This document shows, one piece after another, positions 1 to 64,000 of a DNA stretch of 64,000 nt; position 1 is the stretch's first letter; every line of letters begins with the position of its first letter. A program made the position numbers and the translations under genes. Source of the stretch: Lachnospiraceae bacterium (lineage in GTDB: Bacteria; Bacillota; Clostridia; Lachnospirales; Lachnospiraceae); assembly GCA_021201095.1 (NCBI GenBank), contig JAJQFO010000096.1, positions 1 through 64,000 of the forward strand, given 5' to 3'. The notes beneath the pieces were generated by a model that saw only the letters and a list, made by a program, of their open reading frames with translations, made no database searches and had not been told where the DNA came from.

Positions 1-134
1 TTGGCATTGCTTCCGCTATGCACACCCGATTTTGTCGGCTAACAGTTGATAAGTTTGTATTAGTTCCTTATCACTGTTAAGCCAAGATATCCGGGGTTTT
101 TTACAGGGAAGGTATTTCCTGATCCCAAAAAGCT

Positions 135-1745
135 TCAGATCGCTTCCACCGCCGCTTTTTCTACCGCGATGCCGGCCTTGTAGCTCTCGATATAACGGTC
201 GAATCCTTCGACATCCGCCGGATCGGGCTGCATCTCGGTGCCTTCGCAACCGGCAAATACGCTCTCATTCAGGAAGGTGTCGAGAGTCTCGCCGCCCTTT
301 TTATGTACCAGATAGGAGGCCAGGATCGCCATGCCCCAGGGGCCGCCCTCTCCTGCGGTCTCCATCACGGATACCGGGGAGTTCATCGCCGCGGCGAGGA
401 TGCTCTGGCCGACGCCTTTTGTCTTGAACAGGCCGCCGTGTCCCATGATACGGTCTACCTGCACGTCTTCGTTTTTCAGCAGCAGATCAAGGCCGATTTT
501 CAGGGTTGCCAGGGAGCCGTACAGGTTCGAACGCATGAAGTTTGCAAGAGTGAATTTCGCATCCGGTGTACGCACCATCAGCGGGCGGCCTTCTTCATTC
601 AGGCCAGTCACCGGCTCTCCTGCGAAATAATTATAGGAAATGATGCCGCTGCAGTCTTTGTCGCCCTCGAGTGCTTTGTTATAGAGGGTGCCAAAGAGCT
701 GATTCATATCAACCTTTACTCCAAAGGTCTCAGCAAACTCGCGGAACAGCCCCACCCATGCGTTCAGGTCGGAGGTGCAGTTGTTGCAGTGCACCATCGC
801 TACTGCATCGCCGGTCGGGGTCGTCACCATGTCGATCTCCGGGTACGCCTTTGAAAGCGCTTTTTCCAGTACGATCATGGCGAAAACGGATGTGCCGGCT
901 GAGACATTGCCAGTGCGTACCGCTACGCTGTTCGTCGCAGCCATACCAGTGCCTGCGTCGCCTTCCGGCGGGGCAATCGGAATGCCGCTTTTCAGTTTTC
1001 CGGAAACATCCAGCTTTTTCGCGCCTTCCTCGGTCAGGAGACCTGCATCCTCCCCGGCCAGAAGAGCCTTCGGCAGAATTTCGCGCAGCTTCCAGGGATA
1101 CCCTTTGGGAGCGACCAGCGCGTCAAACTGATCCATCATTTTCTGATTGTAATCTCTGGTCTCACTGTCGATCGGAAACATGCCGGACGCATCGCCGATG
1201 CCCAGCACCTTCTGACCGGTCATCTGCCAGTGCATATAACCAGCGAGCGTAGTAATAAACGTGACATCCTTCACATGCTCTTCCCCATTCAGAATCGCCT
1301 GATACAGATGAGCAATGCTCCATCTCTGCGGAATATTAAACTGGAAAAGCTCAGACAGCTCTTTTGCCGCCTGCTCCGTAATGGTATTTCTCCAGGAGCG
1401 GAACGGCACCAGCAGCTCATCGTTTTTGTCAAAAGCCAGATAGCCGTGCATCATCGCGCTGAAGCCGATGGCCGCAAGATTTACAATCTCCGTATCATAC
1501 TGCTTCTTCACATCTGCCGCAAGATCGCTGTAGCAGTCCCGCAGTCCGCTCCAGATGGCATCCAGACTGTAGGTCCAGATCCTTCCGTCAAGAAGCTGGT
1601 TTTCCCACTCATGACTGCCGGACGCAATCGGCTGGTTCGCCTCGTCCACCAATACCGCCTTGATCCTCGTCGATCCGAATTCCAGGCCGAGGATGGCTTT
1701 GCCGCTTTCAATTGTTTCTTTAGCTTTTGCTGCGTCAACTCCCAT
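135..1745 (-). CDS. FGGY-family carbohydrate kinase (ribulokinase-like)
   Basis: Cytoplasmic ATP-dependent sugar kinase of the FGGY family, 536 aa, a normal length. The N-terminal nucleotide-binding signature [16 protein letters not shown] is at residues ~20-35, and the C-terminal lobe carries a second glycine-rich segment ([10 protein letters not shown]) and GEGGPWGMA. The start is supported by AGGAGG six bases upstream of the ATG. It is the last gene of an operon with a carbohydrate ABC importer and deoxyribose-phosphate aldolase, so it probably phosphorylates the imported sugar or a derivative before aldol cleavage. The exact substrate (a pentulose, deoxy-sugar or sugar alcohol) cannot be read from sequence. 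Seen: family signature and operon position. Known: FGGY kinases act on open-chain or keto sugars. Inferred: role in the pathway. Confidence 0.85.
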
Positions 1746-1866
1746 TTTTTACCTCCTAGTATAAAATATAATCGTGTCAGAACATAACGGTTCCATATCT
1801 TCTCAGCTGTTAAGCTTATCCCGCGCATTGTATAGAATACCCACCCCCGCAATCGGAGATTGGGGA

Positions 1867-1903
1867 ATATCCCATAGAAGCATGGAATGCCTCCCGGCGA
1901 GGG
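1867..1903 (-). repeat. Palindromic repeat, family P2, copy 1
   Basis: Read on the minus strand this segment is CCCTCGCCGGGAGGCATTCC followed by ATGCTTCTATGGGATAT. The same pattern with few changes is found at 28552-28590, and a diverged relative lies inside the TetR gene near 13880. The flanks (CGGGTTATGCCC and a segment with TCTCCGATTG) also recur in the TetR copy. It sits in the 183-base gap between deoC and the kinase gene. Confidence 0.6.
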
Positions 1904-1928
1904 CATAACCCGGCGGGAAAAAGCCTGT

Positions 1929-2636
1929 TTATAATTGCTTCGCGATCTTCACAATCCGGCTGGTGCCAAGTCTGGACGCCCCCAGCTCCAGAAAATGCGC
2001 CGCATCATCCAGCGATGAAATCCCTCCGGCTGCCTTGATTTTCACATCACTCCCGACATGCTCCGCAAAAAGAGCGACATCCGCGAAGGTCGCACCGCCC
2101 TTGCTGAAGCCAGTCGAGGTCTTGATGAAATCAGCGCCTGCTTCCGTGACAATTTCGCAGAGCCGGATTTTCTCCTCGTCCGTCAGCAGACAGGTTTCAA
2201 TGATCACCTTCAGGATTTTGTCTCCGCAGGCGGCCTTCAGGGTGCGGATTTCCTCCCGGATGCAGTCGTACCTCTGATCCTTCACCCAGCCGATGTTGAT
2301 GACCATATCAATCTCATCTGCGCCGTTTGCAATCGCATCCTTTGTCTCAAATTCCTTGACTGCGGTCGTATTGTAGCCGTTCGGGAAACCGATAACCGTA
2401 CAAACAGCCGGAAAGCTTCCGGCACAGGCTGCACCTGCCGCAGCCGTTTTATCCTGCAAAGCAGCCTTTTTTCCCTGCAGATACTCACTGGCCTTCTTTA
2501 CATAGCTTGGCGGAATGCACACCGACGCCGTCCCATAGCTCACTGCATCGTCGCAGATCTGCTGAATCTGCTCCCAGGTCGCGTCCTGCGCCAGCAGGGT
2601 GTGATCCACATGCTGCAATATTTCTTTTAAGTCCAT
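1929..2636 (-). CDS. deoC: Deoxyribose-phosphate aldolase
   Basis: Class I aldolase (DERA) that cleaves 2-deoxy-D-ribose 5-phosphate to glyceraldehyde 3-phosphate and acetaldehyde in the cytoplasm; 235 aa. Family signatures are clear: the N-terminal [21 protein letters not shown], the DFIKTSTGF strand and the Schiff-base lysine in [10 protein letters not shown]. The ORF track starts ten codons upstream, but AGGAGG lies eight bases before the internal ATG (MDLKEIL), so I place the start at 2636. It lies between the solute-binding protein and the FGGY kinase in a same-strand operon, suggesting that the imported compound is degraded through a deoxy-sugar phosphate or related aldol substrate. It could instead serve nucleoside salvage, but no phosphopentomutase or nucleoside phosphorylase is adjacent. 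Confidence 0.93.
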
Positions 2637-2780
2637 TCTTTTTTCCTCCTGGTTGATTTTGATCATATAAAAATTGAATAATTTTTAGACCACTATTACC
2701 TATGTTCAGGATGCCATTTTCCCAAATTCATACAATTCATCCGGACAAATATCCTGTCCATCCGACCAGACAACGGTAAT

Positions 2781-4436
2781 TTAGCCTCGCAGTCTCCGCT
2801 TCCGCACCGCCTGCCACAGCAGATACAGCAAAATCAACGCCCACACTGCCGCGATTGTGCCAAGCAAAATCACCGAAGTCCGCGGCAGCGGTCCCAGATC
2901 CTTCAGCCCTCCGTCGTCCCCATCGTCGGTCGTCTCGATCTGGTCAAGACGATAGAGAGATGTCACGTCGCTGTAGAGTGTCTCGAAATACGCGTCATCA
3001 ATCGTCTCCGAGCGCCGGGCGGATTTGGTTGTATTTTCAACCAATTGTCCCGCCGCGCTCCGCAGGGAAGTGGAACCGTTGAAAACAGCCGTGGTGAAGG
3101 TGTTTTCAATGTTGTCAAGCAGCAGCTTTGCGGCGTCGATTTTCACGCTGTAGTAGGTGGAATTGTCCTCGCCTGAGCGGGACAGATAGTCCTGATACTC
3201 TGCCGACTCCTGCGCTTTGGTTGTCACCGGAAGATAGCCTTCGGTCTGAGAATACGCGATCTGCACCTCGTTTGTGAGCAGATACTGGGCGAACAGCCAG
3301 GAAGCAAGAACCTCCTGCGGATCGTCTTTGTTAAAAATACAGATGGACGGTCCCTGGGAAATCATCTGCGGATTTTCCGTATCGTACTGCGGTACCGCCA
3401 TGACCACAGTCTCAAACTCGACCAGCTTATCCTCGCTGATGTCCAGAAGCGGTGCGTCCGTGCCCATCCAGGTGGCCCCGGCTGTGGAGTCAATCGCGAA
3501 AATACACTGCCCTGCATTCAGGAAGTTGGCCGGATAGCCGGAAATCTTGAAGGTGGAAAACTCTCTCGATTCGGCGTATTCCGCGATCTCGTACAGCAGC
3601 TCCGTCGTTGTATCGTTAAAGATCAGGATTTCTCCGTCCTCCGTCGAATAGCCTGCGTCCAGCTGCTTCAGCATGGTGATCATCATATTGTCCGTCGATT
3701 TGTAGATAAACGGGATCATGACGTTCTGACCATTCACCACAAAATTGCCATCTTCGTCCTTTTCCATTGCCGCCTCGCACACCTCCCAGATAAAATCCCA
3801 GGTCAGCGTCTCCGGCAGTTCAAAACCCAGAGCTTCAACATAGGTCTTGTTCACATAGCAGGCCTCAGTCGAACGCATGTAGGGCAGGGCATAATAATAT
3901 CCGTCGATCTGGCATTCCTCCAGAAACTGCGGCACAATCTCATCGACCGTCGGCGAATCAAAGGCCAGTTCACTCCCGCCCAGCCCGTATTTTTCATCCG
4001 TCATCAGATCGTCCAGCGAGACGACCTGATTGTCGCCAGTCAGATACGTGGCGATATGATCCGGGTACGTGATGCAGACATTCGGCGTCGTATCCGTCGC
4101 GATATTCGTGATCACGTCGTTATAGATATCCGAATAATCCGTATACAACCGGATGTTCACCGTAATATTCGGATACAGCTCCTCAAAATCCGCAACCGCC
4201 TGCTCGTAGATCGCCACCTGCGTTTTGTTCGTATCATTTTTCGCCCAGAACGTAATCTCATATTCCTGCGACTCGTCAAACTCGTCCGGCACCGCAAACG
4301 CCTCTTTCGTTTCCTTTGCGCCGTGACAGGCCGTCAGGGAAAATACGCAAATCAGCATCAGGAATGCGAAGGAAATCCTTCTTCGCCCGATACGGAAAGA
4401 ACCGTCTGATGTTTTTTTCCATCGTTTTCCATTCAT
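2781..4436 (-). CDS. Extracellular sugar-binding lipoprotein with C-terminal membrane anchor
   Basis: Family 1 solute-binding protein of a carbohydrate ABC importer, 551 aa. Residues ~20-37 form a hydrophobic signal ending in a lipobox (SLTAC), so Cys37 is the likely lipidated residue. The body has typical SBP features (EITFWAKNDTNKTQVAIYE, then ITVNIRLY). Unusually, the C-terminus adds a second hydrophobic helix (TSVILLGTIAAVWALILLYL) followed by the basic tail RKRRLRG, predicting a second anchor with the tail inside the cell. Most SBPs end after the globular domain. It follows the two permease genes in the operon and precedes deoC. The ribosome site is weak (GGTGG upstream of the ATG). Substrate is not determinable from sequence. 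Confidence 0.85.
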   Translation of the reverse strand: MNGKRWKKTSDGSFRIGRRRISFAFLMLICVFSLTACHGAKETKEAFAVPDEFDESQEYEITFWAKNDTNKTQVAIYEQAVADFEELYPNITVNIRLYTDYSDIYNDVITNIATDTTPNVCITYPDHIATYLTGDNQVVSLDDLMTDEKYGLGGSELAFDSPTVDEIVPQFLEECQIDGYYYALPYMRSTEACYVNKTYVEALGFELPETLTWDFIWEVCEAAMEKDEDGNFVVNGQNVMIPFIYKSTDNMMITMLKQLDAGYSTEDGEILIFNDTTTELLYEIAEYAESREFSTFKISGYPANFLNAGQCIFAIDSTAGATWMGTDAPLLDISEDKLVEFETVVMAVPQYDTENPQMISQGPSICIFNKDDPQEVLASWLFAQYLLTNEVQIAYSQTEGYLPVTTKAQESAEYQDYLSRSGEDNSTYYSVKIDAAKLLLDNIENTFTTAVFNGSTSLRSAAGQLVENTTKSARRSETIDDAYFETLYSDVTSLYRLDQIETTDDGDDGGLKDLGPLPRTSVILLGTIAAVWALILLYLLWQAVRKRRLRG

Positions 4437-4458
4437 TTTCTTAAACCACCCTGCTTTT

Positions 4459-5325
4459 TCAAGCCTTCAGTCCCCCGCGCGACACGCCTGCCATGATCTG
4501 CTTCCGGAAAATCAGAAACAGCACAATCAGCGGCACGGAAATCACCACAACTGCTGCCATCATTGCCGGGATATTCTCTCGGCCGAAGCCGTTCTCCCGG
4601 ATCTCCTGAATCCCGTTCGACACCAGATAATAGTTTTGGTCATCCGTGATCAGGCGCGGCCACACGTAAGAGTTCCAGCACTCGATCACCTTCAGAATCG
4701 TGATCGTCGTCACCGTCGGCTTGGAGATCGGCAGCATCACCTTCCATAGATATTTAAAATCCGAAGTTCCGTCCACCTTTGCGGCATAATACAGACTGTC
4801 CGGAACCTGCTCAAAATTTTCCTTCAGCAGATAAATATAGAAAACCGATGTCACCGACGGCAGAATCAGGCCCGGAAACGAATTGCGCAGATTCAGATTC
4901 GTGATGGTCACAAAATTTGTAATGATCACCAGCTCATTGGGAATCATCATCAGCGAAAGGAAAAACACAAACACCACATTTTTCCCCCGAAAATCCAGCC
5001 GTGCGAATGCGTACGCCGACAGCGTAATCACCACCAGCATAATCGCCGTCGTCACCAGCGCGAAAAATACTGTGTTCGCCAGATACCGGGCCAGCGGCAC
5101 CTGCGTAAATGCGTCCGCGTAATTCTGCCAGGTGGGCGTCAGCGTGAAAAACTTCGGCACCGATTCTGAGCTGTATTCCCCATAGCTCTTCACCGAAGTC
5201 AGCACCATCCAGTAAAACGGAAAGAGCACAATCAGCGCCCACAGCGCCAGCAGCACCGCCTTTCCAATGCCCACAATCCGGCTCCAGAGGCGCGCGCCTT
5301 TTTCCATTTTTGTATAATCATCCAT
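4459..5325 (-). CDS. Carbohydrate ABC transporter permease, MalG type
   Basis: Inner-membrane permease of a CUT1-type sugar importer, 288 aa with about six membrane helices. The EAA loop that contacts the ATPase is visible as YYAAKVDGTSDFKYLWKVML. The ORF track begins at an upstream TTG; I prefer the ATG of MDDYTKMEKG because GAGAGG lies nine bases before it. It follows the MalF-type permease closely and precedes the binding protein, giving the usual importer set. The substrate is unknown; the neighbouring deoC and kinase point to a pentose-like or deoxy sugar, which is an inference. Confidence 0.88.
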   Translation of the reverse strand: MDDYTKMEKGARLWSRIVGIGKAVLLALWALIVLFPFYWMVLTSVKSYGEYSSESVPKFFTLTPTWQNYADAFTQVPLARYLANTVFFALVTTAIMLVVITLSAYAFARLDFRGKNVVFVFFLSLMMIPNELVIITNFVTITNLNLRNSFPGLILPSVTSVFYIYLLKENFEQVPDSLYYAAKVDGTSDFKYLWKVMLPISKPTVTTITILKVIECWNSYVWPRLITDDQNYYLVSNGIQEIRENGFGRENIPAMMAAVVVISVPLIVLFLIFRKQIMAGVSRGGLKA

Positions 5326-5365
5326 ATCAACAAGCCTCTCATTTCGAAGATGCAATATTCATTTT

Positions 5366-6268
5366 TTACTGCTGCGCCCTCCTGCTCACCAGCAGATTAA
5401 TGCATGTAATGGTCAGTATGATCACAAACAGCAGGATCGCTGCCGCAGACGCGTAGGACGGATATCCGCCGCTGTCGCCGTAGAGCATGTCATACACATA
5501 CCCGACAATCGTATTCATCTCAGCCGCGTTCAGGTCGGTCCCAAACAGCGCAACGACGTCGCTGTAGGCCTTGAACGCTCCGATGAAGCCTGTGATCACC
5601 AGGTAAAAAATCATCGGGGAGATCATCGGCAGAGTAATTTTCCAGAAAATTCGGAATTTCGAGGTGCCGTCTACGCGCGCTGCCTTGTAATAGTCCTCAT
5701 TGACAGACGCCAGAGCTCCGGTCAGGATCAGGATCTTGAACGGCATGACGACCCAGATCGTATAGATACAGAGCACCAGCATCTTTGCCCAGTACGGTCC
5801 GTCGATAAAGTCCACAGAAGTACCGCCGAAAAAGTTGATCAGCAAGTTGATCATGCCGTCGCTGTAGGCCGTCTTTTTAAAGAGGATCATAAAGACCAGG
5901 CCAACCGCCAGCGTGTTGGTGACATAGGGCAGAAAATAAATCGTCTGCAGCAGGTTCCGAAACCGTTTGATCGAGTGCAGAGCAACCGAAATCAGCAGCG
6001 CCAGGCCGGTCGAAATCGGTACAGTGATGATTACAAGAATGAAGGTATTTTTTACCGCCTGCAGAAAATAGGGGTCATGCAGGACATAGGAATAGTTGTA
6101 AATACCCACGCCGTAGTAGGTCTGCGAGGTAAAATTGTAGCCTTCCTCGAACGAATAAATAAACACGTCAATCAGCGGGTACACCAGGAACGCGCCCAGA
6201 AATAGAACCGCCGGGAGCAGGTACAGCCAGCCTTTTAAATTGCCGAATCTGCCTTTCGCCATATTCAT
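5366..6268 (-). CDS. Carbohydrate ABC transporter permease, MalF type
   Basis: Partner permease of the sugar importer, about 300 aa, with an N-terminal helix (LYLLPAVLFLGAFLVYPLI), a periplasmic-side loop, and the EAA motif DYYKAARVDGTSKFRIFWKI that docks on the ATPase. The ORF track starts at a GTG four codons earlier, directly abutting the ribosome site; the ATG of MNMAKGRF is eleven bases after AGGAG and is the more plausible start. It lies just downstream of the ATPase gene and upstream of the MalG-type permease, so the three are probably cotranscribed. Confidence 0.88.
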   Translation of the reverse strand: MNMAKGRFGNLKGWLYLLPAVLFLGAFLVYPLIDVFIYSFEEGYNFTSQTYYGVGIYNYSYVLHDPYFLQAVKNTFILVIITVPISTGLALLISVALHSIKRFRNLLQTIYFLPYVTNTLAVGLVFMILFKKTAYSDGMINLLINFFGGTSVDFIDGPYWAKMLVLCIYTIWVVMPFKILILTGALASVNEDYYKAARVDGTSKFRIFWKITLPMISPMIFYLVITGFIGAFKAYSDVVALFGTDLNAAEMNTIVGYVYDMLYGDSGGYPSYASAAAILLFVIILTITCINLLVSRRAQQ

Positions 6269-6276
6269 AGCAGATC

Positions 6277-7518
6277 TCACTCCTTTCGTCTGCCCGCTGC
6301 AGGTGTCTGCTGTTGATCAGGCTGTTTCCCGGAAGCCGTCTTGTCCGCATCCGCAAACGCAAGCCTTAGCCTGTCTTCACTCTCCCTGTCAAAAAGAAAT
6401 ACCTTATCCGGGCGCAGGGCAAAGCGCACAGTCGAACTGGACGTGTCCACCCGGTTTTCCGTGCTGATGATGGAGCGGACGGTCGGATTTACGGAAGAAG
6501 CGTTGCGGGAAAGCACGCTGATGTCGCGGCCCATCACCTCGACGCCGTTCAGTGCACAGGTAAACGGACCGTCCGGGCACAGCCGGAAGCCCTCGGGGCG
6601 AATGCCAACCCAGACATCACGGTTCTGGAGCACGTTTTGAGCGCAGCCCAGCTGCAAAGCGTTTCTATCAATAGCAGCGCGGCCTGCCGCCACGCCCTGG
6701 CGCACATCCAGCACCCGTTCTTCTCCGATATAGAGTCCTCCGTCCCGGAGCTGTCCCTCGAAGACATTGATCGGCGGCGTCCCCAGGAACTTCGCAACAA
6801 ACAGATTCGCCGGGCTGTCATAGACCTCCTGCGGCTTTCCTGTCTGCTGCACCACGCCGTCTTTCATCACCACGATCATGTCAGAGATACTCATCGCCTC
6901 GTCCTGATCATGCGTCACGAAAATCGTCGTGATCCCGGTTTCCCGCTGGATCCTGCGGATCTCTTCCCGCGTCTGCAGCCGAAGCCGGGCGTCCAGGTTC
7001 GAGAGCGGCTCATCCAGAAGCAGCACCTTCGGCTCCTTCACAAGTGCCCGCGCGATCGCCACACGCTGCTGCTGTCCACCGGAGAGCTCGCCCGGTCTGC
7101 GGTCCATCAGCTGGTCGATCTGCACCAGGCGCGCCACTTCTTCCGCCTTTGCATTCATCTCCGCCTTCGACAGCCTGTCCTTCCCCTTGCGGTTTTCCAG
7201 TGGGAACAAAATATTCTGACGCACCGTCAAATGCGGATACAAGGCGTAATTCTGAAACACGAGGCCAATCCCCCTGTGCTCCGGCGCCAGATGCGTCACA
7301 TCTTCCTTCCCGAAAAAAATCTTTCCCTCCGTCGGCACCAGCAGTCCGCTGATCAGGTTCAGCGTCGTACTCTTGCCGCAGCCGGACGGCCCCAGCAAAG
7401 CAATCAGCTTCCCATCCGGAACGGTAAAGGTAAAATGATCGACCGCGACCACATCCTCTTTCTTTTTCCGGTCACGGCTCGGAAATTTCATTGTCAGGTT
7501 CTGTAAAACAATCTCCAT
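6277..7518 (-). CDS. Sugar ABC transporter ATP-binding protein, UgpC/MsmK/MalK family
   Basis: Cytoplasmic ATPase that energises the adjacent permease pair; 413 aa, slightly longer than the ~370 aa typical of the family. Walker A is GPSGCGKST (about residue 42), the signature is LSGGQQQRVAIARALV, Walker B is VLLLDEPLSNLD and the switch histidine is in TIFVTHDQ. The C-terminal ~170 residues form an OB-fold/TOBE regulatory region with the IRPEGF motif, and end in a low-complexity tail (DKTASGKQPDQQQTPAAG). The start is supported by GGAGG just before the ATG. It is the first gene of the importer operon, directly after the GGATAGGG hairpin that separates it from the sensor kinase. Confidence 0.92.
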   Translation of the reverse strand: MEIVLQNLTMKFPSRDRKKKEDVVAVDHFTFTVPDGKLIALLGPSGCGKSTTLNLISGLLVPTEGKIFFGKEDVTHLAPEHRGIGLVFQNYALYPHLTVRQNILFPLENRKGKDRLSKAEMNAKAEEVARLVQIDQLMDRRPGELSGGQQQRVAIARALVKEPKVLLLDEPLSNLDARLRLQTREEIRRIQRETGITTIFVTHDQDEAMSISDMIVVMKDGVVQQTGKPQEVYDSPANLFVAKFLGTPPINVFEGQLRDGGLYIGEERVLDVRQGVAAGRAAIDRNALQLGCAQNVLQNRDVWVGIRPEGFRLCPDGPFTCALNGVEVMGRDISVLSRNASSVNPTVRSIISTENRVDTSSSTVRFALRPDKVFLFDRESEDRLRLAFADADKTASGKQPDQQQTPAAGRRKE

Positions 7519-7542
7519 GATTTCCTCCGCTCTGTAAAAATC

Positions 7543-7569
7543 GGATAGGGGTATTCTCTCTCCCTATCC
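7543..7569 (-). terminator. Hairpin between sensor kinase and sugar operon
   Basis: On the minus strand an 8-bp stem GGATAGGG/CCCTATCC with an 11-base loop follows the kinase stop codon and is followed by GATTTTTA. It looks like a terminator or attenuator placed between the kinase gene and the ABC ATPase gene. The same stem recurs at 21052-21089 and 21809-21840. Confidence 0.6.
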
Positions 7570-7589
7570 AGAAAAACCCTGTCCGGCAG

Positions 7590-8957
7590 CTACGCAGCAT
7601 CCAGATTCAGCCAGACACGCGCAGTAAAGACTTTGGCCTGTTCATCAAACTGAAATCGTGCGTTCCCGCCGTATTTTTCTGCCGTATGCTGCAGACTTTG
7701 CAGCCCATAGCCGCCCTCTTCCCGACCGCTGGCAAACGCTGCTGCGGGGAGGAAGGATCCATCCAGATGATATCTGCCGGAAGGATGCACTTTTTCACAC
7801 GGGTTTATAACCTGTATAGCCATCGACTGATTGATCACACTGATTTCTACCGTGATCCAACGCTCTCCCCTGATCTGTCCGCACGCCTGAATGGCATTTT
7901 CCATGATATTCCCCAGCAAAACAGTCAGATCAACCGGCGCAATGGTGATGTCTGCGCAGTTCGCTTTTACGCTGCAGCGGATGCCCTGATCCGCCGCCAT
8001 TCCCACATAATACTGGAGCAGTCCGTTGATCGTATTATTTTTACAATAGGCAACCATATCCCGATGGCTGATTTCCACTGTCAGCTCGGAAAGGTAGTCT
8101 TTCATAGCCTCCTCATCACCCACGGCAAACAGCTCCGACAAATGGTTCAGCGAATGCCGCATATCATGGCGCAGCCGACGGATGTGTTCCATCTCGTGAG
8201 TGATGCTTTCATACTGCAGATTCTGAATTTCCAGAGTCTTACGCTCCTCACTGTCACGCTTCCGGCGCACCGACTCCCGGAATAAAGTCCAGTAGAACAC
8301 ACCCAGCATTGCCACTACCAGCAAAAGCGGCGGTACAAGCCACCACCAGTAAGCCGCCAGCATTCCGGCAGGTCTGGAGGCGTCAATAATCAGTATGGCA
8401 AAATAGAGAAATGTCATCAACAGCACCAGGCTGAATTCCCTGCGGATATTTTCAATTTCGATCTCTGCCAGATATTCCCGCACTGCCCGGCCCATAAGCA
8501 GTGCAAAAGGAGGAAACAGCAGTACCGCTGTCCCTGCGTAAAGTGCCAGTGTCAAAGGTGGATAAATTTCCGGCAGAATGCCGCCGGGGAACAGTGGAGT
8601 AACAAGATTTACCAGCAGATACTGTGTCGCCGCATAAAACAGTGCCAGCACCAGTGCTATTAATTTTTTGATCGTCTCCACCTGCAGTAAACGAAAATAG
8701 AAAATAATAAAAATCAGAAGCGCAAGCAGCATATACAGATTTGCAAATAACGCCATATAATAAGTGGAATAGATGGCGTCCAACCCCATGATGAGAGGGA
8801 ACAGGACGGAAGACAGGAGCGCAAACACGCCGCACACGACAAAGACACGTCTGCGCGGCCAGAGGAACGCACCTTCCGTAAAAGGCATCAGGCAAAGAAA
8901 CATTCCCGCGCCGAGCTGAATAAAAAATCCGGCAAAATTACGTAAATAAAAACCCAA
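7590..8957 (-). CDS. GHKL-type membrane sensor histidine kinase (orphan)
   Basis: Membrane sensor of the AgrC/VirS-like GHKL class. About seven N-terminal hydrophobic segments (residues ~10-245) are followed by a dimerisation helix with the putative phospho-acceptor histidine in RLRHDMRHSLNHL, an N box LLGNIMENAIQAC and a G box REEGGYGLQSL. The start is probably a TTG (LGFYLRN) nine bases after AGGAGG, twelve codons inside the track ORF. No response regulator is adjacent; such kinases usually pair with a LytTR regulator. It lies upstream of the sugar importer on the same strand, so it may sense the imported sugar or an unrelated peptide signal; this is inference. Confidence 0.85.
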   Translation of the reverse strand: MGFYLRNFAGFFIQLGAGMFLCLMPFTEGAFLWPRRRVFVVCGVFALLSSVLFPLIMGLDAIYSTYYMALFANLYMLLALLIFIIFYFRLLQVETIKKLIALVLALFYAATQYLLVNLVTPLFPGGILPEIYPPLTLALYAGTAVLLFPPFALLMGRAVREYLAEIEIENIRREFSLVLLMTFLYFAILIIDASRPAGMLAAYWWWLVPPLLLVVAMLGVFYWTLFRESVRRKRDSEERKTLEIQNLQYESITHEMEHIRRLRHDMRHSLNHLSELFAVGDEEAMKDYLSELTVEISHRDMVAYCKNNTINGLLQYYVGMAADQGIRCSVKANCADITIAPVDLTVLLGNIMENAIQACGQIRGERWITVEISVINQSMAIQVINPCEKVHPSGRYHLDGSFLPAAAFASGREEGGYGLQSLQHTAEKYGGNARFQFDEQAKVFTARVWLNLDAA

Positions 8958-9118
8958 GGCGGAACGCCTCCTTTCCTGCTGCGGCAAAGGCAAAAAATCC
9001 CGTGTCCACTCTTCATCCGAAGGTCATTCTAGCATACAAAGCTGCGGCCTGCAAGGCGCTTTTTCCTGTTTTTGCATGCAGTCCGGCCCTAAAGTACATT
9101 TTTCTGTTTTGCATGCAG

Positions 9119-10522
9119 TCAGGCCCGCTTTCCGGAAAGCTTCTTTCCACTCTTTCTGGCCGTCTTTTTCTCTTCTTTATCCGCATCCCCTGCATCTGTA
9201 TCGAACGGCAGGGACACCTTTTCCAGCTTCGCGCGGATGTTTTCACCCGCCCTGTCTGCAAACACCGCAACCTGCTCCGCTTCCTCTTCGGAAAAACCTT
9301 TCAGACAGACATTTCTGCATTCCGCAAGGGCACGGTCAATTTCTTCTGTGTAATCGGCCGCCTTGTCCAGCACATCAATTACGAGTCCTTCTTCCGAGTC
9401 CATTTCAAAATCAATCAGTTTTTCCCGTTTGAGGCGGCTCAGCGCACGCGATGCTTTCTGTACGTTCAGCCCGGCCAGCTCCGCCATCTCTCTGCGGCCG
9501 GCAAACTGTCTGACATTTTTGAACAGCAAAAGCAGCAGGGCTTCCTCCAGTGTGATCTGCCTGAGCATGGCGGCAAGCCCCAACTGGTACTCCAGAAGCT
9601 TTTCAAAATAATAAACATCCGCCAGCACTCCTTTTGTCTCGCTGACAGATCTTCCGGCCAGCTTCAGGCTCTCCTCTCCAAGCTTTGACGTGCCCGGGGC
9701 GACCGACGGCATGACAAGTCCGTCCCAGGCCGTGCTGACCAGGAACATCCGCACCTTCTGCTTTACTTCCGCATAACCTTCCTCGTAGACATCCCGGTAA
9801 AAAGCATTGTAGTAGTCAAACACGGTATTCTTCATTTTGACCGTATTGCTGATGCTGATCCCTTGTGAGACGAGACTGTCCTTGCGCTTCACATAATAAT
9901 AAACCGGCACCTGAATCGCATAAATAGATTCGGCGTAACGGATGTATTCCAGATTGAACAGAAAATCCTCGCACCAGTTGAGTTCTTCGTCCATGCGGAT
10001 CTGATGCTCTTCGATGATCGCGCGTCGAAACAGCTTATTCCAGAGGACTCCGTAGTAAAAATCCGCCGGATTTTCAATCATATAGGAAGCAAACTCCCGG
10101 CGATCCATGACGTGATCCGCATCAATATCGCCCTTCTGGGAGAGTCGTTTCCCTGTCACGCGGTAAAAATCCCCAATTACCAGATCGCAGCCCTTTTCAA
10201 TCGCCGGACGCATCAGCAGCTTTGTCGAGTCCGGTGTCAGCCAGTCGTCGCTGTCTGCGAACTGCACATATTCCCCCTGCGCCAGATCCAGCGCCCGGTT
10301 CCGACTGGCAGAAACGCCCGCGTTTTCCTGATGAATCACGCGGACTCTCTGATCACGGGCGGCATACGCATCCAGCAGCACGTCCGTGCCATCCACGCTC
10401 CCGTCATCAATCAGCAGAATCTCCAGATTCTGATATTCCTGATTCAGAATGCTGTCCACACAGCGTTCAATGTAGTCCCTCGCATTGTATACGGGAACAA
10501 TGATACTTACCAGTGGTTCCAT
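9119..10522 (-). CDS. Family 2 glycosyltransferase fused to a C-terminal winged-helix-like domain
   Basis: GT-A fold glycosyltransferase, 467 aa. The N-terminal catalytic domain (residues 1 to ~230) has VSIIVPVYNARDYIERCVDS, the nucleotide-sugar site LLIDDGSVDGT, and the DXD-type FADSDDWL. The remaining ~230 residues are unusual: after a helical segment there is a MarR-like wHTH pattern (ALLLLLFKNVRQFAGRREM, then LAGLNVQKASRALSRLKREK and LIDFEMDSEEGLVIDVLDKA) and a basic lysine-rich tail. The start is set by GGAGG six bases upstream. It stands alone between repeat-rich intergenic regions. The transferase call is secure; the C-terminal domain might bind DNA or act only in protein contacts. Confidence 0.82.
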   Translation of the reverse strand: MEPLVSIIVPVYNARDYIERCVDSILNQEYQNLEILLIDDGSVDGTDVLLDAYAARDQRVRVIHQENAGVSASRNRALDLAQGEYVQFADSDDWLTPDSTKLLMRPAIEKGCDLVIGDFYRVTGKRLSQKGDIDADHVMDRREFASYMIENPADFYYGVLWNKLFRRAIIEEHQIRMDEELNWCEDFLFNLEYIRYAESIYAIQVPVYYYVKRKDSLVSQGISISNTVKMKNTVFDYYNAFYRDVYEEGYAEVKQKVRMFLVSTAWDGLVMPSVAPGTSKLGEESLKLAGRSVSETKGVLADVYYFEKLLEYQLGLAAMLRQITLEEALLLLLFKNVRQFAGRREMAELAGLNVQKASRALSRLKREKLIDFEMDSEEGLVIDVLDKAADYTEEIDRALAECRNVCLKGFSEEEAEQVAVFADRAGENIRAKLEKVSLPFDTDAGDADKEEKKTARKSGKKLSGKRA

Positions 10523-10809
10523 CTATGTCCTCCAAATTTACAGCCAAAGCAGTTCATGTCCGTTATATAACGTAAAAATCTTCTTTTTTGTCCGTTCCCT
10601 CCACGCGCTCACAGCCTGCCATTTTCATTTATGCCCCGCAGCGGGGCACACCATATGAGCATGAACAGACACATCGCTACAAGAGTATCAATTTATTCAT
10701 TACTTGTCAATCTGCGGAAATCTTAAAAATTCGGAAATCCATTGCCCGCCCCTGATCGAGCGGGAGGCGGCCTTTTTGCCCCCTGCCCGCCGCGCCGGCC
10801 GCGAGTTAT

Positions 10810-10850
10810 GTCATAAGGATTGCTGACGTAGTCAGAGGATTCCTTATGAC
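10810..10850. repeat. 41-bp palindromic element, copy A
   Basis: Inverted arms GTCATAAGGA and TCCTTATGAC enclose a smaller inverted repeat (CTGACGTAGTCAG). Copies with the same 41-bp span and matching arms occur at 11008-11048 and 39633-39673. Copies A and C also share flanking sequence, CTAATYTCCTTTCGCG followed by GTGCGCAT, so the repeated unit is nearer 90 bp. Confidence 0.75.
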
Positions 10851-10890
10851 GTGGGCAAAACCACTAATTTCCTTTCGCGGCTGTGCGCAT

Positions 10891-10937
10891 AAAAAAAGAA
10901 TCCCCTGCCACAGTGTATTCCGTGTGGCAAAGGATTC
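10891..10937 (-). terminator. Intrinsic terminator of the radical SAM gene
   Basis: On the minus strand, GAATCCTTTGCCACA pairs with TGTGGCAGGGGATTC and is followed by seven T residues. This is a classical Rho-independent terminator downstream of the gene ending at 11066. Confidence 0.88.
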
Positions 10938-11007
10938 CGATTCATCAGCACAGTAACCGGATCAGGGAGACCTTCTCACCCTGTCCGCTGCATCGGCAGC
11001 GTCTAAT

Positions 11008-11048
11008 GTCATAAGGATTGTCGACGAAGTCGGAGAATCCCTTATGAC
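11008..11048. repeat. 41-bp palindromic element, copy B
   Basis: Same arms as copy A (GTCATAAGGATT and AATCCCTTATGAC) around a central CGACGAAGTCG. It lies 18 bases downstream of the stop codon of the radical SAM gene, between the gene and its terminator. Confidence 0.75.
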
Positions 11049-11065
11049 GTGGATTTTAGCAGGAA

Positions 11066-12439
11066 TCAGTCAGCCTGACCCGCCTTCGCGCTCTTGGGAT
11101 TGGCCGTCCAGAGTTCATCCGCGGTCGACGTCCAGTTTTCGGCGTACGGCGTGGTCTTGTCGCATAAATCGTCCACGCTCTCCGGGCTCTGGTAGTCGGT
11201 GTTGACTGCCCCAGTCTTTTTCACCATGGCGCGCAGGCGCTCCGGATTCTCCAGCATCGGGCAGGGACGCAGCATGTTCTCATTGAACGGCTGGTTATCG
11301 TGGTAAGCCTGGAAAAGCGGGCTCTTCAGGGCATCCTTGAGCGAGGTGTTTTTGATGTTGCAGTTGGAATAGTGAATAAACACGCACGGCTCCACATCGC
11401 CTTTTGCGTTGATGTGCATGTACAGCCGGCCTCCGGCGATGCAGCCGTGCACATACTCTGCGTCATTCTGGAAATCCAGGGTAAACATGGACTTCGTCCC
11501 GCGGTATTCGCGGATCTTTTCGTATACCTTTTTGCGCTGTTCCGGTGTCGGCAGCAGATCCGGCGACGCGTCGTTCCCGACCGGCATGTAATGGAAGAAC
11601 CAGGTAAAGAACGCACCGCACTCGATCAGGTGGTCAAAGTATTCCTCGCTGCAGATGCTGTCCACATTCGCGGAGGTGTAGCAGGTGGATACGCCAAACG
11701 GAAGTCCGCGGTCCTTCAACAGCTTCATGGCGTGCATGACCTTCTGGTAAATGCCGTCGCCGCGCCTGCCGTCGTTGGCCGCTTCTGAGCCTTCCACACT
11801 GAAGGCCGGAATGAAGTTTTTCACCCGCAGAATCTCATCACAGAATGCCTCATCGAAAAGGGTTCCGTTGGTAAATGCCAGAAACTCGCAGTCCGGATGC
11901 ATCTCGCACAGCTTAATCAGGTCTTTTTTCCGCACGGTAGGCTCGCCGCCGGTATAGATGTACATATAGACGCCCAGCTCCTTGCCCTGGCGGATGATGG
12001 AGTCGATCTCCTCCAGCGTCAGGTTCAGCTGATGGCCATACTCCGCCGCCCAGCAGCCGGTGCATTTCAGGTTGCAGGCACTCGTCGGATCGAGAAGAAT
12101 CGCCCAGGGCACGTTGCAATTGTGCTCCTTCGCGTAATCCTTCTGAATCGCGGTGCCCTTCAGGCTGGCGTTGATAATGAAATTTTTAAAGAAGGTCTGA
12201 CGTACGCCGGGATCCAGCTCGTACATGCGCAGGATCAGTTTATACCAGTTATTGTCCTTATCCGCAATTGCTTTGCGGATCGCATTTCTCTGCGCCGTGT
12301 AATACTCCTTCGGCATGTACTTATCCACCAGATCCATGAGCTTCGGGATGTTCGTCTCCGGATCCTTTTCCAGGTAATTCAGTGCTTTCGTCGCCACAAT
12401 TTCTGTAGCTGACAATTTCGCTTTTTCTGCAAGTTTCAT
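11066..12439 (-). CDS. Radical SAM/SPASM-like protein
   Basis: Cytoplasmic radical S-adenosylmethionine enzyme, 457 aa. The [4Fe-4S] cluster motif CxxxCxxC is present as CNLKCTGC near residue 120, followed by the SAM-binding glycine motif YTGGEPTVRK. The C-terminal part has spaced cysteines (GCIAGG, EPCVFIHYSNC, LRPCPM) as in SPASM-type auxiliary cluster domains. An N-terminal ~100-residue helical extension precedes the radical SAM core. The start is supported by AAGGAG. It appears monocistronic with its own terminator. SPASM proteins often modify peptides or act as maturases, but no substrate peptide gene is visible nearby, so the reaction is unknown. Confidence 0.88.
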   Translation of the reverse strand: MKLAEKAKLSATEIVATKALNYLEKDPETNIPKLMDLVDKYMPKEYYTAQRNAIRKAIADKDNNWYKLILRMYELDPGVRQTFFKNFIINASLKGTAIQKDYAKEHNCNVPWAILLDPTSACNLKCTGCWAAEYGHQLNLTLEEIDSIIRQGKELGVYMYIYTGGEPTVRKKDLIKLCEMHPDCEFLAFTNGTLFDEAFCDEILRVKNFIPAFSVEGSEAANDGRRGDGIYQKVMHAMKLLKDRGLPFGVSTCYTSANVDSICSEEYFDHLIECGAFFTWFFHYMPVGNDASPDLLPTPEQRKKVYEKIREYRGTKSMFTLDFQNDAEYVHGCIAGGRLYMHINAKGDVEPCVFIHYSNCNIKNTSLKDALKSPLFQAYHDNQPFNENMLRPCPMLENPERLRAMVKKTGAVNTDYQSPESVDDLCDKTTPYAENWTSTADELWTANPKSAKAGQAD

Positions 12440-12722
12440 GATTTCCCTCTCCTTTTATGTCTTTCGTGTTCCCTGTCAGAGTACCTTCAGCGGCTCAATC
12501 CGAATGTCTGTAAAGCATGCTGAATATTCGAAGCGGCTGCGTCACACACTGCACCGCCGGAATAGCCGCAGTATACGCTGCACTGTCAGATCAGCACAGC
12601 TCGTTTGAAACAGCTGCAGCGTACACGGACAGGAATGTTTTCAGATAAATGTATGAATAAGCTCTCCGGCATATGAATGCAGCCAGTTTTTTTCATCTGC
12701 CAGCATTGGCTTCCACTGATTT

Positions 12723-13298
12723 TCACTTTGAGCCATCCGGTACGTCTGCAAACCGGTCCAGTATTTTAACCGTGTAGATAGCGACACACAGGGTCAGCAA
12801 TCCCTCCAGCAATACTGCCGCACCGGCCAGTGTCATCATATTTTTTGTTTCCTCAAACGGATCAATCACCAGAATCATGCCAAAAATCCCTGCCAGAATG
12901 GCAATGAGCAGAATTCTCCACCAAAGGGCAAGTCCGAATTTTCTGGCGTCTATTGACATTTGGATTCGAAACAGCGCGTCCGTCAGAATCACCAGTCCCA
13001 GCACCGCATACAGCAGCCGCTCATAAGCTTCCCCGCGGATCAGGATCATTAATCCCAGGGCAATCAGCAAAATCCCGAAGGCAAAATCATATTGAAATGC
13101 CAGACAATAAAAGTCTTTCGAAAAATAGCCGATCATTTTAATGATTCCATCGGCGATAAAGACCGTTCCAAGAAACCAGATCAGAATGTCTGCCGGGCAG
13201 TTTGGATTGGCAAGAAGGCAAATGCCGAGTATGCATATGATCACCGCAATGGTCACATAGCCGTTCCGCGCTATTTTCAGAGTCCTAAGTGAATCCAT
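12723..13298 (-). CDS. DUF308/HdeD-like membrane protein
   Basis: Small integral membrane protein, about 191 aa, with six hydrophobic segments arranged as repeated pairs (VTIAVIICILGICLLANPNCP, ADILIWFLGTVFIADGIIKM, AFGILLIALGLMILI and so on), typical of the DUF308/HdeD group. The track ORF begins 23 codons earlier, but AGGAGG is seven bases before the ATG of MDSLRTLKIARNG, which is the better start. Function is not established; HdeD of E. coli is linked to acid resistance. It appears to be transcribed alone. Confidence 0.8.
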   Translation of the reverse strand: MDSLRTLKIARNGYVTIAVIICILGICLLANPNCPADILIWFLGTVFIADGIIKMIGYFSKDFYCLAFQYDFAFGILLIALGLMILIRGEAYERLLYAVLGLVILTDALFRIQMSIDARKFGLALWWRILLIAILAGIFGMILVIDPFEETKNMMTLAGAAVLLEGLLTLCVAIYTVKILDRFADVPDGSK

Positions 13299-13352
13299 GC
13301 CGTCCCCTCCTTTCGGAAGAATTTTACCGAACTGGCAGGAAAAATAAAACAG

Positions 13353-13386
13353 ACAAAAAAAGAACAATGTCTAAAATTCAGACATT
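13353..13386 (-). terminator. Intrinsic terminator after the TetR gene
   Basis: On the minus strand AATGTCT and AGACATT form a 7-bp stem with a 7-base loop, followed by GTTCTTTTTTT. It lies about 90 bases beyond the TetR stop codon and probably ends the truA/reductase/TetR transcript. Confidence 0.75.
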
Positions 13387-13471
13387 ATTCCTGTTTTGAC
13401 TAATTTCTTCCAGATCTATCTATATTCGATGATAAACAGTTCGATAGCCGACTGATTATTTTACAGATACA

Positions 13472-14212
13472 TCAGTCAGGCCGCCGCTCGTCCGAAGCCT
13501 GACGCAGCAGCTCCAGAGACCGCCTCATTCCTTCCGCCAGATCTTCTCTCATTCCATGCTCCAGCCACTCCAGAAGCACACCTTCCAGAGCGCATTTCTG
13601 CAGATTTCGGATCAGGCGCTGATCTTCCTCAGATAATTTTTGCATCTCGGGCATCTGGTCCACAGGCAGCACATAATTAGAAACCATATAGTCGCACAGC
13701 TGCTCCAGCTGATGCTGCAGAACTGCCCGGTCCAGAGAGCGGTAAATATGGAGGATTGCCCGTTTATTTTCCTGAAGCATGTCCACAATCTGTGTCAGGC
13801 CTTTCACCATATTTTCTGCTGTCTCCGGCAGGGCAGAATGCTCTTCCGGAACGCTTTGGGCGTCGCAGGAGCGACCTGCCCTCGCCGGGTTATGCCTCCC
13901 ATCTCCGATTGTGGGGCGAGGAGGCGTTTCCATAGCTCCTGCGAAACGCGCAGCGTTTTTAGCATCGCAGGAGCGACCTGCCTCCGAAGCGCAGCGAGGT
14001 GGCACTTCCATAGCTTCCTTCATGATCCGGTCCATTTCCCGTTTAAACGCATATTCCATGACATCCGTGATATCCCGGAAGTGATAATAAAAGGTGTTTC
14101 GGTTAATCCCGCACCGTTCCACGATATCCTTCACCGTAATTTTGGTAAACGGCCGCTCATTCAGCAGTTCAAAAACGGTCCGAATAATCAGCTCTTTTGT
14201 CATCATTGCCAT
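13472..14212 (-). CDS. TetR/AcrR-family regulator with in-frame repeat insertion
   Basis: Transcriptional repressor-like protein, 246 aa. The N-terminal DNA-binding domain is canonical (TKELIIRTVFELLNE, then TVKDIVERCGINRNTFYYHF). The C-terminal ligand domain resembles the DhaS/TetR_C_8 group (MVKGLTQIVDMLQENKRAIL). Between them, about residues 68-118, is a stretch rich in Pro, Arg and Ala that has no place in the family and holds an internal duplication (AGRSCDAKN and AGRSCDAQS). Without it the protein would be ~195 aa, the usual size. The inserted DNA matches the P2 repeat family. It is 40 bases downstream of the aldo/keto reductase gene and may control that operon; this is inference. Confidence 0.85.
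   Translation of the reverse strand: MAMMTKELIIRTVFELLNERPFTKITVKDIVERCGINRNTFYYHFRDITDVMEYAFKREMDRIMKEAMEVPPRCASEAGRSCDAKNAARFAGAMETPPRPTIGDGRHNPARAGRSCDAQSVPEEHSALPETAENMVKGLTQIVDMLQENKRAILHIYRSLDRAVLQHQLEQLCDYMVSNYVLPVDQMPEMQKLSEEDQRLIRNLQKCALEGVLLEWLEHGMREDLAEGMRRSLELLRQASDERRPD
13864..14015. repeat. Repeat insertion inside the TetR coding region
   Basis: TCGCAGGAGCGACCTGCC occurs twice (about 13864 and 13966) around GCCGGGTTATGCCTCCC and TCTCCGATTGTGGGG, which match the flanks of the P2 element near 1867-1915. The length keeps the reading frame open, so the element is translated. Confidence 0.65.
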
Positions 14213-14251
14213 AAAAAATCACGTCTTACCCTTTGTACTCGTTGTGAGGTA

Positions 14252-15253
14252 TCACCTGCCGCAGATCTGGTCGATCGTGCGCAGCTCTTCCGCCGTAAAG
14301 TCCCGATGCTCCGCCGCGGAAATGTTCTCCGCGATCTGCTCCGGACGCGACGCGCCGATCAGAACGGACGCGACGCCGTCATCCTTTAAAATCCAGGAAA
14401 GTGCCATCTGCGCCAGAGTCTGCCCCCGCTTAAGAGCCAGATCATTGAGGGCCTGTATCTGTCCTAAACGTTCCGGAGTCAGATCGTCCGCCTTCAAAAA
14501 GCGCGGATCGCGGCCAATCCGGCTGTCTGAGGGAATGCCCTTCAGATATTTGTCCGTAAGCAGTCCCTGCGCCAGCGGGCTGAAAGCAATGATGCCCATA
14601 CCGATTTCGCGGCAGCAGTCCTTCACGCCGTCGTCCTCGATCGAACGGTCAAAAATCGAATAACGTCTCTGGTTGACAATCAGAGGGCAGTGCAGTTCCT
14701 TCATAATCGCCATCGCTTTTCTCGTATTTGCCTCGTCATAATTGGAAATCCCGGCGTAAAGCGCTTTTCCACTCCTGACGATGGACGCAAGAGCCTCCAT
14801 GGTCTCTTCGAGCGGCGTCTCCGGATCCATCCGGTGGTGGTAAAAAATGTCCACATACTCCAGCCCCATTCTCTTAAGGCTCTGGTCCACACTGGCAGTC
14901 AGATATTTTTTGCTCCCCCAGTCGCCGTAGGGTCCCGGCCACATCCCGTAGCCGGCCTTCGTGGTGATCACCAGCTCATCGCGGTACGGAAGAAAGTCTT
15001 CTTTCAGAATTTTCCCCAGATGCTCCTCCGCACTCCCTGCTACCGGGCCGTAATTGTTCGCCAGGTCAAACTGCGTAATCCCAAGGTCAAACGCCGTGCG
15101 GCACATGGCCTTCATCGTGTCATAATTGTCCTTGCTCCCGAAATTGTGCCAGAAGCCCAGAGATACGGCTGGAAATTTCAGACCGCTTCTTCCTACCCGG
15201 TTGTATGCCATCCGATCATAGCGTCTGTCGCTGGCTACATATACATCGCTCAT
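14252..15253 (-). CDS. Aldo/keto reductase, YghZ/Kv-beta-like
   Basis: NADPH-dependent cytoplasmic reductase, 333 aa from the chosen start. The (alpha/beta)8 fold signatures are FDLANNYGP (catalytic Asp and Tyr), TTKAGYGMW (catalytic Lys), YVDIFYHHR (His), and the C-terminal nucleotide site VLIGASRPEQIAEN. It resembles the E. coli YghZ L-glyceraldehyde 3-phosphate reductase group in its start (YDRMAYNRVGRSGLKFPAVSLGFW). AGGAGG lies nine bases before the ATG of MSDVYVAS, eight codons into the track ORF. The 5' end overlaps the end of truA by 38 bases, suggesting cotranscription, and a TetR regulator follows. Confidence 0.9.
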   Translation of the reverse strand: MSDVYVASDRRYDRMAYNRVGRSGLKFPAVSLGFWHNFGSKDNYDTMKAMCRTAFDLGITQFDLANNYGPVAGSAEEHLGKILKEDFLPYRDELVITTKAGYGMWPGPYGDWGSKKYLTASVDQSLKRMGLEYVDIFYHHRMDPETPLEETMEALASIVRSGKALYAGISNYDEANTRKAMAIMKELHCPLIVNQRRYSIFDRSIEDDGVKDCCREIGMGIIAFSPLAQGLLTDKYLKGIPSDSRIGRDPRFLKADDLTPERLGQIQALNDLALKRGQTLAQMALSWILKDDGVASVLIGASRPEQIAENISAAEHRDFTAEELRTIDQICGR

Positions 15254-16058
15254 CTTCGCTTTCCTCCTCATATTCAATATTTATCAATGTCAGCCCGTGT
15301 GCCTGCGCGGTATCCCCCGCAAGGCTGCGGTCCTTTGCCTCCAGAATCTTCGGAATCTCTTCAGGCGCCAGCCTTCCTCCGCCAACTTCAAGCAGCGTCC
15401 CCACGATAATGCGCACCATATTATAGAGAAATCCATTTCCGCAGATGCGCACGGTAATCATACCGCCGGTTTTCACGGCACAGCAGTCACGCGGCGTTTC
15501 CATCGGAAATGCGGTCGGATCCGGCTCGAAAAGCACATCCAGACTATAGATCGTCCGCACCCGGTTTTTGACCTCCGGCTTATTGGTACAAAAACTGGTA
15601 AAATCATGCGTCCCGACCAGGTAAGAGGCCGCCTGCCGCATTTTCTCCACATCAAGATCCCAGTGGTAAAAAAGGGAATACAATCGATTGATCGGATCCG
15701 GGAAGCGCCGGTAGCAGATTTTGTATTCGTAGGTCTTCCGGGTCTTTCGGAAACGGGGATGAAAATCCGGTGCGACTTCGCAGGAATCCTGAATGCGGAT
15801 ATCCGCGGGAAGGCGCGTATTCAGCGCGTAGGAAATGCGCTCGGCGGGCATTCTCGCGGAGGTGTCAAACACCGCCACATTCCCTCTTGCGTGTACGCCG
15901 GCGTCCGTCCGGCTCGCGCCCAGCACATAAATATCCTCGCCAAGCAGCTCGCTCAGATGCTGGTTCAGCATGCTCGAAACCGAGACGCCGTTTGGCTGCA
16001 CCTGCCAGCCACAGTAATTCGTGCCGTCATAGGCGACGATCAATTTTACCCGTTTCAT
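15216..16058 (-). CDS. truA: tRNA pseudouridine(38-40) synthase
   Basis: Modifies uridines 38-40 in the anticodon stem of many tRNAs. About 280 aa. The opening KLIVAYDGTNYCGWQ and the catalytic aspartate in GASRTDAGVHARGNVA are diagnostic. The start is placed at MKRVKLIV to match the family; the track start ten codons upstream cannot be excluded because neither has a strong ribosome site. The C-terminal ~20 residues (EEESEDERCICSQRQTL) go beyond the usual end and overlap the reductase gene. It follows ecfT, the usual order in Firmicutes. Confidence 0.93.
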   Translation of the reverse strand: MKRVKLIVAYDGTNYCGWQVQPNGVSVSSMLNQHLSELLGEDIYVLGASRTDAGVHARGNVAVFDTSARMPAERISYALNTRLPADIRIQDSCEVAPDFHPRFRKTRKTYEYKICYRRFPDPINRLYSLFYHWDLDVEKMRQAASYLVGTHDFTSFCTNKPEVKNRVRTIYSLDVLFEPDPTAFPMETPRDCCAVKTGGMITVRICGNGFLYNMVRIIVGTLLEVGGGRLAPEEIPKILEAKDRSLAGDTAQAHGLTLINIEYEEESEDERCICSQRQTL

Positions 16059-16140
16059 GCTCCGTATGCCCCAAAACCTTTCCGGCATGCAGCCAAATGT
16101 ATAATGGTATATCCTTGCAATTTTCGGCAGTCAGTTCTTC

Positions 16141-16977
16141 TCACCATCCCAGCGCCGTAAACAATACCGTTTCCACAATATTAAGCCTGCTTACAGCCAG
16201 CATCACCAGAAAATACGCCAGCAGGATCAGGTAGGCCCAGCGATCCCGGCTCTTGTATACGAGCGGGCGCATTTTTGTCCTGCCCTCGCCGCCGTGGTAG
16301 CCTCTCGCCTCCATGGCCATGGCCAGATCATTGGCGCGGCGGAATGCAGAAATAAACAGCGGCACCAGCAGCGGGATCATATTTTTCGCCTTCTGAATCA
16401 GATTGCCCGACTCAAAATCTGCGCCGCGGGCCTGCTGTGCCTTCATGATTTTGTCCGTCTCCTCGAGAAGGATCGGGATAAAGCGCAGCGCGATGGACAT
16501 CATCATTGAAATTTCATGGATCGGCATATGCAGCTTCTTTAAAGGCGACAGTGCTTTTTCCAGTCCGTCAGTCAGGTCATTCGGCGTGGTCGTCAGGGTC
16601 ATCACAGAGGAGCCGATGATCAGATAAATCAGCCGCACGGCCATGGAAACCGCCGTCTTAATGCCTTCCACCGTGATCTGAAAAATCCAGAATCTGACTA
16701 CGACCGTCCCTGATACCAGAAACAGGTTGAAAATAACGGTAATCATCAGCAGCATGATAATGGCTCTTAAGCCCTTGATCATAAATTTAAACGGGACCTT
16801 TGATGTTTTGATCACGGCAGCAAGAAAAATTGTTGCCACCAGGTATGCCTCGATTTTCCCGAACGCAAACAGCGATATGATAAACACCAGTGTTCCTGCG
16901 AGTTTTACTCTTGGGTCCAGTTTATGAATGACGGAATCCGTCGGATAATATTGGCCTAACGTAATCTCTCTTAACAT
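16141..16977 (-). CDS. ecfT: Energy-coupling factor transporter transmembrane protein EcfT
   Basis: Membrane scaffold of the group II ECF vitamin transporter that links substrate-specific S components to the EcfA1/A2 ATPases; 278 aa. It has about five to six membrane helices and the two coupling-helix motifs with Ala-Arg-Gly (QQARGADFES and MEARGYHGGEG). The start is placed at MLREITLGQYYP, the family consensus N-terminus, 25 codons inside the track ORF. It lies directly downstream of ecfA2 and upstream of truA. No S component is encoded nearby, consistent with a shared module serving several S proteins. Confidence 0.93.
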   Translation of the reverse strand: MLREITLGQYYPTDSVIHKLDPRVKLAGTLVFIISLFAFGKIEAYLVATIFLAAVIKTSKVPFKFMIKGLRAIIMLLMITVIFNLFLVSGTVVVRFWIFQITVEGIKTAVSMAVRLIYLIIGSSVMTLTTTPNDLTDGLEKALSPLKKLHMPIHEISMMMSIALRFIPILLEETDKIMKAQQARGADFESGNLIQKAKNMIPLLVPLFISAFRRANDLAMAMEARGYHGGEGRTKMRPLVYKSRDRWAYLILLAYFLVMLAVSRLNIVETVLFTALGW

Positions 16978-17134
16978 GGTTTTCTTCTTTCCATATATTG
17001 ATTTTTCTGCCTGATCCGCGCCGTCCAGGCCGCATCGACGGAGCTTAAGCACTTTCCTTGTGCCTTTTCATCCGCCCACTACAGATACGAAAGGAAAACA
17101 AAGCGCGTCCGGCATTCATCCAATCTAAATATAA

Positions 17135-17998
17135 TCACTTTGCTTCATTCATTCCGCGCAGACACTTCGCAATGCTTTCCGCTGCCTCTGCGGCGGTGGC
17201 GGCATCGGTATCGACATCCCAGCCCAGGGCAGAGAGCTCATGCATAAGGTAAATCTCCTGCGGGGCGGCCAGTCCTACGGCTTCGAGCTCCTGATAATGG
17301 CGAAAGACCTTCCGCGGCTCGTCGTCGTAAAGCACCTCTCCCTTATTCATCACAATGATGCGCTCTACATAGCGGGCGACATCCTCCATACTGTGTGACA
17401 CCAGCACCACCGTGATCTTCCGCTCCCGGTGCAGGCGTGCCACCTGATCAAGGATCTCGTCCCGTCCGCGCGGGTCCAGTCCCGCGGTCGGCTCATCCAG
17501 CACCAAAACCTCCGGCTCCATCGCCAGAATCCCGGCAATCGCCGCCCGCCTTTTCTGTCCGCCGGAAAGATCAAAGGGAGACGCCTTGTAATACTCCTCC
17601 CCCAGGCCGACCATTTTCAGGGCATCCGCCGCGCGGCGCTCAATTTCCGCCTGGTCAAGCCCCAGATTTTTCGGACCAAAGCAGACATCCGTAAACACAT
17701 CGGTCTCAAAAAGCTGGTATTCCGGATACTGAAACACCAGTCCCACTTTGCCGCGGAGCTGCTTCATAGAGTAGCCTTCCGCGTAAATATTTTCTCCATT
17801 ATAATAAATCGTCCCTGAAGTCGCTTTCAGCAGACCGTTTAAATGCTGGATCAGCGTCGACTTTCCGGAGCCAGTATGCCCGATAATCCCGATAAACTGC
17901 CCGTCCGGCAGCTCCAGGTTGATATCCTTCAGGGCATGCTGCTCAAACACCGTGCCGTTGCTGTAGGTATAGTTCAAATGCTCGATCCTGATGGACAC
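17135..17998 (-). CDS. ecfA2: Energy-coupling factor transporter ATPase EcfA2
   Basis: ABC ATPase of the ECF module, 287 aa. Walker A is GHTGSGKST, the Q loop is in VFQYPEYQLFE, the signature is LSGGQKRRAAIAGIL, and Walker B is VLVLDEPTAGLDPRG. The start is GTG, nine bases after AGGAGG. It follows ecfA1 with a 157-base gap and precedes ecfT. The acidic last ~40 residues (DVDTDAATAAEAAESIAK) form a short Ala-rich helix typical of the regulatory tail. Together with EcfA1 it hydrolyses ATP to tilt the S component and release vitamins. Confidence 0.93.
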   Translation of the reverse strand: MSIRIEHLNYTYSNGTVFEQHALKDINLELPDGQFIGIIGHTGSGKSTLIQHLNGLLKATSGTIYYNGENIYAEGYSMKQLRGKVGLVFQYPEYQLFETDVFTDVCFGPKNLGLDQAEIERRAADALKMVGLGEEYYKASPFDLSGGQKRRAAIAGILAMEPEVLVLDEPTAGLDPRGRDEILDQVARLHRERKITVVLVSHSMEDVARYVERIIVMNKGEVLYDDEPRKVFRHYQELEAVGLAAPQEIYLMHELSALGWDVDTDAATAAEAAESIAKCLRGMNEAK

Positions 17999-18155
17999 GT
18001 TTTATTTCCTCCTGTACAGACACTGTCACCTGCTGCAGTCACAACATATGACAGTGCATCCTTTGAAATGTCTGCAGCCAGACTCATCCGGCGAATCATA
18101 TTCGGTCTTTTTCCCTGCATGAATACATCGATTTTCGTACTCAGCCGCATGTCTT

Positions 18156-19019
18156 TTAAGCATGTGACGCCCGGTATTCCTGCAGGGCCTCCACCAGCTC
18201 TTCGTTCGACAGAATATCCGGCCGCAGATCAAAGCCCATTTTCCGCAGATCGTGCGTCACAAGTGTCGCCTGAGGCACATCCAGCCGGTAGGATTTCAGC
18301 TCCTCCACGCGACCGAAAACCTCGTGTGGCGTCCCCTGCATGACAATTTTCCCGGCGTCCATGACGATCACCCGGTCGGCATCGATCACTTCTTCCATAT
18401 AGTGCGTGATCAGGATCACCGTCACGTGTTCCTTCTGATTCAGCTCATGGACGGTCCGGATGACTTCCTTGCGGCCATTCGGATCCAGCATCGCCGTCGG
18501 CTCGTCCAGGACAATGCACTTTGGCTTCATCGCCACGACGCCCGCGATCGCCACGCGCTGCTTCTGTCCGCCGGAAAGCTTATTCGGCGAGTGGGAACGG
18601 TACTCCCACATGCCGACCGCGCGAAGGCTGTCCTCCACACGCTGCCAGATCTCCTCCTGCGGCACACCCATATTCTCCGGTCCAAAGCCGACATCCTCAT
18701 CTACAATCGTGCCGATGATCTGGTTGTCCGGGTTCTGGAAAACCATACCCGCGCTCTGGCGAATCTCCCAGAGCTTCGACTCATCCTGCGTGTCCTTGCC
18801 GTCCACCCAAAGCGATCCCTCACTCGGCAGCAGAATCGCGTTGATATGCTTTGCCAGCGTGGATTTTCCGGAGCCATTATGCCCTAAGATCGCGATAAAA
18901 TCCCCGGCCTCCACATCCAGATCCACGCCGTCGACCGCTCTCTGCTTTGACTCCACATTGCCATTTTCATCATATTTTAAATAATCAAAAGCAAGCTTTG
19001 CAGCTTTGATAATTCCCAT
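18156..19019 (-). CDS. ecfA1: Energy-coupling factor transporter ATPase EcfA1
   Basis: First ATPase of the ECF importer, 287 aa. Walker A is GHNGSGKST, the Q loop is in VFQNPDNQIIGTIVDEDVGFG (the EcfA1-specific form), the signature is LSGGQKQRVAIAGVV and Walker B is CIVLDEPTAMLDPNG. GAGG precedes the ATG. It heads ecfA1-ecfA2-ecfT-truA. In many Firmicutes this cluster follows rplQ in the ribosomal-protein superoperon; here the upstream neighbour is an acetyltransferase gene, so the cluster has been separated from it. Confidence 0.93.
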   Translation of the reverse strand: MGIIKAAKLAFDYLKYDENGNVESKQRAVDGVDLDVEAGDFIAILGHNGSGKSTLAKHINAILLPSEGSLWVDGKDTQDESKLWEIRQSAGMVFQNPDNQIIGTIVDEDVGFGPENMGVPQEEIWQRVEDSLRAVGMWEYRSHSPNKLSGGQKQRVAIAGVVAMKPKCIVLDEPTAMLDPNGRKEVIRTVHELNQKEHVTVILITHYMEEVIDADRVIVMDAGKIVMQGTPHEVFGRVEELKSYRLDVPQATLVTHDLRKMGFDLRPDILSNEELVEALQEYRASHA

Positions 19020-19209
19020 ATTTTATCCTCGTCTTAAGTCATGTCATGTTGTAAACGCGCAACCGTGATGTGGTTGACAGTCTTTCTGTACTCAGCCGAT
19101 TATAACAACTCATAGGGTAAAATGCAAGGTGAAATATTGTTTCCGCTGTGCTAATTTCCGAAACTAATCTTATTTCAAAAACAGTCTCCGGTTTATGACA
19201 GCGCCCGTC

Positions 19210-20211
19210 TTATCCAATATCCTGCTGTTCGATAAAATGTAATTTTTTTGCCAGTGCTCTCGAGGCCTGATTATTCAGACGTATTCGCAAATAGATTTCG
19301 TCCGCGTCCAGCCGTTCATAAGCGTATTCCAATGCAGTCTGGCACATTTCTGTGCCAAATCCCTGTCTCCGATAGGCGCGATCCAGCATATACTGAAGCT
19401 CCAGAGCAGATTTTTCTGGTCGCGTCAATATCTGGCATTCCTCCGATTCTGTCACTGGAAAAGCCAACCGAAATATCCTATACGCTGCCGCTACTGTCAG
19501 CTGCCCGCTCCTCACAGAGCCTTCCTCAGCAGCTGTCAGCCGCACGCTTTCCACAGAGCCTTCTTTAGCGGCTGACAATTGCCTGCCTTCCTCACTGTCT
19601 GCCCGAGCAATCGTCGCGGCATCCCACGGAGCGAACCCGCAGCAGCCGATCAGTTTTCCTTCATGCAGCACACTCCACAGGCCATATCCCTGCAAACGGT
19701 AAGCAGTCTTTATATAGGAAGAAAGCCGTTCCTCCGAAAACATATCCGCATTCACAGACAGATTTTCCACGGCTCCGCTCTCATTTCCAATGCGTATCAT
19801 CTCCGGCAGATCCCGCTCCGCCATTTCCCGGATTTCCAGACGCTCTGTTCTGGCAATCACGGCAGGCAGCCCCTGTGCGCGCAGCATCCACTCTTCCAGA
19901 TATCTTGCGTCAATCCCTTCAAAGCCCTCCAGCACCAGGGCGGCGCCGTCAAACCATTCTATAGAATAACTGCATCCAAAGCAAACGACATCTGCCTGGG
20001 AAAACTTTGCGCATCGTTCTGGTGAATCTGTCAGCACCACTGCCTCTTTGCACCACTCACCTCGTCTCTCCCAGATTTTCTGCGTCAGGTTTTCGCAGCC
20101 CACTCCGGTTTTCTCCAGTTCCTCCCTCAAAAGAAGAACTTCTTCTTCCCACTGCGGCTGCAAATCCAAAAAGACCTTCCGCAGAATTCTGTTATCCGGG
20201 TCCTTCAACAC
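19210..20211 (-). CDS. GNAT-family N-acetyltransferase with an N-terminal extra domain
   Basis: About 333 aa. The C-terminal half is a GNAT acetyltransferase (RLEIREMAERDLPEMIRIG, GKLIGCCGFAPWD, and the acetyl-CoA region LDRAYRRQGFGTEMCQTALE). The first ~115 residues form a separate, unrecognised alpha/beta segment (VVLTDSPERCAKFSQADVVCFGCS), reminiscent of a HAD-like fold but without a full motif set. In the middle of the GNAT domain a 13-aa tandem repeat (AKEGSVESV and AEEGSVRSG units) interrupts a beta hairpin. I place the start at GTG, six bases after CGGAGG, five codons inside the track ORF. Substrate unknown. Confidence 0.75.
   Translation of the reverse strand: MLKDPDNRILRKVFLDLQPQWEEEVLLLREELEKTGVGCENLTQKIWERRGEWCKEAVVLTDSPERCAKFSQADVVCFGCSYSIEWFDGAALVLEGFEGIDARYLEEWMLRAQGLPAVIARTERLEIREMAERDLPEMIRIGNESGAVENLSVNADMFSEERLSSYIKTAYRLQGYGLWSVLHEGKLIGCCGFAPWDAATIARADSEEGRQLSAAKEGSVESVRLTAAEEGSVRSGQLTVAAAYRIFRLAFPVTESEECQILTRPEKSALELQYMLDRAYRRQGFGTEMCQTALEYAYERLDADEIYLRIRLNNQASRALAKKLHFIEQQDIG
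19494..19580 (-). repeat. 39-bp in-frame tandem repeat in the acetyltransferase gene
   Basis: CTGTCAGC recurs at 19494 and 19533, with CTGACAA at 19572, giving a period of 39 bp (13 codons) and about 2.2 copies. CACAGAGCCTTC is conserved in both units. The repeat adds surface residues to a GNAT domain that normally lacks them. Confidence 0.8.
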
Positions 20212-20360
20212 TTTTTCCCTCCGCACAATTTACGCATTACTAATTTTTCCGGTCTACGCTCCGCTTCGGCTGGTTCCTGCGTCCGGCATCCCGCAGCGAG
20301 ATGTGAATGTAGCATATAACATTTATGCCATTGTTCCCAGTATAGCAAATAAATTTGCTC

Positions 20361-20389
20361 TTGTCATCCTCCCTGCACAATGCTAAAAT
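20361..20389 (+). promoter_or_regulatory. Promoter of the cyclophilin gene
   Basis: TTGTCA and TAAAAT are separated by 17 bases on the plus strand, about 75 bases before the ATG. It fits the housekeeping sigma consensus. Confidence 0.75.
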
Positions 20390-20465
20390 AGCGAAAGCGG
20401 TAAATCAGAATCAATTCCGGGAAAAGAATAACTGCAGAAATCAAATAAGAAAGGAAACATAAACT

Positions 20466-20987
20466 ATGGCACAGAACCCAGTCGTTACCATCACCATGGA
20501 AAATGGAGACGTGATGAAGGCGGAGCTTTATCCGGACGTCGCGCCGAACACGGTAAACAATTTTATCAGTCTTGTGAAAAAGGGCTTTTATGACGGCCTG
20601 ATCTTCCACCGCGTGATCAGCGGTTTCATGATCCAGGGCGGATGCCCGCAGGGAACAGGTACTGGCGGCCCCGGCTACTCCATCAAGGGCGAATTCGCGC
20701 AAAACGGCGTTGTCAACACGCTGAAGCATGAGCCGGGCGTGCTTTCCATGGCGCGCGCGATGCATCCGAATTCCGCAGGCAGCCAGTTCTTCCTCATGCA
20801 CAAGGCCGCCCCGCATCTGGACGGCGCATACGCCGCTTTCGGAAAGGTGACGGAAGGCATGGATGTGGTCAACAAGATCGCCGAGACGCCGACCGATTAC
20901 CGCGACCGTCCGCTTACCGATCAGCGCATCGCCTCCATGACCGTGGAGACCTTCGGGGTAGAATATCCGGAGCCGGAGAAGATGTGA
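20466..20987 (+). CDS. Peptidyl-prolyl cis-trans isomerase, cyclophilin type
   Basis: Cytoplasmic protein-folding isomerase of proline peptide bonds; 173 aa with no signal peptide. Family motifs include FHRVISGFMIQGGCPQGTG (catalytic Arg and Phe), SMARAMHPNSAGSQFF, and LDGAYAAFGKV. AAAGGA precedes the ATG. It is a single plus-strand gene with its own promoter and a strong terminator, isolated among minus-strand genes. Confidence 0.95.
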   Translation: MAQNPVVTITMENGDVMKAELYPDVAPNTVNNFISLVKKGFYDGLIFHRVISGFMIQGGCPQGTGTGGPGYSIKGEFAQNGVVNTLKHEPGVLSMARAMHPNSAGSQFFLMHKAAPHLDGAYAAFGKVTEGMDVVNKIAETPTDYRDRPLTDQRIASMTVETFGVEYPEPEKM

Positions 20988-21051
20988 GAGAAACGGTAAG
21001 GATGTAAGACAGCAAGGGCGTTTTGGCTTTCCACAGGGAAACATCACAGCG

Positions 21052-21089
21052 AAAATCGGATAGGGGAAACCAGTCCCCTATCCGATTTT
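21052..21089 (+). terminator. Intrinsic terminator of the cyclophilin gene
   Basis: A perfect 15-bp stem (AAAATCGGATAGGGG paired with CCCCTATCCGATTTT) with an 8-base loop. It is symmetrical with A and T tracts on both sides, so it could act on both strands and could also end the minus-strand transcript arriving from the PrdX-type gene. Confidence 0.88.
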
Positions 21090-21241
21090 ATTCTGTTTCA
21101 TCTAATCTCAAAATCTTACCACGCTTCATCAGACCATGCTTTAATCATCCAGGTCTGCCTCGTGTACTGTGTCTCCGATTGCTTCCATTTGTGCGACAGA
21201 GTGATGAAGGCGCCGCATATTGGCCTCTGAGTAAAAAAGGA

Positions 21242-21775
21242 TCATAGATCCACAATCCTCGCAGCATGATGTACTGCCGGGAGAAATTTTTCCAGCACAT
21301 CTGCAGTGCGCAGCCGCAGGCTGGAGGTATTGACACAGGGATGGCAGCCGAAATACTCTGGCTTCGTCACATCCCGGTCAATCAGCAGCTGCACCCGGTT
21401 GTCCCTATCATTCATCAGTCCCATGATACTCACCGAGCCCGGATGGATGTCCAGAAATTCGACCATATAGGACTCGTCCGCAAAGGAGAGCCGCGGCGAC
21501 TCAATCTGCCTGGAGAGCTCTCTCGTCACAAACTTCTTTTTCCCCGGCATCAGCAGCAGATAAAACGCCGTCTTCTGGCGGTTGCACAAAAACAGGTTCT
21601 TGCAGATCTCAATCCCGAACAATTCATCGACACCCTTGCAGTCGTCGATCGTCATCGCCGCCTCATGATCTGCCCGATCATAGGGAATCTGCAGCGCGTC
21701 CAGCAGATCATAGGTCGCGATCTCCCGCCTCTGCCGTCCACTCACATCCGTCGGTCTTCCGTGATAAATTTCCAT
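21242..21775 (-). CDS. Prolyl-tRNA deacylase-like protein (PrdX/YbaK type)
   Basis: Free-standing trans-editing domain that hydrolyses mischarged tRNA, probably Ala- or Cys-tRNA(Pro); 177 aa. Features are YDRADHEAAMTIDDC, GIEICKNLFLCNRQKTAFYL, LSFADESYMVEFLDIHPGSVSIMGL and GCHPCVNTSSLRL, which match the PrdX group rather than the shorter YbaK group. The track ORF begins inside the upstream tRNA region; the ATG of MEIYHGRPTD is preceded by AAAGGAG at seven bases, so I use 21775. A GGATAGGGG hairpin lies in its leader. Confidence 0.9.
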   Translation of the reverse strand: MEIYHGRPTDVSGRQRREIATYDLLDALQIPYDRADHEAAMTIDDCKGVDELFGIEICKNLFLCNRQKTAFYLLLMPGKKKFVTRELSRQIESPRLSFADESYMVEFLDIHPGSVSIMGLMNDRDNRVQLLIDRDVTKPEYFGCHPCVNTSSLRLRTADVLEKFLPAVHHAARIVDL

Positions 21776-21808
21776 ATAAAACTCCTTTCGCGGCCGTGCT
21801 TTTGTAAT

Positions 21809-21840
21809 CGGATAGGGGAACGCCTCTTTTCCCCTATCCG
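21809..21840. repeat. GGATAGGGG hairpin in the leader of the deacylase gene
   Basis: A 10-bp stem CGGATAGGGG/CCCCTATCCG with a 12-base loop. It lies 34 bases upstream of the deacylase start on the minus strand and shares its stem with the hairpins at 7543 and 21052. Next to it is CTCCTTTCGCGGCCGTGC, which matches the flank of the 41-bp palindromic elements. Confidence 0.65.
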
Positions 21841-21897
21841 CCGCGCCGAGCCGCTTCCAGCGAAAGCTGGATGAATTCCTCACGCGGCTCGTGTGCG

Positions 21898-21935
21898 TAA
21901 AAAGAAAACAGCCCCTTTCTTTCCGAAAGGAACTG
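21898..21935 (-). terminator. Terminator of tRNA-Ala
   Basis: On the minus strand CAGTTCCTTTC pairs with GAAAGGGGCTG across a short loop and is followed by TTTTCTTTTT. It starts nine bases after the tRNA 3' end. Confidence 0.82.
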
Positions 21936-21943
21936 CGTATAAA

Positions 21944-22016
21944 TGGAGATAAGCGGAATCGAACCGCTGGCCTCTTGAATGCCATTCAAGCGCTCTCCCA
22001 GCTGAGCTATACCCCC
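21944..22016 (-). tRNA. tRNA-Ala (anticodon GGC)
   Basis: A 73-nt cloverleaf on the minus strand starting GGGGGTATAGCTCAGCTGGG. The anticodon stem CTTGA/TCAAG encloses the loop ATGGCAT, giving anticodon GGC. The T arm has GGTTCGATTCC, the discriminator base is A and CCA is not encoded. It is followed at once by an intrinsic terminator. Confidence 0.95.
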
Positions 22017-22082
22017 ATATCAGGTACTGTCTATAAAAAACAGCACCACATGATTCATACTTTATGATTCATGCTCTATGAT

Positions 22083-22273
22083 CCATGAAAACCCCAGAGT
22101 GCCGTTTCCCACCATCTGACTCCTGGCAATGCCAGGTGGGTGACCGCAGCGCCGATATCTGCCTTCCACTGCAAACGGAGGCCTGACATCAACCGGGCAA
22201 TATAGGAATCCCATTTAAAGTAAATGCAGGTTCAACACAGCAGGAGTGTCGAACACCCCAGGAATTTTTCACT
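22083..22273 (-). ncRNA. ssrS: 6S RNA (RNA polymerase regulator)
   Basis: About 190 nt on the minus strand. A terminal stem (TGAAAA with TTTTCA) closes a long rod containing segments typical of Firmicutes 6S RNA: ATTCCTGGGGTGTTCG, TGCTGTGTTGAACC and TTTAAATGGGATTCCT. It has its own promoter and lies downstream of icd on the same strand. 6S RNA mimics an open promoter and sequesters sigma-A RNA polymerase in stationary phase. The 3' end is estimated from the closing stem. Identification is from remembered sequence pattern and structure; a covariance-model search would settle it. Confidence 0.72.
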
Positions 22274-22279
22274 GACCAT

Positions 22280-22308
22280 AGTATACTCCTATCGAAGCAT
22301 TTTCGCAA
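22280..22308 (-). promoter_or_regulatory. Promoter of the 6S RNA
   Basis: On the minus strand TTGCGA and TATACT are separated by exactly 17 bases, seven or eight bases before the inferred 5' end of the RNA. Confidence 0.8.
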
Positions 22309-22456
22309 CTGGAAAATTATTTTTTTCTCTTGTTCTTTATTTCCGCGAATCAACAAGCCAGACCGCCAGAATCATAAGGAATCCACTGGCATTCTGGTTC
22401 CTCCACTGCCGCATCCTGGCACAAGCCAGGAACCTTCCTCTTGCGGCTTGTACGCA

Positions 22457-23662
22457 TCACATTGCCTCATAGGTTGCCCGCACCGCTTTTATGAAATCCT
22501 CGCTGTTTAGCACGGTCACATCCGGCAGGGAGGTAATCAGCGCCAGATCTTTGGTCATCTTTCCGCTCTCGATGGTCGCGATGACAGCCTTTTCCAGACG
22601 GTCGGAAAACTGCATCAGCTCCGGAATGTCGTCCAGCTCGCCGCGCTTGCGAAGCGCGCCGGTCCAGGCGAAGATGGTAGCCACGGAGTTGGTCGAAGTT
22701 TCCTCGCCCTTCAGGTACTTGTAGTAATGGCGCTGCACGGTGCCGTGCGCAGCCTCGTACTCGTATTTTCCATCTGGAGAAACCAGCACGGAGGTCATCA
22801 TCGCCAGAGAGCCGAACGCAGAGGAAATCATGTCGCTCATGACATCTCCGTCGTAGTTTTTGCAGGCCCAGATGAAGCCGCCCTCGGATTTCATCACACG
22901 CGCGACCGCATCGTCGATCAGGGTATAGAAATAGACAATCCCGGCTTTCTCAAACCGCTCCTTGTATTCCGCATCGTAGATCTCCTGGAAAATATCCTTG
23001 AAGGTATGATCATACTTTTTGGAAATAGTGTCTTTTGTGGCAAACCAGAGATCCTGCTTCGTATCAAGCGCATAGTTAAAGCAGCTCCGCGCGAAGCTCG
23101 CAATGGATTTGTCAATGTTATGCATGCCCTGGAGCACGCCCGGGCCTTTGAAGTCAAACACTGTCTCACGCAGTTCTTCGCCTTTCTCGCCGGTAAACAC
23201 AAGTTCTGCCTTTCCCGGACCCGGCACGTCGATCTCTACATTTTTGTAGACGTCTCCATACGCATGTCTGGCGATGGTGATCGGCTTTTTCCAGGTGCGG
23301 ACATAGGGCTCAATCCCCTTGACCGTGATTGGCGCGCGGAACACCGTTCCGTCCAGAATCGCGCGGATCGTGCCATTCGGGCTTTTCCACATTTCTTTCA
23401 GATCATACTCCGTCATACGGACAGCGTTCGGTGTGATCGTCGCGCATTTGACTGCCACGCCGTACTTTTTGTTGGCATTGGCGCTGTCGATCGTCACCTG
23501 ATCGTTCGTCGCGTTGCGGTTCGCCAGGCCGAGGTCGTAATACTCACTCTTCAGATCAATGTAGGGACAGATCAACTCGTCCTTGATAATCTTCCAGAGG
23601 ATGCGCGTCATCTCGTCGCCGTCCATCTCCACAATCGGTGTCTTCATTTTGATTTTTTCCAT
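22457..23662 (-). CDS. icd: NADP-dependent isocitrate dehydrogenase, eukaryote-like type
   Basis: Oxidative decarboxylation of isocitrate to 2-oxoglutarate in the cytoplasm; 401 aa. The N-terminus ([21 protein letters not shown]), [15 protein letters not shown], the substrate loop [19 protein letters not shown] and the [24 protein letters not shown] region place it in the eukaryote-like IDH subfamily. AAGGAGG lies six bases before the ATG of MEKIKMKTP; the track ORF starts fifteen codons earlier. It is monocistronic with its own promoter, and supplies 2-oxoglutarate for glutamate synthesis and NADPH. Confidence 0.95.
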
Positions 23663-23749
23663 AATAGTCCTCCTTGGGTATGCCGCCTCGCACACGGGTA
23701 TGTACAAAGATTAAGGCGATGCACGAAAACAATCGCGATACTGCATCGA

Positions 23750-23778
23750 ATTATAGTTGATTCAGACCGGTTGCGCAA
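23750..23778 (-). promoter_or_regulatory. Promoter of icd
   Basis: On the minus strand TTGCGC and a perfect TATAAT are separated by 17 bases, giving a leader of roughly 80 bases before the icd start. Confidence 0.8.
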
Positions 23779-23974
23779 GTCCTGGTCGCGCAATTATCAG
23801 AAATTCAAAATTTTTTTGCTGCAAATCATATCCGGGAAAATAATTTTTCAGGATTTCCCGCATTCCTCAACCCGTGATCAACGTTGTCCTTCTAAGGTAT
23901 CGCTTGCTATATCGCAATAACCGCGCAAAGCATGAAGAGAATTCATGATGATTTTCACAGCCAGTCCAGTCATA

Positions 23975-24631
23975 CTATGCAATTGGTTTATATTTCCTCC
24001 GCTTTCGCTTCCGCCGTTTTTTCTGTCCATGCTGCTGCCGGTATTCGTTGATGGTATCGAGAATCGTATTGTAGTCGCGCTCAAACAGCTCGTCACAAAT
24101 CTGTGGCGCAAGGGTTTCCTCCGGCACGGTCAGCAGGATTTTATCAATAACAAACTCCTTGCTCTTCCCGGCATATTTCGGCATGGCGTTGAGCTGCTGG
24201 ATATGCACCAGCTCCGGCCGCCACAAAAGACTCAGCTTCTGCTTCCGGTGCATGTTCGGATTGTCCGCGGCGGCACGGAGCATGTAAAAATCCGGCCGTC
24301 CGTTTTCCAGTTCCACTGTAATAATACCCCAGTGCTCCGGCACATGCTCCTCGATGTGCTGCGCATGACTGGTACCGGCGACTATATAATTCTGGTCAAA
24401 GTATTTATCATAATCCTCCACCTGCGTCCGCAGCCGCGCGTACGTATCGGCATCGCTTTTAATCTCAACGCCGACCACCGACTCCGGTCGGACCATCACC
24501 ACGTCCGCACGGGAACCACCCATGCGTTTTTCCTCGAAAATGCGGATTTTCCCGAAATATTCCTCCAGAAAATCAAAGAGAGGCTCGCGGATGTCCTTGT
24601 CATGTAAAATATCGTTCGATGATGCACTCAT
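23975..24631 (-). CDS. sce7726-type protein with a PD-(D/E)XK-like core
   Basis: 218 aa. The N-terminal half has DIREPLFDFLEEYF, then the nuclease-like pattern RADVVMV followed by GVEIKSDADTYARLRTQVEDY, which fits the Asp...Glu-x-Lys of PD-(D/E)XK enzymes and matches my memory of the sce7726 family. The C-terminus is a highly basic tail (KKRRKRKRRKYK), suggesting nucleic acid binding. It is a lone gene after icd; its promoter was not found. Family members are scattered among mobile and defence-associated genes, but no function is established. Confidence 0.65.
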   Translation of the reverse strand: MSASSNDILHDKDIREPLFDFLEEYFGKIRIFEEKRMGGSRADVVMVRPESVVGVEIKSDADTYARLRTQVEDYDKYFDQNYIVAGTSHAQHIEEHVPEHWGIITVELENGRPDFYMLRAAADNPNMHRKQKLSLLWRPELVHIQQLNAMPKYAGKSKEFVIDKILLTVPEETLAPQICDELFERDYNTILDTINEYRQQHGQKKRRKRKRRKYKPIA

Positions 24632-24752
24632 GCTTTTTATCCCTGCCGTTTTTATTCATTCGCAGCTGCGAAGTTACGAAACAGCTACGTTCCTTCCGAC
24701 CAGAAGAAGTCCTCTGATAGTCGTTTAATTCCCCGGTATTGTGCGGTATAGT

Positions 24753-25025
24753 TCACCGCACCCAAAATCCTTTCTCATTCTCAACAACCGGCATTTTATC
24801 CGTATCCATCCATTCAATGCGAATATAGGGATCGGAATTCAGCTGCTCCAGCATCCGATGAATGCTTTCTTCGTAGCCTTGCACTTCAACACTCACACTC
24901 CCGTCCCACTCGTTTTTCACCCATCCGGTCAGGCCCAGGGCATTTGCCGCCCATTTGGCCTTGTAGCGAAAGCCGACGCCCTGCACGCGTCCATGGAAGC
25001 GAATCTTTTCTCTGATTTTGGACAT
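24753..25025 (-). CDS. acyP: Acylphosphatase
   Basis: Small (90 aa) cytoplasmic enzyme that hydrolyses carboxyl-phosphate bonds such as 1,3-bisphosphoglycerate or acetyl phosphate. The signature RFHGRVQGVGFRYKAKWAA holds the catalytic Arg, and GWVKNEWDGSVSVEVQG holds the catalytic Asn. The ribosome site (AAGGGG) is distant. It stands alone between the sce7726-type gene and tex. Confidence 0.93.
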   Translation of the reverse strand: MSKIREKIRFHGRVQGVGFRYKAKWAANALGLTGWVKNEWDGSVSVEVQGYEESIHRMLEQLNSDPYIRIEWMDTDKMPVVENEKGFWVR

Positions 25026-25211
25026 TGTATTTCATTCATCCCCTTCTCCGTGCCGGGCAGTCTTTATCCGCATCTCCAATCATTCTTTCACCGAAACTGC
25101 AAAGCGGATATCCATACAGATTATCTAAAATTTTCTATAAAATGCTGACTGACATTTTCTGCTGCTGAACATGATTCAGCTGCCCGAAACCACATGAATC
25201 GAAGGATTTTT

Positions 25212-27368
25212 TCAAATCCGCATAGTCAGACTGATTCTCTTTTTCGCCAGATCGACGCTGAGTACCTTTACCTCCACGATGTCTCCGACGCTCACAACCT
25301 CCAGCGGATGCTTGACGAACTTTTTGTCTGTGAGCTGGGAGATGTGTACCAGACCGTCCTGGTGGACGCCGATGTCGACGAATGCGCCGAAGTCGATGAC
25401 GTTGCGGACGGTGCCCTTTAAGATCATGCCTTCGCGGAGGTCTTTCATCTCCAGCACGTCTGTGCGCAGGATGGGCCTGGGCATCTCGTCACGCGGGTCG
25501 CGCCCCGGGCGGACCAGCTCGTTCGCGATGTCGCGCAGGGTCGGCTCACCAATGCCGATCTGCTCTGCCATTTTTTTGTAGTCGCGGATGCGGACCAGCT
25601 TCACGCTCTGCGCAAAAAAGCTCTCTTTGGTATGTCCCAGCTGTGTGAGCAACTTTTCTGTCGCCTCGTAGCTCTCCGGGTGGATGCTGGTCTGATCCAG
25701 CGGCTCGTCACCGCCCGTGATGCGCATAAATCCGGCGCACTGTTCAAATGCTTTTGGACCGAGCTTAGGCACCTTTAAAAGCTCCCTGCGGTTTTTGAAG
25801 CGGCCGTTGGCTTCACGGTAGGCGACAATGTTTTTCGCAATGGTTTTTGTGATGCCGGATACGTGCTCCATCAGCGGAGCGGAGGCTGTGTTCAGGTCTA
25901 CGCCGACACGGTTTACCGAATCCTCCACCACACCATCCAGGGCCTCTCCGAGTTTTTTCTGATTCATATCGTGCTGGTATTGGCCGACGCCGATGGACTT
26001 CGGATCAATCTTGACCAGCTCGGCCAGCGGATCCTGCACACGCCGGGCAATGGAAGCTGCGCTCCTCTGGCCCACGTCGAAATTCGGAAATTCCTCTGTC
26101 GCCAGCTTGCTGGCGGAGTAAACGGAAGCGCCCGCCTCGTTGGTAATCACATAAGAAACCTTCTGCGCGGTTTCTTTCGGAAGCTCTTTCAGAATCTCCA
26201 CAATGATCTGCTCGGACTCGCGGGAAGCGGTGCCGTTGCCCACGGAAATCAGGGTCACACCATATTTGGCAATCAGTTTTTTGACGGTATCCTTGGCAGC
26301 GCGGATTTTCGCGTCGTTGGTCGGCGCGGTCGGGAAAACCACTGCCGTGTCGAGCACCTTGCCGGTCGCGTCCACGACGGCCAGCTTGCAGCCGGTGCGG
26401 AAAGCCGGGTCCCAGCCGAGCACCACCTGCCCGGCGATGGGCGGCTGCATCAGCAGCTGCTCCAGATTTTTCCCGAAAACGGAGATTGCGCCGTCCTCTG
26501 CCTTCTCCGTCAGATCGCTGCGGATCTCCCGCTCAATCGCCGGCCCGATCAGGCGGCGGTACGCGTCCTGCACAGTCGCCTTTAAAACCGGAGTCGTGTA
26601 GGGATTGTCCCGCGTAATCACCTGGTGCTCTAAATATAAAAGAATCTTTTCCTCCGGCGCCTCGATTTTCACGGTCAGAATCTTCTCCTTCTCGCCCCGA
26701 TTCAGTGCGAGAATCCGGTGTCCCTGCGTTTTGGAGAGCGCTTCAGAGAAATGGTAATACATTTCGTAGACGGACTGTGCTTTCTCGTCCTTCGCCTCGC
26801 TGGTGATCAATCCTTCCTTCATCGTCATCTCGCGGATGCGGAAACGGTAGGACGCCTCGTCGGAAATCGTCTCCGCCAGAATGTCGCAGGCTCCCGCGAT
26901 TGCATCCTCGGCCGTGCGCACTTCCTTTTCTTCCGAAAGGTATTCTTTCGCGTCTTCTTCCAACGGGCGTCTTGTCATCTGCAGTAAAATCAGATTGGCC
27001 AGCGGCTCCAGTCCCTTCTCCTTCGCGATCGTCGCGCGCGTGCGGCGCTTCGGGCGATAGGGGCGGTACAAATCCTCCACCACCACCAGCGTCTGCGCGG
27101 CCTCGATCTGACTGCGCAACTCCGGTGTCAGCTTTCCCTGCTCCTCGATGGAGGAAAGCACCTGTGCCTTGCGCTCCTCCAGATTTCTCAGATAAGTCAG
27201 CCTTTCAATTAATTTACGCAGTACCTCGTCATTGAGCGAGCCGGTCGCCTCCTTGCGGTAGCGGGCGATGAAGGGAATCGTGTTGCCCTCATCGATCAGC
27301 TTTACCGCCGCCTCCGCCTGGGCGGGGCGGATTTCCAGTTCCTGCGCGAGTGTTTTAATAATATCCAT
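25212..27368 (-). CDS. tex: Tex family RNA-binding transcription accessory protein
   Basis: Nucleic acid-binding protein of about 718 aa. Order of domains: N-terminal helical region (ELEIRPAQAEAAVKLIDEGN, IPFIARYRKEATG), YqgF-like RNase H fold (VVLGWDPAFRTGCKLAVVD), helix-hairpin-helix motifs (GVDLNTASAPLMEHVSGIT) and a C-terminal S1 domain (LKGTVRNVIDFGAFVDIGV). The start is placed at MDIIKTLAQEL, with GGAG upstream, 22 codons inside the track ORF. Tex-type proteins affect transcription and RNA metabolism; the exact role is uncertain. Next to it is the zeta-kinase-like pair. Confidence 0.95.
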   Translation of the reverse strand: MDIIKTLAQELEIRPAQAEAAVKLIDEGNTIPFIARYRKEATGSLNDEVLRKLIERLTYLRNLEERKAQVLSSIEEQGKLTPELRSQIEAAQTLVVVEDLYRPYRPKRRTRATIAKEKGLEPLANLILLQMTRRPLEEDAKEYLSEEKEVRTAEDAIAGACDILAETISDEASYRFRIREMTMKEGLITSEAKDEKAQSVYEMYYHFSEALSKTQGHRILALNRGEKEKILTVKIEAPEEKILLYLEHQVITRDNPYTTPVLKATVQDAYRRLIGPAIEREIRSDLTEKAEDGAISVFGKNLEQLLMQPPIAGQVVLGWDPAFRTGCKLAVVDATGKVLDTAVVFPTAPTNDAKIRAAKDTVKKLIAKYGVTLISVGNGTASRESEQIIVEILKELPKETAQKVSYVITNEAGASVYSASKLATEEFPNFDVGQRSAASIARRVQDPLAELVKIDPKSIGVGQYQHDMNQKKLGEALDGVVEDSVNRVGVDLNTASAPLMEHVSGITKTIAKNIVAYREANGRFKNRRELLKVPKLGPKAFEQCAGFMRITGGDEPLDQTSIHPESYEATEKLLTQLGHTKESFFAQSVKLVRIRDYKKMAEQIGIGEPTLRDIANELVRPGRDPRDEMPRPILRTDVLEMKDLREGMILKGTVRNVIDFGAFVDIGVHQDGLVHISQLTDKKFVKHPLEVVSVGDIVEVKVLSVDLAKKRISLTMRI

Positions 27369-27420
27369 ATATTCTCCAATCCGGCAAGAAACGCCTTGGT
27401 GTTTCTTGTCAACTTTATAT

Positions 27421-28002
27421 CTATTCCATTTCACTTATCACATTTGCAAACCAGTCACAACTATTTTCATAAAAGATCCATCTTTTTTCTTCATACTTGG
27501 CAACTTTTCTGAACATTTCCGTATTATCGTAAATCAATGCCAGATCACATAAGGGCAGTACCTCTTTCAATCTGATCAAAGAAGCGTCATATCGTTTTCG
27601 TATAAGATCTTCCTCTATCCCATGTCCACCAGCTTCTACACGCTGCCGGACTCTCTCTACCGCAAGATCAGCGTTTGCCAGGCCAACGTAATACAATCGT
27701 ATAAAAAAACCCTGCTCTTTTGCTTTTCGAATTGTTATGATATTTGTGCGACCTGCCAAAGTTGTTTCCTGGCTGAACGAAATGCCTTCTTTGATATAGT
27801 GATTAATCCTGAACGCTGCTTCTTTCATTGCCTTCCATTGGTCTTTTTCAACACTCCAGTCACCGCCAGCAGCGCTTAAAATTTCATCTGAATTCACCCA
27901 TTTTTCATCTGAAACAGAATTCATGATTCCGTAAATTGTAGATTTTCCCGCTCCATTCACACCTGCATATATGGTATATACTTTTTCCTGATTAAATCCC
28001 AT
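27421..28002 (-). CDS. Zeta-toxin-like P-loop kinase
   Basis: 193 aa. Walker A is YAGVNGAGKSTIYG. A substrate-side segment (FSQETTLAGRTNIITIRKAK) and LVERVRQR-like basic helix (LAVERVRQRVEAGGHGI) match the zeta/PezT-like kinase group, which in toxin-antitoxin systems phosphorylate UDP-N-acetyl sugars and block cell-wall synthesis. It begins two bases after the stop of a 61-codon gene, the usual antitoxin-first order. Lower GC than its neighbours is suggested by its A/T-rich codons, hinting at transfer. It might be a kinase without toxin activity. Confidence 0.7.
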   Translation of the reverse strand: MGFNQEKVYTIYAGVNGAGKSTIYGIMNSVSDEKWVNSDEILSAAGGDWSVEKDQWKAMKEAAFRINHYIKEGISFSQETTLAGRTNIITIRKAKEQGFFIRLYYVGLANADLAVERVRQRVEAGGHGIEEDLIRKRYDASLIRLKEVLPLCDLALIYDNTEMFRKVAKYEEKRWIFYENSCDWFANVISEME

Positions 28003-28004
28003 AA

Positions 28005-28190
28005 TTACCGTTTTATCATCTCTTTCTGTTTCTGCTGAATAAAAAAGTCGCTTACAATACAGTAAAAAAGATTTTCCTCCTCGTCTTCAATTTTAACAGT
28101 ATCATTCAACAAGGCCTCTTCTGGATTAAATATGGTTTTGCACTGTAAATATGCATCGTGGATCCTTTTTTCAGCTACTCTTTCTGGCAT
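28005..28190 (-). CDS. Small protein upstream of the zeta-like kinase, putative antitoxin
   Basis: 61 aa, acidic and helical (EKRIHDAYLQCKTIFNPEEA, IEDEEENLFYCIVSDFFI) with a basic end. I place the start at MPERVAEKR because AGGAG is eight bases before it; the track ORF extends 12 codons further. It is separated by two bases from the kinase-like gene, so the two are almost certainly translated together. No known antitoxin family is recognised; the assignment rests on position and size. Confidence 0.55.
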   Translation of the reverse strand: MPERVAEKRIHDAYLQCKTIFNPEEALLNDTVKIEDEEENLFYCIVSDFFIQQKQKEMIKR

Positions 28191-28729
28191 TTTAATTTCT
28201 CCTTCCATCCACCTTATATGCCGCATAACAGTTCTTCATCTGCGATTTGTTTTCCCTGAAATTTGTTAGGCAGCACTCTTTTTGTGGATTATAACATACC
28301 GCCCTCCATTTCTTCAATCCATTTTTCTGAATTTAGAGCTTCTTTTACCGCATTTGGCGCCAGCGACAAATGAAAGCGGGGCAATCCAGCAAAAGCGGAT
28401 TCAGCAGCTGTCATTTTAGCAGATTTTAATATTTTTAATCAGTTTTTCTCTATTTCCTGCACCTTTAAAATTTGCAGATCGCTTGTTTTCTGTTTCCTTT
28501 TGTGATATCATATGTTCGTTCTCGCGAAGCGAGTATGGACGAAGGCCGCGCCCCTCGCCGGGGGGGCATCCCACGCTTCGCATGGGATATACAATCGCGA
28601 AGCGATTCTTTCATGCGCGGCTTTCATTGTGTTATATCTCGAATGTCAGACAGATTTGTGCGTTCAGAATTTCTGTCCCCAAAATACAGACAAATATGAG
28701 AAGCTACTTTCATGAAATGGAGTGACGTT
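28191..28729. other. Intergenic region with P2 repeat and divergent transcription
   Basis: These 539 bases separate minus-strand and plus-strand genes, so promoters in both directions are expected. The part near 28515-28625 is a palindrome-rich GC island (CTCGCGAAGCGAG, CAATCGCGAAGCGATTC) around P2 copy 3. Overlapping track ORFs on the plus strand here are artefacts of the repeat. No gene is supported. Confidence 0.55.
28552..28590 (+). repeat. Palindromic repeat, family P2, copy 3
   Basis: CCCTCGCCGGGGGGGCATCC followed by CACGCTTCGCATGGGATAT, matching the minus strand of copy 1 (1867-1903) at most positions. It is flanked by two further short palindromes built on CGCGAAGCG. Confidence 0.65.
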
Positions 28730-29323
28730 ATGCCTGGTTACGATGATGAATATATGTATGAAACTTCTCCGCACCGCAATAAAAATCCCATGTCGACCGC
28801 TGCGCTTGCGCTCGGCATTCTTTCCATTACCTGCTGCTCTATCATCTATGTCTCGCTTCCTTTCGGAGCCATTGCGATCATCTGCGCGATCCTCTCCCGC
28901 GGAAACGGACAGATGCCCGGACGAAGCAAAGCCGGTATCATCTGCGGCATTGTGGGACTCATCGCAACAGTATCCATCACGGTGTCCTCCTTATATTATG
29001 TCCTGACGACAGACGAGGGCCGGGATTACCTGCAGTATTACTATCGGATCTATTCAGGGGATTATGATTTTGATCTCGACGAGACGCTGGAAGAGATGTT
29101 TCCTTTCCTTTATGGTTCTGATAATGATACAGGCAGTTCCAAAGATGCTGGATCAGATAACGGCAGCCAGGAATACGGCGGTTATGAAAATGAAATCCCA
29201 GGCGATGATTATGAAGATGAAATTCCGGGGTCCGGCGGTTCGAATGGTTCAGCGGGCGAAGACTCCGGCGGAAGTAACGGTTCCAATCATTCCAGCGGTC
29301 AGGACGACGGCGGATTCATTTGA
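28730..29323 (+). CDS. DUF4190-like membrane protein with acidic tail
   Basis: About 197 aa. Two membrane helices (STAALALGILSITCCSIIYVSLPFGAIAIICAIL, and GIICGIVGLIATVSITVSSLYYVL) flank a short basic loop (GRSKAG), the layout of DUF4190 proteins. The C-terminal ~75 residues are acidic and then Gly/Ser/Asn-rich (GSGGSNGSAGEDSGGSNGSN), a flexible tail. I choose the ATG of MPGYDDEYM because GGAG is seven bases upstream. It is followed 68 bases later by a second membrane protein gene. Function unknown. Confidence 0.75.
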   Translation: MPGYDDEYMYETSPHRNKNPMSTAALALGILSITCCSIIYVSLPFGAIAIICAILSRGNGQMPGRSKAGIICGIVGLIATVSITVSSLYYVLTTDEGRDYLQYYYRIYSGDYDFDLDETLEEMFPFLYGSDNDTGSSKDAGSDNGSQEYGGYENEIPGDDYEDEIPGSGGSNGSAGEDSGGSNGSNHSSGQDDGGFI

Positions 29324-29391
29324 TACCGCAAGGCCCAGGAACATACAAGACAAAAAAGATATCATAAATTCCTGTCAGGAGGCAGTTCTCT

Positions 29392-30108
29392 ATGGAAAAA
29401 CCTGTTACAAAAGAAATCAAATGCTACGCCCGCTGTGTATTGACCGGAAAGCATGCGTCACTGGCCGGTATCACATTACTTTTGGAGGCTCTGAATCTGC
29501 TGCTGAGCGCCCTGGCTTTGCAGGCGGCTCCCTATGAGTCCGGTGTGATCAGTATTCTTCTCTATTTCGGCTGCTCGATACTGGTCAATATTATTTATTA
29601 TATTCTGCTGGCCGGGCTGTACGGCATTTACCTGGATATCGTCAACAACCGCTCCTATCGCTGGAAGGATCTGTTTGCCGCTTTCACGGAGCATCCGGAG
29701 CCGGTGGCAATCTTCTCCGTGATCCAGTATGTGCTCTCCTACGTGCTCATGCAGGTCGTCGTCTGGGGGCTGTCGATCGTCATCAACTGGGCATTTTACG
29801 GAGAGGCGGAAAACCTGATTATTTCCACTGCTGTCGTTATCCTGACAACGGTTCTTTACATCTACCTCCAGATTTCCTTCGCCATGGTATTGTTCGTCCG
29901 CGCGGCAGACCCCTGGCAGTCATTTGGCGAAATGATGAAGAAGGGATGGCAGCTGATGGACGGCAGGCGCTCCCGCTACTTCACGATGATGCTCTCCTTT
30001 ATCGGGATGTATCTTCTGGGCCTGCTCTCCTTCGGCATCGGGTTTCTGTTCGTAAATCCATATGTATTTACGACCGAAGGCTACTTTTATAAAATGATCG
30101 AATACTAA
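29392..30108 (+). CDS. Polytopic membrane protein, DUF975-like
   Basis: 238 aa with about five to six hydrophobic segments. The pattern of an amphipathic N-terminus (VTKEIKCYARCVLTGKHASL), membrane helices, and the phrase FGEMMKKGWQLMDGRRSRYFTMM before the last helix, then a C-terminal FVNPYVFTTEGYFYKMIEY, resembles DUF975 membrane proteins. AGGAGG lies nine bases before the ATG. It is probably cotranscribed with the DUF4190-like gene and ends at a strong terminator. Function unknown. Confidence 0.75.
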   Translation: MEKPVTKEIKCYARCVLTGKHASLAGITLLLEALNLLLSALALQAAPYESGVISILLYFGCSILVNIIYYILLAGLYGIYLDIVNNRSYRWKDLFAAFTEHPEPVAIFSVIQYVLSYVLMQVVVWGLSIVINWAFYGEAENLIISTAVVILTTVLYIYLQISFAMVLFVRAADPWQSFGEMMKKGWQLMDGRRSRYFTMMLSFIGMYLLGLLSFGIGFLFVNPYVFTTEGYFYKMIEY

Positions 30109-30113
30109 AAACG

Positions 30114-30157
30114 CCCCGGTACGGAAAACCTGGATTTTACAGGTTCCCGTACCGGGG
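30114..30157 (+). terminator. Intrinsic terminator of the membrane protein pair
   Basis: Perfect 11-bp stem CCCCGGTACGG/CCGTACCGGGG with a second inner stem (AACCTG/CAGGTT) and a following TGTTTGTCT. Confidence 0.85.
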
Positions 30158-30489
30158 TGTTTGTCTGTGTCAACTCAGATTACCCTCCGGATGCGGCCAT
30201 GCCGCCTTCCGGCGATTTTCTGGCAGCTATCCGGCCGTGTTCTAGATTTCTCTCCACAGAAAAGTCTGTATCCTGGCATCTCTGTACCTTGGCAGATAAC
30301 GCTTTACACTTCCCGTTTCAATATCTTCTTACTTCGATGCCTTTTACTTTGCTGCTTCTTTTTTACTTCGTCACCTTCCAGTTGTATACAGCGATGTCAC
30401 GCAGGAAAATGGACTTAAGGTCCTCCGTGATATCGCCCATTCTGCTGGTATAGGTCGCATGTTGTTCTCATGATCAGCTGATTTCTGCC
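30158..30489. other. Intergenic region, no gene seen
   Basis: Convergent region between a plus-strand terminator and the 3' end of the apgM-like gene. Track ORFs on the plus strand here lack ribosome sites and recognisable domains. I see no further structure beyond T/C-rich stretches. Confidence 0.5.
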
Positions 30490-31833
30490 TCAGGCCTTCT
30501 CCAGCAGCACGTCAATCAGCCGGTAACCTTCCGGGCGGAAGATACCGCCTTCTGCCGCAGTACGTTCGCAGTAAATTCTGCCATCAGCCAATGCCTCTTT
30601 ATCCGCTTTGTTCTCTCTGTTTTCCATATCAGCAGCCGGTGCCGCCGCATCTGCGCTTTCCAGGCTTTCTTTCCTGAGCGTCTTCGTGCTGTCATAGAGC
30701 AGATAGGGAATCGGATCGGAGGTATGCGTGCGGATGCGGATCGGCGTCGGGTGATCCGGCATCACCAGCATGCGGTACGGCTCCCCGGAGGCGTCCATCC
30801 GCTCCTTTACAATGCGGATAATCCTCTGGTCAAGGTTCTCGATCGACTGTATTTTCCGCTCCAGGCTGCCCTGATGCCCCATTTCATCCGGTGCCTCCAG
30901 ATGCACGTAGACATAATCCGAACCGCCGGAAAGCAGGGCATCGACCGCCGCAAGAGCTTTCCCCTCATAGTTGGTCTCCAGGCCGCCGGTAGCGCCTTCC
31001 ACAAGCACCACATTCATCCCAGCGCCGATCGCAATGCCCTTTAACAGGTCAACCGCTGAAATCATCGTGCCTTTTACACCGTTTTTATTTTCAAAAGAGT
31101 CCACCATCGGCTTTGTACCCGCGCCCCAGAACCAGCAGCTGTTCGCCGGGTTTAAGCCTCTGGCCTTGCGCTCCAGATTGATCGGATGGTCCTTTAAGAT
31201 CTCATAGCTGCGCTTCTGCATGGCCAGAAGCTCCTCATCCTTAGGCAGATACGGCCCGATCACCTCCGTCAGATGATCGTGGGGAGGAATGAGGGATTCC
31301 AGCGCATCGCTTAATAGCTTCTTTGGTTGCCCTTCCTTTCCCTCAGAGAGTGTTTCCACCCCGTTCGCCTTAATCACGCAGTGGCGGTAGCTCGTCCCCA
31401 CGTAAAACTGGTAGGTCTCGTTTTCCAGTTCCTTCTGTACCGCTGCGAGCAGAACCGCCGCGTCTTCTGTGCTGATCTCGCCGGAGCTGTGGTCGATGAT
31501 CCGCTTCTGCTCATACGGCTCTTCCTCCGTGAGCGTCACCAGATTGCAGCGCATTGCCACATCTGTTTCCTTCATCGGCACACCGATGCTCAGCGCTTCG
31601 AGCGGCGAGCGCCCCGTATAATAAAGGCGGGGATTATACCCCAGAACCGCCAGATTCGCCGTATCGCTCCCCGGAGCCATGCCGTCCGGGATCGTCTTCA
31701 CCAGCCCGATCTCACCGGTTTTCGCCATCTCATCCATCGCAGGCGTCCGTGCTGCCTCCAGCGGTGTGCGTCCGCCAAGCGCCTCCTGCGGCTCGTCCGC
31801 CATACCGTCCCCCAAAATCACGATATATTTCAT
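30490..31833 (-). CDS. Cofactor-independent phosphoglycerate mutase, ApgM type (possible homoserine kinase)
   Basis: Alkaline-phosphatase superfamily protein, 447 aa. The metal and phosphoserine region is YIVILGDGMAD and GMAPGSDTANLAVLGY, with later metal ligands in VHLEAPDEMGHQG and MPDHPTPIRIRTH. ApgM-type proteins interconvert 2- and 3-phosphoglycerate, and some act as homoserine kinases. This gene lies next to homoserine dehydrogenase on the same strand and no thrB is visible, so homoserine phosphorylation is a good inference. Near the C-terminus ~30 Ala/Glu-rich residues (SLESADAAAPAADMENRENK) interrupt the usual sequence between DPIPYLLYDSTK and YCERTAAEGGIF, making it longer than the ~400 aa norm. 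Confidence 0.87.
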   Translation of the reverse strand: MKYIVILGDGMADEPQEALGGRTPLEAARTPAMDEMAKTGEIGLVKTIPDGMAPGSDTANLAVLGYNPRLYYTGRSPLEALSIGVPMKETDVAMRCNLVTLTEEEPYEQKRIIDHSSGEISTEDAAVLLAAVQKELENETYQFYVGTSYRHCVIKANGVETLSEGKEGQPKKLLSDALESLIPPHDHLTEVIGPYLPKDEELLAMQKRSYEILKDHPINLERKARGLNPANSCWFWGAGTKPMVDSFENKNGVKGTMISAVDLLKGIAIGAGMNVVLVEGATGGLETNYEGKALAAVDALLSGGSDYVYVHLEAPDEMGHQGSLERKIQSIENLDQRIIRIVKERMDASGEPYRMLVMPDHPTPIRIRTHTSDPIPYLLYDSTKTLRKESLESADAAAPAADMENRENKADKEALADGRIYCERTAAEGGIFRPEGYRLIDVLLEKA

Positions 31834-32074
31834 GGTAACATCTGCCTCTTTTCTCTTTCCTTATCTACTATTTCTCAGGTATAATACAAAGCATACCATC
31901 AAAAAGCAATTTTTAATATTACTAAAGTTTTCAAAAACAGTGCAGTTTAAAATAACCTGTGTGTGTCTGTCTTTCTCTGAAGACAGGAGTCATTACCAGG
32001 TAAACTGCATTGCGGATACGAATCACTCCCGTAAAATCCGCTTTCACGAAAAACAAATCATTCACGGGAAAACA

Positions 32075-33298
32075 TTAGCCACGGATACGAATCATTCCCA
32101 GGATCTGCCCCTCCAGCTTCGCCGCACACTCCTGATAAGCCGCCTCGGTCATGACTGGCGTGATAAATCCATATTCTCCATCCAGATCCGCCTGTACGAT
32201 CGAAATCGCGCCAAACACGTTCTTGACTACGCTACAGTCGTTTGCGTCGCCTACCACACGCACAAAGAACTGCTTCTTGGTCTCCGCCACCGGCTGCATC
32301 TGCTGCTTTTCGGGACTCCACTCAGACATCACGCTGCGTCCGAGCGTCTGTGCCTCTTCGATCACGTCCGCCACCACAGCACTCGCGGTCGCGTCCTTTC
32401 CGGCGCCCTGCCCATAGAACATCGCATCGCCAAGCATATTCCCATGCACAAAAATTGCATTAAACACACCGCTCACAAAATACAGCGGGTCTGTCTTTTT
32501 TACAAGGAACGGCGCAACCATCGCGGTCACTTTGCCCTCGTTTTCTACATCCATGTGGCTGTACGCCAGCAGCCGGATCGCCATGCCCAGCTCCTTCGCG
32601 TAGCGCACTTCCGCAGAGGTAATTTTCGTAATACCTTCTGTGTAAATATCGGTAAAATCAACGCGTTTTCCGTAAGCCAGGGAAGAAAGAATCGCGATCT
32701 TGCGGCAGGCATCGTGCCCCTCTACATCCGCCTCCGGGTTGCGCTCTGCATATCCCTTCTGCTGCGCGTCGCGCAGGACATCGTCAAATTCCAGCCCTTC
32801 CTCAGACATCTTCGTCAGAATATAGTTGGTCGTACCATTCACAATACCAGTGATCTCGTCAATCACATCCGCGCCCAGGGAGGTACGCAGCGGCCGGATG
32901 ATCGGAATACCGCCGCCGCAGCTCGCCTCAAACAGGTAGCTCACCTGATGCTCCTTCGCCGTTGCCAGCAGCTCGGTGCCGTATTTCGCGACCAGCTCCT
33001 TATTGGATGTGCACGCGGATTTTCCTGCCTCCAGCGCACGCTTTGTAAACGGATACGCGGGATTCAGCCCTCCCATCGTCTCCACCACAATGCGCACCTC
33101 CGGATCATTGATAATCACATCATAATCATGCACCAGCTTCTCCTGCACCGGATCCCCCGGAAACTCCCGTAAATCCAGCACATATTTCACCTGCAGATCC
33201 ACGCCGGTTTTTTGAAGAATGCTGTCATGATTGGTCTCAATCACCTTTACTACTCCGGAACCGACTGTCCCATATCCTAACACTGCTACAGCTACCAT
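32075..33298 (-). CDS. hom: Homoserine dehydrogenase
   Basis: NAD(P)-dependent reduction of aspartate semialdehyde to homoserine, the branch point to threonine and methionine; 407 aa. The Rossmann motif VAVLGYGTVGSGVV, CTSNKELVAKYG, ANGTTNYILTKM-type loop (GIVNGTTNYILTKMSEEG) and the catalytic region RNPEADVEGHDACRK are present. The C-terminal ~80 residues form an ACT domain (FFVRVVGDANDCSVVKNVFG), implying feedback control, usually by threonine. The start is placed at the ATG ten bases after GGAG. It follows an ACT-domain gene and precedes the ApgM-type gene. Confidence 0.95.
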   Translation of the reverse strand: MVAVAVLGYGTVGSGVVKVIETNHDSILQKTGVDLQVKYVLDLREFPGDPVQEKLVHDYDVIINDPEVRIVVETMGGLNPAYPFTKRALEAGKSACTSNKELVAKYGTELLATAKEHQVSYLFEASCGGGIPIIRPLRTSLGADVIDEITGIVNGTTNYILTKMSEEGLEFDDVLRDAQQKGYAERNPEADVEGHDACRKIAILSSLAYGKRVDFTDIYTEGITKITSAEVRYAKELGMAIRLLAYSHMDVENEGKVTAMVAPFLVKKTDPLYFVSGVFNAIFVHGNMLGDAMFYGQGAGKDATASAVVADVIEEAQTLGRSVMSEWSPEKQQMQPVAETKKQFFVRVVGDANDCSVVKNVFGAISIVQADLDGEYGFITPVMTEAAYQECAAKLEGQILGMIRIRG

Positions 33299-33422
33299 TT
33301 CCAATTGTCTCCTCTCAATTCCTTTTTACAGCTGCTCTGTCCCTTTATGAAAAGCATTTGCCGCGCAAAAACCGCGCAGTCCCGCCTTACAATCATGAAC
33401 CAGACATCGTCTGCCTCTGACT

Positions 33423-33866
33423 TTACTCCCGCGCCAGAATCCTCAGATCCTGCACGCCTTCCTTCGACTCGATCACTTTGATCATGCTTGAAAGATCCCC
33501 GGTCGAGGGAAGTATCTCTACACTGAGTGTCAGCATCGCGACACCGTTCGTCGGGATACTCTGGTGGATCGTCAGAATATTCGCATGATATTCCGCCACC
33601 ACATGCAGCACATCCGACAAAAGCCCCGGCTCGTCGTGCACCTGCATCAGGAAGGTAAACGTCCGCCCCTGCACGTTATCGCGGAATGGAAAAATATCTT
33701 CCTTATATTTATAGAAGGAGCTCCGGCTGATCCCGACCGCGTCCGCAGCCTCCTGCACAGTAGATGCCCGACCGGTTTCCAAAAGCCGCTTCGCTTCCAC
33801 GACCTTCATCAACACCTCGGGCACCGCCTTTTCTTTCACAACATAATAGTTTGACCCATCTGACAT
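33423..33866 (-). CDS. ACT domain-containing protein (UPF0735 type)
   Basis: 147 aa. The N-terminal half contains a helix-turn-helix-like segment (RASTVQEAADAVGISRSSFYKYKED), followed by an ACT domain (FTFLMQVHDEPGLLSDVLHVVAEYHANILTI) that would bind an amino acid. This matches the UPF0735 group commonly placed beside hom in Clostridia. AGGAGG is eight bases before the ATG. It is first in the operon with hom, so it may regulate threonine or aromatic amino acid synthesis; this is inference. Confidence 0.9.
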   Translation of the reverse strand: MSDGSNYYVVKEKAVPEVLMKVVEAKRLLETGRASTVQEAADAVGISRSSFYKYKEDIFPFRDNVQGRTFTFLMQVHDEPGLLSDVLHVVAEYHANILTIHQSIPTNGVAMLTLSVEILPSTGDLSSMIKVIESKEGVQDLRILARE

Positions 33867-33926
33867 CTTTCCATCCTCCTGGCCAAAGTGTTTGCGTCAG
33901 AAAAACATTTGTATACCACGGATGGA

Positions 33927-33955
33927 ATCTTACCATACTTCATGGAAGGATGCAA
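33927..33955 (-). promoter_or_regulatory. Promoter of the ACT-hom operon
   Basis: On the minus strand TTGCAT and TAAGAT are 17 bases apart, about 60 bases before the ATG of the ACT-domain gene. Confidence 0.65.
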
Positions 33956-34155
33956 GTAAAAAATAGCTGTAAACAAGTACGGCTTCTGTGCATCTTTAAC
34001 ACTACGCAAAAACCAAAAATACAGCCGGTAACTGTTTGAAAAGCAGTGCCCGGCCGCAATTTTTCGTCCATAGCAGTCATGGTGATTTTCCTATGTCCTT
34101 GCCAGCAACGCGAATATGGGCATATGCCCGTACCCGCATTAATTCTAATTGTTTT

Positions 34156-35287
34156 TTACTCCGCCTGCTCCAGCGACTTCCCGCCCAGAGACATCCATTT
34201 CAGATAGGCATTGATGAACGGATCCAGCGCCCCGTCCATGACTGCGTCTACATTGCCGGATTCCTCGCCGGTGCGCAGATCCTTCACCAGCTTGTAGGGC
34301 TGCATGACATAGGAGCGGATCTGGTTGCCCCAGCCGATCTCCTTGACCTCGCCGCGGATATCGGACTCTTTCTGCGCATTCTCCTGCTCGCGCAGAAGGA
34401 GCAGCTTGGTCTTTAACATCTGCATCGCCTTGTCCTTGTTCTGGAACTGGGAGCGTTCATTCTGGCAGGTCACGACAATGCCGGTCGGCAAATGCGTAAT
34501 GCGGATGGCGGAGGACGTCTTGTTGATGTGCTGGCCGCCCGCGCCGCTGGACCGATAGGTATCAATGCGCAGGTCGTCCGGATTGATTTCCACATCCACG
34601 TCCCGCTCCAGCACCGGCATGACATCGCAGCTCACAAAGGAGGTCTGCCTCTTGCCGGCGGCGTTAAACGGGGAGATACGCACCAGCCGGTGCACGCCTT
34701 TTTCGGATTTCAGATAACCGTAGGCACGGGATCCGTTGACCTGGAAGGTCACTGATTTGATACCGGCCTCCTCACCGTCCAGCAGATCCAGGACTTCCAC
34801 CTGATAGCCTTTTTTATCCGCCCAGCGCGTGTACATGCGGTAGAGCATGGATGCCCAGTCGCAGGACTCCGTGCCGCCTGCTCCGGCATGGAGCGAAACG
34901 ATCGCGCTCTCCTCGTCATACTCTCCTGAGAGTAGCGTCTTGATCCGGATATCATCTAAGGTCTGCTGAAATTCATCCAGCATCTCCTGGATCTCAGGAA
35001 TGACCGCCGGATCGTTTTCCTCATATCCCATCTCAATCAGAAGCTCAATCTCCTCATACTGGCTCTGCAGCTGCTGATAAGTGGAAACATCTTCTTTGAG
35101 GCTGGCAAGCGTCTTCATGGATTCCTGCGAGGCTTCCGGATTGTCCCAGAAATCCGGCTCCTCCATCCGGCGCTCCAGCTCCTGTATCCGCTGTTCTTTG
35201 ACAGCGAGGTTAAAGTGAATCCCTCACTTCCACTAATGGTTTGGTGTAGCTGTTTAAAATTGTTTTGAACTGGTCAAGTTCTACCAT
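34156..35287 (-). CDS. prfB: Peptide chain release factor 2 with programmed +1 frameshift
   Basis: Release factor reading UGA and UAA stops, 376 aa after frameshifting. The first 25 codons run from ATG at 35287 to CTT followed by an in-frame TAA (35212-35210); a +1 shift at CTT-TAA-C then joins the main frame (SLNLAVKEQRIQELERRM). GAGGG lies five bases upstream of the CTT as the stimulatory internal Shine-Dalgarno sequence. The codon-recognition tripeptide SPF and the catalytic GGQ (GAGGQHINKTSSAIR) are present. The track ORF starting at 35166 lacks the true N-terminus. Most RF2 shift sites use UGA; here it is UAA. It lies downstream of secA, the usual Firmicutes order. Confidence 0.93.
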
Positions 35288-35532
35288 TGTGTCACCTTCT
35301 TTCTATATATTATCGCGCGTCTCCCCGGCATCCCCCAGTTCGGACACGCTCTATGCTCTATCGGACAGATGACATTTTCGTCAGCTGTCCGCTGTGCCTG
35401 GCGGATGCGGCGCAAGCCGCAAAATTCCTTATCCGCCTATGTGTCTCCAAAACAGCAAAGCGGTACTACTAAGCTCAATCTGCGCCTGGCGGCTTGATTT
35501 TGCTAAACACCGACATTGCTTTAACGGTCCTC

Positions 35533-38106
35533 TCACGCCTTCCGGCCGCAGCACTGCTTGTACTTCTTGCCGCTGCCGCAGGGGCACGGGTCATTGGGGT
35601 AAATCTTTTCGGCCACACGCTTTTTGGGGGCGCGGACAGCGGTGTCGTCTTTGTTGGTGCCGGTTACTTTGGCCACTTCCTCGCGCTCGACCTTCTGCTC
35701 AACCTTGATGTGGTAGAGCAGGCGAACGGTATCCTGCTGAATGCCGGCGGTCATTTCGTCGAACATCTCATAAGCGCTCATCTTGTACTCCACCTTCGGG
35801 TCGCGCTGTCCATAGGCCTGCAGGCCGATGCCCTGGCGGAGCTGATCCATGTCGTCGATGTGATCCATCCATTTGCGGTCAATGACCCTGAGCAGGATGA
35901 CGCGCTCCATCTCGCGGAATTTCTCGTCGTCACCAACTTCCGCTTCTTTGGCCTCATAAAGCTTCACTGCCGCTTCGTTCAGGGAGGCCTTCAGTTTTTC
36001 CTTATCAGAAATGGACGCCACCGTTTCTTCTGTCACCGGCGGAAGGGGGATGGTCGGCAGCAGGAGTGAGTTGAGTTCATTCAGATCCCAGCTTTCCCGG
36101 TCGTTGTCGGTACAGCTTCTGTCTACAGCGCGGCTGACAATCTCGGAGGCCATCTTCAGGATATAGTCGCGCATGCTCTCGCCGTCGAGTACACGGCGGC
36201 GCTCCGCATACATAATCTCGCGCTGCTCATTGTTGACCTGATCGTATTCGAGCAGGTTTTTACGGATGCCAAAGTTGTTGCTCTCGATCTTCATCTGCGC
36301 CTTCTCAATCGCGCTGGAGAGCATCTTATGTTCGATCTGCTCGCCTTCCTTTACACCGAGAGACTTAAAGACATTCATCATTTTCTCAGAGCCGAACAGG
36401 CGCATCAGATCATCTTCCAGAGAAATATAGAATCTGGACTCGCCTGGGTCACCCTGACGGCCGGAACGGCCGCGCAGCTGATTGTCAATACGCCGGGACT
36501 CATGACGCTCGGTGCCAATGATCTTTAAGCCGCCGGCAGCGCGGGCCTCATCGTCCAGCTTGATATCCGTACCACGGCCGGCCATGTTGGTCGCGATGGT
36601 GACGGTGCCGTGGATACCGGCCTCGGCGACAATCTCTGCCTCCATCTCATGGAACTTCGCATTCAGCACCTGGTGCTTGATACCGGCGCGCTTGAGCATA
36701 TTGCTCAAAAGCTCGGATACCTCGATCGTGATCGTGCCGACCAGCACCGGCTGCCCTTTGGCGTTGGCTTCCTTGACCGCCTCAACCACCGCACGGTATT
36801 TTTCCTTCTGGGTCATATAAACCGCGTCGTCATAATCAATACGCTGCACCGGGACGTTGGTCGGAATCTCGATCACATCCATGCCATAGATGTCCCGGAA
36901 CTCCTCCTCCTCTGTCAGCGCGGTACCGGTCATGCCGGCTTTTTTCTCATATTTATTAAAGAAATTCTGGAAGGTGATCGTGGCGAGCGTCTTGCTCTCG
37001 CGCTTTACCTTCACATGCTCCTTTGCCTCGATTGCCTGATGCAGGCCGTCCGAATAGCGGCGCCCCGGCATAATACGGCCGGTGAACTCATCGACAATCA
37101 GGACCTCATCGTCCTTTACCACATAATCCTGGTCGCGGAACATCAGATAGTTTGCCCGCAGCGCCAGATCGACATTGTGCTGGATCTCCAGGTTCTCCGC
37201 GTCTGAGAAGTTGTCAATGTGGAAAAACTTCTCCACCTTCTCGATGCCCTGCTGGGTGAGCGTAACCAGCTTGTCCTTTTCATTGACGATAAAATCACCG
37301 GTCTCGGTGATCTCCTCACCCATAATCGCGGTCATCTTCGTGACCTCGCCGCTTGCCTCGCCCTTTTCCAGCTGTCTGGCCAGAATATCGCAGACCTCGT
37401 AGAGTTTGGTGGACTTGCCGCTCTGTCCGGAAATAATCAGCGGGGTACGCGCCTCATCGATCAATACCGAGTCGACCTCATCGATGATCGCATAGACCAG
37501 GCCGCGCTGTACCAGCTGCTCCTTGTAGATCACCATGTTGTCACGCAGGTAATCAAATCCGTCCTCATTATTCGTAATGTAGGTGATATCGCATTTGTAC
37601 TGCTCCCGGCGCTCGTCGTTGTTCATCGAATTGAGCACACAGCCGACCGTCAGTCCCAGAAAGCGGTGCACCGCGCCCATCCACTCAGCGTCACGGCTCG
37701 CCAGATAATCATTGACCGTGATGATATGGACGCCCTGTCCGGTCAGTGCATTTAAGTACGCCGGGCAGGTCGATACCAGCGTCTTACCTTCACCGGTACG
37801 CATCTCAGCGATACGGCCCTGATGAAGAATGATGCCGCCCATCAGCTGCACCCGGTAATGCTCCATGCCCAGCACACGCCGCGCCGCCTCACGTACGGTC
37901 GCGAACGCTTCCGGCAGCAGATCATCCAGTGTCTCGCCTTTCGCATAGCGGTCCTTGTATTCCTGCGTCTTTCCCGCAAGCTGCTCATCCGAAAGCGCCA
38001 TCATGTCCGGCCGCAGCGACTCTATCTTGTCCACCAGCGGCATGATGCGCTTCAGCTCATGCTCACTGTGTGTCCCAAACATCTTTTTTACAAAATTAAA
38101 TGCCAT
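35533..38106 (-). CDS. secA: Preprotein translocase ATPase SecA
   Basis: Motor of the Sec export pathway, 857 aa. Walker A is [11 protein letters not shown], the DEAD-like box is [20 protein letters not shown], the preprotein cross-linking domain follows, and the second helicase half has [12 protein letters not shown] and [13 protein letters not shown]. The C-terminus ends in the zinc-binding motif [13 protein letters not shown] that contacts SecB or ribosomes. It acts at the membrane with SecYEG. It has its own promoter after the rplT terminator and is followed by prfB. Confidence 0.97.
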
Positions 38107-38170
38107 TGCCCCTCTCCAATCAAAAAATTTTCAAAAAGCCCGCAAGCGCGCTTTTCTTTCGCCAAGTCAC

Positions 38171-38199
38171 ACTATAACACTTTACGCAAAAAAGAGCAA
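38171..38199 (-). promoter_or_regulatory. Promoter of secA
   Basis: On the minus strand TTGCTC and TATAGT are separated by 17 bases, placed just after the rplT terminator and about 65 bases before the secA start. Confidence 0.72.
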
Positions 38200-38209
38200 G
38201 AATGTAATG

Positions 38210-38253
38210 AAAAAGCGCGTCCGGTATGCAGCCACCGCATACGCAAACGCGCT
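38210..38253 (-). terminator. Terminator of the infC-rpmI-rplT operon
   Basis: On the minus strand AGCGCGT and GTATGC pair with GCATAC and ACGCGCT to form an interrupted long stem followed by TTTTTCATT, 14 bases after the rplT stop. Confidence 0.85.
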
Positions 38254-38267
38254 CATTGCTGTGAGTC

Positions 38268-38624
38268 TCAGGCAATCTTTGTCTTCGCGAGCTCAGCCAG
38301 GGAAGCAAATCCTCCCGGATCATTCACTGCCATGTCCGCGAGAACCTTACGGTTCAGCTCAACGTTGGCAAGCTTCAGACCATACATGAATTTGCTGTAG
38401 GACAGACCGTTCAGACGGGCAGCTGCGTTGATACGTGCAATCCAAAGCTGTCTGAACTGACGCTTTTTCTGCTTTCTGCCTGCATAGGAGCTGGTCAGAG
38501 CACGCATAACGGACTGTTTCGCGATTCTATACTGCTTGGATCTGGCTCCTCTGTAGCCCTTCGCAAGCTTTAACACACGATTGTGTTTCTTTCTTCTGTT
38601 CATTCCACCTTTGATTCTGGCCAT
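38268..38624 (-). CDS. rplT: 50S ribosomal protein L20
   Basis: 118 aa, the normal length. N-terminus [23 protein letters not shown] and [20 protein letters not shown] are diagnostic. It binds 23S rRNA and in many bacteria represses its own operon by binding the mRNA leader. AGGAGG precedes the ATG. It is the last gene of infC-rpmI-rplT. Confidence 0.97.
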
Positions 38625-38699
38625 TTCTTTGAACCTCCTTAATAGTAGTAAACCAATAGTAAATCACATTTGCTGTAAATGGCTTTCATCCGATCTCTA

Positions 38700-38897
38700 T
38701 CAGAGATACGGCAAAATCTTCTTCATGTTGGAAGCATTGGTCACATCCGTAATCGTTGACTTCCGAAGATTTCTCTTTCTCTTGGTCGACTTCTTGGTTA
38801 AGATATGGCTCTTGTAAGCTTTGTTTCTCTTTAAAAGGCCTGAACCGGTCTTTTTAAAACGTTTCGCAGCTGCTCTGCTGGTTTTCATTTTTGGCAT
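38700..38897 (-). CDS. rpmI: 50S ribosomal protein L35
   Basis: 65 aa, highly basic ([33 protein letters not shown]). The track ORF begins 20 codons too early; AGGAGG lies before the ATG of MPKMKTS. Middle gene of the infC operon. Confidence 0.96.
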
Positions 38898-39063
38898 TTT
38901 ATGCTTCCTCCTTATGCTTGTCATTGATAGTGAATGGCAAAAGCTGCCGCCCACCATAGTAATCCTGTGTCTGATCCCCAGGGGCTGCCGGACCCTTCCG
39001 TGTCCGGCGGATGATCCGAGCTGCCGGAAATATCCTGTACAGAATGTGCCGACAGATCGATCC

Positions 39064-39576
39064 TTACTGAGTACGCTTCTCTGTCAGGAACAGGGTAAGC
39101 GTCCTGCCCTCCTGCTTGATCGGACGGTCTACGACGGCGACATCCGCCAGAGATTTCGCGACATCCTCAAGGATATAGCGGTTGGCCTGCATATGGGCCA
39201 TCTCTCTTCCGCGGAAACGCAGCGTCACCTTTACCTTATTCCCCTTGGCGAGGAACTTGCGGGCACTGCTCACCTTCGTATTTAAGTCGTTTTCATCAAT
39301 GTTCGGAGATAATCGAATCTCTTTGATCTCAACCGTTTTCTGTTTCTTTCTGGCCTCTTTTTCCTTGCGGGCCAGCTCATAGCGATACTTCCCGTAGTCA
39401 ATGATCTTGCACACCGGCGGCTTTGCCGTGGGAGCAATCTTCACGAGGTCAAGGTCGGCCTCTCTCGCCAGCTTCTGGGCTTCCTTTGCAGACATGATTC
39501 CAAGCTGCTCGCCGTGTTCACCGATCAGACGGACTTCCCGGTCTCTGATCTGTTCGTTAATCATTAATTCGCTAAT
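39064..39576 (-). CDS. infC: Translation initiation factor IF-3 with an AUU start codon
   Basis: 170 aa. IF-3 prevents subunit association and checks the initiation codon. Motifs [21 protein letters not shown] and [20 protein letters not shown] are typical, with the C-terminal domain ([17 protein letters not shown]). The start is assigned to ATT: GGAGG stands nine bases before ATT-AGC-GAA, while the nearest ATG (MINEQ) is 21 bases away, too far. An AUU start allows IF-3 to repress its own translation, as known for E. coli infC. It is first in infC-rpmI-rplT behind a long leader. Confidence 0.93.
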
Positions 39577-39632
39577 GTTCGTACACCTCCACACATTGAT
39601 ATGACTGTTTGCCTGCGCCGGGCGCGGGTTAT

Positions 39633-39673
39633 GTCACAAGGATTGCCGGCGAAGCCGGAGAATCCCTTGTGAC
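39633..39673. repeat. 41-bp palindromic element, copy C, in the infC leader
   Basis: Arms GTCACAAGGATT and AATCCCTTGTGAC around CCGGCGAAGCCGG. The G/C changes relative to copies A and B are compensated on the opposite arm (CATAAGG/CCTTATG versus CACAAGG/CCTTGTG), which suggests selection for the hairpin. In the minus-strand mRNA it folds about 55 bases before the infC ribosome site. Confidence 0.78.
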
Positions 39674-39713
39674 GCGGGCAAAGCCGCTAATCTCCTTTCG
39701 CGACCGTGCGCAT

Positions 39714-39763
39714 CAAAAGAAAAAGGCGGATCACAAAGTCATCCACCTGCATACACTGATCCG
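39714..39763 (-). terminator. Putative attenuator in the infC leader
   Basis: On the minus strand CGGATCA pairs with TGATCCG across a 23-base loop, followed by CCTTTTTCTTTTG. Being downstream of the promoter and upstream of infC, it is placed to act as a premature terminator. Confidence 0.5.
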
Positions 39764-39953
39764 TCCATCCGCCGCCAGGCAACTCCGGCATACATGATCG
39801 CATACTGCAAATAAAAAATGCGAAAACACATGCTGTGAAGCCTGTCATCTGCGCCGTCCGGCAAATCAAACTATAAACCACTGGTCACAGCATTCTGTTT
39901 CCTGCGTGCCAGGGTGAGAGTGGATACTCTGCTTCCTGTTTTCAACCTATGAC

Positions 39954-39982
39954 ACTTTAGCACAGGCTTTCATATGTGTCAA
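39954..39982 (-). promoter_or_regulatory. Promoter of the infC operon
   Basis: On the minus strand a perfect TTGACA and TAAAGT are separated by 17 bases. Confidence 0.8.
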
Positions 39983-40050
39983 GAACTTTTTTTGTTTTCC
40001 GCGCGCCATTTCCCACGCACCATTTATGCGCCGTTTCTCGCCCACCTTTT

Positions 40051-41412
40051 TCACACGCCCTCGCGCGTAATGTTTTTCAGCCACTTCCTGCTTTTATAAT
40101 GATGCAGCACCCAGGGCCACTTGACGAATTCGTCCGTGCAGAGGAGAAAATAAACCCACATCGGCGGCAGCTTCAGGGCGAAGGCGGCCAGAAAACCGAG
40201 CGGCACAGCGTAGCACCACATATCGATTGTGTCGCAGATCAGGCCGAAGCGGCTGTCTCCGCCCGCCCGGAAAATACCCGCAATCAGGGTCGTATTGACC
40301 GCTGTCCCCATGATATAGTAGGTATTGATCAGCAGCATGATTTTCAGATAACCTGACGCCGTCTCTGAAAGAGACGCAAAGCGCAGAGCAAAGGGCATGA
40401 CCGCCGCCACCAGGAGGCCGCCGAAGATGCCTGCGGCCACAGTCAGGTGCATGGACCGGGAAGCGTCCCGGCCGGCGTCTTCCAGCTGGTTCGCACCGAT
40501 CTCCTTGCCGACAAAAATACCGGAGGCGCTCGCGATGCCATAGCAGAGTACCGTTCCGAAATTGCGCACCACAACGACGATCGCGTTGGCCGCTACCACG
40601 TCTGATCCCATATGCCCCATGATCACGGAGTACATGGAAAAACCCACGCTCCAGATAATATCATTTGCCAGCGCCGGGACGGACAGCCGCAGAAAATCCC
40701 GCATCAGCACACCGCCCTTCCAGAACATCGCGTCCGGGCGAAGGCGGACATTTTTTGAGGCAAAAGAAACGCAAAAGCAGGCAATCAGCTGCAGCACCCG
40801 CGAAATGGAAGTTGCAAGCGCGACGCCCTTCGCTCCCAGACGCGGCGCGCCAAACAACCCGTAGACAAAGACTGCGTTCAGGCAGACATTAATCAGGAGG
40901 GCGCCTACATTCAGCGCCGTGCTGGTTTTCACACGCTCTACGCTGCGCAGAGTGGAGAGATACACTTCCGAAAATCCCCAGCAGAGGTAGCTGACGCTAA
41001 TCACGCGCAGATAGGACATGCCAATCTCTATCAGCTCCTGATCAGAGGTAAACAGCGTCATCATCTGCCTGGGAAAAAATACTGCCGACAGAGCAAACAG
41101 CAGCGAAATCCCCACTGCGAAGCGCAGGGCGATTCCTTCTACTTTTTCGATAGCCTTCAGATTTCCTTTTCCCCAGTATTGGGCACAGAGCATCGTCGCC
41201 CCGGTGCCGAGTCCATAATAAACCATATACAGAATGTTGGAATACTGCACGGCCAGAGATACAGCAGAGACTGAAGACTGTCCCACCGAATTCAGCATGA
41301 TCACGTCTGTGGAGCTGATCGCCGCGCTGAACAGATTCTGTATCACAATCGGAAGAGCCAGCCGCAAAATCTGCGCGTATGACTCTCTTCCTGTTTTTAC
41401 TTTTGTTTTCAA
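40051..41412 (-). CDS. MATE family efflux transporter
   Basis: Twelve-helix inner-membrane antiporter, 453 aa. The repeated halves are visible (LRLALPIVIQNLFSAAISSTDVIMLNSVG at the start; LRLSVPALANDIIWSVGFSMYSVIMGHMG at residue ~225). MATE proteins export cationic drugs or metabolites using Na+ or H+ gradients. The ATG overlaps the stop of the upstream 149-aa gene in an ATGA arrangement, so the two are translationally coupled. Substrate unknown. Confidence 0.93.
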   Translation of the reverse strand: MKTKVKTGRESYAQILRLALPIVIQNLFSAAISSTDVIMLNSVGQSSVSAVSLAVQYSNILYMVYYGLGTGATMLCAQYWGKGNLKAIEKVEGIALRFAVGISLLFALSAVFFPRQMMTLFTSDQELIEIGMSYLRVISVSYLCWGFSEVYLSTLRSVERVKTSTALNVGALLINVCLNAVFVYGLFGAPRLGAKGVALATSISRVLQLIACFCVSFASKNVRLRPDAMFWKGGVLMRDFLRLSVPALANDIIWSVGFSMYSVIMGHMGSDVVAANAIVVVVRNFGTVLCYGIASASGIFVGKEIGANQLEDAGRDASRSMHLTVAAGIFGGLLVAAVMPFALRFASLSETASGYLKIMLLINTYYIMGTAVNTTLIAGIFRAGGDSRFGLICDTIDMWCYAVPLGFLAAFALKLPPMWVYFLLCTDEFVKWPWVLHHYKSRKWLKNITREGV

Positions 41413-41858
41413 AACTCACCTCTCCCCAGCAGCTGGTCCTCCCATCGCTGCAGATTCCCAAGAATCTCCAGCACACGCGCATGCGCCATATCCACCTGGC
41501 GGATCGCGTCGTTGATCCGCGACTGCACCAGCCAGTCGGCGACCATGCCGTCAAAAAACAGATCCGCAAAGCTCAGAAAAGAGCCGACCTCTACATTAAT
41601 ATTCATCGGGATGTCGATATCCCGCAGCTCTTTTTTTAATACCTGCAGATAATACTTCGCGTCCTCGATCTGGCGCTGCGCCTTATCCATACGCCCATGC
41701 TTGAGCATGGTGGTCACCATCCCGCCGCCAAATAAATCCAGAAGCCCCCAGTTTTTAGCTCCTTTTAACTCTCTCTGTGCATTTTCCAGACTGTCCAGGG
41801 CGCGGTTCGCAGCCGTAATCGCCTCGCGGATCTCCTTCAGTGTGTCCTGATTCGTCAT
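41409..41858 (-). CDS. Helical protein of unknown function coupled to a MATE gene
   Basis: 149 aa, not recognised. It is mostly alpha-helical with a coiled-coil-like N-terminus (EIREAITAANRALDSLENAQREL) and two matching segments, LLDLFGGGMVTTMLKHGRMDKAQRQIEDAK and FADLFFDGMVADWLVQSRINDAIRQVDMA, which look like an internal duplication of about 60 residues. AGGAGG lies nine bases before the ATG. The 4-base overlap with the MATE gene suggests a shared function or simple coupling. No signal peptide or membrane helix is apparent. Confidence 0.75.
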   Translation of the reverse strand: MTNQDTLKEIREAITAANRALDSLENAQRELKGAKNWGLLDLFGGGMVTTMLKHGRMDKAQRQIEDAKYYLQVLKKELRDIDIPMNINVEVGSFLSFADLFFDGMVADWLVQSRINDAIRQVDMAHARVLEILGNLQRWEDQLLGRGEF

Positions 41859-41914
41859 GGATATGGTCCTCCTGCTATCATAAATTCGATGCTGCCAGGC
41901 TGAGCATCAGCTGC

Positions 41915-42241
41915 CTACGCATTTCTCTCTATGGATTTCTGTGTGTCAAATCCATCCGGGTAACGCCTTTTCAGTTTATCAATATTTGCCTGCAGTACCG
42001 TCTCCAGGGGCAGATCCAGCGCTGTCGCCGCCTCCGCCAGATACCAGGCAATGTCGCCCAGCTCGTCTGCCAGATGAGCTGCATCCAGCTCATGCCCCTG
42101 CGCGAGCCACTTTTTCACAATGTCAATCGCCTCACCGGACTCCCCGCACAGCCCCATCACGCTGTTGATCAGGACATCCCTGCGGTCAAGCTCCGGGTTC
42201 AGCGTCGTCATCGCCAGCTTCTGGTATTCATTGATCGTCAT
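41915..42241 (-). CDS. MazG-like nucleotide pyrophosphohydrolase
   Basis: 108 aa, single-domain all-alpha NTP pyrophosphatase. The metal-binding pattern is visible as GLCGESGEAIDIVKKW and LADELGDIAWYLAEAATAL (ExxE and ExxD). Such enzymes remove non-canonical or excess nucleoside triphosphates. AAAGGA lies seven bases upstream of the ATG. It is a separate small gene between the thioesterase and the MATE pair. Confidence 0.88.
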   Translation of the reverse strand: MTINEYQKLAMTTLNPELDRRDVLINSVMGLCGESGEAIDIVKKWLAQGHELDAAHLADELGDIAWYLAEAATALDLPLETVLQANIDKLKRRYPDGFDTQKSIERNA

Positions 42242-42435
42242 AAATCTGTCCTTTCCGTATCTTATACAAATGGCGCCGCCACAAACGCCATCTTTTCACG
42301 AATGATTGGAACGCTCCACACTATGCATCTTCGCTGCAGCAGTGTCAGGCAAAGTTTTTCCCAAATCCATGCCGCGTTCCGCTTCGATCGAAATCGGCAC
42401 CCATGGGTTTTCAGCAGGCTCCGCCGGAAATCCTG

Positions 42436-43008
42436 TCAGACAAACTCCGTCGGGAACTTGCATAGTGTTTCATAAATTTTCGGATATTTGCGTTTTAAAG
42501 AAATCAGCCTTCCATCCTTCCCCAGGAAGCAATGACCGGTCATCCCTGTACAGCAGACCGCGTCATCCTCTGCCCGCCGTACTTCATAGCGGAGTGTCAG
42601 ACGGATGCCGTCAAATTTTTCTATCGCCGCGTGGATTTTTACCGTCTCACCAAAGCGAACGCTGATTTTGATTTTTGCTTCAATCGACAGCACCGGACTC
42701 ATGATGCCGGCTGCCTCCAGCCTGTCATAGCCATATCCGATCTCGTCCAGCACGTGTACCCTGCATTCCTCAAACCAGCGGATGAAATTGGAATGATGCA
42801 CCACTTGCATCTGATCCGTCTCATAGTACTGAACCTTGTGAATCCATGGAGTGATTGTGACGGCAGCTGCAGCCGCATCTGCAGGATCAGCCAGAGCAGG
42901 CGCCTCATTGGCAATCTTCTCTGCAGCTGCGGGCGCAGCTGTTTTTATGTCTTCCACTTTATCAATGCCAGCATTTCCTTCTATTTTTGTAGTTTTCTCC
43001 ATAATCAT
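42436..43008 (-). CDS. Hotdog-fold acyl-CoA thioesterase with Ala-rich N-terminal extension
   Basis: 190 aa. From about residue 55 it is a YbgC/4-hydroxybenzoyl-CoA-like thioesterase (HKVQYYETDQMQVVHHSNFIRWFEECR, with the catalytic Asp in YETDQM). These enzymes cleave small acyl-CoA esters. The N-terminal ~50 residues (TAAPAAAEKIANEAPALADPADAAAAAV) are low-complexity and absent from usual members, which are ~135-140 aa. AAGGA precedes the first ATG, so the extension is likely translated. Substrate unknown. Confidence 0.85.
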   Translation of the reverse strand: MIMEKTTKIEGNAGIDKVEDIKTAAPAAAEKIANEAPALADPADAAAAAVTITPWIHKVQYYETDQMQVVHHSNFIRWFEECRVHVLDEIGYGYDRLEAAGIMSPVLSIEAKIKISVRFGETVKIHAAIEKFDGIRLTLRYEVRRAEDDAVCCTGMTGHCFLGKDGRLISLKRKYPKIYETLCKFPTEFV

Positions 43009-43057
43009 ACATAATCCTTACTGCTAAAAGTATTTGTATAAGGTCTAAAGCCCTCAC

Positions 43058-44800
43058 TTATAATTCCTCCAGGACATAATTTTCTTTTTCACACACAACC
43101 TTGCACTTTTTCTTAAAGCAGGCGATTCCATATTTGTAAATGGTATGATATCCCTGAAGCTTCAGTTCGCGTGTGTAATCCATCCTTTCGATCTGAGCCA
43201 TCGCGTCTTTGCATCCTTCAGCAAGATGCGCATTATCAGCATACTTAAACTCCATGATCATGCCGATGCTTTCCCTGGCAATCTCGACCTTCACGTCGCA
43301 ATATCCATCGCCGCTGTCGGCATTCGTTTTCGCTTTCCAATTATCTACATTGGCTAGGATCCCGATCATAAGGCCATGGTAGAGAATCTCTTTCTTATCT
43401 TTTTGTACAGAAGAATCTCTTACCGTAATAGAATCATAAAGGTAAGATGTAAGCAGCTTTTCTGTTTTTTCCGCATTGCCAGTCTTTAACGCATCACAGA
43501 ATTCCTCAAACCGTTTGCTGTTTTTCCTGACCATGCTATTAAAGTATGCGGTGATCTGCCTGATAAAAATCTTTCGGATCTCCTTGTTTGGAATTGCGAG
43601 CTGATAAATATCTTCATCTGCTATCCCACGCTGCGTCAGATAGCCCGTTGCAAACAACACGCTCCATATATTGTCAATCGTGTCATAAATCTGATTATAT
43701 GTTAAATCCTCGTGGATTTCCTTCGAAATCGTTTCTCCCGCTACCAATGCTTCAATTTCACTCTTAGTTTGCTCATTACCTGATTTTTCAATTAATCGGC
43801 GTACCGCATCATTGCCGCTCGTGTTGGACCAGTAATCTTTGGGGCGTGCATCAGGGTCCCCGGTCAGTTCATAACAGTAACTGATAACATCCCATGGACA
43901 ATATACCTCCATATTGCCGAAGCGATATCCGTCATACCATTCCTTTACGGCATCATACTTATTATCAAGCCCGTAATAATTAAGGACTTCCCTGACTTCC
44001 CTATCCGTGAATCCAAAGTATTCATCAAAACGCACCGTAGTAATGGACAGAATATTGGGATTATTTAAACCAGTAAAAATGCTTTCCTTTGCCACGCGAA
44101 GGCATCCCGTTAGCACAGCAAAATATAGACTCTCATTGGATTTCAACGCCTTATCAAACATGCCCCGGACAAGCTTTACCATCTGAGGATAATAGTTTCC
44201 CTCGCTCGCTTTTGCCAGCGGAACATCGTACTCATCAATTAAAATAATTACCTTTTTCCCGAAATGTTTTTGTAAAAGATCGGAAAGTACACTTAAACTT
44301 CCTTTTATAACATCCTCCGACATATTGAAATAATCTGGATGATCCGGGTCAACGTTCACCAGTTTCTTATACATTTCCTTTTCCGTTTCTGTAAGACGCC
44401 CGCTTTCTAAAAGGAAATGGAACCTGAGTGCTTCCCTGCCAATTTCAGAACACAAATCGGATCTTGCACTCTCATAATCACTGCCGTCCACACTCTTTAA
44501 ACTGATCGAAATAACCGGAAATTTTCCCATGTATTTTTCGCAGAGCTGTGTCTCTCTGGAAATTTCAAGTCCTTCAAAGAGAGCGCTGTCACATCCAATT
44601 TCCAAAAATGCTTTCAGCATACTCATATTCAGAGATTTCCCAAAACGGCGCGGGCGGGTAAAAAGATTTACTTTTCCCCACGCGTTCAGTAAATCACGGA
44701 TCATTGCCGTTTTGTCGACATAGTAGAATCCCTCTGTCCGAATCTCGTGGAAATCATCAATCCCAATCGGGAGCTTCCTTTTCATTAATTTATCTGCCAT
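43058..44800 (-). CDS. AAA-ATPase-like protein with C-terminal PD-(D/E)XK nuclease-like domain
   Basis: 580 aa. The N-terminal AAA-ATPase_like domain starts with KLPIGIDDFHEIRTEGFYYVDKT and has the Walker A FTRPRRFGKSLNMSML, Walker B VIILIDEYDVPL. The C-terminal ~130 residues form the PDDEXK_9-type region with EIARESIGMIMEFKYAD (Glu-x-Lys) and KYGIACFKKKC. AAAGGAG lies before the ATG. Such genes are abundant in gut anaerobes, often in many copies, and their function is unknown; a link to DNA or mobile elements has been suggested. It appears to be monocistronic. Confidence 0.9.
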   Translation of the reverse strand: MADKLMKRKLPIGIDDFHEIRTEGFYYVDKTAMIRDLLNAWGKVNLFTRPRRFGKSLNMSMLKAFLEIGCDSALFEGLEISRETQLCEKYMGKFPVISISLKSVDGSDYESARSDLCSEIGREALRFHFLLESGRLTETEKEMYKKLVNVDPDHPDYFNMSEDVIKGSLSVLSDLLQKHFGKKVIILIDEYDVPLAKASEGNYYPQMVKLVRGMFDKALKSNESLYFAVLTGCLRVAKESIFTGLNNPNILSITTVRFDEYFGFTDREVREVLNYYGLDNKYDAVKEWYDGYRFGNMEVYCPWDVISYCYELTGDPDARPKDYWSNTSGNDAVRRLIEKSGNEQTKSEIEALVAGETISKEIHEDLTYNQIYDTIDNIWSVLFATGYLTQRGIADEDIYQLAIPNKEIRKIFIRQITAYFNSMVRKNSKRFEEFCDALKTGNAEKTEKLLTSYLYDSITVRDSSVQKDKKEILYHGLMIGILANVDNWKAKTNADSGDGYCDVKVEIARESIGMIMEFKYADNAHLAEGCKDAMAQIERMDYTRELKLQGYHTIYKYGIACFKKKCKVVCEKENYVLEEL

Positions 44801-45053
44801 GAATAAAACGCTCCTTTCCTCACATCAAATCTTGGATTCGCCCTCACATTTCTATTGATTTCTATTGCTATTATACATATATTTGCTGGTAAATCAACCT
44901 TGCGGGCAGCAAAAAAGGCTAAAAATCAAAGGTTGAAAATCATGGGAAGCAAGAATAGAAGAAGCCCCGCGAGAGCTTTTCTCCACATGCTATATGCTTT
45001 CATACGAACTTCACAGCAAGTGCAAAAACCTGTGCTGAATAGTTATAAAAAAT

Positions 45054-46421
45054 CTACAGCAGCGCCAGCCGCCGCCACGACCCCCGGAAATAACGAATCA
45101 AAAAGCACAGAATCCGGAACACCCAATCGATCACCATGCCGATCCAGACGCCCACCGCGCCGTAGCCCATCTGCTGCCCCAGCACGATGCTGATGCCGAT
45201 CCGGAATACGCACATGGAAAAAATGGAGATGCCCATGGTATATTTCACATCGTTGCACGCACGCAGCATGTTGGGAAAGGTAAACGCCATCGGCCAGAGC
45301 AGGATCGCAAATCCATCATGAATCCGCACCAGCAGGGCCGCCAGCGCGGTGGTCTCTTCTCCCAGCCCGTAAAGAGTCAGAATCGGATCCAGGAACAGCA
45401 GAATCGAGCCGGCACACACAAGCGTCAGCGCATAGGCACAAAGGATCAGTTTTTTCGTGTAATAACGGATCTGTTCCTCATCTCCCGCCCCGACACAGCG
45501 GCCGATCACGGCAATCATGGCCAGGTTCATGGCCTGTCCGCCGATACAGCCCATAGAATCCAGGCTGTTAGCCACGCCGTTCGCTGCGATCTGGACCGTA
45601 CCAAAACCGGAAATGATGCTGACGACCACGACACGTCCCAGCTGAAAAATGCCGTTTTCAATGCCGCTCGGAATGCCGATCAGGTAAATGCGCCGGATCA
45701 GATTCCTGTCAAAGCGAAACTTTCCGGGAGCAATGTGAATCTCCAGCTTCGGATTGTGCAGCAAAACATACAGGACGATCGCCGCAAACGCGCGGGAAAT
45801 CAGCGACGGCACCGCGACGCCGACCACACCCGCGTGCAGGACGAAAATACCGACGGCATTGCCGACCACGTTGATCAGATTCATAACAATGGAAACCTTC
45901 AGCGTGATTTTCGCATTATTCATGACACGAAAAATTGCGGCGGAGGCGTTATAGACAGCCAGAAACGGATAGGACAGTGCGGAAATCGCCATGTAAAGCG
46001 CGGCCGCCGCAAATACATCCGCATCAATACTGCCAAAAAACAGACGGATCAGCGACTGTCTGCCCAAAATGATCAAAATGGAGAGCACGATCGTAATTAA
46101 TAGTGTCGAAACAATCAGCTGCATCACCGAATGGCAGGCGCTATCGCGCTTTTTGGCACCCAGAAACTGCGATGTCACGACCGCGCCGCCGGTCGAGAGC
46201 GCGGAAAGCACCGCGAACACCAGATTATTAATCATATCTACCAGTGACACACCGGAGACGGCCGCCTCCCCCGCGTTGGACACCATCATCGTATCCGCCA
46301 TTCCGACCGTGATTGCAAGCGCCTGCTCCAGCACCAGCGGCAAAATCAGAATCAGCAGGTCATGGTTGGAAAACAGCCGGCTGACCGGCTGTCTGTTGTT
46401 TGTTGTCGTTTTACGCATCAT
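45054..46421 (-). CDS. MATE family efflux transporter (second)
   Basis: 455 aa, twelve predicted helices. N-terminal half: LILPLVLEQALAITVGMADTMMVSNAGE; second half: LIGIPSGIENGIFQLGRVVVVSIISGFG. It belongs to a different MATE subgroup from the gene at 40 kb by its distinct spacing and sequence. The ATG overlaps the stop of the upstream hydrolase gene (ATGA), indicating translational coupling. Substrate unknown. Confidence 0.93.
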   Translation of the reverse strand: MMRKTTTNNRQPVSRLFSNHDLLILILPLVLEQALAITVGMADTMMVSNAGEAAVSGVSLVDMINNLVFAVLSALSTGGAVVTSQFLGAKKRDSACHSVMQLIVSTLLITIVLSILIILGRQSLIRLFFGSIDADVFAAAALYMAISALSYPFLAVYNASAAIFRVMNNAKITLKVSIVMNLINVVGNAVGIFVLHAGVVGVAVPSLISRAFAAIVLYVLLHNPKLEIHIAPGKFRFDRNLIRRIYLIGIPSGIENGIFQLGRVVVVSIISGFGTVQIAANGVANSLDSMGCIGGQAMNLAMIAVIGRCVGAGDEEQIRYYTKKLILCAYALTLVCAGSILLFLDPILTLYGLGEETTALAALLVRIHDGFAILLWPMAFTFPNMLRACNDVKYTMGISIFSMCVFRIGISIVLGQQMGYGAVGVWIGMVIDWVFRILCFLIRYFRGSWRRLALL

Positions 46422-46978
46422 TCTGCCGTTTCCTTTCCCAGATACCGGTTCACTTCCCGCATCACATCAAGCAGATTTTCCAGATCCCGCTCCCACTCTC
46501 CTGTCTCCAGGGAATGGTTCGCGTCCGCAATTATGAAAAGCGGCAAATTTCTCTTTTCGCACTCCGCTTTCACGATCTCGGTCTTCACCCAGCCGTCCTT
46601 CGTGCCGTGGAAGACAATCCCCGGCTGCTCCATCAGCGGAAACGACTGCGCAACCGGCGTGAAATAAACATTTTTCGTCGTCAGATGATGCTTCTTCCCG
46701 TAAGCAGACGCGATCGCCGTGCCGACACTTTTCGATAGAAACAAAATCTCCTCATACGCGGAAAAGTCCACATTTTTCAAAAGCTCTTCCGCCTGCTCCA
46801 GTGCCAGATAAAAACATTCCTCCATCTTTTTGGCATCACCCTTGACGCCGGACGGAAAATTGCCATAGGGCACATCCATCAAGTCATAGCCGTGTGCCGC
46901 GGCAACCTTTTTCCCATAATAGAGCAGCGGCTTATCCACATGATAGCCGATGCCCGGAAATGCGACTGCAAGCTTCAT
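46418..46978 (-). CDS. Alpha/beta hydrolase-like protein coupled to a MATE gene
   Basis: 186 aa. A compact alpha/beta hydrolase-like fold is suggested by the start (KLAVAFPGIGYHVDKPLLYY), the nucleophile-elbow-like FLSKSVGTAIASAYG with Ser, the acid position in FHGTKDGWV and the His in ADANHSLETGEWE. The substrate is unknown; esterase or peptidase activity is possible. GGAGG lies eleven bases upstream of the ATG. The 4-base overlap with the MATE gene makes a small operon. Confidence 0.78.
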   Translation of the reverse strand: MKLAVAFPGIGYHVDKPLLYYGKKVAAAHGYDLMDVPYGNFPSGVKGDAKKMEECFYLALEQAEELLKNVDFSAYEEILFLSKSVGTAIASAYGKKHHLTTKNVYFTPVAQSFPLMEQPGIVFHGTKDGWVKTEIVKAECEKRNLPLFIIADANHSLETGEWERDLENLLDVMREVNRYLGKETAE

Positions 46979-47112
46979 TTTTTCATCTGCCTCCTCATTC
47001 TCTGATCATTTACAGGCCACACGATCCAGTTTTGTACAATTAAGTCTTACTGAATTCCATCCCCTTATTCTTATTAGCCGAAGAACACCTGCTTTCCCGA
47101 ATTTGCGCAATT

Positions 47113-48180
47113 TCAGCCGCTGCAAGACCCGGTCGATGTCAGCCATCTTCTGCGAACCCCTTTACTTATCAAAGCCGATATCTGGTGAATGCACCATCCG
47201 GAAAGAAAAGAGAGTACGAACACAAGCCCTGTTGCCAGCAGTCCCCTCCACCAATACTGAGATGCCGCATATCCCTTCTCCCAGGCGAAAATTTTCTGGT
47301 CAAAAACGCAGGAAATCAGGTACATCTCCAGCGTCACGCCGGATATGAGCGCCGCCATCCGGCAAATCGTCTCATTTTTACACTCAAGCTGGTACACGGC
47401 CAGAAAAAGCAGCACCGTAATCGCCGCCGTCCCCGCGTGATTGTAGCTGATTGTAAAGCCATTTTCCATCTTGGTGCCCTGCGAAGTCACACAATTAACC
47501 AGGGCAAAAGCCACCGCGATCGCCGCCACGCCCGCCAGGCAAAGTCCCCGGCTGACCTTCGGCTGATACGTCCGGATATAACATCCGATCAGATAATAAG
47601 TGAAAAAATATAAATTCACCCAGTAATTCGGAATCAGGTTCAGCGTGTTTTCTCCATCCAGCGTCAGCACGTTGACCGTCTTCGGCAGGATCGTCAGTAG
47701 CAGCATCACCGCCACCATCCGCCGGTGCATTTTCTGCGAACCGGCCGCATTCCAGGCCAGATTCACAAAGGGGCTCAAAAGCAGCAGACCGATATACATT
47801 TCTATGTACCACCCATAATTTGCCCCGGAAAAATCGAAAAACTCCACGATCCACTGATACAGAGTCTTTTCAGTACCGGCCACCAGTATTTTATAGCCGA
47901 TACAGATGAACGAAATGATCGCCCACGAAATCAGGATCGGCACCAGCGAAAAATAATAGCCCCGCGACCAGGTCTTCCCACATTTTAAGTACCCGGTAAT
48001 CACCAGAAACATCGGCACACAGCACATAAAAATAATCCTGCCGCTCACAGCCGCAATCATCACCGGGTTGTCCACCGGCTTGCTGTAAAAACCATTGCGC
48101 AGGAAAAAATGCAGCCAGTACAGCAAGCATAAAGCCAGAATGCGGGCCACATCCAGACCAAAAAATCGTTTCTTCTCCAT
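47113..48180 (-). CDS. Acyltransferase 3-type membrane protein
   Basis: 355 aa with about ten hydrophobic segments. The opening FFGLDVARILALCLLYWLHFF (with the conserved His after the first helix) and the later YFFTYYLIGCYI are typical of the AT3/OafA/WecH family, which transfer acetyl or other acyl groups onto extracellular sugars or lipids. AGGGAG lies upstream of the ATG. It is just downstream of hsdR on the same strand, separated by only 27 bases, but probably unrelated in function. Confidence 0.85.
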   Translation of the reverse strand: MEKKRFFGLDVARILALCLLYWLHFFLRNGFYSKPVDNPVMIAAVSGRIIFMCCVPMFLVITGYLKCGKTWSRGYYFSLVPILISWAIISFICIGYKILVAGTEKTLYQWIVEFFDFSGANYGWYIEMYIGLLLLSPFVNLAWNAAGSQKMHRRMVAVMLLLTILPKTVNVLTLDGENTLNLIPNYWVNLYFFTYYLIGCYIRTYQPKVSRGLCLAGVAAIAVAFALVNCVTSQGTKMENGFTISYNHAGTAAITVLLFLAVYQLECKNETICRMAALISGVTLEMYLISCVFDQKIFAWEKGYAASQYWWRGLLATGLVFVLSFLSGWCIHQISALISKGVRRRWLTSTGSCSG

Positions 48181-48207
48181 TTTTCTCTCCCTTTAAAAAT
48201 TCAGTTT

Positions 48208-51200
48208 TTATGCAGCTTCTTTGTACTGCAAATAAACGTACTCGTAGATTCTCCTTCGATATTCTGAGATGCGGATTTCATCATAGCTTTCCGGAAGTTC
48301 TTCCCAGAGGACATCGCGAATCAGGTTATCTACCGCAGCTTTTGTTTCCTGTTTATCTGTCCAATGATCCAGTTCGGCGATCTTTGCTTTGATTTTTGCC
48401 AGCAGGTCTACGGCTACTTCTTTTAGTTTCTTAATATCCTGCCTGGACAGATTGTCCTGAAACAGCAAATCATACAAAGACAGCTCTTCATCGCTTGAAA
48501 ATCCTTCCCGGACATAGCGCTGCTGCTCACGGTCCAGATTAGAAGCTAAATCCATCAATTCCATGAACGTCTTTTCTATGGTTGCCCTGTCCTGTTCGGC
48601 ATTATACTGATTTATAATTTCCTGATATCGTTCATAGTAGTTGATGCGTCCCGGGTTAACCGCTATCATCTGTTCCAGACGCATGGCAATCAGATTTTCC
48701 AGGTCCTTCATAACCAGATTCTTTTTCTTTGCTCTGGCAAATTCCCGGCGCAGTAAATCAAAATCAATCTTGCTGATATCAAACTGCCGGGAGGGAACAA
48801 GGCCATTCCCCTGGCGTTCAATGAGTATATACTCATTTACAATACCGTTGATCTGCACCATCAGATCCGTGTTGTCGGCATGTTTGCGCTTTTTCTGAAG
48901 TTCCTCATAAATCGCAAGGATCGCATCCTTATATGCTCTGGTTTCCTGGTCTACATCATCTCTGTTGGCATATTTCATCAGCCGATTTAACTCAACCGCA
49001 TAGGTCTGGAATGTCTTTTTGATTTCCAGCGTTTCGCACATGGCATTTGCAGCATCCTGAAGCAATGCCAGTTTCTTAAAATCAGTTGCGTCTATCAAAG
49101 CTTTCAACGAAAAATTATGTTCAGCCAGATAATCATTGGCGGCGCCGACCACCTCATAAATCCTTGCAATCAACTCATCCTTATCAATAGTTGGGTCAGC
49201 TCGATTGCCGCCATCGGCATTTGCCGTATAATCTGCAAGCGCTTTCCTCAGTGCCTTAACAATGCCGACGTAATCGACAATCAGCCCGTTGCTCTTCCCC
49301 TCGTTCACACGATTAGCCCTGGCTATCGTCTGCATCAGGGTGTGGGCTTTCAGCGGTTTGTCCAGATAGAGGCAGGAGAGACTCTTTACATCAAAACCAG
49401 TTAGCCACATAGCGCAGACAAAAACGATGCGGAAGTTACTGGAGCTATCCTTAAATTCCCTGTCCAGCTCCCGTCTTTCCATCTTTTCCCGATGCGGCAG
49501 AATATCCAGTCCCCATTTTTTGAATGTCTGAATCTCATTCTGCTCCTGACTGATGACAACTGCCATTTCGGTTTCTTCCATCCACCGCAGTTTTCGCTCC
49601 AATTCCTGCGTTTCCTGCTGTGTTGCAGTTTTTAGCTTATCCCTTACAGTTTCGATTTCCTCCTGCCAATATTCCTGCACATAGTTATACATCCGCACAC
49701 AGGTTACTTTGTTCAGGCAGACAAACATCGCTTTACCGCTTGTCCACAGGTCAGAATAATGTCCAACAAAATCCTTGGCAATGGAGCGCAGTCTCGGCTC
49801 CGCCGTCAGAATATGAATCTCTTTGGCAAATTCGCGTTCCAGCTTTTCCTGCTGCGCCGCGTCCAGATCGGCGGCTTCAATGGCATCCATAATTTCATCT
49901 GTAATTTCCGGGTGCTCCAGCTGGACGATTTTGTCCGCCCGGTTTTCGTAATAGAGGGGAACCGTCGCACCGTCATCAACGGCCCGTTTAAAGTCATAGA
50001 CAGAGACATATCCGCCGAAGGTTCTCTCTGTAATATTATCATTGGAAAGCAGCGGCGTCCCAGTGAAACCAATTCGAGAGGCCGTGGGCAGCAGCTCCAT
50101 CATATGATCAGCAAAAATTCCATACTGGCTGCGGTGTGCCTCGTCGGACATGATAATAATATCGTGATCCGGATAAATGGGCGGCGTTCCAGGCTGATTG
50201 AACTTCTGAATCAACGTGAAAATGAAGCCTGGATTTCCCCTTAGCATCTCAATCAACGCTTTGCCGCTGGGCGCAATAAACTTTTTCGCTTTCGCTTTTC
50301 CCAGCAGACCGCAGTTTTCAAAAGTGTCGCTGATTTGCTTATTCAATTCGTCCCGGTCTGTCAGCACCACAAACGTCGGAGAGCCTTCATACTTCCTCCG
50401 AATCTTCTGCGCCAGAAATACCATAGAATAGCTCTTACCGGAACCCTGCGTGTGCCAGAAAACACCCAGCTTACCGTCCTTCAGATTTCTGGCTTCATAT
50501 GCTTTTACCGCTTCATTGACTCCAAGATACTGATGGTTTCGGGCGAGAATTTTAGTCGTGTGACCGCCGGAGTGGTCAAAAAGAATGAAATTTTCAAAGA
50601 GATCAAGGAAGGTTTCTTTTCTACAGATACCCCTCAGCATAGTTTCTAAAGCAACGTCACCCTCATCGCTCTCTTTCAGCCGCTTCCACTCGTGGAAGAA
50701 TTCGTACTTGCTGCCCAGCGTGCCGACTTTTGCCTCCACGCCGTTGGAGAGCATCAGGAAGGCATTGTAATAGAACAGATGTGGAATGGTGTCAAGATAA
50801 TCCGTGTAATTGTCCGTGTAGGCGTTCTGCACATCCACAGTCGTCTTTTTCAATTCCACAAACAGCAGGGGAATCCCGTTGACAAAGCCGACAATATCTG
50901 TTCGCCGCCGGTAAAGGTCGCCATGGATTTTCAGTTCCTTAATGGCAAGAAAATGATTCTCCAGAGGATGTTTGAAGTCGATCACGACCGCTATTCTCGT
51001 ATCAGTCTGACCGTCAGGCTTTTTCACTGTGACCGGGATCCCATCCCGAATCAGAAAATATTTCTCCTCGTTGATCTGCATCAAAGAAGCGGTGGAAAGC
51101 TTTTTTTCCAGTGTCTTCTGTGCTTCGTCCACCTGAGAGGGTGTAATCCACGGGTTCAGCTTTTTCAGGGCTGCCCGAAAATACCGGGTCAGCAGAATTT

Positions 51201-51351
51201 CCCTGTAGCTCGTCCGGCCAAAGGTGCCGTCAGCCCCTAAAATCTCCGTATTATAGGCAAAAGCAACCTCCCAGCCCAGCTCATCGTGCAGAAGATGGCC
51301 GGCAGACTCCTGAACTAATGTATTTTCAGAGTAGTCGTAGCTCAATATCAC
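48208..51351 (-). CDS. hsdR: Type I restriction enzyme R subunit
   Basis: Motor and nuclease subunit, 1047 aa, complete. The N-terminal nuclease domain has DIVGFVNGIPLLFVELKKT (catalytic Asp and Glu-x-Lys), preceded by VVIDFKHPLENHF. The helicase motor has Walker A FWHTQGSGKSYSMVFLAQ, the DEAH box IIMSDEAHRSQYG, and GFTGTPLL. The C-terminal ~250 residues form the HsdR helical assembly domain. The ATG overlaps the hsdS stop by four bases. Because the methylase gene is truncated, the protein may be non-functional or could be lethal if active alone. Confidence 0.95.
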   Translation of the reverse strand: MILSYDYSENTLVQESAGHLLHDELGWEVAFAYNTEILGADGTFGRTSYREILLTRYFRAALKKLNPWITPSQVDEAQKTLEKKLSTASLMQINEEKYFLIRDGIPVTVKKPDGQTDTRIAVVIDFKHPLENHFLAIKELKIHGDLYRRRTDIVGFVNGIPLLFVELKKTTVDVQNAYTDNYTDYLDTIPHLFYYNAFLMLSNGVEAKVGTLGSKYEFFHEWKRLKESDEGDVALETMLRGICRKETFLDLFENFILFDHSGGHTTKILARNHQYLGVNEAVKAYEARNLKDGKLGVFWHTQGSGKSYSMVFLAQKIRRKYEGSPTFVVLTDRDELNKQISDTFENCGLLGKAKAKKFIAPSGKALIEMLRGNPGFIFTLIQKFNQPGTPPIYPDHDIIIMSDEAHRSQYGIFADHMMELLPTASRIGFTGTPLLSNDNITERTFGGYVSVYDFKRAVDDGATVPLYYENRADKIVQLEHPEITDEIMDAIEAADLDAAQQEKLEREFAKEIHILTAEPRLRSIAKDFVGHYSDLWTSGKAMFVCLNKVTCVRMYNYVQEYWQEEIETVRDKLKTATQQETQELERKLRWMEETEMAVVISQEQNEIQTFKKWGLDILPHREKMERRELDREFKDSSSNFRIVFVCAMWLTGFDVKSLSCLYLDKPLKAHTLMQTIARANRVNEGKSNGLIVDYVGIVKALRKALADYTANADGGNRADPTIDKDELIARIYEVVGAANDYLAEHNFSLKALIDATDFKKLALLQDAANAMCETLEIKKTFQTYAVELNRLMKYANRDDVDQETRAYKDAILAIYEELQKKRKHADNTDLMVQINGIVNEYILIERQGNGLVPSRQFDISKIDFDLLRREFARAKKKNLVMKDLENLIAMRLEQMIAVNPGRINYYERYQEIINQYNAEQDRATIEKTFMELMDLASNLDREQQRYVREGFSSDEELSLYDLLFQDNLSRQDIKKLKEVAVDLLAKIKAKIAELDHWTDKQETKAAVDNLIRDVLWEELPESYDEIRISEYRRRIYEYVYLQYKEAA

Positions 51352-52493
51352 TTCACCTCCAACTCTCCATTCATCAGCCTGGGCAACAGGCGGTCACGGG
51401 CCTGTATAGCTTTTGAAGTTTGCTCTCTGCAAGTATCTATCTTTGTAAAAATACCAGTCACAATTTGCTCAAAGGCGTTCGCAATATTAGATGTAGGCAC
51501 AAGAATTTCCTCGGCTTTTAAATACTTAAAATGTCGTGCATAATGATAGTTTGATAAATCAACATTTACAAGACTACAGTATAGTAACCGCTGCGGCATC
51601 CGAAGTTCTCCAGATACAACTAATTGTGTTCCATCGGCACCCTTTGCAAAAGGAAATGTAATCAGTTTCAAAATCCTTGTATGATCGCCAAAAACGATGA
51701 TTGGCTCATCCGGTACAACCATCGCTTCCGCATCATTAGTATATCCAGCTATAAATTTTTTGCTTTGATCTATCACGGGTATATTCCCATTCTGTAAATA
51801 GTCAGCAGTCTGGATTTGCTTTGTACGTGGTACCTTTTTGAGGACATCGCCAACAGGCACTTTTTCCCATCCCATCGGTACCCCATCCACGATCTCCGTT
51901 GTCTCCCATCCTGGAAAGCGCAAATCTACAAACCACTCCTTATATATCCGTTGTACAGCCTCCTCCAGCAGCTTGATTTGCTTGCGATTGTTTTCAATAA
52001 GGTCATCGTAAGCAGAAAGAATATCGGCAATGCGACGCTGGACGAGAAGAACTGGCATATCTATAACAACATTTTTCAGTTTTTCTCCAGGCATATGCTT
52101 AATAGTAGCCCCTGTGAAATATTGCTCTAATTCTCCACGTCTACCTGCCCATAAAAACCAATAATATAAAAAACGAAAATCCAAGCAATCATGTTTTCGA
52201 ACACGATGTAGAGCTTTCTGGATTTTCATATCAGGAATCTGGTTTTTCCATAAAGCACATCTTCCGGGTTCGCCGCCTTCACATATCACAAGGTCGCCGT
52301 AGCGAAGACCATACCGCTCATCCTCATCTTCTTCAAATCTCATTTGAGGAAGATCATTAAGATCAAATTCACCCCATCGAACATTTACATTCGCAAGATA
52401 CGGTTTAAATTCGCCTTTATTCTTCTTCTGATCTAGCATTTTTCCAAGGCAAGAATCGGTGACATCACCTAATTTAATCTTTTCCCATCTCAT
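51348..52493 (-). CDS. hsdS: Type I restriction enzyme specificity subunit
   Basis: 381 aa, two target-recognition domains and two conserved helical spacers. The first TRD runs from MRWEKIKLGDVTD to about residue 150; the spacer is QRRIADILSAYDDLIENNRKQIKLLEE; the second TRD begins at GWEKVPVGDVLKK; the final spacer ends the protein (CREQTSKAIQARDRLLPRLMNGELEV). HsdS fixes the DNA sequence recognised by the complex. GGAG lies three bases before the ATG. A 216-base gap separates it from the hsdM remnant, and hsdR follows with overlap. Confidence 0.93.
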   Translation of the reverse strand: MRWEKIKLGDVTDSCLGKMLDQKKNKGEFKPYLANVNVRWGEFDLNDLPQMRFEEDEDERYGLRYGDLVICEGGEPGRCALWKNQIPDMKIQKALHRVRKHDCLDFRFLYYWFLWAGRRGELEQYFTGATIKHMPGEKLKNVVIDMPVLLVQRRIADILSAYDDLIENNRKQIKLLEEAVQRIYKEWFVDLRFPGWETTEIVDGVPMGWEKVPVGDVLKKVPRTKQIQTADYLQNGNIPVIDQSKKFIAGYTNDAEAMVVPDEPIIVFGDHTRILKLITFPFAKGADGTQLVVSGELRMPQRLLYCSLVNVDLSNYHYARHFKYLKAEEILVPTSNIANAFEQIVTGIFTKIDTCREQTSKAIQARDRLLPRLMNGELEVK

Positions 52494-52709
52494 ATTCTCC
52501 AGCCCCGCCTGTTTTCATCCATCCTCTAATTTCTGGAACTCCTCCAAATTCAACTCCTGCATCATTTCTTCCACCGCAAGCAAAAACGGTCAAGACAAAT
52601 CCGCACAATACCCTCCACATTATAGAGCATTCTGAACATTCGGAACACACCGCATTCCATTTTGAAAAAATCAAATTGATTAGTTCCACTGCGTGTAATT
52701 TAAAAACGT

Positions 52710-53930
52710 TCAAATTCCAAGCTCTTTGAAATTCCGGGTGATGGTATCCATCAGTTCATTACTCTCTGCCTGCAAAGTCAAAAGTTCCTGCTGGATCTCC
52801 GTCATGCGCTCATGAAAATCCACCCCGTCATCCTCCACAGGAGCGACGCCCACATAGGCTCCCGGCGTCAGGGAACAGCCTTTTTCTTCTATAATTGTTG
52901 CCCGGTCAGCGATTTTGCAAAGCCCAAGGACATCCTGATAGACACCGTCGCCAAATTTTTCATATAGCCAGCAGGCTTCTTTTGCAATCGTAAGCTGTTT
53001 CTCCAGCGCGGTAATCGCTTCGTCATATGCACTCTGAACCGCTTTCTTTTCCCGTTTGGCTGCAGCATTGACAGCTTCTTTTGCCTCTGCACGTTTTTCC
53101 TGAACAGCCTTTTCCAGTCTTTCCCGGATTTCCGTAAAAGCATCATCTGAGCCGAGGGCAGTGTGGTATTCCGCCAGCAACGACTTATATTTATCAGTTT
53201 CCCCACGATAGAGCCAGACAATGGCGTTCAGATTTTTCAGCTGCCAGTCCGTCCACTCATTCAGCGTCCGATCCACGACCGTGTAATAATTCCGGGCATC
53301 GATGAACAGCACCTTATCCAGCAGTTCCTCCGGTTTACCCTTGTCGAAAAACCAGAGAGAACATGGCAAGCTTTTCGTGTAGAAAAAATTATTGGCAACG
53401 CTGATCATAACATCCACGTGACCGGTCCTGATCAGTGCTTCCCGGATGTTCTTGTCTTTGCCGGAGGAATCCGTCGCAGAGGAGGCCATGACGAAGCCGG
53501 CCCGCCCATGCTCATTCAGATAAGAGTAGAAATAGGAAATCCAGAGATAATTGGCGTTGCCGACCTCTTTCTCTTTGTTCACTCCCGGCAGGCCGAAGGG
53601 CAGCCGCCCGGCAGAAAGAGCCGATTCCGACTTTACCTTATCAACATTGAACGGGGGATTGGCCATTACATAGTCGCAGCACCCGTTCAGATTGTGTGCA
53701 TCATGATAGAAGGTGTTGGCTTCATCCCCGGATTTGATCACGCCAGTCAGGCCATGCACCGCCATATTCATCAGACAGAGTTTGGAGTTATACTCCACCT
53801 TTTCCTGCCCGTAAAAGGTCATGGTGTTGTTAGCAACCATGCCAGCCTGATTCACAAAATCGCCTGTCTGCACGAACATCCCGCCGCTGCCGCAGGCCGG
53901 ATCTATCCGGACGCTATCTTTGATACAAAC
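52710..53930 (-). pseudogene. hsdM: Type I restriction methylase, 5'-truncated
   Basis: N6-adenine methylase subunit, truncated. The open frame keeps the SAM motif I (DPACGSGGMFVQ) and the catalytic NPPF (VMANPPFNVDKV), and runs to a normal C-terminal helical region (LLTLQAESNELMDTITRNFKE). Complete HsdM proteins have about 150-190 residues before motif I, containing the HsdM_N helical domain. Here homology appears to start at about 53920, just before motif I, and the upstream frame (the track ORF to 54281) is made of low-similarity residues and IS21-type terminal repeats. The lost part is not present beyond the insertion element. A functional RM complex is unlikely unless another HsdM acts in trans. 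Confidence 0.82.
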
Positions 53931-54326
53931 ACTATCTGTGAAAGTAGGGCAAAAGCCACCAGAAAAGCCCGGAAAACGGACATTTTCGCAGGATTCCCTG
54001 ACGAAAAGAGCCGAGAGGAGTCCGCTGGCTGACGCTATTGGATTGTAATCATATGCTGCTGCCAACATCAGTTTTGTCCCCACCTTTCCTAAAGAATGAG
54101 CTATTGCCAAAAAGTACAGGCTATTGCCAAATTGTATAGCTAATGCCAAAAGGTATGAGCTATCGCCAAATTGTGTAGCTACCGCCAAAAAATGTCCCCG
54201 TCCTAACCCATTTTGACTGATTACAATTATGATTGTGACGGATAAACTATTTTTACCCGTTCTGATCCACATATCGGGCAAGTTTCCGGCATCTTATAAA
54301 CAGCCGCATCATAATCTTGAAAAAGG
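53931..54326. other. Rearranged junction upstream of hsdM
   Basis: No intact gene. The segment holds the terminal repeats of a lost element (54072-54200) and a short minus-strand frame ending in METCPICGSERVKIVYPSQS-like residues that looks like the end of a zinc-ribbon protein. The stretch 53931-54071 has no recognised origin. Confidence 0.5.
54072..54200. repeat. Terminal multiple repeats of a second, lost IS21-type element
   Basis: CTATTGCCAA-type units begin at 54101, 54121, 54140, 54160 and 54179, giving five copies with a period of 19-20 bp, bounded by GTCCCC at 54076 and AATGTCCCC at 54191. Arrays of this kind mark IS21-family ends. They differ from the TGACCC repeats of the intact neighbour, so this is a remnant of another element. 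Confidence 0.65.
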
Positions 54327-54479
54327 TGTTGATTTATAATTAAAACTGACCCAGGTTTAACGAGTAAAACTGACCCACCCTGGAGGGCGGGGTCGTGAGT
54401 AAGTAATCCTGGTTCCATACACTGTACCTTGAAAATTTAACACTTAAAATTGACCCACCCAAGGCAGCCAATGTACAAT

Positions 54480-54508
54480 CCTCTCTGTGTGTGAATCGCA
54501 CAGAGAGG
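54480..54508 (+). promoter_or_regulatory. Hairpin masking the istA ribosome site
   Basis: CCTCTCTGTG and CACAGAGAGG form a 10-bp stem with a 9-base loop. The 3' arm overlaps the first bases of the AGGAGG that serves istA, so the hairpin would hide the ribosome site in the mRNA. Confidence 0.55.
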
Positions 54509-54520
54509 AGGTGAAAGAAG

Positions 54521-56059
54521 GTGTACAAGTTGCAAGATTGGGCCGCTGTCCAGAAGGTCTACGCACAGACCCATTCGAAACGAATGACAGCGCAAATCCT
54601 GGGTATGTCCCGGAATACCGTTCGCAGATTGCTTGAGCAAACCGATACGCCTGTATACAGCCGGACAAACTACAAGTCCTGCACCGACAGCTACAGGGAA
54701 CAGATTATTGAGTGGCGGTGCAAACCCTATGAATACAACGGAACCCGTATTTTCAGGGAACTGAAAAAGATAGGGTATACAGGAAGCATCGGCCCGGTTT
54801 ACCGTCTCCTGCGCAGGATTGACGAGGATGTCGGAAAAATCAGTTCTAAAGCGACCGTCAGAGTGGAAACACCGCCCGGGGATCAGGCCCAGTTTGACTG
54901 GTCTGAGTATTCCATGGTCATCGGCGGCAGGGAACGGAAGGTGTACTGCTTCTCTATGGTTCTGGCAGCATCCAGAAAGAAAGCTGTCTGCTTTTCATTG
55001 AAAGTAGATGCGGAGGCTATTTATGAATCGATCCAGGAACTGTTTGAAGATCTCGGAGGGGTAACGCTGGAACTGCTGATTGATAACCCCAAAGCGCTTG
55101 TGATTGAAAACAATCCCAAAAGCGAGGATGAAATCCGCTACAATCCGGAAGCCCTGATGCTCGCGAAACATCTGGGAACGGAACTGAATGCATGCCCCTG
55201 CTACTGGCCACGCAAGAAAGGCAAGGTAGAAGCCCCTTTTACATACATTGAGCAGCAATTCGTAAAAGGGAACAGTTTTGCAACCATGGAGGAACTGAAC
55301 CGCAGGGGGAAAGCTTTTGTGAATGCCTGGTGTGATGAAACACATGGGACAACCAGACGGGTTCCAAACCAGCATTACCTGCTGGAGGAGAAGCAGACTC
55401 TGCAGCCGCTTCCGAAAAAGCGGTACCGTATAAAAGAACTCCAGAAAAGGATTGTGAGTTCCGACAGCTTTGTCAGTATCAATGCCAGCAAATACAGCGT
55501 ACCTGTCAAATACGTTGGAAAAACCCTCCAGTTCCGCATAGTCTATGGGTTCCGCATTGAGCTCTACGATGGGCAGGGAGAACTGGTGCTAAAGCTGGAG
55601 ATGGCGGACAAAAAACACTCAGTCACGTCAGATGCTGAGCATTATTCGGAGATCGCGCAGCCGGTCAGCACATCCGTCCCACAGATCCGCAGGGATTTTA
55701 CGGAGACATTCCCGAACGGCCAAAAATATCTGGAAGCTGCCGGACGGAAGTTTGCACAGCCAACGCACCACGCGAGGAAGATTATGCTCCTGCTGGATCT
55801 CTACGATGCCGGGACGCTGGACCGCTTTATCTGTTACAGCATCAGCCAGGACAAGATGGACATCCGGTCATTCAAGGGACTGCTGCGTGATTATAATGTC
55901 GGAAAGCTTATACTTCCATCCGGGGAAAGCGGATGTGCAACAGGAACCGCAGCTACAGCCGGGTCCGCCGGAAGCGATGACCCCGCCCTTACCAGGGACT
56001 GCAGCTATTACGAAACAAACGCAATGAAGGAGGCCAGCGGTGGAAGTCCAAAAGAATGA
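54521..56059 (+). CDS. istA: IS21 family transposase IstA
   Basis: 512 aa DDE transposase. The N-terminal HTH is QTHSKRMTAQILGMSRNTVRRLL; the catalytic core has the first Asp in GDQAQFDWSEYS, the second in ELLIDNPKALV, and the Glu in KGKVEAPFTYIEQQF. The start is GTG, nine bases after AGGAGG. The 3' end overlaps istB by 20 bases, the classical arrangement. The C-terminal ~45 residues (GESGCATGTAATAGSAGSDD) are Gly/Ala-rich and may be a flexible tail. Confidence 0.93.
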   Translation: MYKLQDWAAVQKVYAQTHSKRMTAQILGMSRNTVRRLLEQTDTPVYSRTNYKSCTDSYREQIIEWRCKPYEYNGTRIFRELKKIGYTGSIGPVYRLLRRIDEDVGKISSKATVRVETPPGDQAQFDWSEYSMVIGGRERKVYCFSMVLAASRKKAVCFSLKVDAEAIYESIQELFEDLGGVTLELLIDNPKALVIENNPKSEDEIRYNPEALMLAKHLGTELNACPCYWPRKKGKVEAPFTYIEQQFVKGNSFATMEELNRRGKAFVNAWCDETHGTTRRVPNQHYLLEEKQTLQPLPKKRYRIKELQKRIVSSDSFVSINASKYSVPVKYVGKTLQFRIVYGFRIELYDGQGELVLKLEMADKKHSVTSDAEHYSEIAQPVSTSVPQIRRDFTETFPNGQKYLEAAGRKFAQPTHHARKIMLLLDLYDAGTLDRFICYSISQDKMDIRSFKGLLRDYNVGKLILPSGESGCATGTAATAGSAGSDDPALTRDCSYYETNAMKEASGGSPKE

Positions 56060-56792
56060 AAATGATACCGGATATATTGAAACGATGATGAAACAGTTCA
56101 AACTGGTAGATATGAGGGAGCAGTATCAGGATCTGATCCGGGAAGCGGAAGAATCTTCCATGGGATATGAGGAATTCCTCAGGCGACTGCTGTCAATAGA
56201 GGAGACAGGGAAAAAGAGACGCCGGACGGAGAAGCTGCGCCATGCTGCCTGTTTTGAGGCGGAAAAGAGGCTGGAGGACATTGATTACAGCTTCAACCAT
56301 ACACTGGACAGGGACAAGATCACAGAACTCGGACGTCTTGGTTTCCTGGAAGCATGCGAAAACATCCTCATAATCGGCCCACCCGGAGTAGGGAAAAGCA
56401 TGATCGCGACCGGGATCGGCATGAATGCCATCAATGCAGGGTACAAGGTGCTCTTTGTCAACGCGAAGGATCTTGTTGACCGGCTGTACGAAAGCATGAA
56501 TGCCGGAACGCTGCGCGAAATGCTCGCAGAGCTGGACAAAATCCCGCTTCTGATCATTGATGAACTGTCCTACATAAAAATGGACAGGGAAAGAGAGAGC
56601 CTTTTCTTCCAGGTAATCCGGAACAGATATGAAAAGAACTCCCTCATCATAACGACCAACCTGCCAATGGGCAGGTGGGACGAACTGTTCAGCGGCAAAC
56701 TGGCGGCTACCGCAATCCTGGACCGTCTGGTGCACCACTGCCACATCCTTAGTATAACCGGGGACAGCTACCGTGTCAAAGGGTCAAAATAA
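56040..56792 (+). CDS. istB: IS21 helper ATPase IstB
   Basis: 250 aa AAA+ protein related to DnaC. Walker A is IIGPPGVGKSMIATGIG and Walker B is IPLLIIDELSYIKMD; the C-terminal part has TTNLPMGRWDELFSG and RLVHHCHILSITGDSYR. It helps IstA in target selection and transposition. The start is GTG, six bases after AAGGAGG within the end of istA. Confidence 0.95.
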   Translation: MEVQKNENDTGYIETMMKQFKLVDMREQYQDLIREAEESSMGYEEFLRRLLSIEETGKKRRRTEKLRHAACFEAEKRLEDIDYSFNHTLDRDKITELGRLGFLEACENILIIGPPGVGKSMIATGIGMNAINAGYKVLFVNAKDLVDRLYESMNAGTLREMLAELDKIPLLIIDELSYIKMDRERESLFFQVIRNRYEKNSLIITTNLPMGRWDELFSGKLAATAILDRLVHHCHILSITGDSYRVKGSK

Positions 56793-56819
56793 AAGTGTTG
56801 ATAGAAAGGAACGTGTACT

Positions 56820-57281
56820 ATGAATATAGAAAAGAAACGCAGGAAGGCCCTCGAAAAAGAACTGAAAGAATACGAAAAGGTGACCCCGATGTCGAAAGAT
56901 GAGAGGTCGGCACTGCGCAAGTGGGTAAAATGTGGCAACAGCGTACATGAAAACGATGATTATGTCTGCGACGATCATGGACGGCCTGCTGACTTTCTGG
57001 ATGTATACCGCCACTGGGACGAGGAATATAAAACGATTTCCGGTATGAGCGAAAGAGAAAGAGAGCAGTATCTGGATATAAGATACCGGGGCGGCATAAA
57101 AGCAGAGACGTCACCAGCAGTCCCGTCATATGATGAACTGAAAGACAAGGTACGGCGGCTTTATAAGAAAAATCTTCTTTACTGGCTGTACATTACCAGC
57201 GCAGGACTGCAGGAAGAAGCCCTGGAGTATATGGAGGAGCATGTCGATGACGAGCTGGTTCCGTTTGATATTTTCGATTAA
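56820..57281 (+). CDS. IS21 passenger protein of unknown function (153 aa)
   Basis: Not recognised. Strongly charged and helical: KKRRKALEKELKEYEKVTPM at the start, then VHENDDYVCDDHGRPADFLDVYR, SGMSEREREQYLDIRY, and a C-terminal acidic helix. AAAGGA is nine bases before the ATG and the gene starts 28 bases after istB, so it is probably cotranscribed with the transposition genes. Ordinary IS21 elements carry only istA and istB, so it is either an accessory of this subgroup or a passenger. Confidence 0.75.
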   Translation: MNIEKKRRKALEKELKEYEKVTPMSKDERSALRKWVKCGNSVHENDDYVCDDHGRPADFLDVYRHWDEEYKTISGMSEREREQYLDIRYRGGIKAETSPAVPSYDELKDKVRRLYKKNLLYWLYITSAGLQEEALEYMEEHVDDELVPFDIFD

Positions 57282-57389
57282 TTGTTAAATGGAAGCCTGA
57301 CACTTTTCGTTACTGCCGCCTGTAACAACATCAGCCAACGGCTGAACAGTACCTCATCGCGCCTGCCAGCTTTTTGGAGAGGCCGGGGT

Positions 57390-57608
57390 GTGGGGCAGAG
57401 CCCCACGGGGAAACTATATGGCGTGAGATGTAAGCGGAACGGTTTCTCCGTGTACAATGAGTTGGCCGATGCGGGAAAAGACCGGTTTTAGTCAGCTTCC
57501 CGTGTCGGCACCGACCCAGGACACGGGGAAACAAGCCTGTCAAGTGGACCGTGGAATAATTGAGCGCGCCTTTTGCGCTCCATTATGCCGCGAAAGCCAC
57601 TTGACAGG
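57390..57608 (+). other. Hairpin-rich non-coding segment inside the IS21 element
   Basis: The 385-base gap between the two passenger genes (57282-57666) has no supported gene but three strong inverted repeats: GTGGGGC/GCCCCAC at 57390-57406, CCCGTGTC/GACACGGG at 57499-57527, and a 73-base nested hairpin at 57536-57608 (outer arms CCTGTCAAGTGG/CCACTTGACAGG, inner arms GAGCGC/GCGCTC). There is no U tract after the last one, so it is not a plain terminator. Confidence 0.6.
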
Positions 57609-57666
57609 CGCAGAGTGAAGCGGCGCACAGGGCGAAAACGTATATCCAGACAGAAAGAGGTACCCT

Positions 57667-58113
57667 ATGGCAAAAACCGTAATCCGTGAAGAAATGTTTC
57701 CTGAGATCGTAGCCGAATACAATTCCGGTGGGAAAACGGCTGCGTATGATTTGATACGAAGTAAATATGGGTTAAAACAGCCATACTTTGTGCTTTCCAG
57801 GATTAAAGGAAGCGACAAATATGTCTATAATTCAGAAACCGATCGTTTTGAAGAAACACAGGATAATCCGGCAGATGAAGTATTTATGAGCCTTGAGGAT
57901 CTGTGCCAGCCGCCGGCGGCAGGACATCACGCACGTAAAGAAGAGCCGATTATTGATTCAAGACCAGCTGCCATGGAGAAACTGGTGCATGAACTGATCA
58001 GCGACCGTCTTTTGACGATAAGTAAATACGTTGCATTGGATACGTCTACAAGGACGATTCTAATTGACCAGTCCTCACTATCCGCAGATGGATATCGGAT
58101 CGTAACCCATTAA
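57667..58113 (+). CDS. IS21 passenger protein of unknown function (148 aa)
   Basis: Not recognised. The N-terminal half (MFPEIVAEYNSGGKTAAYDLIRSKYGLKQPYFVLSRIK in parts) looks like a helical DNA-binding segment; the C-terminal half (MEKLVHELISDRLLTISKYVALDTSTRTILIDQSSL) is mixed helix and strand. GAGG lies six bases before the ATG. It ends only a few bases before the right terminal repeats, so it belongs to the element. It may bind the terminal repeats or be cargo; no evidence decides. Confidence 0.7.
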   Translation: MAKTVIREEMFPEIVAEYNSGGKTAAYDLIRSKYGLKQPYFVLSRIKGSDKYVYNSETDRFEETQDNPADEVFMSLEDLCQPPAAGHHARKEEPIIDSRPAAMEKLVHELISDRLLTISKYVALDTSTRTILIDQSSLSADGYRIVTH

Positions 58114-58116
58114 CAG

Positions 58117-58241
58117 GGGTGGGTCAATTTTCAGTGTAAAATCAGGATGACAGATAAAACTGACCCACCCTAGGAATCGCTGTAAGTGGGTACCAAGATG
58201 GGTCAATTTTAAATGAAAAAGTGGGTCAATTTTACTTGACA
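58117..58241 (+). repeat. Right terminal repeats of the IS21 element
   Basis: Four copies of the GGGTCAATTTT/AAAACTGACCC motif at about 58120, 58158, 58200 and 58222, in inverted order relative to the left end at 54342-54456. These are IstA binding sites by analogy with the family. Confidence 0.8.
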
Positions 58242-58243
58242 AT

Positions 58244-59770
58244 CTACAAAAGGCAATTCATGCAATGAAAATACTCCTTGCTCATAAGAGCTTGTTGCTT
58301 ATTTTCAACCTGAAATGCTATCTCGCTGCGAGCAGGATTATTTCCAAGTATAAAATCAGGCAAGAGGAAAAGCGATGTCCCGATTTTAAGAAAACCATCC
58401 TCTATTACTGTCTCAAGATACTCGTAGTTCTTATACATAAAAATTACATATCGGCGTTCTCGTTCATCATGCCATTTATAATCTTTTACGGACAAAATCC
58501 AGTACTGGAGAAGCTCCTCCATAAATGAATGTTTTTGCTTGTCGGACAAGTCAAACTGGTCAACTACGCTAAATAAATATCTTAGTTCCTCCCTTGCTTC
58601 TTCTCGATCATAAATAACATCAAAAGCAATTACTTGTGATATAAATGGAAGCGTAATGTTTTCGTCATCAACCGAGCCATTCGACTTGCTGAACTGTCGC
58701 TTACCAATTGGTCCAATCAACTCAATGATTCTATCATTCTTATAACCATATGTACATTCCCCATAATCGCTCTGCATATCACCATTATTCAAAGATTTAC
58801 TGTACGATGTAACAAAATACTTTCTGGTAGGCGTAAAATCGAAATCTGTTGCCCATTGATAAGGAAGCCAAGACGTATCTTCAAACAACTCAGGAATCAC
58901 TTTTTGCTCTCGTTCATCATTAAGATACTTAATTTCTTTCATCCAAATCTCATGATTTTCTGCACTTGTTTTGGCAACGTCTCTTGACACATATTTGCAA
59001 ATATAATCCTCATTATATCCATTCCTGGATTTCAGTATGTAATTACTAACCTGAATTTTCAGCATACCCTTAACAGGTCTCTGGGTGATATCCTTTTTCC
59101 ACAATTTAAGCAGATATGCTTCTAATTCAAATAGCTTGGACAGTTCATCTCGCGTGAATTCCCATAGTTGTTCTTTTTTATTTCCACGCATATTGCTTAT
59201 GTCTGTAAGCATAGCTAAAAATGCATAAGCCAAATCGCCAATATCTTCTTCCTCTGTCCATTCATTCAAACAACTCTCAACAATCGTAATTAACTGGTTT
59301 GAAAAGTCGGCTGTATTCTCAATCGTATACTTCTGGTATGCGAAGTGATACAGCTTTAGCTGTGGCAACAATATTTCTTCATATGGTTTTATTCTGTAAC
59401 CGTCTTCATCATCCAAGCCCAATATAGGATTATTCCAGGACATTATTTTCTGCAATCTGGTTGCTTCTGTAATAAGATCATACAAGTAAACCTTAATAGA
59501 ATTTATCTGAAGGCGTTCAGCTTTTACATAAAGTATGTTAATAAGCTGAGCCTCGAACTCAGTAACGCGCATTCTGCCAAAGCTTGAGTACTCATTTGCG
59601 TCATTATTACAAACCACCGCCAATAATACTTCTCTGGTTTTATATGATGGATCATGTTCAAACTCTCTTATTTTGTCTGCTATTAATTCAAGTTTACTTT
59701 CTCTACCATTTTGGGGCCAATCATCTGGTTTGGTATTCATAAAATTATCTTCTATTTCGTCGCTCTTCAT
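58244..59770 (-). CDS. 508-aa protein with DUF2971-like C-terminal domain
   Basis: Large soluble protein, last gene of an AT-rich four-gene cassette. Residues ~1-270 are helical and unrecognised (ESKLELIADKIREFEHDPSY, RMRVTEFEAQLINILYVKAE). From ~275 the order of motifs resembles DUF2971: WMKEIKYLNDEREQKV, then RKYFVTSYSKS, a short glycine-containing loop (QSDYGECTYGY), and KDYKWHDERERRYVIFMYK. The stop codon TAG lies two bases outside the right end of the IS21 element, so the gene may be just intact or may have lost a few terminal codons. It follows the GIY-YIG gene by 55 bases. Function unknown. Confidence 0.65.
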   Translation of the reverse strand: MKSDEIEDNFMNTKPDDWPQNGRESKLELIADKIREFEHDPSYKTREVLLAVVCNNDANEYSSFGRMRVTEFEAQLINILYVKAERLQINSIKVYLYDLITEATRLQKIMSWNNPILGLDDEDGYRIKPYEEILLPQLKLYHFAYQKYTIENTADFSNQLITIVESCLNEWTEEEDIGDLAYAFLAMLTDISNMRGNKKEQLWEFTRDELSKLFELEAYLLKLWKKDITQRPVKGMLKIQVSNYILKSRNGYNEDYICKYVSRDVAKTSAENHEIWMKEIKYLNDEREQKVIPELFEDTSWLPYQWATDFDFTPTRKYFVTSYSKSLNNGDMQSDYGECTYGYKNDRIIELIGPIGKRQFSKSNGSVDDENITLPFISQVIAFDVIYDREEAREELRYLFSVVDQFDLSDKQKHSFMEELLQYWILSVKDYKWHDERERRYVIFMYKNYEYLETVIEDGFLKIGTSLFLLPDFILGNNPARSEIAFQVENKQQALMSKEYFHCMNCLL

Positions 59771-59825
59771 ATTTCACCACATCTATCTTTCATGAAACAT
59801 TTCAAATAGCCTATCCGCGCTATTA

Positions 59826-60701
59826 TTATTCCTCATTTTCCAAAGACTTAAGTGTTTTTCCTTCCGATGTTTTCCAACTCGTCAATCCATTTGCGCTTTT
59901 ACCAATCACAAACATCGCAGCATATGAAGGACTGGTGAAAAGCATATTTTCCTGCAGCACACCATTTTCGTCAATTGGAGCTGACTTCCTGCGCTCCTTG
60001 ATTACTGCAGGAATTGTATTATCATCCTTAAGAGAAATCTGGCTTCCCTGGAAAACTACAAATCCCTCTGACGTCTGACTGCCATCGGCTTCAACTTTTC
60101 CAACATTTTTGATGCTTCTCTCCAAATGCAACATAATCGTTTCTTTATCTGGATTTTCTGCAGCAGACTTTTCCTGCTCGGATTTACCAGGAATCGGTTC
60201 CAGGACCTTATATCCAAGAGCGTTAATCAAAACCTTCACATTGTCTATGAATTCATCCATAACGGCAATCTGTGACTCTTTCAAAACGGTATGACTATAC
60301 GTATTCTTGGTCAAAACCAGATATCGCTTGCTGTTTCGAGCAATCTCCACAAAACGATTTTCAAGATATCGAATATGTGCTTTATTCAAATCGCGGCCTA
60401 CAAACACTACAGCAGTATTCCAGTAATATTTTTCCTTCTCAGACTGGTAATCACGGAGATGCTGAAGTAGTCTTTCTTTTACATTTTCCGCCTCGCCTAT
60501 GTATACAGAATCTGAGCCATCGTCCTCTTTACAAAACAGGAAGTATACTCCCGGTTGCATAAAATCATCCCTGTCGCAGGAAGAGACTTCAATACGTGGA
60601 ATTTTCAATGCTTTTCCATTCCAGTTTGATAACTCTACAGTGATCAAGCTATCCGCCGTTCCATTTACTAGGAACAGTTCGATTGACTTCCCATATGCCA
60701 T
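59826..60701 (-). CDS. GIY-YIG nuclease with C-terminal DUF4357
   Basis: 291 aa. A GIY-YIG catalytic core is seen at residues ~50-120: PGVYFLFCKEDDGSDSVYIGEAENVKERLLQH (GVYF for GIY, VYIG for YIG), with a later conserved Glu in IRYLENRFVEIA. The C-terminal ~60 residues (VIKERRKSAPIDENGVL, MFTSPSYAAMFVIGKSANGLTSWKT in parts) match the DUF4357 pattern. Proteins of this architecture are often near restriction-modification and other defence genes. GGGAAGG lies before the ATG. Third gene of the cassette. Confidence 0.82.
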   Translation of the reverse strand: MAYGKSIELFLVNGTADSLITVELSNWNGKALKIPRIEVSSCDRDDFMQPGVYFLFCKEDDGSDSVYIGEAENVKERLLQHLRDYQSEKEKYYWNTAVVFVGRDLNKAHIRYLENRFVEIARNSKRYLVLTKNTYSHTVLKESQIAVMDEFIDNVKVLINALGYKVLEPIPGKSEQEKSAAENPDKETIMLHLERSIKNVGKVEADGSQTSEGFVVFQGSQISLKDDNTIPAVIKERRKSAPIDENGVLQENMLFTSPSYAAMFVIGKSANGLTSWKTSEGKTLKSLENEE

Positions 60702-60770
60702 TATACCTTCCCGCCTTTCAAATTGTTGCTATGCTTATAATAAATTTTGTTTTCCGTTTGTTCTGAATAT

Positions 60771-61370
60771 CTATTCTCCTGCAGAAGTATCATTAGTCAC
60801 ACCTTCCGTATCTGCAGGTGCCTCAATAAGGATATCAACCATTTCAGCAATACAGGTTGTATAATATGTATAATACGTATTTCTGGTTTCTCTTTCTCTG
60901 CTTTTCAGATACTCATTTGGATCAACAAATCTTCTTTCATTTCCACTAAAACATGCATTAATAACCTTTCGCTTTGCCTCTCCACTCTCATGCGCAATAT
61001 AATTCCGAAGTGCCCTGACTTCCTGTACTACTGGCTTATATTTTGCATCGCTCAAAAGTATATCAAAAGGATTGACTACAAAAATATGTTTTGATAATTT
61101 TTCAATTTTATCAAAGTATTCAATATATTTTTTATTACCATCTACCATAAAAGCATTAAATTGCTCTTCACTTTTGAACTGTAGATTCAGTGGAGGTACA
61201 TATCCAGTTTCCGAAGGGTTACCAGTAGCATAGGATAAAAACAAGTTTGATAAAAACTTTTCAAACTGTATCCATATTTTAAAGAGAGCTATGTCGTATC
61301 TTTGCACATCTGGTTTAGAAGCCCATTCGGTCCAAGTAGTTATTGCTCCTTTTACATCAGTGCTCACCAT
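60771..61370 (-). CDS. HEPN-domain RNase-like protein
   Basis: About 199 aa, all-helical. The HEPN signature Rx4-6H is present as RALRNYIAHESGEAKRK, preceded by long helices (ALFKIWIQFEKFLSNLFLSYA, KKYIEYFDKIEKLSKHIF). HEPN proteins are typically RNases, often toxins or effectors of defence systems. I place the start at MVSTDVKG, so the gene overlaps the end of the DUF262 gene by 14 bases and is translationally coupled to it. The C-terminus ends in an acidic tail (PADTEGVTNDTSAGE). Pairing of HEPN with DUF262 suggests effector and sensor, which is inference. Confidence 0.72.
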   Translation of the reverse strand: MVSTDVKGAITTWTEWASKPDVQRYDIALFKIWIQFEKFLSNLFLSYATGNPSETGYVPPLNLQFKSEEQFNAFMVDGNKKYIEYFDKIEKLSKHIFVVNPFDILLSDAKYKPVVQEVRALRNYIAHESGEAKRKVINACFSGNERRFVDPNEYLKSRERETRNTYYTYYTTCIAEMVDILIEAPADTEGVTNDTSAGE

Positions 61371-62460
61371 TATCTTCACCCACAAAATATCTGTTCAAAA
61401 ACGAAATCCTTTTTGTTCTCTCTGGTTTATTTGTCGTACGAGAACTGTGATTCTTCTTGAACTCAGCCCATTCTGATTCCACTGATTTAGACGGATCAAC
61501 ATCAGCAACTTTTATCGCATAGTCATTCAAAAAATTGGCGCATCTAGAATATAAGGAATCCAAATTGTTTCGTATCTCAGAGTCGCTGAATTTTTCGTTT
61601 CTAGTCATTTTGCTATCCTTTATGCCATACATCTGATGTGTCACTACAGCATAAAAAGTAAAGAAATAATTCTTGTTATTTAAACAGGCTAAATTACCCT
61701 CAAGGTAGTGATAAGCGGACTCGATAACATCCATGATTGATTCAATCTTGTTTTCAATCACTCCATCTGCGTCAAAAGAAGAATCATATTTTTCATACGT
61801 TTTATCAATAGAAGTCGGTGTCTCGGAGACGATGCCATCAATCAGCAAAATAAGCATCGAAGTAATTAACTCTGCGTCGCGCATCCTAGTACAATCATTA
61901 TCGGACAGCAATTTATATCGCAAAAAGAAATCTCGATACAATGACGCCAAGTTATAAACCATGACTTTGAAGTCGCCCCAGTATTTAGAATTTCTGATTT
62001 CCTGCTTATTCAAAACATAATTATTGGAATTTAGGCGGGCAAACATATCATAGATTAGTCCCTCATCTTTCTCAGTAACAACTTCAGCTACTATTTCAAA
62101 CTCTAAGATTGCTTCTCTTGCGTCATCGTCCAAATCCGAATATTTTTTCCCTCCATACTCCTTATTGTGTGATTTTTTTATTGCAAATTTTTCATCTACA
62201 ACATACTCAAGGATGGCGCGAATTCGCTGTTGTCCATCAATTATCTCTCGGCTTGTTGATTTAGTATTAATATCAACCTTTTGGCGCAAAAAGATAGGCG
62301 GAATAGGCAGTCCTCGAATAATAGTGTCCATTAAATATGCCTTTGCCTTATCATTCCATACATTATTTCTCTGATATTTAGGAGAAAGCTCCAATTCGCC
62401 CTTTGCGCTCCATTGTACAATATCACTTATCTGAACAATCTTTGATGTTGTCTTATTCAT
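61357..62460 (-). CDS. DUF262 domain protein (ParB-like nuclease fold)
   Basis: 367 aa. N-terminal DUF262 region: LSPKYQRNNVWNDKAKAYLMDTIIRGLPIPPIFLRQ and the hallmark DGQQR (EIIDGQQRIRAILEYV), related to ParB/Srx and to the GmrS-type half of type IV restriction enzymes. The C-terminal ~200 residues are helical with no HNH (GmrD/DUF1524) motif visible, so this is not a full GmrSD. TGGAGG lies seven bases before the ATG. It leads the cassette; TATACT about 40 bases upstream may be its -10 box, with no clear -35. Confidence 0.85.
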   Translation of the reverse strand: MNKTTSKIVQISDIVQWSAKGELELSPKYQRNNVWNDKAKAYLMDTIIRGLPIPPIFLRQKVDINTKSTSREIIDGQQRIRAILEYVVDEKFAIKKSHNKEYGGKKYSDLDDDAREAILEFEIVAEVVTEKDEGLIYDMFARLNSNNYVLNKQEIRNSKYWGDFKVMVYNLASLYRDFFLRYKLLSDNDCTRMRDAELITSMLILLIDGIVSETPTSIDKTYEKYDSSFDADGVIENKIESIMDVIESAYHYLEGNLACLNNKNYFFTFYAVVTHQMYGIKDSKMTRNEKFSDSEIRNNLDSLYSRCANFLNDYAIKVADVDPSKSVESEWAEFKKNHSSRTTNKPERTKRISFLNRYFVGEDNGEH

Positions 62461-62531
62461 GACAGAACCTCCATAATAATCTTTTTTGAATTAGTATACC
62501 CCGAAAAATGCCAACCTATGAGTACTAATAT

Positions 62532-63171
62532 TTATTCCACACCCAATACCTTAAACACAGTATCCTCCACACTACTATAAAAATCAAATTAAATCTGCCG
62601 GTACGGTTCCCAGGTCTGCTGCCGAGGTCATCGGTAGAAGCACTTTCTTTGCATCGCTGTCCACACATACCTAAGGCGCATTTGTCAGCTCGTACACCTT
62701 AATCATGGTTCCATGGTTCCACTGATACTGATTTCTCCAAGTACGGCCAGTGAACTCAGCGCCGGTTTTCCGAATACAATCGAGCAGATGGCAACCAGTA
62801 TTGGTAGCACCAGTCGGCTAGTCATTCCAATGTCCTGCAGGTCTTGATACTTCCATTGACTTTGAGGAAGTTGAAAGCTGTATTGGTCGCTTCTCTGCAG
62901 CCTCGGTCAGATCCGATACCGTTACATTCGAGTTTTCCGTTTCCGGGAAGCATCTGTGATTCCAAAAGGAATACTCCAAGCATTCCTGACTTTCCATGGG
63001 AGACAGTCTAAACCTGTCCGGGATTGCACATGCCTTCCGGGATATACTTACCACCGCCTTGCTCTGGCACAGAAACATAACGTTCCTCAAAGCTCTCCTC
63101 ATCAATGTAGGAAAAGTTCACATTGTAGAATTCCATACCAACAAACTTTTTACACTGACTTAAGACAACAA
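62532..63171 (-). pseudogene. brxL: Degraded C-terminal part of BREX Lon-like protease
   Basis: Reading the minus strand in shifting frames gives FVGMEFYNVNFSYIDEESF, YIPEGMCNPGQV*TVSHGKSG, then after a frame change VLPILVAICSIVFGKPALS and SLAVLGEISISGTM, then IKVYELTNAP*VCVDSDAKK, KVLLPMTSAADLGTVPADLI and finally FYSSVEDTVFKVLGVE before a stop at 62532. This succession matches the Lon-protease C-terminus of BrxL (compare the usual GE(M/I)SIGGT, AKKVLLPM and VDAVFKALGVE). At least two stops and two or three frameshifts are present, and the N-terminal AAA part is missing because the HAD gene ends at 63172. It is a non-functional remnant. Confidence 0.8.
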
Positions 63172-64000
63172 TTATTCCGTCAAATGTCTAGGTGCACTGG
63201 AAATTGATTCGGCAAACTTTGAGCGTTCCTTTTGATAAATCCGTTCCGCATATTCCTTAATCATATTACTGATCCACATGAATGCCGTTGTTCCTTCAGA
63301 ATAGTCTGCCTCAGCATACATATCTATTCTGCCATCATGACGCATTTGCTCAACTTGCCTAAAGGCTATTTTATCCTTCGGGGGATAAATGGCAAATGTC
63401 GATCCCCCATTTTTATGGACTAAAGAAAATGCAGGAATATCACTTGGACCGTCTGCAATGTAAATCATATTTTCAAATCGCACTCTTCGAAGTTCCTCTG
63501 GCATCTTTGAGTTAACATCCACTTCAGGATGTTTTGGAATACCTTTGTTAATCTCAAAGATAGCTCTTGTCTTAGAAGTATTATCAATGGTGTAGCCGAT
63601 TTCTGAAATAATCCGTTCCCCTTCTACCTCATGTTCAATCAATTCACATCCCCACACACCATCTACGTAATCCATAACAGAGGAGCCTAAGATTTCAGCC
63701 TTAAATCCTGTGCTTACAATATAATGCTCCACCCGAATTCCATATTCTTGATATGCGTTGTTTTCTTCAATCATCCTTTTTGTTTTACTAAATATTTCAG
63801 GAACACCTGGGTAGAAATTCAGTTTTTTCCCAAACTCCCTTAGCTTCTCATTATTCAAACCTGCAAATTGACCGCCGGGCTGCGCACAACTGATAAAATG
63901 ATTGAGGTAAATTGTGTCATGGTTTACATGAACACCTTGTTCATCCAGATATTTTTGAGGTAATGAATTTACTTCTTTCCAAAACTCACTTGAATTGACA
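63172..64000 (-). CDS. HAD-superfamily phosphatase-like protein, 5' end outside window
   Basis: At least 275 codons are open to the window edge; the track start (TTG at 63858) is internal, because the frame continues upstream as SCAQPGGQFAG and KYLDEQGVHVNHDTIYLN. HAD features: motif II-like YIVSTGFKAEILGSS and motif IV IYIADGPSDIPAFSLV with the metal-binding aspartates. The N-terminal DxDxT motif should lie beyond position 64000. The C-terminus ends directly against the brxL remnant. The substrate is unknown; it is annotated as HAD hydrolase in related genomes by my recollection. Whether it belongs to the defence island cannot be judged from here. Confidence 0.8.
   Translation of the reverse strand, partial: VNSSEFWKEVNSLPQKYLDEQGVHVNHDTIYLNHFISCAQPGGQFAGLNNEKLREFGKKLNFYPGVPEIFSKTKRMIEENNAYQEYGIRVEHYIVSTGFKAEILGSSVMDYVDGVWGCELIEHEVEGERIISEIGYTIDNTSKTRAIFEINKGIPKHPEVDVNSKMPEELRRVRFENMIYIADGPSDIPAFSLVHKNGGSTFAIYPPKDKIAFRQVEQMRHDGRIDMYAEADYSEGTTAFMWISNMIKEYAERIYQKERSKFAESISSAPRHLTE

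Follow-up and report, generated by a model that had tools for sequence, protein, structure and literature searches.

The window analyzed here, a stretch of 64,000 nucleotides from the genome of a Lachnospiraceae bacterium, contains a TetR-family regulator gene in which the DNA-binding and ligand domains are separated by translated repeat sequence (Table 1). Both domains score over their Pfam cut-offs, TetR_N (PF00440) at residues 9-53 with 38.3 bits and TetR_C_8 (PF14278) at residues 133-231 with 55.4 bits, and the ORF satisfies the criteria for the family, i.e. a TetR_N HTH together with a TetR C-terminal ligand domain. The sequence between the domains is EAMEVPPRCASEAGRSCDAKNAARFAGAMETPPRPTIGDGRHNPARAGRSCDAQ. 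An initial annotation of this DNA had described about 50 residues with duplicated AGRSCDA segments at this position, and it was right in both coordinates and content: the motif occurs twice, and its DNA copies, at 13847-13880 and 13949-13982, are 82% identical over 34 nt and form a direct repeat (D9) with a spacing of 102 nt.

Table 1. Coordinates of the TetR gene, the parts of its insert and the two intergenic sequences compared with it
Feature	Position	Strand	Basis
TetR-family regulator gene	13475..14212	-	ORF, 246 aa, carries the repeat in its reading frame
Repeat unit 1, complete GA-cis element	13931..14013	+	RF02987, 42.8 bits (cut-off 34.7), full model 1-88
Repeat unit 2, tandem, degenerate or truncated (AMETPPRPTIGDGRHNPARAGRSCDA)	13847..13934	-	Direct repeat D9, sequence, blastn self-matches
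Unit 1 variable arm T' (GCTCCTGCGA)	13965..13974	-	Complements 13935-13944; arms covary among copies
Unit 1 variable arm T (TCGCAGGAGC)	13935..13944	-	Complements 13965-13974
Second copy of arm T' (GCTCCTGCGA), in unit 2	13873..13882	-	Sequence; overlapping 16-nt word has two exact copies
Second hairpin module nested in unit 2 (CCCCACAATCGGAGATGGGAGGCATAACCCGGCGAGG)	13879..13921	-	Widespread in own genome
Intergenic second-module copy near 1867	1845..1915	-	blastn 25/30 nt, E=0.033; 14/14 and 13/13 nt pieces
Intergenic sequence of similar style near 28552	28530..28590	+	Only an 11-nt match, E=4.9; weak alone

The TetR insert and its relatives

Two palindromic units in tandem make up the insert, and they share the same arm. 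Unit 1 meets the Rfam gathering cut-off for GA-cis (RF02987) along the whole model and, judged by Rfam's own score criterion, is a member of that family. Its Rfam orientation is antisense to the TetR gene, and reading it on the reverse strand gives AMEVPPRCASEAGRSCDAKNAARFAGAM. Unit 2 holds the nested hairpin module, to which the genome contains many further matches (query 110-152, 81-91% identity). In an AlphaFold2 model of the protein (mean pLDDT 75.8), the helices at residues 2-68 and 130-242 are confident and residues 71-127 have pLDDT below 50; this segment, with an intact domain on either side, is thus predicted to be disordered. It probably serves as an unstructured linker joining the DNA-binding and ligand domains, and we infer that it is nearly neutral.

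In nine other members of the genus, the two halves of the TetR protein match query residues 1-67/70 and 132 onward and lie adjacent or a few bases apart; sequences were inspected for four of the nine. The closest two of this set (G032 and G001) have linkers of 40-45 aa, which contain no repeat words and are unrelated. A sister species (L208; MAG MI.9_6) has the same gene neighborhood, with flanks 90-94% identical in DNA, and its TetR gene is 50 codons shorter at the insert, leaving a linker of about 20 aa. From these linkers we conclude that the junction is tolerant, that the repeat landed in it or expanded it, and that the insert varies between sister species. The claim of an in-frame insertion that gave the regulator a new linker is therefore supported by comparison with close relatives, and the element can now be named as GA-cis, one unit of which carries a nested second module.

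No GA-cis element was reported by nhmmer on the sister-species linker. A local alignment to the 5' core of the element (TATGGAAGATTCCCCTCACAGTGATTTGGCGG) is weak, with a score of 14 that was reached in 0 of 2000 shuffles and values of 9-10 in the other sequence scanned. It suggests a decayed 5' remnant of the element in the short linker, and because of it the insert may be older than the split from the sister species and later lost there, rather than newly gained here. Separately, the C-terminal half of the TetR gene is only 78% identical in DNA to the sister-species gene (L208, 2001-2588), far below the 90-94% of the flanking genes, which suggests a fast-evolving ligand domain.

GA-cis as a dispersed repeat of one genus

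The initial annotation had also matched the insert to a dispersed repeat, citing copies near 1867 and 28552. The match holds genome-wide, with at least 57 DNA matches to the insert in the same genome (best non-self E=5.8e-12) in addition to the GA-cis score; the two cited copies, on the other hand, are weak when taken alone, and they belong to the second module and not to the GA-cis unit. At least 39 GA-cis matches at E<=1 are present in this genome, at least 26 of them over the cut-off, and the RF02987 search returned at least 29 matches here and up to at least 54 in relatives. Matches were found in 16 of the 60 genomes searched, none of them outside the genus in that set; in an order-wide sample of 295 genomes, five that belong to other genera within the family had 1-4 copies each. 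Many genomes of this one Lachnospiraceae genus thus carry at least 20-54 copies, compared with 0-4 in the sampled other genera. All of these counts are lower bounds. The compared genomes are mostly drafts and many are MAGs; contamination of the genome studied here is 5.35%.

A search for further in-frame copies, as had been proposed for checking the annotation, was productive in both the genome and the genus. Other copies of the repeat in this genome yield the same peptide, without any change of frame, in a GH2-type glycosidase (twice), in a transglutaminase-like protein and in an FeFe-hydrogenase. With a profile of five repeat peptides, further copies were detected in long ORFs there. Across the genus, 15 of 47 genomes gave matches at E<=1e-3, and many of these matches lie in ORFs of 300-1900 aa. 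Had the linker been present in all relatives and the DNA similarity not been significant, the annotation would have been refuted; this is not what we found.

In the orientation of the TetR gene, the unit is laid out as TATGGAAACGCCCCCTCGCTnnGCTCGGCGGCAGGTCG, arm T', ATTnnn, a small hairpin ACGCTTCGCGT and arm T, with a length of 75-81 nt. Perfect arms of at least 6 nt are present in 112 of 125 elements, and 98 of the 112 arms find at least 8 nt of their own complement, against 1.06 after arms were swapped between copies. There are 88 distinct arm sequences, and identity between copies is 51% in the arms and 75% in a 20-nt core. The covarying stem of RF02987 is thereby confirmed, as the arms vary among copies yet remain complementary. 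Copies at the same site in three genomes have an unchanged arm, and one site filled in four genomes shows a paired change from GCATCC/GGATGC to GCACCC/GGGTGC. Non-Watson-Crick pairs in the arms comprise four G.T and three A.C, too few cases to establish an RNA strand preference.

In 26 of 112 copies, where 0.6 would be expected, a repeat of the right arm stands on the left side of the element. Since most of these repeat the adjoining hairpin too, they are mostly tandem half-copies. Derivation of the arms from the target was considered and rejected: only about four cases (L165, L187, L195 and L199) do not look like tandem half-copies, and the arm is absent from the target at a clean empty site. 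Most sites have their own, nearly always self-complementary arm, and where different species share a filled site, the arms of their copies are identical or almost so. That the variable arms are remade at each insertion is a tentative idea, which we consider rather doubtful. If it were true, movement would write a new inverted repeat, e.g. by snap-back or template-switch copying, and would not be simple cut-and-paste or copy-and-paste.

Reading frames, host proteins and empty sites

To characterize the flanks, we used 60 stretches around GA-cis matches from 10 relatives together with the set from the genome itself, giving 103 clusters in 11 genomes. These loci are the best-scoring matches and not a random sample, and same-site orthologs were counted separately and are non-independent. 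Genes were called from 300 nt on each side with a codon-usage model trained on 29 ORFs of the window, without transcripts or proteins. The model found the correct frame in 126 of 143 test windows, an optimistic figure because these came from the same ORFs as the training data.

Coding sequence on the same strand flanks both sides of the element at 62 of the 103 loci. Phase is kept across the element in 54 of these 62, where about 21 would be expected if phase were random, and 49 of the 54 copies are stop-free. By orientation, 25 of the phase-kept copies are sense and 29 antisense. One frame dominates among sense copies (19, 5 and 3), and the three antisense frames are used about equally (11, 9 and 8), so that all six frames are in use and the resulting peptides are unrelated. 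Among the 27 sense gene-internal copies, 24 have a length divisible by three, compared with 18 of the 39 copies that lack coding sequence on at least one side; the set used for frame and length includes loci selected by peptide and is biased to one frame. Taken singly, the frames are open in 63-82% of copies, compared with about 52% of mononucleotide shuffles. About half of the sampled copies thus lie within genes and can be read through, each lengthening an otherwise ordinary protein by some 25 residues that form a loop; in the absence of expression data, translation is inferred.

Hosts include IleRS, TatD, FeFe-hydrogenase and ABC ATPases. In one IleRS (L196) aligned with the Thermus enzyme 1ile, query residues 226-265 are unmatched between 218 and 223; an example of an insert junction in IleRS is GDMETPPRSARR. 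A TatD protein (L180) has 27 residues between residues 101 and 104 of 2gzx. Other inserts fall within single Pfam domains, namely CobW, LBP_M (the central domain of lacto-N-biose phosphorylase), Fe_hyd_lg_C and ABC_tran. Apart from the TetR insert, with its predicted disorder between domains, solvent exposure of the insert sites was judged from alignment gaps only.

The cleanest pair of filled and empty sites comes from paralogs in the same genome. One (L124) reads RGLMTG-ITRITQ and the other (L118) reads RGLMTG-VLPYAERIGMGSTNCRRAERGGTTD-ITRITQ; at the DNA level, ATGACCGGA directly followed by ATAACAAGA is replaced by ATGACAGGA, 75 nt and ATCACAAGA, an insertion of exactly 75 nt. No target duplication longer than about 2 nt, such as would mark a MITE, is visible at this one clean empty site. 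Two other genomes (L158 and L169) carry the insert at this position as well, and another insertion site is filled in four (L154, L156, L164 and L167). As a separate observation, the window encodes at 43331-44791 (-) a predicted AAA-ATPase, related to PF09820/PF08011, of a large paralogous family with at least about 20 matches in the genome; several paralogs carry GA-cis.

Origin of the insert and comparison with known repeats

We consider it probable, at about 0.86, that the TetR insert consists of a tandem pair of copies of a non-autonomous, hairpin-forming mobile repeat, GA-cis with its nested second module, which has risen in copy number within one gut-type Lachnospiraceae genus. Insertions would fall in and between genes in either orientation, and those that keep a gene open, in length and frame, in a tolerant loop or linker would survive purifying selection; such survival would therefore leave about half of the sampled copies translated today as loops of 25 residues or of multiple units. 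Selection as the source of the frame bias is an inference. The repeat would spread by copying through an unknown mover, with copying as the mode likewise inferred. Because neither a transposase, in a search covering the Y1 type only, nor a target duplication was found, movement itself is inferred from the distribution and the empty sites. As a candidate mover we considered a RAYT or Y1 transposase, but the genome has only one partial Y1 match, and no GA-cis was detected beside it.

Rfam models GA-cis as a structured RNA, and the family could instead be a cis-acting regulatory RNA whose gene-internal copies are mRNA regulatory structures, with translation a by-product. The strong covariation of the arms (98 of 112 against 1.06 when swapped) would fit this, as would two copies outside the high-copy group, L311 (G074, another genus; 1512) and L319 (G004, same genus; 1582), which stand directly before a Shine-Dalgarno sequence and ATG; this leader-like position may be the ancestral state of the family. 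Within the genus, however, about half of the gene-internal copies are antisense, the host genes are unrelated, and the non-Watson-Crick pairs, few as they are, show no strand preference. Placement upstream of genes, which is our reading of the family name and not a criterion of the Rfam model, is rare in the high-copy genomes: of 24 not-embedded copies checked, only 3 stand ahead of a Shine-Dalgarno sequence with a start codon. We therefore regard a regulatory role as improbable.

It is slightly less probable still that the insert is retained for its usefulness in proteins, as a flexible linker or binding site. Same-site copies do persist in three to four species and one sense frame is the commonest (19 of 27 sense copies), but an advantage of this kind is hard to reconcile with six frames in two orientations encoding unrelated peptides, with host proteins that share no function, with the predicted disorder of the TetR insert and with a sister species that lacks most of it. 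Chance openness of GC-rich, low-complexity sequence, without any repeat insertion, can be practically dismissed: such sequence is often open, as the shuffles illustrate, but chance would not produce genome-wide E-values down to 6e-12, an Rfam match over the cut-off, an empty paralog, relatives without the insert and phase kept at 54 of 62 loci.

The mobile repeat that we favor resembles the Rickettsia palindromic elements (RPEs), repeats of 100-150 bp that are found within genes as well as between them and leave intact the ORFs that they enter (PMC2229807, PMC3767692, PMC10969869). The initial annotation had drawn this comparison, and it holds for the behavior of the repeat. The likeness is closest to RPE-1 to RPE-3 and to the Wolbachia palindromic elements (about 100-150 bp), which are also palindromic repeats found between and inside genes (PMC10969869, PMC2229807, PMC3767692). 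As in Rickettsia and Wolbachia, copies are in frame in unrelated, often conserved genes, occupy the same site across species and lie in ORFs in nearly half of cases. As a palindromic repeat in frame in unrelated protein genes that it does not break, GA-cis fits the functional type of an RPE in this respect. The differences are that GA-cis occurs in a different phylum, belongs to a different structural family, has a shorter unit read in all frames and both orientations, and possesses hypervariable complementary arms and a nested second module. It works like the RPEs but, judged by the Rfam assignment and the phylum with no RPE sequence compared, probably forms a family of its own.

Among other repeats, ERIC, YPAL and short NEMIS are likewise known to form in-frame fusions (PMC2229807). 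The enterobacterial ERIC/RU-1, YPAL/RU-2 and RU-3 and the 107-bp NEMIS of Neisseria are small hairpin repeats with open frames sometimes fused to genes (PMC2229807), but their Rfam families differ from GA-cis, and most carry terminal inverted repeats along with target duplications (for RU-3 this is undetermined), none of which was seen at the one clean GA-cis empty site. REP/BIME sequences with RAYT transposases share the mosaic palindromic modules and tandem clusters; unlike GA-cis in this genus, REPs are mostly extragenic. The repeat also departs from RF02987 elsewhere in that many genomes carry it dispersed at high copy number; most copies do not precede genes, and they often lie within them.

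Of the publications on RPEs cited above, the 2024 review called a comparable process in other prokaryotes 'conceivable'. Our literature search for in-frame palindromic repeats in Firmicutes or Lachnospiraceae found no report, with most subscription papers outside its reach, and a search under the name GA-cis found no paper. Selfish DNA that survives by translation inside host proteins has been described chiefly for Rickettsia and relatives. Its independent occurrence in a genus of Lachnospiraceae, with tens of copies in each genome and insertions in essential enzymes, indicates that new protein loops can arise recurrently from short frame-tolerant palindromes. That a catalogued RNA family is apparently a mobile repeat in this genus matters for annotating both structured RNAs and proteins with unexplained insertions.

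The window contains several other features. A second palindromic repeat family (TCATAAGGATT ... TCCTTATGACG) is present at 10781-10854, 10979-11052 and 39604-39677, with at least 12 matches in the genome. A 26-nt inverted repeat containing GGGTGGGTCAATTTT, at 54435-54460 and 58117-58142, is 92% complementary, and its copies, 3.7 kb apart, could be the ends of a transposon-like element. Finally, a 6S RNA at 22087-22267 (-) is followed by a tRNA gene at 21944-22016 (-), both over their Rfam cut-offs.
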